From NCBI GenBank assembly GCA_934045905.1, contig OW203769.1, positions 17,019,705-17,083,704 on the forward strand: 64,000 bases of DNA. The letters run 5' to 3'. Position numbers and translations under genes: made by a program. The stretch comes from Leuctra nigra (taxonomy: Eukaryota > Arthropoda > Insecta > Plecoptera > Leuctridae). This document shows, piece after piece, positions 1 to 64,000 of the stretch; the stretch's first letter is position 1; the number at the start of each line of letters is the position of its first letter. Under the pieces are notes generated by a model that was given only the letters and a program-made list of their open reading frames with translations, did not search any database and was not told the DNA's origin.

Positions 1-76
1 AAAGTTTCCCCGCGTCCCGCTGGAGTCCGCTAGTGTTTACACGCTGCTAGTGTGAATAGGGCCGTGAATGATGGCA
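1..76. other. Flank with weak similarity to the 129-bp satellite
   Basis: No gene is seen. Bases about 57-76 contain GCCGTGAATGATG, identical to the reverse complement of part of the satellite unit found at 5616-7681. A nearby GTGTTTACACGC also resembles that unit. The rest of the unit does not align well, so this may be a distant single-copy relative or chance. The B0 element begins right after the A at 76. Confidence 0.3.
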
Positions 77-325
77 TCTGGGGAGTGGTTGCTCCACGCA
101 GCCAAGTCGTACTGTACACTCACACTCACTCAACATACCGTAAATGCATATCCCATAAAAAAACACTCCTTTTAAAAATACCAGCCAAGTCTCATTAACT
201 ATAAAAAAATATAAGAAATCTATACATTTCAGTACTGAAAAGTAGTGATATAAAAAAATGGGCCAAGTCAAAACATGATTTTAAAAACCGAAATATTGAC
301 GCATCGTTTTTTAGGGCATTTAGGT
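77..325 (-). mobile_element. Helitron-like family B, short internally deleted copy (B0)
   Basis: This is a short relative of the B elements at 958-2284 and 49895-51199. The 3' end (on the minus strand) has a decayed version of the terminal hairpin (77-97). About 70 bp further in, the sequence jumps to the left half of the 5' foldback (CCCATAAAAAAACACTCC at about 152), with AGCCAAGTC and GGCCAAGTC boxes, and stops near the foldback centre at GACGCATCG. The whole middle of the element is missing. The flank is A before and T as the first base, as in the other B copies. Confidence 0.55.
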
Positions 326-335
326 ACATTATTTA

Positions 336-957
336 TTGAGCGAGCGTAGCGAGCGTCACCACGGTACTCTTATGGTACTTTCTCTGTGTGTTTGTTTTTT
401 GTTTTTTTTGTTTTTTTGTTTTTTTGTTTTTTTGCCTGCACTGCCCAGGTTAAACCGCTCAAGCAATCGAACTGAAATTTTGCACATATACTAACGTAAT
501 CTATGCGGTCCCTGGGATCGTTTTTAAACGGGCTCATGTGATTGGTTCAAATTTAAAAAAAAATATCTTTTGATTGGTTGCTCCGAGCAATTTGAAATTT
601 TGACAAGTCATTACGACCAACATTGTACCCAATCATACAAAGTTTCAGCCAAATCCTCCAATTGGTTAAAATTTAAAAAAATCTTTCACATGATTTTTGA
701 AATTTAAACTAGAACCGTATGACCGATCAACTTAAAACTTTGCATGGTCATTAAGACCAACATTATCTGTATTTTTGACAATTTTCAGACTTATCTGTGT
801 TTAAATCCAAAAGTTATTGACATTTTACGGACATTTTGCGTGTTGGCTGTCAAATTACTCAAAAATGTTGATCACGGCTACTTCGACTCTTTATAGTTCC
901 AAAGTAGTTAGAGCAGAAACTTTCAAACGTATGAAACTGATATGACCGTTCAAAAGA
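336..957 (+). mobile_element. Helitron-like family A, 5' part of copy A1
   Basis: The 5' end reads TTGAGCGAGCGTAGCGAGCG and is preceded by A, as in five other 5' ends in the window. A T-rich tract with a (T)7G repeat follows at about 393-434, then degenerate tandem subunits anchored at GAAATTTTGC (473), GAAATTTTGA (594) and AAAACTTTGC (734). The copy is interrupted at 957/958 by B1 and resumes at 2285. No protein is encoded; the element is non-autonomous. Confidence 0.65.
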
Positions 958-2284
958 TCTAGTGGAGCGGTCGCTCCACCCAGCCAAGTCGTACCGTACA
1001 CTCACAGTCACTCAACATACCGTAAATGCCTAATAAACCGAGGAGCAGACCAAACACTTTTACTGTAAGCAACAACATGGCATTTTCGGCCTACTGGATC
1101 ATAAAATTGGAAAATCTCACATTGTTGTGAAATATCTTAATTTCGAGCTATGGCCCACCCCACTCCATAAACTAAATTTGGGAACAATAGGTTATGCCAT
1201 TTGCGTGCTAGAGGGCCGTGAAAACAGTGAAATTACACCCCTTTTAAAACCTATCTGATGATGATATCAGGAAACACCGCTGTCACCGCCACAGCCTAAA
1301 CGGCTTAGCCGATCGATCTGAAATTTTTACCACATGTGCACTTTTGGCGTCTGAGGTGCCTTTTTATAAATCAAACCGGTAGTCGCCATTTTGAAACCGG
1401 AAGTGACGTCATATCTCAAAAACGGCTTAACCGATCGGAACGAAATTTGCGCCAATCGATTCAGACGGTCCTCTTTATGAAATAACAATAGTTAAATTAA
1501 AGTTTTCTAATTACTGAAACCGTAAATGACGTCATTGGTTTGCGAAATCTGCTTAAATTCACTTCCCTTTATATAAAAACCAACTATATATTCAGAAGGC
1601 TTATAATGAAATATAAGTATTTATATACATATTAATACCTACAATGTGTAAGAGCTTTCAGCCGCCATTTTGAAAACCGGAAGTGATGCCATATCTCGAA
1701 AACGGCTGGACCTATTGAAACGATGCTTTCGCAATTCTTCATGGCATATCACTTTAAGTTTAAATTTAGCTCCAAACAATATTTTTTAGTAACTAATTCG
1801 GAAATGGCGTATTTTTTTAAAGGAATTAGCCATTGTTGCCCTAATAAGTTTTACAAATTGTGTAAATAAACTAAAAAAATAAGTGATATCCCCATAAAAA
1901 AACACTCCGTGTAAAAAAACAGCCAAGTCTCTTCAACTAAAAAAAAAAATTATGAAATCTAAAAATTCTGCACTGAAACGTAGTGATATCAAAAAATGAG
2001 CCAAGTCAAAACTTATTTGAAAATTAAAAAATACTTGGCGCATCGTTTTTTTAGGGCATTGTAGGTATAGGTACTATAAGTATATGTATTTATATCTAGC
2101 CTATACTTCTAAGCTATTTATATACACGATGCGCCAAGTATTTTTTAATTTTCAAATAAAGTTTTGACTTGGCTCATTTTTTGATATCACTACGTTTCAG
2201 TGCAGAATTTTTAGATTTCATAATTTTTTTTTTTAGTTGAAGAGACTTGGCTGTTTTTTTACACGGAGTGTTTTTTTATGGGGA
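958..2284 (-). mobile_element. Helitron-like family B, full-length copy B1 nested in A1
   Basis: Read on the minus strand, the element starts TCCCCATAAAAAAACACTCC and ends with the hairpin GTGGAGCG-AC-CGCTCCAC running into CTAGA. Left and right flanks rejoin into the expected family A sequence with A on one side, T on the other and no target duplication, which is the Helitron insertion pattern. The first 396 bp form a long foldback (1889-2284). The interior carries two TGACGTCA octamers (1404, 1527) and repeats of a box like CGGCTTAACCGATCGGAACG. There is no ORF of note, so it is non-autonomous. Confidence 0.65.
1889..2284. repeat. Long foldback forming the 5' end of B1
   Basis: Two arms of about 157 bp (1889-2045 and 2127-2284) are near-perfect inverted copies separated by about 81 bp. 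The arms start at TCCCCATAAAAAA and end at the paired GGCGCATCG / CGATGCGCC. The same foldback recurs at 37511-37903 and 49895-50266, with halves at 77-325 and 2607-2818. A single strand or transcript would form a very long hairpin. Confidence 0.85.
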
Positions 2285-2606
2285 TCGTCTAATACTGTGT
2301 AAGTACACACACTTATATCACATGAGTGGTCCCAGGTATATTTTTTTAAATAGATCCTATGATTTTTGAATATTAACAAGGAACATTCTAATCATAAAGG
2401 TTCAATCAATCAACCTAAAACATTGCATGGTTATTGGGACTAATACTTTAGGAATAATTGGAGATTTTTATACCTACAAGTCTGACGAATTTCAAGAATT
2501 ATTGGCTTTTAATATTTTTGATATTTTCGATAGACATAATTTCGGTTCGAGGTGTTGCGCGTGTCCGTGCTCGCTCATCAACGCGTTACACTGAGCGTTT
2601 TCCTAG
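2285..2606 (+). mobile_element. Helitron-like family A, 3' part of copy A1
   Basis: Continues A1 after the B1 insertion. The 3' end has GCTCGCTCATCAACGCGTT, then ACACTGAGCG, then TTTTCCTAG ending at 2606 and followed by T. CGCTCA pairs with TGAGCG to give a hairpin ending nine bases before the CTAG terminus, the usual Helitron arrangement. Confidence 0.65.
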
Positions 2607-2818
2607 TATTTAGGTATACATTTGATTTTTGGTATATACATATACTATTTATACACGATGCGCCAAGTATATTTCGGTTTTTAAAATCATGTTTTGACTT
2701 ACCTATCCCATTTTTTGATATCACTACTTTTCAGTGCGAAATTTTTAAGATTTCTTATATTTTTTATAGTTGAAGAGACTTGGCTGTTATTTTTACACTG
2801 AGTGTTTTTTTATGGGGA
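2607..2818 (+). mobile_element. Half foldback of family B
   Basis: From CGATGCGCC at 2656 to TATGGGGA at 2818 this matches the right arm of the B foldback, with the foldback centre before it. The left arm is missing. It abuts the 3' end of A1. Confidence 0.6.
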
Positions 2819-3040
2819 TTTCGTTTTACACTAATGTTATGTACTTAGGACACTGTAATTAGATTTTTATGTTGTTTTTAGTTACAATTTATGCTGTACA
2901 ACATTACAGCTATATATATAATAATCTTTATTGAATAAAAAGACTCTGCCTCACAAATAAGGTTGCTTAAAAGCACAGAATAATAATCAACATATAAATG
3001 AAACTAATACTATTAATACAAAGTGAACTAAAACTACCAA
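2819..3040. other. No gene; short inverted match to 5574-5617
   Basis: AT-rich. Bases about 2819-2865 are a diverged inverted copy of the sequence just left of the 129-bp satellite (AATTACAGTGTCC versus GGACACTGTAATT, with a shared GTAAAACGAAAT block). Nothing else is recognised. Confidence 0.4.
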
Positions 3041-3237
3041 CTAGGAAAACGCTCTGTGAAACGCGTTGATGAGCGAGCACGGATACGCGCAACACCTCGA
3101 ACCGAAATTCTGCGTCTATCGAAAATATTAAAAGCCTATTCTTGAATTTTTCACAGACTTGTTTAAAAATCTCCAAATATCACTCAAATATTAGTCCCAA
3201 TAACAATGCAAAGTTTTAAGTTGATCGATTGAACCTT
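3041..3237 (-). mobile_element. Helitron-like family A 3' fragment (A2)
   Basis: On the minus strand this ends in CTAG (3041-3044), followed by T. The hairpin is the CGCTC/GAGCG variant (CGCTCTGTG on the plus strand). The copy is cut at 3237, where the 5' end of A3 begins. Confidence 0.6.
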
Positions 3238-4127
3238 TATTGAGCGAGCGAAGCGAGCGTCTCCATTTGGCTCTTTTGGCACGGACCTCTGTTTTTTTTT
3301 TTTTTGTTTTTTTTTTCTGTTACTGACGATATACAGGTCAGAGTTTTTCTTCGATCGAGCTGAAATTTTGCACACATGTACGTAACATTTCTGATTGTTG
3401 CAGACCCTAATTTTTTTGAAATCCATTGATTGGTTCAAATTTAAAAAAAATTAACTTTCGATTGGTTGTTTTGATCAAATTGAAATTTTGACAAGTCATT
3501 ACCCCCAACATTGTACCCAATCAAACAAAGTTTCAGCCAAATCCTCCCATTGGTTAAAATTTAAAACCATCTTTCCTGTGTTTTTAGAAATTTAAACTAT
3601 AACCGATTGAACGATCAACTTATAACTTCGCATGATGGTTGGGTCCAACATTATCTGCATTTTTGACAATTTTCATACTAATCTGTGTTTAAATCCAAAC
3701 GTTATTGACATTTTACGGACTATTAGCGTGTTGGCTGTCAAATTCACGGCGACTTCGACTCTTCAGTTCAAGGCAAGGTAGTTAGAGCAGAAACTTTCAA
3801 ACGCAAATGAAACTGATAATGACCGTTCAACAGTCGATCTGATATTGTGTAGACACACTTATATCATATGAGTGGTCTCAGGTATATTTTTTGAAGGAGA
3901 TCCTGTGATTTTTGAAAATTAACACGGAACAGTTCAATCATAAAGGTTCAATTGATCAACTTAAAGCTTTGCATGGTTATTTGGACCAATATTTTAGGAA
4001 TGTTTTGAGATTTCTATACAAATCTGTGGCGAAATTTTAGAATTATTGGCTTTTAATGACATTTTCGATAGACAGAATTTCGGTTCGAGGTGTTGCGCGT
4101 ATCCGTGCTCGCTCATCAACGCGTTAC
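3238..4127 (+). mobile_element. Helitron-like family A, nearly complete copy (A3)
   Basis: Begins TTGAGCGAGCGAAGCGAGCG after an A. It has a T tract at about 3291-3316, several degenerate 120-140-bp subunits, and ends inside the terminal hairpin (GCGTTAC), so the CTAG end is missing. It sits head-to-head with A2. No protein is encoded. Confidence 0.6.
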
Positions 4128-4560
4128 TCAGATTCATTGGTTAAAATTTAAATAAATATCTCCTGATAGGCTGAAAAATGAAAACGGTCTTCGATAATTC
4201 TGATCAAACTCATATTTTGCATGATCATTAAGACCAATATTGTCTCTTATTTTACAAAATTTCATCCCAATCAGTTAAGAACGTATGAAGTTATTTACAT
4301 TTTTAATATCTGTCAGTAATGAAGTATCGAAATGAATGTTTTCCAGTGCCAATTGAAAATTGATTCTGATTTGCTTTATGAACCAGGTGCTTAGATGCTA
4401 TTTTAAAGTTTCGATGAAAAGCATACACTTTTAAGTTGATATCATAATCAATTACATATGGATGTATATGTTTTCTGTGCGTTGTGTACGCATTTCCGGT
4501 TCGAGAATTTGCACGTACCCGTGCTCGCTCATCAACGCGTTACACTGAGCGTTTTCCTAG
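4128..4560 (+). mobile_element. Helitron-like family A, 3' part (A4)
   Basis: A different subfamily body, related to 34491-34800 read in reverse. It ends in the intact hairpin and CTAG at 4557-4560, followed by T. The 5' part is missing. Confidence 0.6.
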
Positions 4561-5274
4561 TAATTGAACAACGTTCCCAGTAAATATTCAAAAATCACAG
4601 AATCTCTTTCAAAAAATATACCTGGGACCACTTATACGATATAAAAGTGTGTACACAATATCAGATCGATCTGTTGAACGGTCGTTATTAGTTTCATATG
4701 CGTTTATAAGTTTTTGCTCAACTACCTTGGATTAGAACTGAAGAGTCAAAGTAGCCGTGATCAACATTTTCGAGAAATTTGACAGCCAACACGCAAAATG
4801 TCCGTAAAATATCAATTACTTTTGGATTTAAACACAGATAAATCTGAAAATTGTCAAAAATACAGATAATGTTGGTCCCAATGACCATGTCTTAAATTAA
4901 TCGGTCATACGGTTCTAGTTTAAATTTCAAAAAACACATGATTTTTTTAATTTTTAATTTTAACCAATGGGAGGATTTGGATGAAATTTTGTTTGATTGG
5001 GCAAAATGTTGGTCGTAATGATTTCTCAAAATTTCAAATTGAACGGACCAACCAATCGAAAGATAATTTTTTTTAAATTTGAACCAATCACAGGATCCCT
5101 TTCAAAAACGATCCCAGAGACCGTATAGATTACGTTAGTACGTGTGCAAAATTTCAGATCGATTAGTTGTGCGGTTTGACCTGGGCAGTGAACACAAAAA
5201 AAAAAAAAAAAAAAAAAAAAACACAGAGAAAGTGCCATAAGAGTACCGTGGTGACGCTCGCTACGCTCGCTCAA
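4561..5274 (-). mobile_element. Helitron-like family A, 5' part (A5)
   Basis: On the minus strand it starts with TTGAGCGAGCGTAGCGAGCG (ending at 5274 on the plus strand, flanked by TTAC) and a T tract (a run of A at about 5195-5220 here). It carries the same tandem subunits as A1 and is truncated where it meets the 3' end of A4. Confidence 0.6.
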
Positions 5275-5615
5275 TTACAAATTATAAAGGTGATTGCGAA
5301 AAATTCTTATAGAACCTTTCAAAACAAACAATACTATATCGTCTATAAAATTTCTAATATTTACAATTGAAAAACGTCGAAAAACTCGTTACACCTTCCA
5401 TCACCTCCAATTTTCACATATACATAACTTATTCTCTGTTTTAAGCTTTAACTACCTACATATCACATAGAAATTGAACTAATTACAGTCTTTAAATGAG
5501 TTTTAATGAGTTAAAATAACCAATTAAGTACCTATTAATATCCTTTGGGAGTCTGTTGCACTCTCAAATACCTAAATTACAGTGTCCAAGGTGCATAATT
5601 TCATTGTAAAACGAA
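5275..5615. other. No gene seen
   Basis: AT-rich sequence between A5 and the satellite. The last 45 bases are the inverted partner of 2819-2865. Nothing else is recognised. Confidence 0.4.
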
Positions 5616-7681
5616 ATGTCATCATTCACGGCCTAACATCGTATCCACACGCTGCGCGCGCCGATGTGTTAACACTGTTGCCATGTGTTATGCCTGCGGA
5701 TGTTGCTTGATCACGACCCATTGTCACGCGAATGCGGGAGGAAATGTCATCATTCACGGCCTAGCAGAGTATCCACACGCTGCGCGCGCCGATGTGTTAA
5801 CACTGTTGCCATGTGTTATGCCTGCGGATGTTGCCAGATCGCGACCCATTGTCACGCGAATGCGGGAGGAAATGTCATCATTCACGGCCTAGCATCGTAT
5901 CCACACGCTGCGCGCGCCGATGTGTTTACACTGTTGCCATGTTGTTATGCCTGCGGATGTTGCCAGATCGCGACCCATTGTCACGCGAATGCGGGAGGAA
6001 ATGTCATCATTCACGGCCTAGCATCGTATCCACACGCTGCGCGCGCCGATGTGTTTACACTGTTGCCATGTTGTTATGCCTGCGGATGTTGCCAGATCGC
6101 GACCCATTGTCACGCGAATGCGGGAGGACAATGTCATCATTCACGGCCTAGCAGAGTATCCACACGCTGCGCGCGCCGATGTGTTTACACTGTTGCCATG
6201 TTGTTATGCCTGCGGATGTTGCCAGATCGCGACCCATTGTCACGCGAATGCGGGAGGAAATGTCATCAATCACGGCCTAGCAGAGTATCCACACGCTGCG
6301 CGCGCCGATGTGTTTACACTGTTGCCATGTTGTTATGCCTGCGGATGTTGCCAGATCGCGACCCATTGTCACGCGAATGCGGGAGGAAATGTCATCAATC
6401 ACGGCCTAACATCGTATCGACACGCTGCGCGCGCCGATGTGTTTACACTGTTGCCATGTTGTTATGCCTGCCGATGTTGCCAGATCGCGACCCATTGTCA
6501 CGCGAATGCGGGAGGAAATGTCATCATTCACGGCCTAGCATCGTATCCACACGCTGCGCGCGCCGATGTGTTTACACTGTTGCCATGTTGTTATGCCTGC
6601 GGATGTTGCCAGATCGCGACTCATTGTCACGCGAATGCGGGAGGACAATGTCATCATTCACGGCCTAGCATCGTATCCACACGCTGCGCGCGCCGATGTG
6701 TTTACACTGTTGCCATGTTGTTATGCCTGCGGATGTTGCCAGATCGCGACCCATTGTCACGCGAATGCGGGAGGAAATGTCATCATTCACGGCCTAGCAG
6801 AGTATCCACACGCTGCGCGCGCCGATGTGTTTACACTGTTGCCATGTTGTTATGCCTGCGGATGTTGCTTGATCACGACCCATTGCCACGCGAATGCGGG
6901 AGGAAATGTCATCATTCACGGCCTAACACCAGTATCCACACGCTGCGCGCGCCGATGTGTTTACACTGTTGCCATGTTGTTATGCCTGCCGATGTTGCCA
7001 GATCGCGACCCATTGTCACGCGAATGCGGGAGGAAATGTCATCATTCACGGCCTAGCATCGTATCCACACGCTGCGCGCGCCGATGTGTTTACACTGTTG
7101 CCATGTTGTTATGCCTGCGGATGTTGCCAGATCGCGACCCATTGTCACGCGAATGCGGGAGGACAATGTCATCATTCACGGCCTAACATCGTATCCACAC
7201 GCTGCGCGCGCCGATGTGTTTACACTGTTGCCATGTTGTTATGCCTGCCGATGTTGCCAGATCGCGACTCATTGCCACGCGAATGCGGGAGGAAATGTCA
7301 TCAATCACGGCCTAGCAGAGTATCCACACGCTGCGCGCGCCGATGTGTTTACACTGTTGTCATGTTGTTATGCCTGCGGATGTTGCTTGATCACGACCCA
7401 TTGTCACGCGAATGCGGGAGGAAATGTCATCAATCACGGCCTAGCAGAGTATCCACACGCTGCGCGCGCCGATGTGTTTACACTGTTGCCATGTTGTTAT
7501 GCCTGCGGATGTTGCCAGATCGCGACCCATTGTCACGCGAATGCGGGAGGAAATGTCATCAATCACGGCCTAGCATCGTATCCACACGCTGCGCGCGCCG
7601 ATGTGTTTACACTGTTGCCATGTTGTTATGCCTGCGGATGTTGCCAGATCGCGACCCATTGTCACGCGAATGCGGGAGGAA
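5616..7681. repeat. Satellite array, about 129 bp x 16
   Basis: Units start at ATGTCATCA: 5616, 5744, 5872, 6001, 6131, 6260, 6389, 6518, 6648, 6777, 6906, 7036, 7166, 7295, 7424 and 7553. Each is 128-130 bp and much richer in GC and CpG than the flanks (CGCTGCGCGCGCCGATGTG). Variants (CATCA[A/T]TCACGG, GCCTGC[G/C]GATG, GGAGGA[AA/CA]ATG, and TTGATCACG for CAGATCGCG) are shared among non-adjacent units, pointing to local shuffling. Because 129 is divisible by three, long open frames run through it on the plus strand, but they are a by-product of periodicity and change frame at 128- and 130-bp units. Confidence 0.95.
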
Positions 7682-8008
7682 ATGGAATGTCGAAGCAGCT
7701 CGAGAGGAAGATTGACTTGCGGTGGCAGATGCGTGGGAGTTGTTTTCTATGGAGTTTGAGATGAACTTTGACAATAGGTGACGTGTGTTAGATTGGGAGG
7801 GGGGGGGGGGGGCGATGCCGCAGACTTGTGTGTCGGGAGGATGATAAATGTTTGGCAACAATGTTTGTGTACGCGGTTAGTGAAGAGTGAAATATGCTGG
7901 TCAATGTTTTTAATCAAGATCAAGACATTTTTCAACACATTTAATTTTGTGTCTTGACTTTTCTACTAGATTATATAATATTACAATGTAATACATATTT
8001 AATAATGC
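7682..8008. other. No gene; G14 tract
   Basis: Unique sequence after the satellite. A run of 14 G lies at 7799-7812. No coding or RNA gene is seen. Confidence 0.4.
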
Positions 8009-8012
8009 TTAA

Positions 8013-8574
8013 GTGGGTATCACACTGAGTTGCAACCCGTGGTTGGAACCCGCGTATGGAAACTTTTGTTGCAAAACGAGGCAACCGCCTATCACACGCA
8101 ACTGTTTGGGTTGATGTTGGTTGGTTCACAATTGACACTCATGAGTTGCGCAGAAAGCACCGTTTCCGGTTCCGGAAAAGGTAGCCATAGTAACCTACAT
8201 GAAATTATAGGGAATAAACAAATCTGGCAGCGGCAATCCAAATCTCATATTTAGAGTGATTACTTGTGAAAGAAAGATATTATGGGTAAGTACAAGTTAA
8301 TAATAATACGCAATATTTATCCATACTCATGTTCAAGTTAAATATTCATCTGATAAATATGATTCATAGCTATGATTTATAGCATCTAATTGGTCACTTC
8401 ACGTCACGTGGTACCACAACAAATTGTTGGAACCGGAAAAATAGAAACATCTCTATTTTTCAAACCAACCCGTGGGTTCACCAAATTCTGTCTCTGCACA
8501 TGCGCGGCCAACCATATTTTGCAACCTCCGGTTCTATACACGGGTTGCAACTCAGTGTGATAGGGCTTTTATAC
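8013..8574. mobile_element. TTAA-flanked MITE
   Basis: The inverted termini share TATCACACTGAGTTGCAACC (left from about 8018, right ending at about 8562) and are flanked by TTAA at 8009-8012 and 8575-8578. The right end has seven extra bases between TTAA and the conserved TIR. A TTAA duplication is typical of piggyBac and Kolobok-type transposases, though no transposase is present to decide. The interior has no convincing ORF. Confidence 0.7.
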
Positions 8575-8578
8575 TTAA

Positions 8579-10106
8579 CACTAAAGACAAAATAAAATAA
8601 ATATACAGTAATAACAACACATTTTTACCGCAAGGTGCATTTAAAACCACATGGTTAAAGTGAATTCAGGGTTTCAGCCGTGGTACTAAAAATGTGCTGT
8701 ACTTTATACCAATTTCAATGAAACCATACCCCACAACGAGCATATTGCACGTAACTACATGATACAAATATATATTATTGATTAAAGTTCCACTTTTACC
8801 TCACCAAATCAGGTCATATTTGCAGTGCAGTGTTGCCATATTTCCTTCACATCCATCACTTTATATCCTTTTTTCTAATTTGAACGTTAACCACAAATAA
8901 TAAACCACAACGGGAGCCATATTATAAAAAGATTCCTTTAAAATGACTCTATTTCCAATATTTTGCTATTCCTCTACCAGATTTCAGAACATTTTTCGTC
9001 CAATATTCATCAACGATTTCATGTCTCCCTGTGTTACCTAATGGGATAAATGTTGAACTTCAATCAAGAACATTTGTATCATCATACACAAAAGCGCAAA
9101 TATTTCTTGCTAGTTGTATGGTTTCTTTACGGGTCATCCGCCTCAGGTCAACCAAAAAATGACAAAAATTGACCTGACCACTTGCCATTTTAATAATATT
9201 TTTTTGTGTGACTATTGTCTACCTAAAAATAGTAGACACGTGTAATTTTGTTTCATCATGATTTTATTAAATCATGTTATTTTGCAAGCTTGCATTTCGG
9301 AAGTAGTTGACCTCAAGGTCAAACAAAATTACACGTGTCGACTCTTTTTTATTAAACAATATTCATACTCAAAATTAATAATATCCCAGGGGGTCAGGTT
9401 TTTGTTTGGTGATTTGAGCTGGAATTATCTACAGCTAATTCTCATATCAATGACGAAGCCCTGGAACTTAACAAGTCATTGAACTCTCTCGAGCAGAAAC
9501 CGATCATTCTCTCTGCGTCTCCCAAACACAATCTATTCGATTCGATATTAAAATCCACCAAGGATTAAGATTCCATCATCCGTGACTTAATTCAAACCCA
9601 ATCGCAAATTACTTTTATAAAAACCCGCAGTTAAAAATGACGGACGTCGTTGAATCCAATATCACTCTTTAAAACTTCTATTTATAACCTACGCAATTCC
9701 CGATTTTTTCCGCCGAGCCAGCAGAAAGTTAGAACAATGACAAGGTAGATTCCAGTCGATTGATCCGATACTGCGTTCGATTCGAGTTATATCGATAACT
9801 CAGCAATATCCGGTCGACCGGAAACGAACGTGGATATTGAAAAGAGTTTTTTTTTGCCTCCGCTCTCTGGTGGAAAGAGTTTGAAGCGTGAAGGAGATTC
9901 AAATGTGCGGCAAGAAGATGAAGTTATGACAGCCTGTCACGATGGCTCGATCGAGAAGAATGTTTAATCGACAATCGTTAATCGAAAGATAGGAAGTTAT
10001 TTCTATGGAGAGATTGGGAAGTGGAAAATCGGGATGACAGCTGGAAGGGGAGTTCGACGATATGCATCTTGAGAGGGATTAAGGGGGACGCCCTAGTAGA
10101 GGTATC
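8579..10106. other. No gene seen
   Basis: AT-rich, with short ORFs only. It contains the hairpin at 9231-9343 and a nine-base inverted repeat TCAGGTCAA / TTGACCTGA (9143-9177). No splice-bounded coding stretch is evident. Confidence 0.35.
9231..9343. repeat. Hairpin with 23-bp arms
   Basis: Arms 9231-9253 and 9321-9343 (core GACACGTGTAATTTTGTTT) pair with one mismatch around a 67-nt loop. It is possibly a small foldback element; no target duplication was found. Confidence 0.7.
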
Positions 10107-10114
10107 CTTTAGAT

Positions 10115-10625
10115 CAGCGGTCGCCAACCTTTTGGACCTCGCGGACCACTTATATGACAATTTTATATCTCGGGGACCACTCAGGCGCGTAAAATACGTA
10201 TGACGGGAAATACGATTGGTGCGGGAGACAATGGGGGGTCTGGGGGGAGGGCCCCCCAGCACCAAGCGGGTCCGGGGCGCTTAGCCCCGGAAATTTTTGG
10301 TTTTCAGGAAGTCATTTGGCGCGTTGCTACGCTATTTCAGCCAACTTTTTTTTCCAGAAAAAGCGTTTAAAATAACTCTTATAGGTATTGGAAAAATACT
10401 CGGAAACTGATATTATTTTCATTATAGAGCTAGTGAATACGTATAGTTGGTAGGTAGATACTTTGTAAAGGCATTATTACGTATTGAAACATGTCCGAAT
10501 TCAATACATTTGTGTTGTGCCATTTTTCTAAATTAAATAAATTGCATGGAAACTTAAAAGTAAACTTCCAATTTTCTCTGCGGACCACCAACATTTTCTC
10601 GCGGACCACCGGTTGGCGACCGCTG
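10115..10625. mobile_element. hAT-type MITE with perfect 8-bp TSD
   Basis: TIRs CAGCGGTCGCCAACC (10115) and GGTTGGCGACCGCTG (to 10625) are perfect. The 8-bp target duplication CTTTAGAT lies at 10107-10114 and 10626-10633. The TIR start (CAG), its length and the 8-bp TSD are those of the hAT superfamily. Subterminal GCGGACCAC / GGGGACCAC repeats are present. At 511 bp with no transposase it is non-autonomous. Confidence 0.93.
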
Positions 10626-10633
10626 CTTTAGAT

Positions 10634-11144
10634 GAACAAATATGCTTATTGAATAGGTAATTTCTTTGTGCAAATAAACCCAAGAAAAAGTAGGGTAACC
10701 GAACTAATTTCCAAAATATATCACTTCATGAATTTAAGTTATCCTTACATCGCAAGTCGAAAAACAGTAATTTTCTTAGTAAATATTAGATTTATTTTAG
10801 ACTATTTTCCGCCGATAGATTTTAACAAAAACTAATATTATGTGCAGTAGACATAGAGGTATTTATTATGAGTTTTATATATTCATCTACCAATACGTCA
10901 AGTCGTTAGTGTAAAAATTCAAAGTTATTAGAGAAATTATCGACACTTTCCGTTCTTAACAGAACGGGTGTAGGTACTTCAGGCAGCATTATTTAGTGGA
11001 TTGAGCTTCAAAAGTGCGTAACTTTTTGATTTTTACATTCTGAAAGTGTCAAGACCAAACAAAAATATAACTTTTAAATTTATATCTCAATAAAATAATG
11101 CACTACTTCTCGGTCACTTCCAAAATATTCGGGTTTAATGATGT
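10634..11144. other. No gene seen
   Basis: AT-rich single-copy-looking sequence between the hAT MITE and the tandem foldback array. Nothing is recognised. Confidence 0.35.
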
Positions 11145-11690
11145 GGACATTCAGTCCCACATATGCCACCAAATGTATAATTTATTCCAAGACTTCTCTC
11201 TGTTACGAGAGCTTAAATTATATTGATAAGTATATATTATAAAAGTTTTTATAAAAAAGTATTACCTTTACTTTGCTGTCGTAACGGAGAAAAATTTCGA
11301 AAAAATTATAAATTTTGGTGGCATTTGTGGGACGGAATTTTCACATCACAACTATAACGTTTAATTTAATTTGAAGATTTATCTCCGTTACTAGAGCCTA
11401 TATTATATTATATAAGCCTACATTATATAATATAATATATGTTTTCATATAAATTATTCTAATTTGCTGTCGTAACGGAGAAAAATCTACGAATAAAAAT
11501 TAACATTTGGTGGAACATGTGGGACGGAATTTCCACATATATTTTTTTTGAAGATTTCTCTACGCTACGGCAGCCTATATTATATATATTTTAATATAAA
11601 TTATTATAATTTGCTGTCGATACGGAGAAAAATCACGAACAAAATTGCACATTTGGTGGCATATGTAGGACGTCTAATTTATAAAACTGA
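11145..11690. repeat. Tandem/inverted foldback array
   Basis: One inverted unit, then repeated direct units, carry TTTGGTGGCATNTGTGGGAC and GCTGTCGTAACGGAGAAAAA boxes. The first half (about 11151-11215) is the inverted form of these boxes. Direct copies follow at about 11275-11340, 11465-11530 and 11610-11675, separated by TATA-rich spacers. It looks like a foldback element amplified in tandem. No coding sequence. Confidence 0.7.
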
Positions 11691-12340
11691 ACAATGACTA
11701 GAGGAAAGCGACTGCAGTGAAAATCCATTATTAAACTCACGACTTCTCACGACTAGTCTTCCGCTTCACTCGAGAACAAGTGACCGAATAATTGAACATG
11801 ATTCGTCCAACAAGATCGGTCTCGACATAAACATCAGAGCGGAAGATAAACCTCCCGGAAAGGTCGCCTCTGGGTCAGTCAGAAAGGTCAAAGACATCAC
11901 GTCCTGGGGGTACATAAAACACATCCCCCCATGTCGCCCCCCGAGCAATCAATAGCGACAATGCCGGACACGACTAGAGGGCCGTGGGAACACGCCGAGT
12001 GGGAATACAGTAGGCACTGATAGGTCAATCTTATCTGGAAGGCACTGGGTTGACATATGGGAGGAGGGACTTAGATCACTCGGAGGGAGAGATCTTTTCT
12101 CTCTGTGTTTCCTCGCGCGCGGTTTCGAAGCATCTTCAGAGATGTGGTCTTTGACAAAGAGTCCTGAAGTTTTGAATAATGTCTCGCTTGCTCAGTCGAT
12201 AGAGCGATGCGTAACTTTTTCCCCGCTAGGTGGCGCTCACAATCAGATGTTGCATTCTAGCTGTCATCGGTACATATAGCTGTTACTGTTTTTCATCGAG
12301 AAATATTGAATAAATAATCTGAAATACAAGAATTCAACCC
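11691..12340. other. No gene seen
   Basis: Moderately GC-rich at 11800-12000, but no frame there looks coding and no splice sites frame it. Nothing is assigned. Confidence 0.3.
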
Positions 12341-12343
12341 TAA

Positions 12344-12555
12344 AGTCCGATTTACACGGTCATATTTGTTGAACAACTTCTGTGTCATGGTCTTTGGACT
12401 AAGTCTTTATCACATTTCTTGAAGGAAATTAGAACATGTTTTAAGTTCGGTGACAGAAAGTTGCTTCGTGATAATGCAAAATTGTGTGAAAATTAACATT
12501 GTCAAAGCATGTGGCATAAAAATTGTTCAATAAAATGTGACCGTGTAAATCGGGC
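12344..12555. mobile_element. Small TTAA MITE
   Basis: The inverted ends share CCGATTTACACGGTCA and continue into a TTGAACAA / TTGTTCAA pair. The right flank is TTAA (12556-12559); the left flank is CTAA, one change from TTAA. At about 212 bp with no coding capacity it fits a MITE. Confidence 0.75.
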
Positions 12556-12565
12556 TTAAGTACCA

Positions 12566-12800
12566 ATAAAATGCACTGGCTATGGCTGAAGAAGCCAGTG
12601 CACCGCCCAGTCTTTTTCAAAAGAAGGCCGTGATCAAAACAAGATCAATCTGTTAATAAGCTGCTTTTGGTGGATACATATCTAGCTTTCGCACGAATAT
12701 GAATGAATATGTGATGTAACGAAATATTCGATTGTATTTGATAAAATACGCACTGAGGTGCCCATCAATTTCTGATATCAACAAACATAATACTTTTTCA
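12566..12800 (+). repeat. Dispersed repeat G, copy 1
   Basis: Shares blocks such as AAGGCCGTGATCAAAACAAG, GCTGCTTTTGGTG and CGATTGTATTTGAT, in the same order, with 49110-49345. The termini are unclear and no coding potential is seen. Confidence 0.6.
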
Positions 12801-12816
12801 TAGACCCTGCCATTAG

Positions 12817-13203
12817 GAGGCCTGAGTAGTGAGCGTGGCCTTGAAGAGTTTTTAATCGATTTTTATCAATATCTTTTACATTATGTAATTTTTAACAAAA
12901 AAGGGCTTTGTACGCGTATTCAGAGAGCAGTTTAATGAAAATAATTTCATAGTTTGGAATAAGATATTAGTTTTATTTTGTCCAACAGATGTTAAGTGCC
13001 CGAAAATTAGTAAAATTATGGCACTAAACATCTGTTGGACAAAATAAAACTAATAACTTATTCCAAACTATGAAATGACTTTCATTGAACTGCTCTCTGA
13101 ATACGCGTACAAAGCCCTATTTTGTTAACAATTACATTGGTAAAAGATATTGATAAAAATCGATTAAAAAACTCATCAAGGTCCAACTCACTACCCAGCC
13201 GTC
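12817..13203. mobile_element. Foldback TTAA MITE family C, copy C1
   Basis: Arms of about 180 bp are inverted copies that meet around a short centre near 13000. The arm core reads TTTTGTCCAACAGATGTT. Flanks are TTAG (12813-12816) and TTAA (13204-13207). Other copies are C2 (21004-21160, left half) and C3 (49739-51424, split by B3). C1 gives the empty site for B3. No coding sequence. Confidence 0.85.
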
Positions 13204-13573
13204 TTAATAAATTCAACTGATTGCATATAACCGATTGCAGCGCCTACCTAGCGGCAGAATAACGCCCTATCAGTATCCATGTGGAACGCACACGGCCGCC
13301 TATGTTTTCATGCCAGGGTTGTGAAAGCTAAAGAGTCGAGAAGTTTTGAATAATATTCGCGGAGGAAAGATGGAATATATTTCCTTGGATTTCTATCGGC
13401 TGACGAGGCGGAATGGGGGGACGTTAACTCTGCCGCGGGTCGTTTTAATTCGAGACATTTCCGTCCTCGACTTCAGGATTCCGCTGAAATTGGAGATAAT
13501 GTTTAAGTGAGATTGAAAGAGTCCTCTCCTCGTCTTTTTATTACACTCGAAGGTTTTCTGTTTGTACTTTTCT

Positions 13574-14050
13574 TTCATGATCCATACATGATCATGGTCC
13601 ATACAGATTCATGATCCTACAGATTCATGGTCTATACAGATTCATGATTCGTACATATTCGTGGTCCATACTGCTTCATGATCCATACAGATTTATTATA
13701 CATACAGAATCATTATCCATACATGATCATGGTCCATACAGATTGATAATCCGTACAGATTCCTGGTCCATACAGATTCATGATCCATACCGAATCGTGG
13801 TCCATACAGATTCATGACCAATACAGATTCATGATCCATACAGACTTGTGATCCATAAATTATATGCATGGTGATACAGATGCATGATCCATACAGATAT
13901 ATGATACATACAGATTCATGACCAATACAGATTCATGATCCATACAGACTTGTAATCCATAAATTATGCATGGTGATACAGATTCATGATACATTCAGAT
14001 TCATGCTCCCAGATTCGTGATCCATACAGATAAACCTATGCTCCATACAG
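13574..14050. repeat. 17-bp minisatellite
   Basis: A degenerate tandem of GATTCATGATCCATACA, with a higher-order duplication of about 100 bp (13814-13895 and 13916-13990, both containing CAGACTTGT and CCATAAATTAT). A 68-residue open frame through it is a product of the periodicity. Confidence 0.9.
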
Positions 14051-14059
14051 GGGTAAAAT

Positions 14060-14340
14060 TATTAAAAGGTAAAAATGAACAGTTCGATGAAATTCAAATG
14101 TTGCTAGATTATTGGGACGCAACTTTACAGACAAATCGGTGAAGATCGTCGAGAGTAAACTAGCATTTTACTGACAATTCAAAAGCTATGTTGCTAAATA
14201 TTTGAAAAATGTGTTTCATCGAGAATAATTGTTGAACTGTACCTTGATGCATTTGATTAGGTTGTCACAGCTGTTACCAAGGTCTGTGAACCGCAACTTT
14301 CACACACACTTGAATTCGGATGCAATACGAAGGCTCTCCC
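14060..14340 (+). mobile_element. Decayed Helitron-like family A fragment
   Basis: Recognised only by short family A blocks in order (GATGAAATTCAAATG, ACAGACAAATC, GCAATACGAAGGCTC). Both ends are missing. Confidence 0.35.
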
Positions 14341-15405
14341 ATCCACGCAGTCGGGGTGCGCGTTTTTATTTCGCAGGTTACCTTCCAAACACCATCCCTA
14401 AGTGAGAGATTCACTAAATTTCCATCATTATCAATCTATCAATTACCTACATCTTGCCAAAGATGTTTCTGATATTTTATTGATTTATGCAGTTGTCATG
14501 GTTACCTAAAGAACTGGACCTTGATGGATCTTGATTAAGACCCAATATGGCGTCTCATGCAACGACCCAATTTAGCGGTTCGCCTGTTCTCCGCTAGGAG
14601 AATATTTAGTAGACCTTGCACAGAACATTTCGCAAGTGTAGTTCTGAGTTGAACTATGTCATTCCGAATGATGACTCTTCTTCGCACATCGTCAAATCCC
14701 GCGCCAAGTTCCTTCTTAATTGAATATCTAATACGGTTTGTGTTTGAAATTCCGTCCACGGCCTTCCTAATCTCCCGCCTACATGCCTCGACCAGCCACC
14801 GCCCTCTCGCACTGGAATGTAACGGCGATTTAATAACCAAGGATCAAAGAGGCGCTGGAGAGGCCACGTGATTAAACCTGGTTTCAATTACAGAGGCTTA
14901 GGAAGAGGAAAAGAGATTGGAGGATATGCGATGAAAGTTGACGGCAGGTTAAAAAATATCTTAAATAAAATTGTAGTCTTGATAGCGGATTTTAAATGTA
15001 ACGTTACCAAAAAACTCGGATTTTAATCCATTTGAATTTGATAAGAGATTATACTCATATTAAAACTGGGTCTCGTAAGATCAATCTGTCTTCAAATATT
15101 ATACATTTGCTTTTATAACCCATTAGAGGTATTAGAAATTATTAAAAATTATGTACCGATTTTGATATCAGAAGAATTGTAACTCTTTACAGCGTTGAAC
15201 TTTTGAGAAAAGTGATGCACTAATGCCCATTAGGTAATAGACATTACCGAATTTTTTATTTGTTTTTAACTTTTTAAAATAATTTGACTTTGTTTAATAT
15301 TTTTGAGTGTGGCTTTTACTAAGTTGCATTGAAAAGCCGGTGAAGCTGTAATAATTTGTTATTATTTAACTGGATTATTGGAGTGTTTTAGGTAATTTTG
15401 ATTCT
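14341..15405. other. No supported gene; one weak minus-strand frame
   Basis: A 101-codon minus-strand open frame lies at 14535-14840 in somewhat GC-richer sequence. Its product is not recognised, the overlapping frames are equally open, and no splice sites or promoter mark it. The rest is AT-rich with nothing recognised. Confidence 0.2.
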
Positions 15406-15410
15406 TAGTG

Positions 15411-15457
15411 TTGCACGTACCGGTGCTCGCTTATCAACGCGTTACACCGAGCGTTTT
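15411..15457 (+). mobile_element. Helitron-like family A 3' end fragment (A6)
   Basis: Carries GTTGCACGTACCGGTGCTCG and the hairpin (CGCTTATCAACGCGTTACAC, then CGAGCG), but the final CTAG is replaced by GGTG. Confidence 0.5.
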
Positions 15458-15509
15458 GGTGTACGTATAAGCAGCATTGAATAGCGAGTATAGTATAAGG
15501 AATACTGAA

Positions 15510-15690
15510 TTATTTCGTGTTTCGAGAGGTAAATGATGGGAAGGTTCCTTACTAATATGCCACGGCCGGCTACTTCCCACCGTATATACTTTAATACTAT
15601 TCTTCATCATCATCTCCCAATCATCATCATAATCATTCATTCGTCGCCATTAGCATAGTTGCAGAAATGTGCGACGTACACTAAAATTAT
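15510..15690. repeat. Dispersed repeat J, copy 1
   Basis: Diverged relative of 55440-55590: both contain GAGAGG-AA-TGATG, GGTTCC-TACTAATAT and a CAGAA-TGTGCGACGT block in the same order. Type unknown. Confidence 0.45.
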
Positions 15691-16379
15691 TCACAGTTAA
15701 TCGTGTTATAGAAACAACTTTGATTTACTGCACTTAAATGGATTTCAAATGTTTATTTGAAATTTCTGGTTCCCAATGTATACGTACTCTCAATATTGCA
15801 TTTGAATTTTCACGAAAATCCCTACTTATTTAAATTAAAAACAGTATTAAAGTATTAGTAAGTGCATGGTTAGTAAGCTTACTGAGGTAACAGGATTTTA
15901 CAATGGATGATTTTACACGCTGTTGTTTTTATTAAACAAGTTATATTGATTTGTATTGGATTTTACAAGTTGGAAAACGTCAGTTTTTGAAGTGATATAT
16001 TCTTCATAAGACGTCTTCGTCCGGGTGTTCGCGGGTATGCCGACCGTCTTATCCACTCATTGACTTTCGGTGGTCCAATTTCACTGCCTCCTACATGACT
16101 GGTAGCTGACTGCATGTTCAGCTATGTTCCGCGGACTGACATCCACCAGGCCAATGTCCAAGATGGCCGATGTAAACATACGAAGAACTGTCAGAAAGTG
16201 TTTTAAAATATATTTCACGCGAATTTTCACTAAAATACACGTGTTTATGACATTGAAACATAATAAAAGTGTTGTTAGTGTTTTATTTAATATAAAATCA
16301 ATGTAAATATGATATAATCGTGTTGATAATAACAAAACAATTGAGAAAGTGAGAGAAGCTGTGGCCGTCATGCATTTTC
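15691..16379. other. No supported gene
   Basis: AT-rich. Around 16130-16190 a GC-richer block with CCAAGATGGCCGATG could be a promoter or 5' UTR, but nothing confirms it. Confidence 0.25.
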
Positions 16380-16688
16380 AAGGCTCGCTTTCGCCAGCCC
16401 GTTCAACAAACCGGCCTGCAATTTTGCACACATACAAGGTATTGTTATCCAAGTTTTGCATATTTATGGACAAACAATTTGAGGTGATTTTGTAAATTTT
16501 CAGAGTAATCTGTCGTTGAAAATCTGTGTCGTCCGTGTGTTTTACATTTTATGCATCAAATGAATAACTGCTCCATTGTTGATGCATTTCGTTCCGGCTC
16601 TTTCCAAGATAAGTAGAGCAGAAACTTTCGAATTCGCATGCATTGGGAAGGCTCACTTATCAACGCGTTACACAGAGCGTTTTCCTAG
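16380..16688 (+). mobile_element. Helitron-like family A, 3' part (A7)
   Basis: Contains GCAATTTTGCACACATAC and the 3' hairpin (CACTTATCAACGCGTTACAC, then AGAGCG) with CTAG at 16685-16688, followed by T. Body diverged from A1; 5' end absent. Confidence 0.55.
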
Positions 16689-16779
16689 TATAAAAAGTGA
16701 ATGACTTCGTGATTTTTCGCGATCATCTAATTGGAAGCAAACACAATTTCTGTTCCAAAACGCACCAAAATGCTGGAAA

Positions 16780-16905
16780 TTGGGTTAAAATGTACCAAAC
16801 ATTTTTCGGGGTTATGCACCCCGGACCCGCATATGCGGGGGGTCATCTCCCCCACAACCCCCCATTGACCCTCGCCCCCGGCAGAAATCCTGCGTACGCC
16901 TATAG
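16780..16905 (-). mobile_element. End fragment of a G/C-tract-bearing transposon
   Basis: On the minus strand it reads GCGTACGCAGGATTTCTGCC followed by purine-rich GGGGG blocks, a layout resembling the ends of the hAT element at 28732-29661 (a short GC TIR, then GGGGGG next to the TIR). The other end is not found, so class is uncertain. Confidence 0.3.
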
Positions 16906-16953
16906 ATATGTGATTTCCGCGCATGAGCATGTTCAGCTTTGGAATAATATCTC

Positions 16954-17055
16954 GATCATCCCTACGCTTATACCCTCCCGCCATACAACGGAGATCGTAC
17001 AGTGGTATACCAGCGCTCCGTTGTATGGCGGGATGGTATAAGCGTAGGGATGATC
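16954..17055. repeat. Near-perfect 40-bp-arm hairpin
   Basis: Arms 16954-16993 and 17016-17055 pair over 40 bp with a single mismatch, around a 22-nt loop. The left arm starts GATCATCCCTACGCTTATAC. No TSD is evident. It may be a tiny foldback element or, if transcribed, a hairpin of the size used by small-RNA pathways; sequence alone cannot decide. Confidence 0.9.
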
Positions 17056-17292
17056 GACACATTTTTCCACGACCCTTCCTATCACATTCCACTTGATTCA
17101 ATCAACTCTGATGTCAGATCGCCTGTTGAAGCAATGTTGTGACGTTGCTTCCGACAGCGTTGACAAGTCTCCTCGAGTAGCTAGTAGAGATACAGCCAAT
17201 AGCTGTCTTTGCGTTACGTCAGAAGAACTCGAGGGTAAACATAGGAGATAACATTTAATAAATATCGTGAAACATTTGAACCCTTCAGATTA

Positions 17293-17705
17293 CTAGGAAA
17301 ACTCTCTGTGTAACGCTTTGATGAGCGAGCCTTCGTATTGCATGCGAATTGATGTGCGTTTAAAAGTGTCTGCTATACCCTTGCTATAGACATTGGACGA
17401 AATGCGTAGAGGAGCAGTGATAAAATATCAGAAATTTCCTTCAAGAAATTTGACAAATATTTCCATCGACAGATTAGTCTGAAAATTGGCAAAATACCCT
17501 AAAATGTTGGCCCCGATGACCCTGCATAAATTGGAGTTGATCGGTCAAACGGGTCCAGTTTAAATTTAACAAAAATCACAAGATCTTGTTCAAAAATTCA
17601 ACACTCTACACTAATTTGGCACACATTAGTATGTGTGCCAAATTTCAGATCGATTGGTTGAATCGATTGGTCGATTGGTTTGACCTCGACAGTCGACGCA
17701 ATAAG
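17293..17705 (-). mobile_element. Helitron-like family A copy (A8)
   Basis: CTAG at 17293-17296 (minus-strand 3' end, followed by T) and a hairpin variant. The body includes CCTAAAATGTTGG and GATCGATTGG blocks. The 5' GAGCGAGC end is missing. Confidence 0.55.
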
Positions 17706-18391
17706 AATTGGTGGTGATGTTTGATTTTTACCGTTACAAATAGAAAATTATTAAAAATATCGAGAAATAGTTATAATATTTTGATCGTTTGGTCGTTGAA
17801 GTTATATTTTGGGTGCCTATTTGAGTTAATTCACATATTTGTCTCTTTCGTAAAAGTATTTACAAAAAAGAAGTATAAAATATTGTTAAAGTATATCTAG
17901 AAAAGTATATTATTGCCTGCACAGCGATCACGCATATTTCGTCACACCCGATCGACAACTCTTATGGGAGAATAACATTGTGACGTCACAGTGGCTTCGG
18001 GTCAACGTTATTATTCCCTCATCAGAGCTGTCGACAGGAGTTACACAATCGAGGAGCCGCTTTCACCTAGCCACTGCGGAAGAAAAAGGACGGAGAAGTA
18101 AACCGGCCATTTGCTTGCCGGTTCACGTAAACGATTTCGATAACGGTCCCTTGGAGGCCCCACATGAGCGTCAAATAACATTATGCATAAGGCCTGGGAT
18201 CCGATTTCAAATGGGCTGAACTCATGTTAGTGCTTTGGAACACGGCAGACGGTCAGGACTGAAGCCAATTTAACTTGCAGACAAATGAGGGTTTTGTGAG
18301 TAAAATACTACGATTTACTCCCGGAATTTGCCTTTTATATATTAGGGAATATGTATGAATTTATTAAAACGTTTAATTCTAAATAAATTAT
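17706..18391. other. No gene seen
   Basis: AT-rich, with a GC-richer patch at 18000-18200 that has no supported frame. A TGACGTCA octamer lies at 17981-17988. Confidence 0.3.
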
Positions 18392-18673
18392 AACATATTT
18401 GTTGGTAATCACACTATTTTCACACTTAAAAGTGTAAATTTTCATTCATAAATATGAAATTGAAAATCAGTGTAAATTTTGGCGGAAAAAACGCCATCCC
18501 AGTGAGTTATGTCATATTTTATTGTAACCATGGCAAGATCATTGTTAGTTAATATAAATTACATCACTGGCCTGGATGGCGTTTTCCCGACAAAACTTAC
18601 ACTGATTTTTTATGAATAAAAATTTACACTTTTGAGATTAAAAATAGTGTGTTTTACCGACATACATATATGT
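18392..18673. repeat. Foldback MITE
   Basis: Imperfect arms of about 105 bp pair (AAAAGTGTAAA and GGATGGCGTTTT boxes on both sides, meeting at CCCAGTGA / TCACTGG) around about 58 bp. It ends near AACATAT / ATATGTT. No TSD identified. Confidence 0.7.
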
Positions 18674-19153
18674 TGTTATTGTAAAATATTGTATTTTAAA
18701 CACTTTATATTTTTTTGCATATTTCTTCATTTCAGTTTGATTTTAGTGATATCTGCATAGAATACTGTTTGGTAGATTATAAACTACTTTTTATGTTTTT
18801 TACAAGTCGGTTGCGGAGAAGATGGCCTCAGTATTTATTGATGGGTTTCACCACAACTGGATAACATGATTAAATAAGTTGACTAAGCATATTTTCTTTA
18901 CCACTTCTTTTCAGTGCTGATTATGATTCTTTTATCAAGCAGCGTATTTTATGGTGATTTCAGAGTTACTAAGACATCAAATACATCTAATCAAATGCAA
19001 AAGTCATAATGCATTTATATCAAATGTATATAATTGTCATTTCCGCAATTCCCCATTTCATCTTCAACATCTCCGCAGCATCTGTCAATCCGCAGCTTTG
19101 ATATCAGTAAAAGCATCCACATTGTGAGAAAACGATGTTCTGAGATTGCACGT

Positions 19154-19175
19154 CCCCCCCCCCCCCCCCCCCCCC
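19154..19175. repeat. Poly-C tract (22)
   Basis: An uninterrupted run of 22 C, one of about a dozen long G/C homopolymers in the window. Confidence 0.95.
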
Positions 19176-19381
19176 TCCTCACCCCACAAGCTCGATGTAT
19201 CAATTACTTCGTATGATGCCCGCGGCGACTGTGGCGCTCTCTCGGATATGAAATAAACAGCGAATCAGTTCGTGTCCCGAGACTAACAGATGCTGACGTC
19301 ACAGTGCAATCAGAAATACAAATCAAATGGAGACGGAGGATTGGCGAGCTGCTTTGAGGGATTAAAGATGATGAAGTGAAT

Positions 19382-19454
19382 AGCTGGTTGAATCGGGGCT
19401 CGAACCGGGGATCACTTGCCGGGCGAGAGCTCTACCTACTGAGCTACCCAGTCA
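19382..19454 (-). pseudogene. tRNA-like sequence (SINE head or tRNA pseudogene)
   Basis: The minus strand has a perfect A-box-like TAGCTCAGTAGG, a D stem (GCTC/GAGC), and a B-box-like GGTTCGAGCCC. The anticodon loop area (CTCGCCCGGCAAGTGAT) lacks U33 and its stem has mismatches; the T stem and acceptor also mispair. The closest layout is a tRNA-Ala-type body. A working tRNA is unlikely; a Pol III promoter from a tRNA-derived SINE is the better reading. Confidence 0.5.
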
Positions 19455-19928
19455 GAACGCACTGATGAGGGATCTACGAAGATTATAGAATGTAGAAGCG
19501 AACAAGAGTCTCAAGGTACTCTTATGACACTTGCTGTGATTTATTTTGTTCTTGCCAGCATTGTTAAGGTCATAACCGTTTATCTTAAGCTGGTGCAAGC
19601 GTGAGCGATTTTGCTGCATTTTGTAGATTTTTTTTGGATACGATTGGTGACAAAATGGGTTGATGAAATGATTTGAAATTTTAATCGTGATTAGATAAAA
19701 TACAAACTAAGGGTTATCCTTTGATACATTTTTAATTTTTTGTTTCGGTAATTAGTAATAATAAGTACATTTTTGGTGAAAAAATAGATATTTTCTTGTC
19801 TCGCTGGGTGCCGTAAAAAATTTAATTTTAAAAATGTGCCAAGTGATCCTAAGTTTGTCTTTCATCTAATCATGATTAAAATCTGTTAAAATAAACAGTG
19901 CGGTATGAGTTCTAATAGTATTTATTTT

Positions 19929-19970
19929 GAGCGACGTTTCGAGTGAACTGTGTCACCCCTCATCAGGCTC
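19929..19970 (-). ncRNA. Hammerhead ribozyme-like motif, left arm
   Basis: On the minus strand: GAGC, CTGATGA, a stem-loop strand pair GGGGTGA / TCACTC with one bulged G, GAAAC, GTC, GCTC. This has the conserved CUGAUGA and GAAA core, a GUC cleavage triplet and a four-base-pair stem I (GAGC/GCTC). Stem III is minimal, as in hammerheads that work as dimers through an ACGU palindrome. Activity is not shown. Confidence 0.6.
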
Positions 19971-20031
19971 GGAAATGTAACATTTTAAGAAAGAGAAAAC
20001 AAAAAAACATTTTTTAAAATGTTACATTTCC

Positions 20032-20073
20032 GAGCCTGATGAGGGGTGACACAGTTCACTCGAAACTTCGCTC
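20032..20073 (+). ncRNA. Hammerhead ribozyme-like motif, right arm
   Basis: Inverted copy of the left-arm motif. The core CTGATGA and GAAA are intact, but the sequence after it reads GAAACTTC instead of GAAACGTC. The ACGU needed for a dimeric stem III is therefore lost, and this copy is probably weaker or inactive. Confidence 0.5.
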
Positions 20074-20395
20074 AAAATAAATACTATTAGAACTCATACC
20101 GCACTGTTTATTTTAACTTATAATGATGTGTTCTGAAACATTACGAATTGCTATATTAAAATCTGTGATCAACTGGTTCACGGGTTTGGTCTCCAATCGT
20201 ATAGGAAATTTCATCCTTTTGCGCGGATTTGTTGAATAACCGGCGCCTAATTAACAAGGCACCAAGTAAAAATGAAAAAGTGCTACTAATATACAATCAG
20301 ACGGATCATGTGAACATCCCATCAAAGTTACACCCACTTATGAAACAATGTTTATCTCAATTTTCTTAAACGGCCGAGCGCTTGCGCCACCTTAA

Positions 20396-21003
20396 GTTTT
20401 TCACACATATTAAATGGGTACAAACGATTTGGTGTATCTAATAAAGCAGTAAAAAAATGGGTTTTATTTAAAACCCCGGGGGGAAAGCTTTGTGAATCCG
20501 AGCCCTGTTGTGTTGCTCGTGTCTGTAGCACTTGAGACCTCTTTAACTAAATAAGAAAGTCGTTTGGCGCCATCTCGCGAGAAATAACCCGTTGTAACGG
20601 CAAAGCTGTTAGACTTGATCTGAGTCGAGTGTGTCGTCTGTCCGTTGACCCGGAATAAGCGTCGAGTCTTCCGAAAGTAAACATTATTAACTTTCCAAAG
20701 AGCTTAGTTGCTTTCTTCGGGGACGAGCTCTTTGCTAATCAACTGCATTGCGCACAGCACTTGCGCACAACGCTTTCTTAGAGGAAGATTATTTCAGATT
20801 GAAACATAATGTTGAGAACCATTCACGTTTTATAACTAAATGCAAGCCAATTCAATAAGGTCTGGGACCTTATTCTATAAGGAATAGGAAATCATTTCGG
20901 TATGAAATTGTTTCAAATCAATGTTATTCGTATGGCAGTAAATGATCATATGATGTCAGACCGAATGATTTCGTTTTCGTTATATAATAGGGGATTCGTA
21001 TGT
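20396..21003. other. No gene seen
   Basis: Single-copy-looking sequence with mixed composition. No supported frame. Confidence 0.3.
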
Positions 21004-21160
21004 ATAGTGAGATTGGCCTTGAAGAGTTTTTTAATCGATTTTTATCAATATCTTTTACCAATGTAATTGATAATAAAATAAGGTTTTGTACAAATCTTCA
21101 GAACTGTTCAATGAAAATAATTTCATAGCTTGAAATGGGTTTTTTTAGTTTTATTTCGTC
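21004..21160 (+). mobile_element. Family C MITE, left half (C2)
   Basis: Matches the left arm of C1 from GTGAGATTGGCCTTGAAGAG to TTTTATTTCGTC, then diverges. The right arm and both TTAA flanks are absent. Confidence 0.65.
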
Positions 21161-21667
21161 ACACAGAAGTTTCTCCAGAAGTAAAGCAGAGTGTAAACTA
21201 TAAATCAACTAAACCAACAAATATACAGGATAATAATTAGTCTTTCGTCGAAAACATCCGTTACTGTGTAATACGAAATGAACACAAAAAAGGTTACGAG
21301 ACAACCAAGTGAAAACTAAAACTGACCTGACATCTATGTCAACAATATGGCCGCCCCGCAAATAAAAGTAAAGAAAACACTCTCTTTGTCAGTGTAGATG
21401 TCGAACAAAGAAGTCCGAGCTGCTGTGAATAGTTGTGCGAAAACTCCCGTGGAGTGGAGTGATCGTGAACTGAGCGAGGCATATTATTTCTGAACGCATC
21501 CGCAACGCAGATAAGCGACGTAGTAATTGCGCCCCCGGCGGCTAATTGACGAATTAAATGCGAATTGTTTTTTAAACCCATGTTGCCTGAGAGCGCTTCG
21601 CCGGAGTTTTGAGTTCGTAGCCCGGCTTTTGTTGCGACTAAACTTCTGCCGCACAAAACACGGTGGT

Positions 21668-21690
21668 GGGGGGGGGGGGGGGGGGGGGGG
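21668..21690. repeat. Poly-G tract (23)
   Basis: An uninterrupted run of 23 G. Confidence 0.95.
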
Positions 21691-21931
21691 AGTTGGGCTG
21701 TTCGGTTCGACGTCGTAATTATTCTCTTGAAATAGAAATTACATGTATTTATCGTAGCACTACAGAAGGATAGCTACTGAATCTATGTGAAAATGATCAA
21801 TTTCTTAGGATATTTATCCGCTTTACGAAGTCTGAAGTTAAAGTTGTAAAAAGTCATCATACCTAAGGGCAAACAATCTAAATATTGCTAAAATTAAAAC
21901 TTTTCTAACGCGAGTTGTTAAAATTCCACTA

Positions 21932-22345
21932 AGGGCTGCTTTTTATTACTCTGTTAAATCCAGTACCTAGTTAAGTTTAAACGGTCATTCAAGGAATGAC
22001 ATTAGTTGTTGCTATGGCAATATAGTATTAATCAACTGTTTAAAATTTAGCAGACCGTTGAAAAATTAGTCCCATCAATTGTTAAAGTTTAACAGATATT
22101 TAGGTCAAGTAGTATTTTTAAATACTACTGAAAAAAGAATCATTGGTAGTTGCCATGGAGATATAGCCTTATTGTAACAGAGTCTTAAAAATCAGGCCCT
22201 TAGGCCCAGTTTTTCATTACTCTGCTAAAATCAGTAAATAAGTTTAAACGGTCGTTCAAGGAAGGTCATAAGTTGTTGCCATGACAATACATAGTCCTAA
22301 TCAACCGTTTAAAATTTAATAGAGTATTGAAAAGCTGTCCATTAG
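21932..22345. repeat. Cluster of three related small repeats
   Basis: Two direct copies (about 21942-22080 and 22198-22345) share AGTTTAAACGGTC, TCAAGGAA and GTTTAAAATTTA. Between them is a third, more diverged copy containing TTGCCATGGAGATATAGCC. The ends read GGGCTGCTTTTTATTACTC and GGCCCAGTTTTTCATTACTC. Likely a MITE family inserted or duplicated in a cluster. Confidence 0.6.
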
Positions 22346-22373
22346 AATCAAACGTTATAATTAAGGTTTACCT

Positions 22374-22509
22374 GGAGGCCTATTCTAGAACGTTTTCCCA
22401 ATTGCATTCTGATGGAATCCGGTCCCGGCCATAAGGATTGACGTTGAATGAAATCGAAATCCATCATGAATTGCCAATTGGGAATTTAAAGGTTCTTGAA
22501 TAGGACCCT
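22374..22509. mobile_element. Small MITE family I, copy 1
   Basis: Inverted ends GGCCTATTCTAGAACG / GTTCTTGAATAGGACC. The interior TCTGATGGAATCCGGTC-CGGCC is shared with 52271-52398. No coding sequence. Confidence 0.7.
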
Positions 22510-22848
22510 GATTTCAAACTCTGGGAAAGATGTTTGTTATAAACAAAAATCCTCCAACAAGTGGAGCCATGAAATGAAGATTCCATTTCTAAAGATTGCA
22601 CTTCATCTAGGTAATATAATGTGAAATTCTCGTCGAAATTGTAAATGCTCTTAAAAAGTTCTTCACCTCCCGAAAACAGCACTCATCTTCCTGAAGTGCA
22701 GAACAATTTCCAGCTCCTCGGTTTTGCTTTTCAATGAAGAGGGCGAACCTCAATATAACGAACCTGCATAAAGGATAGGCTGTGAGTTGATCATTATTCC
22801 CTTGTCCCGGCGCACTCGAGGAGGCTGTGGCTTTTCATCGGCCGCATT

Positions 22849-25800
22849 CCACGGCCTTCTATTGTCCCATCGCTCGCGAGTGGCTGACGGTGGCGCTGGT
22901 GGCGGCGAGAACGAGTACTACAGGCGACCAAGATGGCGGCTTAGTGATTCCACGGCCTTCTATTGTCCCATCGCTCGCGAGTGGCTGACGGTGGCGCTGG
23001 TGGCGGCGAGAACGAGTACTACAGGCGACCAAGATGGCGGCTAAGTGATTCCACGGCCTTCTATTGTCCCATCACTCGCGAGTGGCTAACGGTGGCGCTG
23101 GTGGCGACGAGAACGAGTACTACAGGCGACCAAGATGGCGGCTTAGTGATTCCACGGCCTTCTATTGTCCCATCGCTCGCGAGTGGCTGACGGTGGCGCT
23201 GGTGGCGGCGAGGACGAGCATCAGGCGACCAAGATGGCGGCTAAGTGATTCCACGGCCTTCTATTGTCCCATCGCTCGCGAGTGGCTGACGGTGGCGCTG
23301 GTGGCGGCGAGAACGAGTACTACAGGCGACCAAGATGGCGGCTTAGTGATTCCACGGCCTTCTATTGTCCCATCGCTCGCGAGTGGCTGACGGTGGCGCT
23401 GGTGGCGGCGAGAACGAGTACTACAGGCGACCAAGATGGCGGCTAAGTGATTCCACGGCTTTCTATTGTCCCATCGCTCGCGAGTGGCTGACGGTGGCGC
23501 TGGTGGCGGCGAGAACGAGTACTACAGGCGACCAAGATGGCGGCTAAGTGATTCCACGGCTTTCTATTGTCCCATCGCTCGCGAGTGGCTGACGGTGGCG
23601 CTGGTGGCGGCGAGAACGAGTACTACAGGCGACCAAGATGGCGGCTAAGTGATTCCACGGCCTCCTATTGTCCCATCGCTCGCGAGTGGCTGACGGTGGC
23701 GCTGGTGGCGGCGAGAACGAGTACTACAGGCGACCAAGATGGCGGCTAAGTGATTCCACGGCCTTCTATTGTCCCATCGCTCGCGAGTGGCTGACGGTGG
23801 CGCTGGTGGCGGCGAGAACGAGTACTACAGGCGACCAAGATGGCGGCTAAGTGATTCCACGGCCTTCTATTGTCCCATCGCTCGCGAGTGGCTGACGGTG
23901 GCGCTGGTGGCGGCGAGAACGAGTACTACAGGCGACCAAGATGGCGGCTAAGTGATTCCACGGCCTCCTATTGTCCCATCGCTCGCGAGTGGCTGACGGT
24001 GGCGCTGGTGGCGGCGAGAACAAGTACTACAGGCGACCAAGATGGCGGCTAAGTGATTCCACGGCCTTCTATTGTCCCATCACTCGCGAGTGGCTGACGG
24101 TGGCGCTGGTGGCGGCGAGAACGAGTACTACAGGCTAGCAAGATGGCGGCTAAGTGATTCCACAGCTTTCTATTGTCCCATCGCTCGCGAGTGGCTGACG
24201 GTGGCGCTGGTGGCGACGAGAACGAGTACTACAGGCTAGCAAGATGGCGGCTAAGTGATTCCACAGCTTTCTATTGTCCCATCGCTCGCGAGTGGCTGAC
24301 GGTGGCGCTGGTGGCGACGAGAACGAGTACTACAGGCGACCAAGATGGCGGCTAAGTGATTCCACGGCCTCCTATTGTCCCATCGCTCGCTAGTGGCTGA
24401 CGGTGGCGCTGGTGGCGACGAGAACGAGTACTACAGGCGACCAAGATGGCGGCTAAGTGATTCCACGGCCTTCTATTGTCCCATCGCTCGCGAGTGGCTG
24501 ACGGTGGCGCTGGTGGCGACGAGAACGAGTACTACAGGCGACCAAGATGGCGGCTAAGTGATTCCACGGCCTTCTATTGTCCCATCACTCGCGAGTGGCT
24601 GACGGTGGCGCTGGTGGCGGCGAGAACGAGTACTACAGGCGACCAAGATGGCGGCTAAGTGATTCCACGGCCTCCTATTGTCCCATCGCTCGCTAGTGGC
24701 TGACGGTGGCGCTGGTGGCGGCGAGAACGAGTACTACAGGCGACCAAGATGGCGGCTAAGTGATTCCACGGCCTCCTATTGTCCCATCGCTCGCGAGTGG
24801 CTAACGGTGGCGCTGGTGGCGACGAGAACGAGTACTACAGGCGACCAAGATGGCGGCTAAGTGATTCCACAGCTTTCTATTGTCCCATCGCTCGCGAGTG
24901 GCTGACGGTGGCGCTGGTGGCGGCGAGAACGAGTACTACAGGCGACCAAGATGGCGGCTTAGTGATTCCACGGCCTTCTATTGTCCCATCGCTCGCGAGT
25001 GGCTGACGGTGGCGCTGGTGGCGGCGAGAACGAGTACTACAGGCGACCAAGATGGCGGCTTAGTGATTCCACGGCCTTCTATTGTCCCATCGCTCGCGAG
25101 TGGCTGACGGTGGCGCTGGTGGCGGCGAGAACGAGTACTACAGGCGACCAAGATGGCGGCTTAGTGATTCCACGGCCTTCTATTGTCCCATCGCTCGCGA
25201 GTGGCTAACGGTGGCGCTGGTGGCGACGAGAACGAGTACTACAGGCGACCAAGATGGCGGCTTTGTGATTCCACGGCCTTCTATTGTCCCATCGCTCGCG
25301 AGTGGCTGACGGTGGCGCTGGTGGCGGCGAGAACGAGTACTACAGGCGACCAAGATGGCGGCTTAGTGATTCCACGGCCTTCTATTGTCCCATCGCTCGC
25401 GAGTGGCTGACGGTGGCGCTGGTGGCGGCGAGAACGAGTACTACAGGCGACCAAGATGGCGGCTAAGTGATTCCACGGCCTTCTATTGTCCCATCGCTCG
25501 CGAGTGGCTGACGGTGGCGCTGGTGGCGGCGAGAACGAGTACTACAGGCGACCAAGATGGCGGCTAAGTGATTCCACGGCCTTCTATTGTCCCATCGCTC
25601 GCGAGTGGCTGTCGGTGGCGCTGGTGGCGGCGAGAACGAGTACTACAGGCGACCAAGATGGCGGCTTTGTGATTCCACGGCCTTCTATTGTCCCATCGCT
25701 CGCTAGTGGCTGACGGTGGCGCTGGTGGCGGCGAGAACGAGTACTACAGGCGACCAAGATGGCGGCTAAGTGATTCCACGGCCTCCTATTGTCCCATCGC

Positions 25801-26280
25801 TCGCGAGTGGCTAACGGTGGCGCTGGTGGCGACGAGAACGAGTACTACAGGCGACCAAGATGGCGGCTAAGTGATTCCACGGCCTCCTATTGTCCCATCG
25901 CTCGCGAGTGGCTAACGGTGGCGCTGGTGGCGACGAGAACGAGTACTACAGGCGACCAAGATGGCGGCTAAGTGATTCCACGGCCTCCTATTGTCCCATC
26001 GCTCGCGAGTGGCTGACGGTGGCGCTGGTGGCGACGAGAACGAGTACTACAGGCGACCAAGATGGCGGCTAAGTGATTTCACAGCTTTCTATTGTCCCAT
26101 CGCTCGCGAGTGGCTGACGGTGGCGCTGGTGGTGACGAGAACGAGTACTACAGGCGACCAAGATGGCGGCTTTGTGATTCCACGGCCTCCTATTGTCCCA
26201 TCGCTCGCGAGTGGCTGACGGTGGCGCTGGTGGCGGCGAGGACGAGCATTACAGGCTAGCAAGATGGCGGCAAAGTGACG
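22849..26280. repeat. Satellite array, 101 bp x 34
   Basis: Units start at CCACGGCC and variants: 22849, 22950, 23051, 23152 (99 bp), then every 101 bp from 23251 to 26180. The unit is GC-rich and holds CTCGCGAG, GGTGGCGCTGGTGGCG, GAGTACTACAGG and CAAGATGGCGGC. Variants (CACAGCTTTC, CGCTAGTGG, GGCGACGAG, TTTGTGATT) recur in blocks, suggesting higher-order duplication. 101 is not divisible by three; the many 60-75-codon frames starting at ATGGCG-like or CCCATCG positions are artefacts. Confidence 0.97.
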
Positions 26281-26289
26281 TCACGTAGG

Positions 26290-26808
26290 CTACGAAAACG
26301 CTCTGTGCAACGCGTTGATGAGCGAGTCTTCGTAATATGCGTTTGCAAGATTCTGAACTATACAGACCTTGGAAATAGATGAAACAAAATTCGTCAAAGA
26401 AGTGAAAAAAATATCTGAAATTTCCTTCAAGAAATTTGACAAAATATTTCCAAACACTCTATAAAATATCCGTAAAATTTTAATAGCTTTTGAAGTAAAC
26501 CACAGATAAGTCTGAAAATTTACAAAAACACCTAAAATATTGGTCCGATGACCAAGAAAACATTGAAGTTAGTCGGTCAGACGGTTCCAGTTAAAATTTT
26601 CAAAATATTCACCGGATTCTGTTAAAAAAAGTGTAGAAGACCGCTTAGATTACATAAGTATGAGTGAACAATTTCAGATCGATTGTTTGAATGGTTTGAC
26701 CTGGGCAATGCTGGCAAAAACACAAACAAACAAACAAACAAACAAACAAACAAACAAACAAAAACACAGAGCAAGTGTCACAAAAGTACTGTGGTGACGC
26801 TGGCTCAA
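26290..26808 (-). mobile_element. Helitron-like family A, complete short copy (A9)
   Basis: Both ends are present. The minus-strand 5' end is TTGAGCCAGCG (to 26808), preceded by A; the 3' hairpin is CGCTCTGTGCAACGCGTTGA on the plus strand, with the terminus altered from CTAG to GTAG. The T tract position is a (CAAA)n microsatellite (26721-26762). 519 bp, no ORF. It directly abuts the 101-bp satellite. Confidence 0.65.
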
Positions 26809-26989
26809 TAAACAGAAGCTTGTATCAACATTATCATTGTCACTTTACATATGAAAGATTAACAAATTCTGAAAATGTTCTCACGGAAAAGTGGTCGCAG
26901 ATAATCGAGTCATTTAAATGTAAAGGTTTACTTCTTCTGATCTAAATTGAAGTCAAGTGAGCTTCTCAAGCTTTTAGCTCGAATTAATT

Positions 26990-27225
26990 TTTTCCCCATT
27001 ACAGGCCAAACGAAGTTACGAATCATATCATTTTTTTAAAAGAGATGCATTACTATCATGTTCGTCCACCTATTGATTTCTGGCAATATCGGTCTCTTGG
27101 ATTCACCGAAAAAGTGATTTACAGTTTCACTTTACTGATGGAAAATTTGAAATATATGCTGTGTTAATCTTCCATTAATTTACAAGGCTCGCTTATCAAC
27201 GAGTTAACTGAGATTTTCCAGCTAA
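26990..27225 (+). mobile_element. Helitron-like family A subfamily, 3' part
   Basis: Related to 43350-43543 and, more distantly, 39160-39400: TACAGG-CAAA near the start, ATTACTATCATGTTCGTC, TTTACTGATGGA, then GGCTCGCTTATCAACG at the 3' end. The terminal CTAG is altered to CCAGCTAAG. Confidence 0.5.
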
Positions 27226-28723
27226 GATTCAAGTAATAATATCAAAACATGTGATATCAAGTGATACTACTTTTGGTGGCAGAGTTGGACCGCAATAGTC
27301 AAGTTAACGTGTTTATTTCTCCGGCACATTCCCCATGGCTTCTATTATGCAAATTCACAAAGATGTATAAAATAAGCATTAATTTATCGCGATGAGGAAT
27401 GTCTTGCCTAATTCCTTGGACCTAATCTACTCTGTCAGTAATACAGAGGGACAATAGGCCTGTGAACAATAGGCGTCGAGTTAAACCACGCATGTTTACC
27501 CTGCCGAGAAGTTCATCACTGTGACGTGCCCGCAACCGTTTCATGTTGTACACCGTTTTGCATAGAAATTGAACGATTTGTAATATTTTAGTATATTATT
27601 TTTATGAATTGATTATAATAATTTAATAATTCTGCCGCCGTATGCGTGATGAGCGAGAAGTGGCCAAAAGTATTATCTACCTCATATTATTCGTAAAATT
27701 TAAACTCGACCCATTTAACATAACGGTCAAGCAGTTTTATACTGTTACAAAAGCATTTTCAACCTTTAAAGGTTCTGTTTTTCAGACAGGTCTTCTTTAT
27801 TTTCCTGGGGGACAGGCAATTTTTTAATAGTTTTATCGTATTTTAAATGCAGTTGGGAAAAAAGGATAATAAAAAGAAATACAAAAGCGCATCAAATGAC
27901 ATTAAATCAAGATAGGTATTGATTACCAATTATTTACTTATTTACTGAAATCATCTGTCCCCCAGTTAGATTTCACCAATGTCACCAAGGTCACGTGACA
28001 TTTTCTCGGCCAGATGTCGATGCATACAAATTACAATATCTCGTCCGTGTAGCTTTTAAACACTTATCAAATGTTGTATTCAGTATTCAGTATAAATATT
28101 AAATATAAATATAAGGTTTCTAGGTATATAGTTCAATTATTTATGTTGATAATACTGATAATAAGGGCTAGGATGTTTAGGACGTATCCTTTTTTAATTT
28201 TTTGGGCAGACACGTCTAAAAATGATATAAATATGTTTTATGTGTTCCTGATTTCAAAAATATGTGTTTCATTTTGCCTGAAAATGCCTTTTTCTCAATT
28301 TTTTTTATGAATTCAGTCCTTTTCTTGCTTTTTTAAAACATTATTGGGGAAAATAATATGAAACGCTTGTTGCGAGTTACAACAATTTTATGAATTTTGG
28401 TCAATTCATCAAATTTCCATCCACCATTTGGATGGCCAACAACAATTGACACTTGATACATTGGCACATTCATACAATAATTTTAAGTTAATTTTAAGAT
28501 ATTACTCCAAGTCCAGCTCTAAACCGATAAATCTAATAACATGTTGACGAATATAAGATAACATAAAATTTCATAGGTCCTCTTCTGGAATTTGTGGTCC
28601 TTTTTTAATAGTTTTAAGGTACTTGCCTGCCTTTTTTATGTTTCATAGGTCATGCATCCTAGCCCTACTGATAATAAACCCAGTCGAGATGTTTGCTTCA
28701 AGTTTTTCCCGTTCTGCTTCCTC
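27226..28723. other. No gene seen; possible retroelement primer-site remnant
   Basis: AT-rich. TTTTGGTGGCAGAGTTGG at 27271-27288 resembles the tract after some LTR-retrotransposon 5' LTRs and recurs at 39734, 58601 (minus) and 61909. No LTR could be delimited. A small minus- or plus-strand frame at 28071-28310 is not convincing. Confidence 0.3.
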
Positions 28724-28731
28724 TATACTCA

Positions 28732-29661
28732 CAGGCGCGTAGGAACTTCATTTTGAGTGGGGGGGTCAAAATTATGGGGATCAATGAATGTGAGGAAAAG
28801 TAGTCGTCGTTACAATGGGGTCTGGGAAGCCCGCAACCCAAATTGCCCCGTAGGGCCTTTTTTGAATTTTTTATACAAAAGAATCGAATTTGAAGCTATT
28901 TTGTATATTTTTCAAAGAAATTTACAATGTGTGAAATGCAATATTCTGTGGAAACTTTAAGAAATGTCATATAATTTGTAGCTATTTGTTTTTAATACCC
29001 ATTATTGGCCCCGCAGGGAATTTTTTGGGTTATTGATACAAAATAATCGAGCTTGAAGCTATTTTAGCATACTTTTCAAAGAAATTTAAAATGTATGAAA
29101 TGCAATATTCTGTGGAAACTTTATACAAATGTAATATAACTGTAACTATTTGTTTTTATAGAATCCCCATTGGCCCCGCAGGGAATTTTTTGAGTTTTTG
29201 ATGCAAAAGAATCGAATTTGAAGCTATTTTGGCATCGTTTTCAAAGAAATTTAAAATTTGTGATATGCAATATTCTTGGGAAACTTTGACAAAATGCATT
29301 ATAATCTGTAAATTTGGTTATTCGATAAAATCCCTAAAGATAATCGATTATGAATAGATTTTGGAATTGCTTTGAAAACGGTGCTTATTCGGTATCATAG
29401 TTTAACGTGTAATTATTAAATTGTATTCATGAGGATGATCATGTTGGACAAATGAGTTATTGTCTAATTGGACCTCTGTTCAATTAGCTTTGCAAAACTT
29501 GGGAAAATTTTGAGAATTCAACCTCATAATGGAGCAAATTTGTGCATTTTTGGATCTCTTTATCAAAATTTGTGTGTATCTGGGGGTTATATCTGGGGGT
29601 GTCAAGATGAAAAGTGGGGGGGTCATTGACCCCCACTCCCCCCCCCCTTCCTACGCGCCTG
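28732..29661. mobile_element. hAT-type non-autonomous element
   Basis: TIRs CAGGCGCGTAGGAA (28732) and TTCCTACGCGCCTG (to 29661) are perfect. The flanking 8-mers TATACTCA (28724-28731) and TATACCCA (29662-29669) are an 8-bp TSD with one change. G7/C10 tracts lie just inside the ends. The interior has about three tandem 164-bp units (from about 28844, 29007 and 29172) with GCCCCGCAGGGAATTTT and ATGCAATATTCT. No transposase. Confidence 0.88.
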
Positions 29662-29669
29662 TATACCCA

Positions 29670-30078
29670 ACATATGCTCGAAGGTCCACCGCCTTCTCTT
29701 GTTCGACCTTGAGCTGCGCACAAGTCCAGACCTTGTGTGCGCGACTGTCACACTCTCTGATTAGAGAGCGGCGAGCCGTGGAACTAACGCTGGAGCTTGT
29801 ACTTAGCATCGGACATCAAACACTGGGATTAGTCACGGTCAAATGTCAAGGCCGTGGGCGAGGGCACATTCGTTGAAACACAATGGAGACGCCTTTGTGA
29901 CGTGGAAGTGAAGGCTTTTAGGTTGTAAGGGGATTAGAATAACACGGGACGTATAGTCGCATCTGTAGGTCCTGATTAAAGTTGCCCCTTACCAGTCGTA
30001 CGCAGACGCAGTATAAGTTACATAACTTGATTGATATTTGTGCATACTAAGGGATGATTTAAAAGGCTGGTTCTGCCA
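29670..30078. other. No supported gene
   Basis: GC-richer at 29690-29880, with open frames on the plus strand but no splice sites, start context or recognisable product. Confidence 0.25.
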
Positions 30079-30550
30079 GGGGGGGGGGGGGGGGCAGGCC
30101 TAGAAAAACAAATTTCCACGGGTCAAGACGGTGCGTGGGGGTTGTGCTACCCAACCTTGCCCCGTAGGGCGTTTTTTGTTTTTCGGTGAATTTGACATCA
30201 ATTTTGAGACGTTTATGAGTTGTATTTTGTTCAGTGTATCCATATTTTTAAAAATTTGAAATTTTGGTGTGGCGGAGGGCATGCCCCAATTTGCCCTGCA
30301 GGGAATTTTTTGGTTTTGTGACATTTTGAAATGAGTTTTGAGACGTTATGAGGTGTATTTGGTTGAAAGAATCAATATTTTTTAAAGTTTGACACTTTGG
30401 GGTGGTGTATACCCCCACCTTTCCCCGCAGAGCATTATTTGGTTTTTTCACAATTTAAAATAATTTTTTTTTTGTTATTTTTTTACAAAATGAAACTATA
30501 AAGTTAAGTTAAACACCACATTTTTTTATGATGCCCCCCCCCCCCCCCCC
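30079..30550. repeat. Repeat bounded by G16 and C17 tracts
   Basis: G16 (30079-30094) and C17 (30534-30550) bracket about 440 bp. The interior has roughly three tandem units with GCCCC/TGCAGGGAATTTTTTGG and GTTTTGAGACGTT blocks, clearly related to the interior of the hAT element at 28732-29661. Complementary tracts at the two ends act as crude inverted repeats. Probably a relative of that hAT element. Confidence 0.5.
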
Positions 30551-30611
30551 AGTGGCGCCCATGCTGACCTTAATCACAACATATTACAGAGGCGAATGAC
30601 CCGAAGCAATA

Positions 30612-30900
30612 AGAGGAAAACGCTCTGTGCAACGCGTTGAAAAGCACGCATTCGTATTGCAGGCGAATTATTTTTCGTGTGTAAGTTGCTGCTCGACAGG
30701 CCTTGGAGAAAATGCGTCAAACAAACAGTGATAATTTCTTTGAAATGTATTAGAACAATTTCAGAACTATTTTAAAACAACATAAAATGTCCGTAAAACG
30801 TCAATAGATCATGAAGTTCTTGACAGATTTCTATGACAGTTGTCAAAACAACAACATATGCAAACATATGCAAAATTTGAAAACAAAAAGTTCCAGTCTC
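30612..30900 (-). mobile_element. Helitron-like family A 3' part (A10)
   Basis: Minus-strand hairpin (CGCTCTGTGCAACGCGTTGA on the plus strand) with a family A body that decays after about 30890. The 5' end is absent. Confidence 0.5.
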
Positions 30901-32688
30901 AATTTTGAACCATATTTCTAATTGTGACACAAGTCATTTTGTAAGAGAATTCTTCAATATCCGTATTTTGTAGAATTTAGTTGAAAGCCTGACTACATAA
31001 TTCCAAAAATCGAGAACATGTACTTCGGGCCTTCTACCTCTCGCGTACAGAATTAAAGCGTGCTAAATATAATGACTGTTTCACTGGAGCAAGTGAAATA
31101 ATTTTAAGCCCTGAAGATCTGTTCAAAGTTTATATTATTTTAGTTTATTGTAGTTTAAAGGCTTCTTCCATACATTTGCACATGTTTGCACACACACATC
31201 TGTTGCTGACGTCACTGCTCGCCTGCTCGCTCAGCCTGTGTACTGGCGATGTGACCCGCATAGCATAGGCGCATTGCGGGGTGCCTACACACAGGGTGCA
31301 AGGGGGGAGGTGAGGGGGGACACGGAATAGGAGGACCTCGTCGGGAGTTATGACGCGCTGGTGGACATTCTGTGGCGATTGCATTCATTCTTTCACGTGG
31401 CCGCGGTTAAATGAGATTTGGCAGTGTGAAACTATCTGGTTGATATAACATGAGCAACGTGGGCTCTACGATAACCTGCGACCATACTACATAGACCCAT
31501 TGCACCAAAAAGATAGATTATTTGCTGTACTTAGGTGGCGGGATTAATTAACTTTTGGTTTATATTCAATGGACCACTAGTCATTATCTTGCTATGTGAC
31601 ATCACGAATAAAACAGATGACAGAAGGATGTGGGCTGTGGCCGTCAAGAAGGCTGTGACAGCACAGTAATCAATAGTAATCAAATAGCAAAGAAATTCAA
31701 CTGTCTTTCCCACACACATTTGATTGGCTGTTTCTCCCACTATATGGACAGTGCTGCTCTAGTGTGAGTAAAGAGAACATTATTCTACATTGACTCCTCC
31801 CATCACCATTGGTCCATTGTTTCAATCATTTTGAAGTATTGTCTGATTGAATATTCAGTTAATCCAGCATAACTTTGCTTTGGTAATACCGACCTTTATT
31901 ATGTGTTTAAATTTTATTAATTCTATAACATTGTATTTCTGTACTTCAGAGGTAGAACGACGGAAGTCCATATCAATGATTCTTGAGGTGAAACGTAAAA
32001 AGAGTAGATTTGTTGCGTTTTGATCCTAAACTTCTCAAATGTTCTACCGAATAAACATAAACATAAAGAAACGTCATTTGTGATTAATTGAGGCTTACAG
32101 ATATTCTCATTATTGGAAGTTATTGGCAAGTTATTATATGCTCATAGAATGGTTTAACTCTCTATCTATGGTAGCAATAAAATAATGGTAAAATAATACT
32201 TTACACAAATGCGAATTTTATGAAATCGTAAAATTTTATTACTCACTGCGGATTACTATTTCCAGGTTTTAAATAATTTTCTAATCCCTATTAATTATAT
32301 TCCATTTCCGATTTAACAGACATTTCCCTGTAACAAAATACCAATTAACAATTGGAATCCAGCCATTTTGAATCTATTGGCAAAGATAATTCAGCATAAC
32401 GGATTAGGCTCCATTGATTCATACGTTAATCCTTGGACCTCAATTCCACAACTCACTTTCATGGACCTTCTGTTAGTCGCTTAAGGGACAAGAGATGTGG
32501 CAGCACTTTTATCCCTTTCGGAGGTTACACAGTGTCATTTTGCCAGCAATGTCGGAAGATGTGTTGCTGTGAAGTTGCTTTATTGCTGATTGACAAATAT
32601 TTCGATACAAGCAATGCCAATAAAATATCAAAAACTCTACAAGTTCTCCGCCGATTCAACTGAAAATTGACAAATTCTCATACTACAG
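30901..32688. other. No supported gene
   Basis: Mostly AT-rich. A GC-rich patch at 31190-31380 has no supported coding frame. Nothing recognised. Confidence 0.3.
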
Positions 32689-32965
32689 GAAAACGCTGAG
32701 TGTAACGCGTTCATAGCAAGCCTTTTTATTGCATGCGAATTAATATTCGTGTGAAAGTTTGATGATCTAAAACGGACCTTCGAAATAGCTATAGGAAGAC
32801 AATCTAACAATATGTGTCAACGGAGCAAAGAAAATTTTATTTATAAATGGACATATTTCAAATCAAACTTCAATTCAATCTCTTGAAGTACCGGACACAT
32901 TTGCCTCAAAATTTACAAAATCTCTTAAAATGCTCGTCCGAATGACCATGCAAAAGTTGAATCAG
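32689..32965 (-). mobile_element. Helitron-like family A fragment ending at the gap (A11)
   Basis: Minus-strand hairpin CGCTGAGTGTAACGCGTTCA (plus strand) followed by a family A body with CTTAAAATGCTCGTCC and GACCATGCAAAAGTTG. Cut by the assembly gap. Confidence 0.5.
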
Positions 32966-33165
32966 NNNNNNNNNNNNNNNNNNNNNNNNNNNNNNNNNNN
33001 NNNNNNNNNNNNNNNNNNNNNNNNNNNNNNNNNNNNNNNNNNNNNNNNNNNNNNNNNNNNNNNNNNNNNNNNNNNNNNNNNNNNNNNNNNNNNNNNNNNN
33101 NNNNNNNNNNNNNNNNNNNNNNNNNNNNNNNNNNNNNNNNNNNNNNNNNNNNNNNNNNNNNNNNN
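32966..33165. other. Assembly gap (200 N)
   Basis: Exactly 200 undetermined bases, flanked by family A on the left and family B on the right. The gap probably marks a repeat junction that did not assemble. Confidence 1.
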
Positions 33166-33605
33166 GAAGTGACGTCATATCTCGAAAACGGCTAGACCGA
33201 TCGGAATGAAATTAGGGCCAAATGATTCAGACGGTCATCTATGTGGAATATCAATAGTTGAAATAGAATTGTACTATTACTGAAACCGGAAATGACGTAA
33301 TACAAATGAAAAACATACTAATCACCTCTTCATGCAATAAAAAAACATATTCAGAAGGCTTATAATGATACATAACATTGATAGAAACAAATTCTAGGTG
33401 TCAGTAATTTCAGCCGCCATTTTGAAAACCGGAATGTTGTCATATCTCGAAAACGGATGTACCTATTGGGGCAATACTTGCCCAATTCTACATGGAATAT
33501 CATTTTAAGCATTATTTAGCATCAAACGCAAATTTTATTAGTAACAAAATCGGAAATAGCGTATATTTTAGAAAATAGTCATTGATTAAAAAATAAAGAA
33601 ATAAA
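33166..33605 (-). mobile_element. Helitron-like family B interior fragment
   Basis: Aligns with the interior of B1/B4 (GAAGTGACGTCATATCTCG, GCCGCCATTTTGAAAACCGG, TTCAGAAGGCTTATAATGA), diverged. Stops near GCGCATCTTG. No terminus present. Confidence 0.55.
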
Positions 33606-33700
33606 TACTTTGCGCATCTTGTATAAATAATATAGACGTGTAGGCCAGAAATCAATGTATACCTAATACCACCTCAATCAACCTACCTATATCTATAATA

Positions 33701-33965
33701 TCTAGTGGAGCGGTCGCTCCACGCCAGCCAAGTCGTACGGCGCGCACACTCTCATATAAAAAGGCTGGAGCAACCCACTTTTACTGTAAGCATCAAAGTG
33801 GCATTTTCGGCCTACTGGATCTCAAAATTGGAAAATCTCACATTGTTGCGAAATATCTTAATTTCGAGCTATGGCCCACCCTACAACATATACCAAATTT
33901 GGGAGCAATAGGTTACGCCCTTTGCGAACTAGAGGGCCGTGAAAACCGTGAAATTGTACGGCTTT
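33701..33965 (-). mobile_element. Helitron-like family B, 3' part
   Basis: Terminal hairpin CTAGTGGAGCGGTCGCTCC at 33702, with flanking A then T as in other copies. The body runs to GAGGGCCGTGAAAACCGTG and is cut next to A12. Confidence 0.6.
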
Positions 33966-34092
33966 CAGATAACTAGGAAAACGCTCAGTGTAACGCGTTG
34001 ATGAGCGAGCACGGGTACGTGCAAATTCTCGAACCGGAAATGCGTACACAACGCACAGAAAACATATACAACCATATTGAATTGATTATGAT

Positions 34093-34482
34093 TAGTGCTC
34101 GAAGTAGGAATTAAATAGTGGCGGTATGGTAACATAAGAATACCACGTGCGGGGGGGGGGGGGTACGATATTAGATGAGGGTCCAGATTCCAGAGATCTA
34201 ACGTTAGTTAGATTAGTCTTTTACCTTGATGAAACAACTAAATTAAATAATGAATTTTACTTTGTCTTGTAGTGGATGTTCATAGTTCATAGTTATGCTT
34301 GAAATATGCAGTCAAAAGATAACCATGAAATTTGAGTAAATTAGAATCTAAAATTACGTAAATTTCCAAGAATATCTGATTTTAAGCATTCCGTTTTTTC
34401 TGAGAAGTAACGATATGAAATCAAATGTGTAAAGAAGTACTGGTATACCATACCGTCCCATACCGGCCCACTTCGAGCACTG
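34093..34482. mobile_element. hAT-type MITE nested in A12
   Basis: Termini TAGTGCTCGAAGTAGG and CCCACTTCGAGCACTG are inverted copies. The 8-bp TSD ATTATGAT lies at 34085-34092 and 34483-34490. The empty site is visible in the A4 copy (around 4440-4460, opposite strand). It has a G13 tract at 34151-34163 and GGTATGGTA / TACCATACC subterminal repeats. 390 bp, no ORF. Confidence 0.88.
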
Positions 34483-34715
34483 ATTATGATATCAACTTGA
34501 AAGTAGGTATATGCTTTTCATCGAAACTATAAAATAGCATCTAAGCACCTGGTTCATAAAGCAAATCAGAATCAATTCAATTGGCACTGGAAAACATTCA
34601 TTTCGATACTTCATTACTGACAGATATTAAAAATGTCAATTAGTTCATACGTTCTTAACTGATTGGGATGAAATTTTGTAAAATAAGAGACAATATTGGT
34701 CTTAATGATCATGCA

Positions 34716-35280
34716 AAATATGAGTTTGATCAGAATTATCGAAGACCGTTTTCATTTTTCAGCCTATCAGGAGATATTTATTTAAATTTTAACCAATGAA
34801 TGGATTTCAAAAAAAAATATGGTGTGCAAACAGAGAAGGTTGGTTTTACATGTGTGCAAAATTTCAGCTCGATCAAAGAAAAACTCTGACCTGTATAGCC
34901 AAAATATGATTTTGATCAGATTTATCGAAGACCAGATTCATTTTTCAACCTACCATCAGGAGATGTTTATTTAAATTTTAGCCAATTAATAAATTTCAAA
35001 AAAAATTAGGGTCTGCAAACAGAAAAGTTTGTCTCTACATGTGTGCAAAATTTCAGCTCGATCGAGGAAAAACTCTAGACATGTATAGCCAAAATATGAG
35101 TTTGATCGGATTTGTCGAAGACCATTTTCACTTTTCAACCTATCAGGAGATGTTTATTTAAATTTTAACCAATCAGTAGATTTCAAAAAAATTAGGGTCT
35201 GCAACGCCCAGAGAATGTCCAAACACGTGTGCAAAATTTCAGCTCGATCGAAGAAAAACTCTGACCTGTATATCGTCAGT
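34716..35280. repeat. Three tandem ~187-bp units inside A12
   Basis: ATATGANTTTGATC starts at about 34716, 34903 and 35093. Each unit contains TATCGAAGACC or TGTCGAAGACC, CAGGAGATNTTTATTTAAATT and CAGCTCGATC. Amplification is private to this copy. Confidence 0.85.
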
Positions 35281-35340
35281 AACAGAAAAAAAAAAAAAAA
35301 AAAAAAAAAAAAAACAGAGGTCCGTGCCAAATGAGCCAAA

Positions 35341-36851
35341 TTGAGCGAGCGTAGCGAGCGTCACCACGGTACTCTTATGGCACTTTCTCTGTGTGTTTTT
35401 TTTTTTTTTTTTTTTTTTTTTTTTGTGGTCACAGCCCAGGTCAAACCGCTCTAGCAATCGATCTGAAATTTTGTACACATACTAACGTAATCTATGCGGT
35501 CCCTGGGATCGTTTTTGAACGGGCTCCCGTGATTGGTTCAATTTTTAAAAAAATTATCTTTCGATTGGTTGCTTCGATCAATTTGAAATTTAGCAAAAAC
35601 ATTGCAACCAACATTGTACCCAATCATAAAAAGTTTCAGCCAAATCCTCCTATTGGTTCAAATTTAAACCCATTTTTCATGTGATTTTTGACATTTAAAC
35701 TAGAACAGATTGACCGATCAACTTAAAACTTCGCGTGGTCATTGGTACCAACATTTTAGGTATTTTTGCCAATTTTCAGTCTAATCTGTCGTTATTTTCA
35801 AAAGTTTTGTCATTTTAGGGACATTTTGCGTGTTGGCTGTCAAATTCACGGCGACTTCGAATCTACAAGGCAAGGTAGTTAGAGCAGAAAGTTTTAAACG
35901 ATATGAAACTAATAATGACCGTTCAACAGATTGATCTGATATTGTGTACACACACTACATATCATATCATATGGGGGGTCCCAGGTATATTTTTTGAACG
36001 AAATCCTGTGATTTTTGAAAATTAACAAGGAACCGTTCAATCATAAAGGTTTAATCGATCAACTTAAAACTTAGCAAGGATTGGCAACTTAAAACTTAGC
36101 AAGGATTGGCACCAATATTTTTCATTTGTATACTTAATTTAAAACGGCCTATAGCCACACCACCATTTGACCTATCAAATGGTCTTCGATTAATCTGATC
36201 AATCAAACTCATATTTTGCATAGTCGTTCAGACCAACATTGTCTCTTATTTTACAAATTTTCAGCCCTACCAGTCAAGAACATAGATGCACTTATTGACA
36301 GTTTTAATAACTGTCAGAAATGACATTTCAAAACAGAAATTCCACTGCATTCTGGGTTGCTCTATGTAGCAACGCAAAGTTTATAGATGGCTATTCTCAA
36401 TATCAAGTAAGACAGATTCTTTTCTTAGTTGATCATATTGCAATACATAATGTAGTTAAAATGTAATGTAGGTATTTCATATACATAGGTATAGGTATAC
36501 CTTATCTAAAATAATCTATTTTACGATATGGATTGTGTTTCACAGTTATGAAAACGACGTTTTGACTAGATAACATCATATTTTACACATTTCCAGCACA
36601 ATCGGTCAAGAATTTACAGACTTATTGCTGTTTTAAGTGTTTGAATATCTTTCCAAAGAGATTGATGGAAAAATATCAGTACAATAATCTGTTATTTAAT
36701 TGATCCAGAGTGTTTATGAAAAGTTGCAAGGAAAATTGGTAATAAATAATGTATAGTAAGTTATCTTTGATTGAATGGATCGTGCTATGATTGGCGATGT
36801 CGTGCGTGTCGGTGCTCGCTCATCAACGCGTTACACCGAGCGTTTTCCTAG
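35341..36851 (+). mobile_element. Helitron-like family A, full-length copy A13
   Basis: The best intact A element: 5' TTGAGCGAGCGTAGCGAGCG after A, T tract at about 35397-35424, tandem subunits, a private 27-bp duplication (CTTAAAACTTAGCAAGGATT at 36062 and 36089), and 3' hairpin with CTAG at 36848-36851, followed by T. 1511 bp and no Rep/helicase coding, so non-autonomous. Confidence 0.7.
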
Positions 36852-37903
36852 TAATAATAATGATGATGATGATGATGATTCATCTTCCAATAAATTCCGC
36901 GGTCTCCGCCACAGCCTAAACGGCTGGGTTGATTGACCCGAAATTTTCACCACATATACAGCTTGTCTGCCTGATGATACCTTGCCCTTATGAATTTTTT
37001 GTGCCGCTGTTTTGAAACCGGAAGTGACGTCATATCTCAAAAACGGCTTAACCGATCGGAACGAAATTTGCGCCAATCGATTCAGACGGTCCTCTTTATG
37101 AAATAACAATAGTTAAATTAAAGTTTTTTAATTACTGAAACCGGAAATGACGTCATAGTTTAGCGAAATCTGCTTAAATTCACTTCCCTTTATATAAAAA
37201 CCAACTAAATATTCAGAAGGCTTATAATGAAATATTAGTATTTATATACATATTAATACCTACAATGTGTAAGAGCTTTCAGCCGCCATTTTGAAAACCG
37301 GAAGTGATGCCATATCTCGAAAACGGCTGGACCTATTGGAACGATGCTTTCGCAATTCTTCATGGCATATCACTTTAAGTTTAAATTTAGCTCCAAACAA
37401 TATTTTTTTAGTAACTAATTCGGAAATGGCGTATTTTTTTAAAGGAATTAGCCATTGTTGCCCTAATAAGTTTCACAAGTTGTGTAAATAAACTAAAAAA
37501 AGAAGTGATATCCCCATAAAAAACACTCCGTGTAAAAAAACAGCCAAGTCTCTTCAACTAAAAAAAAAATTATGAAATCTAAAAATTCTGCACTGAAACG
37601 TAGTGATATCAAAAAATGAGCCAAGTCAAAACTTTATTTGACAATTAAAAAATACTTGGCGCATCGTTTTTTTAGGGCATTGTAGGTATAGGTACTATAA
37701 GTATATGTATTTATATCTAGCCTATACTTCTAAGCTATTTATATACACGATGCGCCAAGTATTTTTTAATTTTCAAATAAAGTTTTGACTTGGCTCATTT
37801 TTTGATATCACTACGTTTCAGTGCAGAATTTTTAGATTTCATAATTTTTTTTTTAGTTGAAGAGACTTGGCTGTTTTTTTACACGGAGTGTTTTTTATGG
37901 GGA
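36852..37903 (-). mobile_element. Helitron-like family B copy B4 (3' tip missing)
   Basis: The minus-strand 5' end is TCCCCATAAAAAACACTCC (to 37903), preceded by A. It starts with the foldback at 37511-37903 and continues through the same interior as B1, including TGACGTCA at 37025 and 37148. The 3' hairpin is replaced by an (ATG)n tract at about 36857-36880 next to A13. Confidence 0.6.
37511..37903. repeat. Long foldback forming the 5' end of B4
   Basis: Arms of about 156 bp (37511-37666 and 37748-37903) pair nearly perfectly and are almost identical to those of B1, including the loop. This suggests recent shared origin or gene conversion. Confidence 0.85.
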
Positions 37904-39159
37904 TTCTTACTAGTGGAACCTCGGCTCTGTTGAGAATATATGTTTAATAATAATTCCTCGTACATGAACGCATGCGAAAACAGTGAGTGACGTAACAGAC
38001 TTTAAACTCTCTTCGTGCAATGTCACCACACATTATCTGACAATCGATAGCCCGAAGTGTTCGTATACAACAATTACTTCAATATAAATGAAAATTATTG
38101 TTCGAACTATATTGGAAAATGGAAATACCAGGGAGAGGCGAAGCTGCGACCACATATGAAACCCACACAGAACATCGGACCACATAGTTCAGTCGCCAAC
38201 CAGCAGACTGGTTTAAACATAACAAAGAGTTAGCATTCATTATATCCGCCACTTCATTAATTACACAATAATAATTACAATTCATAAATCATTATAATTA
38301 CAATGTAGCTGTTCGTTGTAAACATTTTGTCAATTCGCGCGAATTGTTCCAGTTTTCACAATCAACTATATTCATTAATTGAGCAACCTAATTATTCTTG
38401 TTACTGGTTGTAGGAAATTATGTAACTGTGTTCAATTATATAGCGTTTTTATTATGTCGCTTGATTTGAATGAAATTAATAACAAGATTTAAGAATTGTT
38501 ATTGATTAATCATTTAAAATGTATTCTAGAATATCTGTTTATTGCAGGTCAAACAATGTTACATATCCTTAAGAGTGGCCTACTACCTAACTTATAATTT
38601 CCGATTCTGCTGGAGTTCGCTTCACGGCTATGCGGAATAACATAGCAGTGATTCGGTATTGAAAAAAGGGGAGGAATGAAAGTAATAGAAAAGGGTCACC
38701 AAGCCCATTTTTTCACAAAGGTCTGCCAATGGGGTTGTTCACTGCCATTTGCTCTCACTCGCAGCGCTAGCGGCATTGGAGGTGTCTCTCTCTGATTGGT
38801 TGGTCTCTGAATCCAAGATCTCTGAATCAAACTCCCGCCAAGGTTTAAAAACCTTCCATTCCGCTAGATGCATTTTGATTGGCTCTCTCCCGGACGATTA
38901 GAACAGCAGCGCCATCTACAATAGTTTTGCGTGAACGACCCCATTGATTTCTAGCAACATTGCTGCCTCTTGATCTCATCAGAAAATTATTTATAGTTGC
39001 ATGTGATGTCATCTCATTGTTGCCTGCTACCATCTTGATGGCACGCAAAATATCTGTAATTCTCTGCTTTTTCGATAATATTTTAAAGTTAATAGGTACC
39101 TAGGAAATTGTATAGGCTCCGGAGATATTAGTAGGAAGAAGAATCACTCACATTACAAA
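37904..39159. other. No gene seen
   Basis: AT-rich with short frames only. Nothing recognised. Confidence 0.3.
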
Positions 39160-39400
39160 AATACATCGATTTACCTCAATAAAGTTATAATCTGACCCGT
39201 CAACGTGCCAACGTAATGTCCTTCCTCAGGTGGAAAATTCAATAATTTAGCATTGCTGATATAAAACAAAAGAAGTTCGTGCAAGCTTTGAATATATACT
39301 CCGCTTTACTGCTGGATAATTTAAGCGAGAAGCTGTGTTCAAGGTCATTCATTCCCAAAGCTCGCTTATCAACGCGTTCACTCAGCGGAGTCCTGCTTTG
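39160..39400 (+). mobile_element. Helitron-like family A subfamily fragment
   Basis: Decayed 3' end: TTTACTGCTGGATAATTT and AAGCTCGCTTATCAACGCG, then TTCACTCAGCG, without a clean CTAG. Confidence 0.4.
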
Positions 39401-39792
39401 GTCATCATTCATCACAACACATCCCGTTGAAACGAATGTCAGTTTTTTCAGCTGCAGGCGAGTAAAGTGCAATTTGTCATCATCATCACGCTGCCATGAC
39501 AACTCTTCATACCCTCTCCATTGTTACGCGGCGCGGAAAAACTCCTGACAGTCAATCCGAACGATGGGATGGTTTTTCAATTCGCGATGGAAATGTCGGC
39601 AATTATCTTGATTAAATTCATCGTCCTCGGTGGCTGTGAGTGGATTGGATTAACTGAAAAACAAGGATCAATTGGTGAGTGGTTCGAACAGTCGGCTGTC
39701 AATCTGTCTGGAAAGAGTTGTTTTTCTCACTACTTTTGGTGGCAGCGGTGGGTAAAACTATTTTTACATTTACCGCAAAAAGGACTGGTGCG

Positions 39793-39862
39793 ATTCTCAT
39801 CGGATCTTAGTGGTTAAGCGACATCGAATGAGGTCAGTACTTGGATGGATGACCGTTCACGT
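39793..39862 (+). pseudogene. 5S rRNA-derived fragment (SINE3-like head or pseudogene)
   Basis: Contains a 5S A-box-like TGGTTAAGCGACATCG (39811) and a C-box-like GGTCAGTACTTGGATGGATG (39832) followed by ACCG, in the right order and spacing, plus CATCGGATCTTAG upstream like the 5S loop region. The first ~45 bases of 5S are not recognisable, so it is not a functional 5S gene. A 5S-promoter SINE (SINE3 type) or a dispersed 5S pseudogene fits. Confidence 0.6.
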
Positions 39863-40162
39863 CTAGTTGCTCGACCGTATGAGAGGCAAGTTGTTGAAGC
39901 CGTAGTACAACAGACGTTTTGCAACGACAAAAAACTCTAAATCAATATCATATTTTTTTACTTCATAATCTGAATTTATTTCCAATATTTTATATTTCGT
40001 TTACGACATTAAAGACTTCCGACATTTCCGAATTCGGGCTCACGTACAGAAGCAATCTTAATAATGAGATAACCTATTTTTGCAAGATAAAAGGTGAAAT
40101 ATGTCCTGTAAAAGTAACTTCAAAATTTCCCGATTTTATTAAGTACTTATTATTGAATGTTG

Positions 40163-40606
40163 GGTTTTACGGTGCGTTGGGTGTAACTTTAATAGGATGT
40201 TCACTTGATCAGTCCGATTGTATATTAGTAGCACTTTTTTATTTTTGCTTCTTGCCTTGTTAATTGGGGCCGGTTATTCAACAAAACCGCGCAAAACCAA
40301 TTGACCTCAAATTTTAATTATGATTAGATAAATAACAAACTAAAGGTTATCACTTGGCATAATTTTTTAAAGTTAAATTTCATACGGCATCCAGCGAGAC
40401 AAGAAAGTAGACCACTTTTCACCAAAATCAACTAATTATTACTAATTAATAAGGCAAAATATGAAAAATGTACCAAGTGATAACCCTACAAATGGTTAAA
40501 ATTTCAAAACATTTCGTCAACCCATTTTGTCTCATATCGTATCCTGCAAAAAAAGTGCCTGCTGCAAGCGGCAAAATCGCTCGCGCTGGAACCACCTTAA
40601 TAATTA
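40163..40606 (-). mobile_element. TTAA MITE family D, copy D2
   Basis: Inverted relative to D1: GGTGTAACTTTAATAGGATG at the left, GCTCGCGCTGGAACCACC then TTAA (40607-40610) at the right. The left TIR is missing. Confidence 0.65.
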
Positions 40607-40610
40607 CCTA

Positions 40611-41262
40611 CTTTTCCAGTTTCATAACACGTTTTAAAGTACAATATTTTCACCCGTGTTCTCTAAATTCACTTTCTCATCCGTAAGTTTGCTCATTCAA
40701 TAAAGAACTACTTCTCGACACTTGAAACAACTACAAAGCTTTGACAAAGACAAACGAAATGGCTTCTCCGAACAACCGCGCAGTATTCACGCAATTTGAT
40801 TCGTCAACACAGTTCCAAAAGTCGAACTTAAACGACAGAAGCTTTCATTATCATCGTCTCAAAGCTGCCACTAAAACTTATCTCTTTCCCTAGCCGATGA
40901 ATATTCATGTTGTTAAACGCCCGGCCAAGATGAGATGAGGGCTTAAAGGTTAAGAGACTTGAAAGAGAAATGTGACGTCACAACATGGTAAGCACTGAGC
41001 ACGCGCAGATAATTTGTAAAGCCATCATAAGACGTCGTTTTCACTGGATATGATGTAAAGCCATTGAAACCGAGTTGACTGTCTCTTGTTCTTATCGTGT
41101 TTAATATTTGTAAACAACTTTGTTCGCTGCTTAATTCTAAAGCTTTAATCGTAATCTGATGGTATGATTTTCATAGGAGGGTTTGGTTAGTCTAAGATTA
41201 TACGCTGTATTACAACTGAAGGTGGTATTTTTGTGATTACCATGAAAAGTATCAATATGCAT
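40611..41262. other. No gene seen
   Basis: Single-copy-looking. TGACGTCA at 40973-40980. No supported frame. Confidence 0.3.
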
Positions 41263-41266
41263 TTAA

Positions 41267-41776
41267 GGTGGTGAAAGCGCGAGCGATCTTTTTTATTGCA
41301 GGCACTTTTTTGGATTGGAGACAAAATGGGTTGACGAAATGATTTGAAATATGATTAGATAAAAGACAAACTTAGGGTTATCACTTGGTACATTTTTTTG
41401 TTTTGTTTTGTTAATTAGTAATAATTAGTTGTTTTTTATGAAAAAATTTCTATTTTTTGTCTTGCTGATAGTGCAGTATGAAAATGTATTTAAAAAATGT
41501 GCCAATTGTGATAACCCTAAGTTTGCCTTTTTCTAATCATGATTAAAATTTGAGATCAATCGACAATTGGTTAACTGGTTTGGTCTCCAATCGTGTCGGA
41601 AATTTCATAGTTTTGCGCGGTTTTGTTGTATAATTAACAAGGCAGGAAACAAAAATTAAAGTGTACTACTAATATACATTCAGACTGATCATGTGAACAT
41701 CCTATCAAAGTTACACTCACTTATGAAACAATGTTTCTCTTCTTATTTTCTAAAACGGCCGAGCGCTTGTATCACC
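41267..41776. mobile_element. TTAA MITE family D, complete copy D3
   Basis: TTAA at 41263-41266 and 41777-41780. TIRs GGTGGTGAAAGCGCGAGCG and CGAGCGCTTGTATCACC. The imperfect foldback interior carries AGGGTTATCACTTGG and TGTGATAACCCT. Reference copy for the empty site of the insertion in D1. Confidence 0.82.
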
Positions 41777-42172
41777 TTAATGTGGTCTATTTGGTATCTT
41801 CGACATTATGTAAGTCATAGAATTAAGTCGGCAGTGCTAACAAGACGTTATAACACTCTAATAACATCCGACGGAAGTGACGTAGTAAGTGATAACAAGT
41901 GTACGACTCATCGGACTCCTGTGAACCCGATCATTTGGTCCACAGCTCTTCGCATCCTTAGTCCGCTCGGCTGGGCTAATTCCAATAGACTCGTCGTCAA
42001 TTGTCGCGTTGACGTGTGTAGTTCCACATCACGAGATACAGCCGCCTGAGAGCATTCGTTGAGCAAGATCGAGATTCTGTATCCACAGGTAGAAGGACGG
42101 AAGTTCACTCTCGAGATGTTGCGTTGCATACTTATGGAATTTTGCAATCAAGCTTAATTGCCATTTGAATGA

Positions 42173-42790
42173 TTGAGCGAGTGACTCCTTTTGGATCTTT
42201 TGGCACGTGGACCTCTGTTTTTTCCTGTTATTGAGGCTATACAGGTCACACTTTTTCTTCGTTCGAGCTGAAATTTTGCACACATGTACGGACTATTTCT
42301 GGGCGTTGCAGACCCTATCTTTTTTGAAATCCGTTGATTGGTACACATTTTTTTAAAATATATCTTTTGATTGGTTGGTCCGATCAATTTAAAATTTTGA
42401 CAAGTCATTACGACCAACAATGTCCACAATCTTACAAAGTTTTAGTCAAATCCTCCCATTGGTTAAAATTTAAATCAGTTTTTCCTGTGATTTTTGAAAT
42501 TTAAACTAGAACCGATTTACCGATCAACTTATAACTTCGCATGGGCATTGAAACCAACATTTTAGGTATTTTTGCCAATTTTCAGTCCAATCTGTCGTTA
42601 TTTTCAAAAGTTATTGTCATTTATTCTATAATCTTGAAATATTTGAAAAATGTATACTACATTTTCATCCCTGCCTTCTTGATGCTTCAGTTCCAAGGCC
42701 TGTAGAGCAGCTGATACTTGCAAACGCATATCAAATCGCATGCAGTACGAAGGCTCGCTCATCAACGCGTTATACTGAGCGTTTTCCTAG
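42173..42790 (+). mobile_element. Helitron-like family A, complete copy A14
   Basis: 5' TTGAGCGAGTGACTCC after A; short T tract; 3' hairpin GCTCGCTCATCAACGCGTT, then TACTGAGCG and CTAG at 42787-42790, followed by T. 618 bp, no ORF. Confidence 0.68.
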
Positions 42791-42853
42791 TTATATTGAA
42801 GCATTCTCTTACACAAAAACTCATGATGTCGCTATAACAAATGGTTGGATGAA

Positions 42854-43210
42854 GCATTGACTACCGCTCAGTATGGGACTCGTGACTGCTATAGCTGCAG
42901 CACTGAATGCTTCCGCCGATGTCTGAGGCCGCACTACAAACCACGATTCTGGCAATATAAAGACATTATTATTAATTTTGTTCAAGGCTACAATATGCCT
43001 TCATATTTATAGCATATGCCTAAATTAAGCTTATTGTTGTGCTGCGTCAGCTTTCCCTGCAATCTTTCCAAATGTAAGACGATCTCAGCCGGACGAGTGA
43101 AGAATTTGACCTTGGTCTGTACGTAAGAACGGGGCGGTTCCGTTTGTCACTAGACATCGACGACAGATGACTGGCCAGTCGCATGTCCCCACCCCTAGTG
43201 TACGTCAATG
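42854..43210 (-). repeat. Dispersed repeat H, copy 1
   Basis: Nearly identical, inverted, to 58208-58565. Ends share GCATTGAC. A minus-strand frame of about 50 codons (containing DMRLASHLSSMSSDKRNRP) is preserved in both copies. The only two amino-acid differences seen are both non-synonymous changes, so there is no sign of selection on a protein. Element type unknown. Confidence 0.75.
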
Positions 43211-43349
43211 GATGAAGACAGAATGATTGGGTTTTGAATAAACTCAAAGAATCATTGAAATGGACTCCCGGCATTCTACCTCGAGTTACAATTATTTAAC
43301 GATTTAAAACTTATTAGTTGTATCTCTGATTTTGTTTATGTACTTCGCA

Positions 43350-43543
43350 TTACAGGTCAAATTAATTAACGGATCAGGTCAATATTTTCACAAAAGATTC
43401 ATTATACTATCATGTTCGTCTTCTTATTGATGTCTAGCAAGATCAGGTTTCACATGTATCGCTTTACTGATGGACGATCTGAAAGAGTCTTCAAGGTCTT
43501 CGAAGGCTCGCTTATCAACGCGTTCACTGATCGTTTTTCTAGT
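43350..43543 (+). mobile_element. Helitron-like family A subfamily, 3' part
   Basis: ATACTATCATGTTCGTC and TTTACTGATGGACGATCTG body, then GGCTCGCTTATCAACGCG and a terminal CTAG at about 43540-43543, followed by T. Confidence 0.5.
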
Positions 43544-44446
43544 TGATAAAATAAATTGATGAATATCAGGATATACAAAGCTACTACCTGCCTTGAAGAT
43601 TCTTGTCATCATTATTATTGTTAAAAGTTTGATCTTGAGTCATGATTATGATGCCATTTCGAAACATTGCCAATTTTCATTCGTACAAGTTTTCGACTTC
43701 CAATAATTGTCGGGCAAAGAGAAGTCCAATAATATTTGGAATTAATTCACACAGCAGCCTCGCGCCCACACATTATTCAAATTTACGAACGCATTTATAA
43801 TTTATTTACTTTTCACTTAAATTATTTCATACTTTTTCGAAGTTCGAAATTCTATAATTGCGTTGTATGAATAAAAATTGTGAATTACATACAAAATATA
43901 CAATTATTTATGCTGATATTAGCATTTATACAAAACACAGTTGGGGGGTTGTTAATTGTCCCCCCGCAGACACCCCCACCCCCCACCCCCTTGGTGACAG
44001 CTGGAAACTCTCTCCGGATTTGCATTTCAATAATGTCGAAATTAAAAACGAGTTCAGAAGAAGATCTGAATGCTGCAATGAATTAATATATTCAAGCGTT
44101 TTTAATATTTTGTATTTTTAATGTTGATTTTACCATGACGAGTGGGAGAGCTGAGAATTAATGCCGTTTTCCTGACTTTCTCTTCCAGATTTCTCGAACC
44201 CCTGTGAGTATAGGCAGTGGGTATGGAACGTCACTTGACCGAGTCCATTTATTGGGAATATTCATGCCCACGTCATTGGGAATGTCACTACATTAGTTCA
44301 TATTTGTCCATTTTTTAGAGACAAAAAGTGGCGGTTTTATTGCAAGTTTGAATTCAAATTTCAAATGTTGGAAAGGGACAAAAGATGTGTTTTAATTCGT
44401 TCAGCACCCCTTATTTGATAAAGAGAAAAATACAGTTGGGCGTTTA
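43544..44446. other. No gene seen
   Basis: AT-rich apart from a C-rich patch at 43961-43992. Nothing recognised. Confidence 0.3.
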
Positions 44447-45034
44447 AATTGGTTCAAAAGGTTCTAAAGGTGGGATTTCAATTGGTTTAAAAAGGTTCTA
44501 GAGATGGGAGTTCAATTGGTTTAAAAAGGTTCTAAAGATGGGGGTTCAATTGGTTCAAAAGGTTCTAAAGATGGGAGTTCAATTGGTTTAAAAGGTTCTA
44601 AAGATGGGATTTCAATTGGTTCAAAAGGTTCTAAAGATGGGGTTTCAATTGGTTCAAAAGGTTCTAAAAATGGGGGTTCAATTGGTTTAAAAAGTTCAAA
44701 AGATGGGGGTTCAATTTGTTTAAAAAGGTTCTAAAGATGGGGTTACAATTGGTTCAAAAGGTTCTAAAGATGGGGGTTCAATTGGTTCAAAAGGTTCTAA
44801 AGATGGGGTTTCAATTGGTTCAAAAGGTTCTAAAGATGGGGGTTCAATTGGTTTAAAAAGTTCAAAAGATGGGGGTTCAATTTGTTTAAAAGGTTCTAAA
44901 GATGGGGTTTCAATTGGTTCAAAAGGTTCTAAAGATGGGGGTTCAATTGGTTTAAAAAGTTCAAAATATGGGGGTTCAATTTGTTTAAAAAGGTTCTAAA
45001 GATGGGGGGTTCAATTGGTTTAAAAAGTTCTAAA
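44447..45034. repeat. 33-bp minisatellite, about 18 units
   Basis: Tandem ATTGGTTCAAAAGGTTCTAA followed by AGATGGGGTTTCA. Variants (TTTGTTTAAAAAGG, AGTTCAAAAGATGGGGG) recur in pairs at about 44690, 44860 and 44950, showing higher-order duplication. Degenerate units continue to about 45220. Confidence 0.92.
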
Positions 45035-45220
45035 TTGGTTTTCATTCGTTTCAAAATATACTTAATATGGGCTTTTGGATTAGTTCAAAAAATACTAAAG
45101 GCAGGCTTTAAATTCGTACGAAGGGACTAAAGGTGGACATTTTTAAAATTCGTACGAAGGGACTAACGAAGGATGGACTTTTAAACGTTTAAAAAGGGCT
45201 TTTTTAAAGTTGGGTTTTCA

Positions 45221-48200
45221 ATTGGTTTCATTCTTGCACAAATGTATTCATCCCAACTACACTTTCTACCTTGATGATCAACTCTTGCTGTTGCTCAGAA
45301 TTATATTTTTTATGACTGAATGTTGATTTTGATGATCTGAGTTTGGACTTTCTGAATAAATGGACTTGAGACGATTATTTATATATTCAACAAATTTGAT
45401 TTCTTCTTTATATAGAACATTGTACATTTTGTAATTTTCTCATCTCTTTCTTTGAATTCCTCTTTATAATATTCCACATTAGTATCTCGAGAAGTACTTA
45501 ATATTTGCTGAAGCCTCATTCACAGATGCAACAATAAGGACGCAAAGTCTTGACGCAGAGGACTTTGTGTGTTATTCCGCGTGCTATGTGTGAATGTGGC
45601 TTCACTCTGCATCTCTCTCTCTCAGCTTGGCGTAGTGTATTGGCTTCTTTCTCTCGATCACTCATTCTCCATCACCGAGTAGATTTTCATAGTCGATGTC
45701 TGTAGCTAGAATCAAACACAACAGAATAAATATAATATTAAACAGAAACAGTGGAATTATAAACGAATTAACCTGAAATTTACAATCTAAATTTGAATTA
45801 AGCGTTGTTTATTGGACATAATACTGTTCTCCGTCTCAAGACGAAATTATTACACGCATTTATATTTATAAATAACAAAAAGCAGGAAAGAATTTATAAT
45901 AATAAAACAGCCATGTGGTTTGTTGCAGAAAATATACGCTAAAAATATTTTAAAATTGTAGCTAATTTACACTCTTGTGTTTCTGCAATACGACAATAAA
46001 ACAGCAAATAAACAACAGAGTTCTTAAAAATTCAGTTATTGGAGGATGTGGAGGTGCCTTATTGTGTGAATGGCACCTCCACCATGAAGAAGTAATGTAT
46101 TTTTACCTCTCTATAATCTTGAGTTACTTTTGAGAAGAAGCAATGAAATCTTTGTCAACCAATTAGAACCCACCGAGCTAAGATCCCATTGGTCCATACC
46201 GATTTGTATAATTGTTTTTTTCTTCAGAATATGGTTTATGAACTAATTATCAAAACAATAAGCGAACGAACATTTGTATAAGTTTTCATCAATTTGTTGT
46301 CATCTTAAATTATCTACCATAATAACAACATGTTCAGATAAAACGTGTTTCATCTTGTAGAAGGCTTTCAACTATGCATTTTAATCGTATTGTTACTATT
46401 TCAGTTAAATGCTTGTCAACTATACATTTAATCCTGCGCTTTGCTGACTTGCTTTCCAATTCTTTGTGGAATAAACGCTTTGTTGAATGCAAGATTTTAG
46501 TTACCTTTTACAAACATCCTGTTCATAGATCCGTATTTTACGGAGATGAAATCTTTTCTGTCAGTTTCAATGGTCTAGATAAACTTTAAAACGGAAATTT
46601 GATTTCAACATTGTAAGTTTTTGAAAAGAAATGCATTTAAAATGTGTTATTACATTTTGTAAAGCAGACGTAAATAATGTTTGAAAATACAAACCCTGCG
46701 AATGGAATGGATTTGTGTCAAAACCATGCCGCCTTTACGATCTCATTTTTCCGAGCAGCGTTTATTTCTATTCAGTCACGGCCTTCTATTCAGGTCCATC
46801 TACGAAGAATAGGTGCTCATTATAAAGTCATTTGCTGCTGCGGCCGGCGAAAAACGGTACTACTAATTCACTAAATGAAGCGAAGTAATGGTCGGTAAAG
46901 AAGTTTGATTATACTTCATTGTTTTCTTTGAAAGTGACAATTAATTGAGAGCTATTTTAAGCGAAGAAGGAACTGTTTTTTTCTGTTGATACGTAGATGC
47001 AAAGTTAGGACGATATGTCTGCCGCAAGGTAGGCGCTGCCATCACTTGAATTACAAATGGCGGCGTCCGTGTGTATATTTATGTAATTATTCAATCATTT
47101 CAAACATTGTAGCGTTTCACAATGTAATTCGGTAACTCAAAAGGCGAAAAATTATTTATCTTCACTGAAGAACTGCTAAAGTCTCCCAATTTTATTCTAA
47201 TATTTTCTTGTATTTCATTAATTTCATTCTGCTATTCATAAATTCATGATGTAAAACAGAAGCTTCGTTTAAACTAACAAATGCGAATGGCATCTAGCAA
47301 TACCAAGTCTGATCGTGCTACCACATGGCGGGAGAAAGTTTTTGCATCTAGAATGGAACGAACTGATGAAGAGGGCTGTGCGAGATGTTGCATATTCGCG
47401 ATAAAAACACGATGTTTGCGAGTATCTAAATCCAGAGCCTTCTAAAGTGGCGTTGCTGAATAATTGCCCGCTCCAGGGCGAAGTTCAAGTGTCACGCTGA
47501 TGACGTCACAGCTACCTGGTTAACAAGATGACGTCATAACAGCCAGTCACTCTGGCTCACTCGCATGATGGAAATGCCAACCGCTTCTGAACCCAGTCAG
47601 AAGTTACGTTCAGACTTCTAACACGTCTCACAAAAGACTCATAACAATTTCTCATTAATTAACTTTGCCTAAATTAGAGACATTCGAAAATAAGAGACAC
47701 TGTCAAAGAAGCCCTACTATTTATGAAGGGTACAGGGAAAGAACGCTATAAGTCACATTCGGATGAAACTGAGATAAACGATGTTTTATGTTGAAACTTG
47801 TATCTATCTTCCATACAAATTGATATTTCAATTGCGTTTTTCAAGACTTTGTGGCTATATTTTCTAAAAACCGAGAGTATATTCTGAAAGCTCATAAAAA
47901 TCACTGCAATACACCTTAAACTCTATTTTTCAATAAATTGACTCAAAACGTTATTTCCCTGTACCTTTCATATGTTCACAACACAACGGTTCACATTTTC
48001 CATGACATTTGATGCGTTTAAAATAATGTTTTTGGTTTTTATTCTGGGAAACCGAAACGTGTAATTGCTTTTTAATTCTTGTTGTGTTCATGAAGAATAG
48101 TGGGGGGCGGAGGGAGGGGAAGCGCACAGGGTCCTGAATGCTTAGTATGCCAAATTTGGTTTAGATAGCTCAAAGAGTGTAGAGTCTAGGGAAAATACAG

Positions 48201-49099
48201 ACACCTACGTAATATTAGTTTAGTCACAGACTATAGTTAACAAATTCGAGTTAAAATTATGAACATGTTCAACATCTTAAGAAATATTATGCAATCTCAA
48301 TATGTAGAAACGGAACGATGAGAGTAATTCAACAAGTGCGACAGAGACAGTGCCCCCCCCCCCCCTCCCCCCCCCCCCCCCCCTTAAGGCTCGGATCTCT
48401 GCGCGCATATTAAATGATAAATTATAAATGCTAATGGACCTCACATTTGAATACTTAATGGCAGCCATATTAATTACACACACAACCTTATACCTGATTC
48501 TGAGACAGTATAGAAGACAGACGATACTTCAGTACAATTCCCTGGTTTTACGCAATTCTGGGCTTACAATTTCACACATACAGTTTAGTTTTACAGATAC
48601 CTATTCCTGTTTGACAACAATTCGGCCGTCACAATCTCTTGTGCCAAATATTTCCAGTCTAAAATAATAGGAAAACCACTGTCCTCAGAGGAGTATTTAA
48701 CTGGAAAATATGTATAATATTGCATTATTGTTATGATCTTGTTTACTTACTTATGTAGGTATCTCGCCTGTACATGTCATAACTCTTGCCCCCCCCCCCC
48801 CCCCCCCCCCCCCCCCACCCCGTCAGTAAGTTTCAATAGGTTGCCCTGGTATCAAGAAGTATTTAAAGAAGCCGATTGGAGTTGTACAGTCTGCAAAATC
48901 AAAGTGATCTGCGTTTTCAATCGTTTTCCTAACTATTTAGGGAACCTGTCAAAATACAACAATATTGAACATAATCAGAGTCGTCAACTGTTGACATTCA
49001 ACTTGGTAAAAAGTGACATGATCTAATGGCCGTTCTTCTAGCGTCTCTTCTAGAGACCTAAGTCTCGCTCCCACCGGGCCGCGTAAGCAATTCGACACT
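45221..49099. other. No supported gene
   Basis: Long, mostly AT-rich, intron-like stretch. It holds an 11-bp-stem hairpin (46048-46082), two TGACGTCA octamers (47501, 47529) and poly-C tracts (48353-48383 with one T; 48789-48816). No splice-bounded coding segment was found by eye. Confidence 0.3.
48789..48816. repeat. Poly-C tract (28)
   Basis: The longest homopolymer in the window: 28 consecutive C. Confidence 0.95.
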
Positions 49100-49109
49100 A
49101 AAAGTACCG

Positions 49110-49345
49110 ATAGAATGCGCTAGTAAAATAGTATGGCTGAAGAAACCAGTGCACAAACAATCTTCTTGACGCCTCGTTCAGAAGGCCGTGATCAAAACAA
49201 GTGTAATCTGTCAATATGCTGCTTTTGGTGAACAAACTAGTTCCTCATGAATGTGATGTAATGAAATATGCCGATTGTATTTGATTGTAGATACTGAGGT
49301 ACGCATCAATTTCTGTCATTTCACTATGTAGAACTTTTAACTTGT
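49110..49345 (+). repeat. Dispersed repeat G, copy 2
   Basis: Same ordered blocks as 12566-12800 (AAGGCCGTGATCAAAACAAG, GCTGCTTTTGGTGAACA, CGATTGTATTTGATTG). Confidence 0.6.
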
Positions 49346-49738
49346 TTCTATTACAAAGAAAGTGCCGTGCCCATGCGCACTAGAGTTAAACTTTTACCTC
49401 AAGATGTTAATTGTTGACGCTAGATGTCGTGATTGCAACTTCTACCGTGCTTCTATCCTCTCTTCTATACACCTTGGTTTTGCTTCCAGCCGGCCGTGTA
49501 AGCTATTAGCAGTCGTGTTGCGACCACTGCAAAGGGAATATCAACATGTTTGCGCTGGGAACAGGGGGGGGGGGGGTTGACGCGTTTAATTATGGAACTA
49601 TGTTACTGCATCAGTCAGTGGTGTGATGACGTCAGTCAGACTTGTTTTATGTACACGGAGCAATGTGATGAACCAAGCTCTACAGAGATGCTTCTTTAAA
49701 GGAATGCCCAAAGATATCTGAACAATGTGCTTAATTAA

Positions 49739-51424
49739 GAGGGCTGAGTAGTGAGCGTGGCCTTGAAGAGTTTTTAATCGATTTTTATCAATATCTTTTA
49801 CCAATGTAATTGTTAACAAAATAGGGCTTTTTACGAGTATTCAGAACAGTTCAATGAAAATAATTTCATAGTTTGGAATAAGTTATTAGTTTTACCCATA
49901 AAAAACACTCCGTGTAAAAATACCAGCCAAGTCTCTTCAACTAAAAAAAAAATAGAAGAAATCTAAAAATTCAGCACTGAAAAGTAGTGATATCAAAAAA
50001 AGGCCAAGTCAAAACTTTTAAAAATTACTTGGCGCATCGTGCATATAAATAGTATAGAAGTAGGTCGGTAATCAAATATACTCATCTATACATAAAATAT
50101 ATCTATAATCCCATAGAAAAACGATGCGCCAAGTAATTTTTAAAAGTTTTGACTTGGCCTTTTTTTGATATCACTACTTTTCAGTGCTGAATTTTTAGAT
50201 TTCTTCTATTTTTTTTTTAGTTGAAGAGACTTGGCTGGTATTTTTACACGGAGTGTTTTTTATGGGATATCATTCCTTTTTTCAGTTTATTCTTACAATT
50301 TGTAGCATATATTGTGGAACCAAAGACTATAATTCCTTTAAAAAAATACGCCTTTTTGATTTGGTTGCTAAGAAAAGTTGTGCTTGTTACTATGTATATG
50401 CTATAAATAATATGCTATAAAGTATAGCGGAAGTTTCGTTCCAATTGGTCCAGCCGTTCTCGAGTTATGGCATCACTTCCGGTTTTCAAAATGGCGGCTG
50501 ACTTCACTGCCACCTAAAATTTGTGTCTTTAAATGCTATGTAACATTATAAGCCTTCTGAATATGTAGTTATTGTTATAAGAGATGATTTCATTCAAATT
50601 TGGCATTTTTATGACGTCATTTCCGGTTTCGGTAAAAGTACATTTCTATTTTGACTGTTGATATTTCATTGAGAAGACCATCCGAATCGTTTGGCGCTAG
50701 TTTCGTCCCAATTGGTCCATCAGTTTTTAAGATATGACGTCACTTCCGGTTTCAAAATGGTGGCACAAAAAATTCGTAAGGACAAGGTATCATCAGACGC
50801 CAAAAGTGCATATATATGGTAAAAATTTCAGATCGATCGGCTCAGCCGTTTAGGCTGTGGCGCTGTCAACAGTGTTTCCTGATATCATCAGAATCATCAT
50901 CTTCAGAATCAGAAAGTGGTGTAATTTTACATATTTCACGGCCCTCTAGCACGAAAATGACATACCCTATTGTTCCCAAATTCGGTATATGGGGTGGGGT
51001 GGGCCATAGCTCGAAATTAAGATATTTTGCAACAATGTGAGATTTTCCAATTTTAAGATCCAGTAGGCCGAAAATGCCATGTTGTTGCTTACAGTAAAAG
51101 TGGTTGGTCTGCTCCTCAGTTTATTAGGCATTTACGGTATGTTGAGTGAGTGTGAGTGTACGGTACGACTTGGCTGGGTGGAGCGACCGCTCCACTAGAT
51201 TTTGTCCAACAGATGTTGAGTGCCATAATTTTACTTATTTTCTGGCACTAAACATCTGTAGGACAAAGTAAATCTAATAAACCATTACAAGCTATGGAAT
51301 TATTTTCATTGAACTGTTCTGAATACTCGTACAAAGCCTTATTTTGTTAACAATTACATTGGTAAAAGATTTTGATAAAAATCGATTAAAAACTCTTCAA
51401 GGTCAAACTCACTACCCAGCCGTC
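49739..51424. mobile_element. Foldback TTAA MITE family C, copy C3 (split by B3)
   Basis: TTAA at 49735-49738 and 51425-51428. Left arm from GAGGGCTGAGTAGTGAGC, right arm ending CTCACTACCCAGCCGTC. The two parts (49739-49894 and 51200-51424) together equal one C element; B3 occupies the middle. Confidence 0.85.
49895..51199 (+). mobile_element. Helitron-like family B, full-length copy B3
   Basis: Inserted in C3 between GTTTTA and TTTTGTCC; C1 shows GTTTTATTTTGTCC uninterrupted, so the insertion made no target duplication and lies between A and T. It starts CCCATAAAAAACACTCC (the TC expected at the very tip is lost) with a foldback at 49895-50266 (146-bp arms) and ends GTGGAGCG-AC-CGCTCCACTAGA. 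The interior has TGACGTCA at 50612 and 50735. No ORF. Confidence 0.72.
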
Positions 51425-51760
51425 TTAATAGATAATTTCCTTGTGTACCATATAAACGCAAGAAAAAGTGGGGTAGCCGAACTAATTTCCACGATATATC
51501 ACTTTATAAATGCTAGTTAGCCTTAACACACCTATCCCTCAGTCCTCTTAAAGAGCATTTTCAAGAATAGAGATTCCTCGTAATTTTCTTGGTCCTCATA
51601 TGAATTCTTAATTAAATTTAAAAATGTATGTGGTGCATAACAAAATTACGACATAAATAACTGTATTAAAACAAGAAGAGATTCTATCCGTTAATATACT
51701 ATTTAAAACCACGTACTATTGGATCCCTGGTATTACTATTAAAAACATATTAATTAAATC

Positions 51761-51792
51761 AATATTTCGACGATGTATCGTCTTAATCAGGC
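51761..51792 (-). ncRNA. Degenerate hammerhead-like motif
   Basis: Minus strand: CTGATTA, stem II GACGA/TCGTC with a four-base loop TACA, GAAAT. Stem II is perfect and GAAA is present, but the core reads CTGATTA rather than CTGATGA and stem I is not evident. It resembles Penelope-type terminal sequence, decayed. Confidence 0.3.
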
Positions 51793-52138
51793 AACTGAAC
51801 AATTTTCATATGAAGAAGAAGAAAGAAAGAAAACCTTAAAGTCCCTAAATGCCGTTGATCTTACACTTTTATGCTCCCTGTAATGGACTTAAGAAGATAA
51901 ATAAATCATTACGAAAAATCAATGTAAAAAGTAAACATTATTTGACACAGTAACACGATTGTTATAGAGTAGATAATGATGGTCCTACTCCTAGCATGAG
52001 CGATAGAAAGCACGCCGACGGAAATGATGCCGAGCGGCTGGCAATGTAATGACGTCATTTCCGTCGGCTTGATGACGTCACCAAGTGTCATGGCGGCCGT
52101 GCCACGGGGTCTGACCGATGTGTGTTTCTTTGTTGCAG

Positions 52139-52189
52139 GTGAGTTTGGCGAGAAGTTCTTGCCCAACGGCGACCTGCGATGCGGCCATA
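52139..52189 (+). CDS. Internal exon, 51 nt, of an unidentified gene
   Basis: A polypyrimidine tract and acceptor TGTTTCTTTGTTGCAG end at 52138; the donor ATA/GTAAGT begins at 52190. The 51-nt exon keeps frame. In the frame with a split first codon it reads EFGEKFLPNGDLRCGH, with about 13 of 16 complete codons ending in G or C, in strong contrast to the AT-rich surroundings. I do not recognise the protein. No neighbouring exon was found in the window, so the host introns would have to be long. The exon could be constitutive or alternatively spliced. Splice signals and codon bias are seen directly; membership of a real gene is inferred. Confidence 0.5.
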
Positions 52190-52270
52190 GTAAGTTCAAC
52201 ACAAGGGGGTGGGGGGGGACGAGATTCTTTTCATTTTAGACCATATTTAACAGAAGCATCGCAACAACCA

Positions 52271-52398
52271 GGAGCCCTATTCTAGAACGTTTTCCCAATT
52301 CCATTCTGATGGAATCCGGTCACGGCCATAAGGATTAACATTGAATGAAATCGAATTCAATCAGAATTATGAATATAAAAGTTCTAGAATAGGGCCCC
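52271..52398. mobile_element. Small MITE family I, copy 2
   Basis: Inverted ends GGAGCCCTATTCTAGAAC and GTTCTAGAATAGGGCCCC, interior as in 22374-22509. No coding sequence. Confidence 0.75.
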
Positions 52399-53650
52399 AG
52401 ACTAACTTGAGTACAAAACTACAACGTAGGTTCATACTTCACGCAACTGAACACAAGAAACAGCAAAATAATTGTAAAAAGATTTCATGATTCTAGATTT
52501 ATTGTTTTAGAAATTGATACATATTTACTATTGCTCGATTTGAATAAGATTAACTGTCTTGTGACAGGGCATCCACAAAAGAGCTGCTTCCCAGGGTAGA
52601 AATGACGAGAAACAGATATTCTCTGATTTCCACCCTAGAAATTTATCCAAACCCAAGTTTAGAATCAGTATAGCCACGAATATGCGATGTATACACCTAC
52701 GGTCAGAATCATTGACGACTGCTTAGTTGGAGCTGGAATTACTTTTTAAGTATGAGGTGGTTGGTTTGTTCTTAAAATCAAACCCTTAAGTCTCATATGC
52801 TCGCCATCTGCGTTTGCTTCTGTGTTCTCGTTTGGATAATCAAGTTTTGAAAAGGACTTAGAACTTTGCAAGCAATTTATGTGACCGCGGGTGTACCTTT
52901 CTATAACCGCATTCACGTGGCGCCTAATAGGCCACGTCCACCTCCTTCTCATCCACATCATGCCTAGTTCCAGAACAGTGTCACGTTAAACGCCACTGAA
53001 ATAACACATTCGATGCGATCTTATATCTCGCAAGGGGGCGACAAAGTCCTGTTGAAACAATACGAATCCCCCCCCCCCCCTCTCTGTCTCGCGCCTAAAT
53101 AATGCGTGGTGTTGTCTTTGTCGCGCCGCCATGTTTGATCCATGTCACGTGACCGCCCCGGGCTAATTCTATTGATGTGTCGGACGAGACGTTTGATGCG
53201 CTGCACTCGCAACGGTCGAGATCAAACGACCGCTTTGCTCGGACATGCCAGGGGGGGGGGGGTGAGTCGCAATTCTATGGTACTTGTTATGAAAAAAACA
53301 TTTGAAACATACATACGAGTTGTGGAGAAGATGAGATGTGTCATCGCGTAGGGGTTTGTGAGCTTTTAGAATTTCCCCTCGGTTTGATGGAAGTATTGAT
53401 ACGTTTCCTTCAAGTGAACTTTTAAACTGGGGCTGTCAGTGCATATGCATGGACTTTCGCTTTCCACTTCTCACTTTCTCTTTCACTCTCCGACCCTTTG
53501 GCATGTAAAACTATCTGAATAGGGAATATGAATACACTTTTCGTGAGTTTTCTAAATAAAACATGTGTATTTCTAAAACACACTATTCTTACCATCGAAG
53601 GTTTATATTTTCATTCGCAGGTATAATTACAAAATTTAAATTCAGTTGAC
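52399..53650. other. No supported gene
   Basis: A GC-rich 170-bp block (53081-53250) lies between C13 (53068-53080) and G12 (53251-53262). It includes GCCGCCATG and CACGTG. One plus-strand frame is open for about 32 codons, but no acceptor or start supports it. The rest is AT-rich. Confidence 0.3.
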
Positions 53651-54144
53651 ATTTTGGCGGTAAGGAATTTGATGTCATTTTTTCCAGCTATTTGATTGTT
53701 AAAATAGATGTCACTCGCTGATGATAGGGCATGCAAAAAATCGGACGATAAGTTGTCCGCCGTAAGCATCATGAGCGTTTTGTGGGAAAGTGTTTCATCT
53801 TTATACCGAAATTCTTTGGTTTCAGTATCTTTGGATTACACTCAGCTGATTTTGTTGACAGTTTGACAGCTGACAGTTCAAACCTGTGTAGTTAAAAATA
53901 GTCGTTCAAAAGTAATTCCACGCCTAGTAAATAATCATTTAAAGTTCCATTGTTACCCTAAAGTTATTGGAAATCACAGCCGTTTTTCAAATGAAAGTCA
54001 CCGCCGCCTATAGTTGACTGACACACAGCCCGCTAATCTTACTAACTTGTTTTTTCCCACAAAATGCATTGTGCTGCTATCTGCTGGTTGTTTCGCTTTG
54101 CACATGCCCTATTAGTAAATGTTATTCTGTTTTCCCGCCAAAAT
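53651..54144. mobile_element. Foldback MITE K
   Basis: Ends TTTTGGCGG (53652) and CCGCCAAAA (to 54143). Inner inverted pairs AGGGCATG / CATGCCCT and TTTTGTGGG / CCCACAAAA are in matching order. The arms are imperfect and no TSD is clear. Confidence 0.6.
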
Positions 54145-54196
54145 AGTCCACGGATCAAAATTATTTTATTTATAGCTATGGTCAAGGCATGAACTA

Positions 54197-54870
54197 ATAC
54201 TGCTATACAGGGATAGATAACGCCGTATCAATTACATGCTAAACCACAGTCCCTATCCGTGTCCTGTTTTCAAATAAAATTCACAGAAATAAAACATGGC
54301 CAACCACTAAAAGACCAATATTATGAGGTTTCTTGTCAAGCTGACACAATGCCTACACCAATATATTACCAAAACATGATGTATATAGGAGCGCCAATAC
54401 AATATTGACTTAATTAAACCAGACAAACCTTAATAAACAGCTTATGTACAGAGAAAGCCATGTCAACACGAAGGCGGGTTTTCAGATTCTTAAATATGAA
54501 CGGAAAAATTGAATAGTTTCATTCTGATGTCTTGCTAATTTACATATTTACTCTCTGCTTCATGGGCAATTAAATAAACACTGATTCTTCTTCTTTTGGC
54601 GTGGGAGTATTCACAGTATTGTCAGTTATTTTACGGATGAAGAAACAATTAAAGAAAATCACAATAAATACGACAAAAGCACGTAAAATATGTCAAAACA
54701 TTTTTGTATCAGCTGTTTCAATGAAGTGACTTTCAGAAGGCTGTGGTTTGTATTACTTTTACTGCATGCATGAAAACTGCATGAAAACGAAAGTAGAAAT
54801 GTTTAGAAGGCTAAGGTGAACCGGATAATTCAAATGAAACGCGAAGTTATCTATCCCTGTATAGCAGTAT
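54197..54870. mobile_element. TA-flanked inverted-repeat element
   Basis: TIRs ATACTGCTATACAGGGATAG and CTATCCCTGTATAGCAGTAT (25 bp alike) are flanked by TA on each side (54195, 54871). TA duplication suggests a Tc1/mariner-type MITE, but no transposase remains. 674 bp. The flanking ATGGTCAAGG repeats on both sides belong to the target. Confidence 0.68.
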
Positions 54871-54879
54871 TAATTCATG

Positions 54880-54950
54880 GTCAAGGTCCATGCTTTCGAA
54901 TGCTCTCTAATCAAACGTGTTCACTCAAGCTTTTTCCAAGTAACTAATAA
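54880..54950 (+). mobile_element. Decayed Helitron-like family A 3' end
   Basis: GGTCAAGGTCCATGCTTTCG, then CTCTAATCAAACGTGTTCAC and CAAGTAACT resemble the subfamily at 43350-43543; the terminal CTAG is lost. Confidence 0.3.
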
Positions 54951-57900
54951 ATAAAACAAAATGCTCTAAATTCTTGAAATATTATGTTTTTGTCTTCTCC
55001 CTATTCTTCAATTAATGTTATCCATAATTGCGTTCACACGCTTTCTCTTAAATAACTTGTCTTAAGAATTAGATGAAGAACGCAAGCAGAACTAAGAAGA
55101 TCTAAATGTTGCAATTGGCCCGGAAGCAAGCTCGTCAGCTGAAATAAGCCAGGTACTCGAGATCGGTTTAGTTCTCGACACGGCCCTCTTGAAAGTGAGA
55201 AGAAGTAAACTTTCCTCTACATTGAAACCCCATCGAGTTGCTCACTCCAAGTTTTAATTGGCAGTGATTCCACAAGCAGCTTCGAGCAATCCATCTTCGC
55301 GGATCATCCAGAGAATATTCGCGTTAGTTGCGACTGAACTTGTTCGGAGTTGGTTGCAGATGTGCCACATCATTAGACCCGGATTTGTCTACTCCATTGT
55401 GTTGTGGGGGAAAATATTCCTGGCTTGAGATATTTCCGTCGTTTTCGGCAGTAGAGAGGCAATTGATGTGATGGTTCCCTACTAATATACTTTCGTAATA
55501 TACGTTTCGTTTTTTGCATTTCGTCGTCATAATTTTTCGTGCGGATAAGGATGGTTACAGAACTGTGCGACGTTAAAAACCACAAAAAACATAGACACAT
55601 TTAATGCCAAAATAATGCATTTAATGCATTTAATATTTGTATTTAAGAATAATCCCCAGATTTTTGCACGATTTATTTAACAATTTTATGTCGCGCAAAC
55701 TAAATTCTAGAAACAGGGCAACTGAGAGAATAGTTTACAAAGCGCAGAATGTCATCGAGCATATTTTTGAGATGCAAACACACGAATAGCAACTTTAAAA
55801 ACTAGTATAATTCAGCATAAACCCCAATATAATTAATTATGTAAAAACATTTTTTTGCATCTCTTCCACTCTGATGTTTCAAACTATGCGACCCAACTTT
55901 GGTAACATAATTAAATACGTTGAATAAAACAGTCACAAGAAGACACTTTTTATATTATATTACGTTTAATTCTCTTGGTTTTATGTTCACTCTTCGAATA
56001 CCTTAACTAAATAGAACTTATTTTTACGAGTATCATTATAAAACATTCAACTTACTTGTAAAGCGCGTACATAGTGGCTTTCTGCTTCAATTCCTTGGTT
56101 TTAGCATTCATAAAGGAGCATTAATTAACGCTTCTCAAAGACTGCTTTGCCTGATTCCTCATAACAAAAGTCGTCAAACTGGAATTGCTTTGAAATATTA
56201 AAAATGTTTTTCTTTACGACAACACCAGCTACGTATCCAGAACCCTTAAGTTGATAAAAACATTCACCGTCAGAACGTAAGTGCTCTCTTTGTCTTAATC
56301 TCTTTGGATTTAGTTAAAGCAAGACGGTATAATCCCCCATTCAAATACACGGCATTATTAATAACTTCCAGCGCGCCAACATCTACAAATAATAATTACC
56401 ACCGTGCAGACACTTGCTAGTGAGATCAGTGATGCCAACCGTAACCGCGAGAGCAGCGAGTAATTTGTCGAAAGCCGCATGAGTTTTACGTTGGCAACAG
56501 TGTCTACTCATAGTGGCGAAGCATTTTTTCAATGTTGTCGCAATTTCAGTTAAAATATTTTTAAGAAAATATGTTGCTTTTGTTTTATAAACATTGTGTT
56601 TATATTTTACTGATTTGTTTTTAAGATCGTTAGATGTTTTTATCGATTTATTTTGATTTTTGATATTTTAGATGTCAAAATATTGAACAGTTTCTTGAAA
56701 TTTCATCAGTTGATTAACACCATTTGACATTTGACATTTCTACATCTTTTTGGAAGAATCGAGTTTGTGTAGAAGTTCAAGCGAATTAACTGAATTTACT
56801 GAACTGAGTAAAATTTAATGAGGAAAGGAAATCAACTTACAAATCTATTTTTATTTCGTAATCAATAATGGTTATTAAATCGTTAATTCTCACAGTTAAT
56901 TTGAATCAAAATACTGAAAATCTAATCTCCAATCCGTTTTATCAGTCTTAGAGTTTTATTGACTTTCAAAAGTTGAAATCATTTTTAACAAAAAGTGTTT
57001 GTTCAATTCATTAATTTCATTCTTTAAATGCCAATTACAATTTCTAAGGAAAAGTTACCAATAAAAAATTAAAACGCCATCCTCCTTTAGTGGTGAGGTT
57101 TTCGTTTTCTCAAATATGATATCGAATTAACTGTTGTTACGCCACTCAAAATATGTTTAAATCCACACAAAATCTAATCTTCTGCGGTTTTGACGATTAG
57201 GGAAATTAATCTAGAACTTAAGCAAAGAGAGCTTTAGGGGACTTCAAAAGTTAAATTGTCAAAACGTCTTTATTCCGACGGTTAAATCGGAGGCGAGTTA
57301 AGCATTTTAATCCGAGTTAAGGCGATCAGATTCTCCATCTCTCTCGACAGAGAGTTTGAGAGGGAGTGGGGGGAGTGAGAAAGAGGGGGGGGAGTCTTTG
57401 AGACTAACCGGATAAATATTTGATTCGCTGCGATGTGGAAGAGGAAGTGCGAGTTTCAACAACATTATGTCAAGACAGCAACTCTCATGCAGCAGATAGA
57501 TCAAACACTTCAATATCATTCTCAAGGGGAGAGTACAATGTTACGTAGAAGGTTAACAAGCAGCTGACATCTATTAGGAGGTTTTCATACGTTGGCTCTG
57601 TTGGAAACAAAGTGTATCGTGTAAAATACTTCAGAGTCGGCTGAACCCGAAGGTAAACATTTTAGATAGTATTTCTACAATATCGCAATGATGCTTTTGA
57701 TTATGAAAAATGTGAAAACTAAATTAGTGTAGGTTACCTTTTAGCCGACCTCAACAATATAAACACCAACTTTTAAAGACAATATTTTGGCCAAACTAGT
57801 TTTAAATCTTAAATAAATAGATATTTCAGAATTTCCACAAGTTTGGGCACAAAATTGTCGTTAAAATTTGGTGTTTATATTCCTTATGTCGACTAAAAAT

Positions 57901-58207
57901 TTTTAGCTACACTAATTACTTTTTAGTGTACTAAACACTTTTTTTTTAGTTTTACTTTTAAGTGTTTTAGTGTTTTTAGTCTACTTTTAGTGTTTAGACA
58001 TCCCTAGTTACGAATCCTCAACCAACTTCACCTCCTATAATGGCGCATCAATGGAGTAGAGGTGTTGAGGCCGCAATAGGACTACCAGTCCTGTAACGCC
58101 ATAACAAAAAAATTACTTTTTAAATTTTTCGTTCCATTAAACTAAGTTTAACCGTGCAAAAGTTAAAGCGATATTTAGAAAATATTATCTCCAATGTTAA
58201 ACTTTTA
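54951..58207. other. No supported gene; repeat J copy 2 at 55440-55590
   Basis: AT-rich intron-like stretch. 55440-55590 is the diverged partner of 15510-15690. A purine-rich patch lies at 57355-57393. No splice-bounded coding segment recognised. Confidence 0.3.
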
Positions 58208-58565
58208 GCATTGACGTACACTGGGGGTGGGGACATGCGACTGGCCAGTCATCTGTCGTCGATGTCTAGTGACAAACGGAACCGCCCCGTTCTTACGTAC
58301 AGACCAAGGTCAAATTCTTCACTCGTCCGGCTGAGATCGTCTTACATTTGGAAAGATTGCACGGAAAGCTGACGCAGCACAACAATAAGCTTAATTTAGC
58401 CCTATGCTATAAATATGAAGGCATATTGTAGCATTGAACAAAATTAATAATAATGTCTTCATATTGCCAGAATCGTCGTTAGTAGTGCGGCCTCAGACAT
58501 CGGCGGAAGCATTCAGTGCTGCAGCTATAGCAGTCACGAGTCCCATACTGAGCGGTAGTCAATGC
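58208..58565 (+). repeat. Dispersed repeat H, copy 2
   Basis: Near-identical inverted partner of 42854-43210, about 15 kb away. Ends at GTAGTCAATGC. See copy 1 for the shared frame. Confidence 0.75.
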
Positions 58566-59954
58566 TTTTAGTATAAATACTCTTAAAATATTTACCATTT
58601 CTGCCACCAAATGTAGATTACATTATTTCTTTAAATCTTCTGGTACTTGCTTAGATCTATGAAACTTTCAAAGCAATTCAGTATTCTACCATGAGATAAT
58701 GAGGCAGGGTGAGATGTCGACACAGATTCAGAGTAATACACTATGTTCAGCTATTTTGCTAGACATGAACATTGGAGGTCGTAAAAGTCATCATTGTCAA
58801 CGCTTTTTCTCTAATTTACAACTAACTACCACAGAGAAGGTTTAATGAAAATATAAATTGGGAAAAAAGTCACAAGGAACTTATTTGGAGAGGAAAATGT
58901 AACCAAGCTGAAATAACTCAAATGACATCACCAATGAAACTCGAAATAGGCTAAACACAAGTCAAAACAACTGTTGCATATGCAATCTACCGAACAAAAA
59001 CGCTCCAATGAAAAGTATTTGTTTATTGGGCCCAAAAAGGAAAGGCTCTATTTCTGATCTCATCTTTCAACAACACAGTCATATTTTTATTACACTACTT
59101 TTAAGGTGAAAGTAGCACCTCTCTTGACCATGGTGGTATTAACGACAGCACATCATCTGGAAACCGTGGAAATAAAGTACAGTTTTGTAACTTTATCTTT
59201 GCGATATCTCTCTCAAGTAACACAACGTACTCTGTTCTTGAATGTGTTTTTTGTTTTGTTTTCACACGAGCAGATTTAGAAAAAACGACGATGTGTAACG
59301 CTCAATTCAAGTTTACTCCACTAAATAATGTGCAAACAGGAGTACATTTTGACCGCTGATAAGAGTTCAAAATTTAAGTACGGTTATTTAACGATTATTA
59401 TCGTATTTAACACTTTGAGGACGTACTAGAGGTCGATATATACGCCAGTGTGTAGCATTATTTAGTAAATAATTTGGTAATTAAAAAAAAATTTAGTATG
59501 AAGACAAAACTAAAAACACTTTAAAGAACCGAGCGCGTCTCGCTACCTTACCGAGGCCTCTTAAAAGCACCAATTTTCCACACTAAAATATACATTGCAA
59601 CACCAAAAGCCGCTCTAAAACTGAAAACGCCTATCAATCATGAGCTCCAATCCCCAATAATCCTATTAAATATGCTCAGGGCGTCAATGGAGTGTCAGAA
59701 TAATTCGAAATTAAACTCCGCGCGCCGGAGCGAGCGCGGGTAAATATTTGATGCGATGAAAGATGGCTGGCGTGAATCCGCCCGAAGGATAATTCTTTAG
59801 AGTGTGCTTGAACAACAATCTGTCCGCGTGGATTAGAGGCGCCATCCGTCAGGCGCCACCTCGCAGCCAGGTGACAACAGACTGCCTAGCGACGAGGCGG
59901 GGAGACAATCCCATGCGTTCGAAGACGAGATGCTGGAATATGTTGAAGACAATC
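58566..59954. other. No supported gene
   Basis: AT-rich, with a GC-rich patch at 59715-59930 (CGCGCGCCGGAGCGAGCGCG; GGCGCCATCCGTCAGGCGCC, the latter self-complementary around its centre). No supported coding frame. Confidence 0.3.
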
Positions 59955-60085
59955 TAGATGGGCTCATTATTATCTAGATTTATCTAGATAATTATTTTTT
60001 ATATATTATATTATCTAGATAATTAAATAATTGGTTATCTTTATCTTTATATAGATAAAAATATTGTTATCTATTGGCAGTTATC
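59955..60085. repeat. TTATCTAGATAA-rich block, left
   Basis: Five or more TCTAGAT or TCTAGATA palindromes in 130 bp. A similar block lies at 62121-62282, ending (minus strand) CAGTGTTGTGATTAGATAAT. The pair could be the subterminal regions of one transposon spanning about 2.3 kb, but the left terminus does not match, so this is tentative. Confidence 0.4.
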
Positions 60086-60233
60086 TAGATATAAAATATA
60101 AAATTCAAAATGCATTGTGTATAAACATGTGTAGAGGAAACCACATATATTATAAATACGTAATTTCACATATATATTATCAACAATTGTACTTCTAATA
60201 CTCGTAATAATTGACACTTTTATTGTAAACAAC

Positions 60234-60333
60234 ATCAGATGTCAGAAAGGTAAACAAAACACGGCCTCCTGGTAGATGTCAAACTTGCAAACTTCAGATT
60301 TCAGAAAAGTAAACAAAACACGGCCTCCTGTAG
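60234..60333. repeat. Tandem duplication, ~61-bp spacing
   Basis: GTAAACAAAACACGGCCTCC occurs twice (about 60249 and 60310), with CAGATGTCAGAAAG / CAGATTTCAGAAAA before it. Confidence 0.85.
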
Positions 60334-60711
60334 GCGTGAAACTAGAACAGCTGACTACTGTCAACATGACAATCTATCAGGAAGTTCAAACACTCATTAT
60401 AAATGGAAAAAGAGCATTGTTAAGTCTCAAATAGGTATAATAAATCATATTTAATTGTTATCTGTATTTTAAAAGTAACTTCAACCAAATCAAACAACAT
60501 TTAGTATTTTTATCCATGTAAAGAAAAGTATTGTACTTGGATCAAGCAGTTCCGGCCGCGGTCCATAAAAGAAAATATTTAACATGCAAAAGGATCACTT
60601 CCTGATCACACCTCGAGCTGGTAACATCTCCTCAAGATCTTTCAATAGTAGAATAATTATACCTAGATCAGTTCTAGGGATAATTCTTCTACCTTCCCAA
60701 ACAATGTTATT

Positions 60712-61473
60712 TGCTAAGTGCCGATAAACTTGTTTCCAACAGGCTAATTATTATGCGACGCTTAGTGCCAAACATAATCATTATTTCACACACTCCCATT
60801 AATAGACAGTCTAATTATTATACCTTGCTCAGTGCCGGGTCTAATCATTACTCCCCATGGTAAATCATTACTCCTGGATTAGTTCCATGTGTAATTATTA
60901 ACCTTTCCAAACAATATCATTTGCTAAGTGCCGATGATATTTGTTTCTTTCCAGAGCCAGGTTAATTATCATGTGACGCTTAGTGCCGAACCTGATCATT
61001 ATTCATTCCGATTCAAACCCTCAAAAGTCAGTCTAATTATTATACCTTGCTCAGTGCCGGGTCTAATCATTACTCCCCATGGTAAATCATTACTCCTGGA
61101 TTAGTTCCATGTGTAATTATTAACCTTTCCAAACAATATCATTTGCTAAGTGCCGATGATATTTGTTTCTTTCCGAGTCAGACTAATTATTATGCGACGC
61201 TCAGTGCCAAACATAATCATTATTTCCCTATCGTTTACCCAAGTCAATCATTATCTCTTGCTTAGTGCCGGATTTGATAATTACCGTCCGAACAATATTG
61301 CTTGCTAAGTGCCGGTAATCAGTTCACTCTATCTCTCCTCCAATCAAATCGGTGTCAATCAGGATATCCTCCTACCCACTCTCAATCTCTTTATATCTCA
61401 GACTAATCATCATTTCTTGCTAAGTGCCGGACTTGATCATTGTCTTCCGAATATGATTGCTTGCTTAGTGCCG
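60712..61473. repeat. Cluster of 12 GCTNAGTGCC motifs
   Basis: GCT(A/T/C)AGTGCC at 60712, 60760, 60827, 60923, 60978, 61049, 61145, 61199, 61260, 61304, 61419 and 61463. Most are followed by G and are flanked by TAATTATTA or TAATCATTA blocks. A segment of about 145 bp is duplicated (60808-60953 and 61032-61174). It is not a simple tandem array, since spacing alternates between about 45 and 115 bp. Function unknown. Confidence 0.85.
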
Positions 61474-61639
61474 GTAATACTGTTCCATATTATTTCCTCC
61501 CAGTCTCACCCAATATTCCATCCTATCTAACTAAAGTTCCGCTCAAGTGTGTGATCAATATCGTCATCCATCTCTGGATATAAAATCATTATACTATTCA
61601 ACTTCAAGTATCAAGTAAAGATACATATATTCATCCAAG

Positions 61640-61930
61640 TACAACATTTTAACAAATCGAGTGTCGATAAAGGGATTGTTTGAATCAAGTGACATCAAAT
61701 GTACCACGAATCGTGTCAATAAAACGCATCTTATTACTATTACGAACATTACCGCACGGTCTTATTACTGAAAGCTACCGGACGAACTCAACGCAAGTCC
61801 TGGCTTGACACAGTCACACTAGATGACTCACCAACGCCTTCAACGCCTTCAAGACTAAATTCAACAACTTTATTAGGTTAGAAATCCAATTAGCCATCTG
61901 CTAATTGGTTGGTGGCAGTAATCGCTATCC
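61640..61930 (+). mobile_element. Possible LTR 3' part and primer-site region
   Basis: AATAAA at about 61719, then unique sequence ending before TTGGTTGGTGGCAGTAATCG (61905-61924), which resembles post-LTR tracts elsewhere in the window. No second LTR and no gag/pol. Weak. Confidence 0.2.
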
Positions 61931-62120
61931 TAGGAAAGAACTATATCCTAGCAACGCCGAGAGCTCCGCTACACATGCACTTACCTCAAATTTCAGATGA
62001 TATGAAAAAGGAAAATCATCTCCGTTTAGTCGCATTAGTTGGCTTGTTTTTACGGTCATATTTTTTAAAAACTCGAATTCCGAATTTATTATCCGCAAAA
62101 AATAGGGATCAGTAGTATTT

Positions 62121-62282
62121 GGTAATTTTTTTTATCTATTATCTATAACAATTATCTACATAATATTTTTTTATCTTTATATATTATCTAGATGATTTCT
62201 TGGAAATTTATCTATTATTTTATCTAGATAAATTTTTGGCATGTTATCTTAATCTTTATCTAGATAAAAATAAAATTATCTA
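62121..62282. repeat. TTATCTAGATAA-rich block, right
   Basis: Partner of 59955-60085. Read on the minus strand it begins CAGTGTTGTGATTAGATAAT, a hAT-like terminus. Confidence 0.4.
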
Positions 62283-62287
62283 ATCAC

Positions 62288-62660
62288 AACACTGATCGTA
62301 TTGCATGCGAATTGATATGCGTATGCATGTTTCTGCTCTACAGACCTTGGAAAGAGCAGAAACGATATCTCTGTAAAATTTCAATGACTTTAGAAGTTAA
62401 CGACAGATTTGTATGAAAATTGACAAAGAGCATCTGACTGGATATCGGAAGGTCGTGGGTTCGAGTCCCACTCAAGGAAAATCTTTTCATATTGCAGTTG
62501 GTATTTATTAACATCCACTTATCTGAGGTTATCAGTAAAAACTATATTTCAAGCACCCAAAATGTTTGTCCCGATGACCACAAAATTCGAATGTTTGACG
62601 ACTCCGATTGTTTAAAATCACAAGAATCGCAAAACAATTAACAAAATATTATCTTCGACA
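62288..62660 (-). mobile_element. Helitron-like family A fragment, with tRNA-like insertion
   Basis: Body blocks ATTGCATGCGAATTGATATG, CAGACCTTGGAAAGAGCAG and GTCCCGATGACCA are in the minus orientation. The hairpin end is missing. About 120 bp of foreign sequence (62431-62553) interrupts it. Confidence 0.45.
62428..62473 (+). pseudogene. 3' half of a tRNA-like sequence
   Basis: A perfect T arm (GTGGG TTCGAGT CCCAC) with B box GGTTCGAGTCC, preceded by an anticodon arm that pairs (TCTGA / TCGGA, one G-T). The D arm and acceptor are missing apart from AGAGC. Probably a tRNA-derived SINE piece. Confidence 0.5.
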
Positions 62661-62813
62661 ATGTGCATATAATGTAAAATTATAATACCGTCTCTTAATT
62701 GTCAACAATTGATAACAATATGGGATTCAGTTTGATATTCTTACATATAGCCATGGTAACAGAAACCCAATTAATTGTGATTTGTATGAATCTCTTGTGC
62801 GAAAACAGTTGGA

Positions 62814-62822
62814 AGATATAAG
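62814..62822 (+). promoter_or_regulatory. Candidate TATA box
   Basis: GATATAAGG lies 31-39 bp upstream of the start codon at 62853. A TCATC initiator-like element about 25-30 bp downstream would give a 5' UTR of only about 10-15 nt. Inference from sequence only. Confidence 0.5.
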
Positions 62823-62852
62823 GAAATCGAAGCGTCAAATCATCGTAGAAAG

Positions 62853-63449
62853 ATGAATTTCTGCTCTCTGCTCGTTTGTCTCGTGACGTTCACGACGACC
62901 GACGGTAAATACCTGAACGACGTCCCCTTCCAAGCCATCTCGGCGCCCGTCGGGTCGTCGGACATGGCGGAATCCGACGCCAGGACGTCGATCGTCGACC
63001 AGTACATGAGCGAGGGTCGCTACTTCCCGATCGAGGCGGCGAACATGGGCGACACCGACGCCAGATCGGCGATCGACGGACATTATTTGAACGAAGATCG
63101 CTACCATCGCATTGCGGCGCCGATCAAAGCGTCAATCATGGCGGGAAACGACGCTCCGATGGACGGGAATTATGTGAATCAAGCTATGCCGTTGACGGTG
63201 AAGGCGGCCGAAGGTGACGGCCATTACGCGGGAAGCTACGCCGCCGCGGCGTCGGAAAGCGACGGCCATTACTCGAATGACGGCCGCTACATGGGGTCGC
63301 CGGCGGTGGTGGAGGCGTCGAACAGGGCCCTCAACGACGCTCGGGCGATAATGGACGCCATGCGTGGCGACGGCAACGTCGGCGTCAATGAGGCGTCGCA
63401 TGACGGCGTCGAGGGGTCGCCGCGTGAAAACAATATGGTTCGTGGATAG
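62853..63449 (+). CDS. Secreted DGxY-repeat protein (198 aa), possibly cuticle-type
   Basis: Complete intronless frame with GC-rich third positions in AT-rich surroundings. Residues 1-16 (MNFCSLLVCLVTFTTT) look like a signal peptide; cleavage before DGKY is likely. The mature protein has no cysteine and is built of degenerate units of about 15-32 residues that start D-(G/Q)-x-Y: residues 17, 49, 75, 104, 122 and 137. The first units add a second (G/D)RY about seven residues later and end near DA-R-(S/T). The C-terminal 45 residues lack the motif. The DGxY/DGRY pattern and signal peptide resemble low-complexity insect cuticle proteins, but there is no Rebers-Riddiford chitin-binding consensus, so a salivary or other secreted role is equally open. 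The start is chosen for the signal peptide and the TATA box just upstream. Antisense frames here are mirrors of its codon bias. Confidence 0.85.
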   Translation: MNFCSLLVCLVTFTTTDGKYLNDVPFQAISAPVGSSDMAESDARTSIVDQYMSEGRYFPIEAANMGDTDARSAIDGHYLNEDRYHRIAAPIKASIMAGNDAPMDGNYVNQAMPLTVKAAEGDGHYAGSYAAAASESDGHYSNDGRYMGSPAVVEASNRALNDARAIMDAMRGDGNVGVNEASHDGVEGSPRENNMVRG

Positions 63450-63653
63450 TTGCTTTTATTTGGTACATTTTGCTAGATGATAAATTCATTAACAGAGTGG
63501 TGAAAGACATTATTATTTTGTTTTGAACTATAAAGTTCATAAACCGGATTGTTTTCTCGTATTATTATATTATTTCGTGGGTTTTATTTCAAAGATTAAA
63601 ACATGGATATCATTTCAAGTCTATTACATAGAATTTAATTTAATTAAATAATT

Positions 63654-63730
63654 AATAAATTTTATTAAATTTTATTTTAATGTCGAATTTAATTCCTTTG
63701 CGGATATAGATAATAATAATAAATAATAAA
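63654..63730 (+). terminator. Polyadenylation signals
   Basis: AATAAA at 63654-63659, 63718-63723 and 63725-63730, about 205-280 bp after the stop of the secreted-protein gene, in AT-rich 3' UTR-like sequence. Confidence 0.5.
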
Positions 63731-64000
63731 GAAAACGTTATGGAATTCCCTCCATAAAATGACGCAGACTCTTGATATTATCATGATATCTACGTGGGTA
63801 ATTTTATAATTTCTCTTTCAACAAATACTTTACCATGGAAATACGATTGGTTTGGTTTGAAATGAACACAACATTCTGACACAAACACTTGTAAGAGTCT
63901 GTGACAATGTAGTGTAGGTAACGGAAACATAGCTCTTTCCTTCACTGCTCTCTGTGGTTCACACTCAAGTAGCTGATGTACGTTGGAACGAGGTGATTTC
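63731..64000. other. No gene seen
   Basis: Single-copy-looking sequence to the window end. Nothing recognised. Confidence 0.3.

Follow-up and report, generated by a model that had tools for sequence, protein, structure and literature searches.

A one-tailed, head-to-head pair of Penelope-like 3′ ends in the genome of Leuctra nigra and its probable origin by two-sided priming at a staggered cut

The window analysed here, a stretch of 64,000 nt of the Leuctra nigra genome (GCA_934045905.1, contig OW203769.1, positions 17,019,705 to 17,083,704 of the forward strand), contains at 19886–20154 an insertion of 268–269 bp, whose boundary is ambiguous by one base. The insertion lies between two copies of an 11-bp target-site duplication, ATTAAAATCTG, at 19875–19885 and 20155–20165 (both on the + strand); a twelfth base, T, is common to target and insert, and the direct repeat ATTAAAATCTGT accordingly spans 19875–19886 and 20155–20166. 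Inside it, an inverted repeat of 108 nt (19885–19992 and 20010–20117, 98% complementary, with a spacer of 17 nt) is followed by 37 nt (20118–20154) that belong to the insertion and fall outside the repeat. The preliminary description had given arms of 104 bp with a single mismatch, which is correct for their inner part and not for the whole, as the arms differ at two of 108 positions (19989/20013 and 19935/20067). The site without the insertion is preserved in the same window as a paralog of the host repeat at 41263–41780 (+): positions 19585–19885 align to 41263–41552 and 20155–20395 to 41542–41780, and the overlap of the two alignments equals the 11-bp duplication, of which the paralog holds a single copy, one base different from that of the insertion. 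The insertion is also absent from another paralog, of greater divergence (40178–40600, − strand), which was taken from the match listing rather than from a base-by-base alignment. The direct repeat and the empty paralog thus confirm the 269-bp insertion with an 11-bp duplication that had been proposed at the outset. The near-perfect hairpin without protein was also correctly recognized, since 19886–20154 folds at −184.8 kcal/mol against a mean of −47.4 for shuffled sequences (0 of 200 shuffles as good), its arms are 98% complementary and it contains no open reading frame.

Judged by sequence, both arms represent the 3′-terminal pLTR region of a Penelope-like element (PLE), because the same sequence lies behind reverse transcriptase (RT) or GIY-YIG coding sequence in relatives elsewhere in the genome. 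In the 536-Mb assembly the arm recurs in at least 87 matches (40 of 305 candidates scored), and at two of the loci, L036 and L059, it stands directly behind GIY-YIG coding sequence. The two Pfam signals fall on different relative copies, RVT_1 on L050 (31.7 bits, cut-off 29.6) and GIY-YIG on L059 (20.5 bits, under the cut-off of 22.6), where a 336-aa frame resembles PLE-type proteins; the GIY-YIG piece of L036 gave no Pfam match. A total of 198 protein homologues was obtained; among the 120 listed, most carry RT Pfam domains and those that are named come mostly from insects, with two from reptiles. The Penelope-like origin suspected initially is therefore upheld, and the search for longer copies with RT and GIY-YIG domains recovered L036, L059 and L050, the GIY-YIG domain scoring below cut-off. 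One PLE family of this genome is large and young, with 1278 first-look candidates and 42 listed matches that are 97–100% identical. In these terms, the left arm (19886–19992, −) is an antisense PLE 3′ end that begins, tailless, at a first RT start site (site 1); the right arm (20010–20117, +) is a sense 3′ end running up to site 1 and continued, at this end of the insertion only, by the 37-nt tail (20118–20154, +), which extends from site 1 to a second site (site 2). The spacer between them (19993–20009) would hold the junction of two cDNAs. The tail measures 37 nt in the family to which the window copy belongs, 32 nt in family 2, about 24–30 nt in family 3 and about 28 nt in family 4, and chance identity with the target duplication makes these limits imprecise; family labels were assigned by sequence and not by tree, family 4 being close to family 2. 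Minimal double-ended insertions like that of the window were also seen in family 2 (GIY-YIG about 62% identical), at L088 (C8:8487800–8488800) and L089 (C8:14457800–14458700), with strings of 10 and 12 bp shared by their ends.

A short inverted-repeat element with a target duplication could also be a DNA transposon of MITE or fold-back type, moving as a unit with a hammerhead-like sequence inside, and one version of the insertion does recur in 14 of 20 fetched arm loci. These 14 loci, however, have the same left flank and are thus a single older insertion amplified within a larger repeat, which was counted once (as L010; L011–L016, L018, L019, L021 and L025–L028 are this insertion, and L002–L008 are duplicate places under other identifiers). 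Moreover, the centres vary between independent insertions, which leaves no fixed unit moved by terminal inverted repeats, and the sequence derives from the 3′ terminus of an RT element. We thus regard a DNA transposon as extremely improbable.

Each arm contains a predicted minimal type I hammerhead motif, an identification supported by the analyses below. The left motif (19929–19970, −) reads outward to the left and has an intact core and GAAACGTC; the right motif (20032–20073, +), with GAAACTTC, reads outward to the right. The two are therefore divergent, each running 5′ to 3′ from centre to edge, and do not face inward as had been stated. Conserved core and cleavage triplet are present in both; in the right motif a derived G to T change at 20067, beside the triplet, breaks the self-complementary ACGT. 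Rfam returned no hammerhead at E ≤ 1 for region 18900–21200, nothing at gathering score for the window and nothing at E ≤ 10 for a single arm of the relative L036, whereas a covariance model trained on the genome's other Penelope families, with the window's own family left out, detected both motifs at 38.1 and 32.3 bits (rough E values of 6e-8 and 2.4e-6). Further support comes from covariation of stems I and II over six family sequences: 90% of cells are paired (0 of 500 shuffles) and the covariation score is 0.653 versus 0.244 (0 of 500 shuffles; slid versions, 0.042–0.167), while measures counting pairs and pair types were matched by 29 and 28 of 500 shuffles in these six sequences. The type I assignment made earlier thus stands on the left-out model and on stem covariation, and a covariance-model search yields it with relatives and not with Rfam. 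Across the six families the core is nearly invariant, with U4 replaced by A in family 2 and a more decayed fetched copy in L111. The hammerhead has an extra base after A9, and a stem II drawn without it fitted more poorly; in families 2, 3, 5 and 6 this base is U, creating an ATG. In 20 further PLE loci a text scan found a GAAACG motif of the same design in 12 and the covariance model added L101, the remaining seven giving nothing at E ≤ 1 with that model. Elsewhere in the window, a weak hammerhead-like match at 51757–51794 (−), which reads GAAATATTG and whose core is damaged, scores 14.2 bits (E 0.23) under model R2 and 13.2 bits (E 0.4) under model R1; it may be what is left of another PLE.

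In PLEs, minimal hammerheads of type I have reportedly been described by Cervera and de la Pena in 2014 and by Lunse and colleagues in 2017. According to the available parts of two reports, they have a short or absent stem III, reside in the pLTRs and are thought to cleave as dimers (PMC7761336, PMC6155905). Unlike this usual arrangement, the window pair is inverted and not tandem, with a sense and an antisense motif in one transcript, so that the usual cis dimer would not be expected. A retrozyme, in which tandem hammerhead repeats give circular RNA, was also considered and set aside, as the motifs are inverted. Whichever strand is transcribed, the antisense arm precedes the sense hammerhead and the duplex would be very stable; the hairpin of the window copy is thus more likely to mask the ribozymes than to activate them. 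That the hairpin is kept for a role of its own, as a small-RNA source or a regulated ribozyme, could be read from the strong fold and from weak Rfam microRNA precursor matches in 18900–21200, every one below gathering score, as long hairpins may give; yet paralogs of the host repeat lack the insertion and one of the two ribozymes is mutated, and we hold such a role to be highly improbable.

Tails are distributed among the relatives in a strict manner. In all 35 resolved double-ended PLE insertions, out of 38 examined, the tail (about 24–37 nt) is present on exactly one end and the other end stops at site 1. These 35 comprise 32 resolved among 35 insertions tried, which were hand-picked because both ends were in view, and three added later (L121/L128, L122/L050 and L126, of which the last depends on an inverted piece just 6 nt long, flanked by a duplication of 14 bp). 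The window's family, with two subfamilies, contributes 18 of the 32, family 2 contributes 12 (among them a tandem insertion, L086/87), and families 3 and 4 one each. Outer ends fall into two discrete classes, all 45 listed matches finishing at 177–190 or 212–214 of 214 (40 of 297 candidates scored). The longest string common to both ends measures 10–16 nt in 29 of the 32 insertions (30 with the right end of L022 corrected), against a mean of 5.7 and a maximum of 14 in mismatched end pairs, 2.7% of which share 9 nt or more; L017 has no clear duplication and that of L020 is imperfect. DNA-seeded insertions were found with tail-bearing queries, which biases them toward at least one tail; unaffected by this are 13 of the 32, which derive from 16 inverted pairs of a protein search blind to tails, and 13 one-tailed cases out of 13 would arise under an independent 50:50 choice with p of about 1e-4.

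Several loci were left out of this count: L065/66, L069/70 and L092/93, whose left end was not found; the tandem insertions L080/81, L082/83 and L084/85, whose left end lies beyond the stretch and whose right ends are tailed, tailless and tailed, respectively; L091 (one end read), L023 (left end without site 1) and L055/L056; L030 and L036–L047, with a single end read or complex, and C123:12724; and L049, L053 and L054, which appear sense-only and tailed within the stretch read. Double-ended structure is therefore not a property of all insertions. In the inverted GIY-YIG pairs L065/L066 and L069/L070 the left piece enters another, common sequence, apparently another retroelement. The stronger proposition that every tailless end pairs with an inverted tailed end failed: of eight tailless ends chosen from listed matches and traced inward, three had an inverted tailed partner and five had neither a partner nor a shared string of 8 nt or more.

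The relatives are also biased in orientation, since among the 150 matches listed of 795 candidates, GIY-YIG neighbours no more than 6 kb apart were head-to-head (−,+) in 15 cases, tandem in 10 and tail-to-tail (+,−) in none. Head-to-head arms would equally be produced by self-priming, in which a folded-back cDNA serves as its own, antisense template; this is the interpretation offered for rotifer Penelope elements in the available part of PMC3846280, where palindromic junctions are reported. In our set, the centres of the window copy and of four other insertions are near-symmetric, with inner ends no more than 12 nt apart (5 of 21), and L064 has a palindromic junction at 1421–1510 together with an internal deletion in one arm. 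Against self-priming, 15 of 21 insertions have over 20 nt between their inner ends, with a maximum of 1541 nt, and none of the 35 resolved insertions has the same start site at both outer ends; we consider it improbable. The window copy by itself is compatible with fold-back and two-sided priming alike, as its inner ends lie 152 and 140 nt inward of the tail end and are thus only 12 nt apart. In L064, junction and deletion together suggest a template jump.

We propose instead that the insertion is, very probably, a dead-end product of a PLE, made of two cDNAs primed from both sides of a staggered cut. A cut about 11 bp wide would have been made in a pre-existing repeat, and both 3′ overhangs would have primed reverse transcription on PLE RNA, the left-end cDNA beginning at the internal site 1, without a tail, and the right-end cDNA at site 2, 37 nt further downstream, which would give the tail. 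Both cDNAs would have ended early, some 20–30 nt upstream of the hammerhead, and then been joined centrally, leaving an inverted repeat in head-to-head orientation, flanked by the target duplications. An origin from two cDNAs, one primed on either side, would account at once for the orientation, the duplication, the tails and the variable centres. The hammerhead would be a conserved part of the PLE RNA that was carried along, here probably masked by the hairpin and with one of its two copies mutated. Near-identical arms are what copying of near-identical RNAs at insertion would produce, and the conversion that the preliminary description offered as one of two alternatives is then not needed. 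Cleaved RNA was rejected as the usual template, as 38 of 42 cDNA arms cross the hammerhead cleavage site; one inner end, in L029, falls within one base of the cut, a single case that does not count as evidence.

In LINE-1 twin priming, too, the two sides of a break prime on RNA, which gives an inverted 5′ part. The window copy resembles it in that both sides would prime and differs in that both cDNAs span the same 3′ region of the RNA, so that two template molecules, or a multimeric RNA, would be needed. Closer to the present case is Poseidon_Ac (PAc) of Anolis carolinensis, which has a minimal hammerhead with GAAACGUC and a start codon at stem II, and whose protein cuts and extends both target strands in vitro, two internal RT start sites bounding the genomic tail (PMC11167929, in the part available). 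Families 2, 3, 5 and 6 likewise have an ATG at the stem II place where the anole ORF starts, whereas in the window's family the frame from the hammerhead ATG soon reaches a stop. In the same part of that report, no strand difference in start site is reported, and neither coupling of the two sites nor a one-tail-per-insertion rule is described for this in vitro system; our pattern, by contrast, is read from genomic insertions. Together with the one-tail pattern, the head-to-head bias and the unequal inner ends, the anole results in vitro make two-sided priming fit better than self-priming. In the rotifer Adineta vaga, Pen2a_Av has inverted pLTRs, mostly head-to-head, the examples shown there having duplications of 8–10 bp, and a tail of 31 bp is "optionally present" on one inverted pLTR of elements of this type (available part of PMC3846280). 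The window copy is like Pen2a_Av in its inverted head-to-head pLTR ends, its duplication and its tail on one end, and unlike it in consisting of two 3′ ends only, with no coding sequence; moreover, where the rotifer tail is optional, exactly one end is tailed in 35 of 35 insertions here.

As to why there is exactly one tail, our guess is a complex in which two RNAs occupy non-equivalent positions. More specifically, and as a tentative suggestion that we think rather unlikely to be right, two RNAs and two enzyme subunits might form a paired complex in which copying of one RNA always begins at site 1, on one side of the cut, and copying of its partner at site 2, on the opposite side. Under such an arrangement the main task of the self-complementary ACGU of the hammerhead might be to keep the paired templates in contact and not to cleave them, a doubtful extension to which the reading of 38 of 42 arms through the cleavage site led us. 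Inverted pLTRs, a tail on one pLTR and minimal hammerheads in PLEs are already published. In the open literature searched, including the available parts of PMC8969392 and PMC12910113, we found neither a one-tail rule based on counts nor an account that derives inverted PLE copies from two-sided priming in vivo; an earlier statement of either is possible in Craig 2021, Cervera 2014, Lunse 2017 or Evgen'ev & Arkhipova 2005. The one-tail count bears at once on PLE integration, on the frequency of inverted copies and on the role of the hammerhead, and 35 of 35 is a simple quantitative constraint for models of two-sided priming and of self-priming alike.

The window also contains two tandem arrays, one of a 101-bp unit repeated 34 times (22846–26278, 97%) and one of a 129-bp unit repeated 16 times (5613–7684, 96%), as well as palindromic repeats of about 400 bp, possibly MITE-like, at 1888–2285, 12812–13208, 37510–37904 and 49895–50266. 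At 62790–63449 (+), an open frame of 219 aa resembles a secreted protein with repeated motifs.
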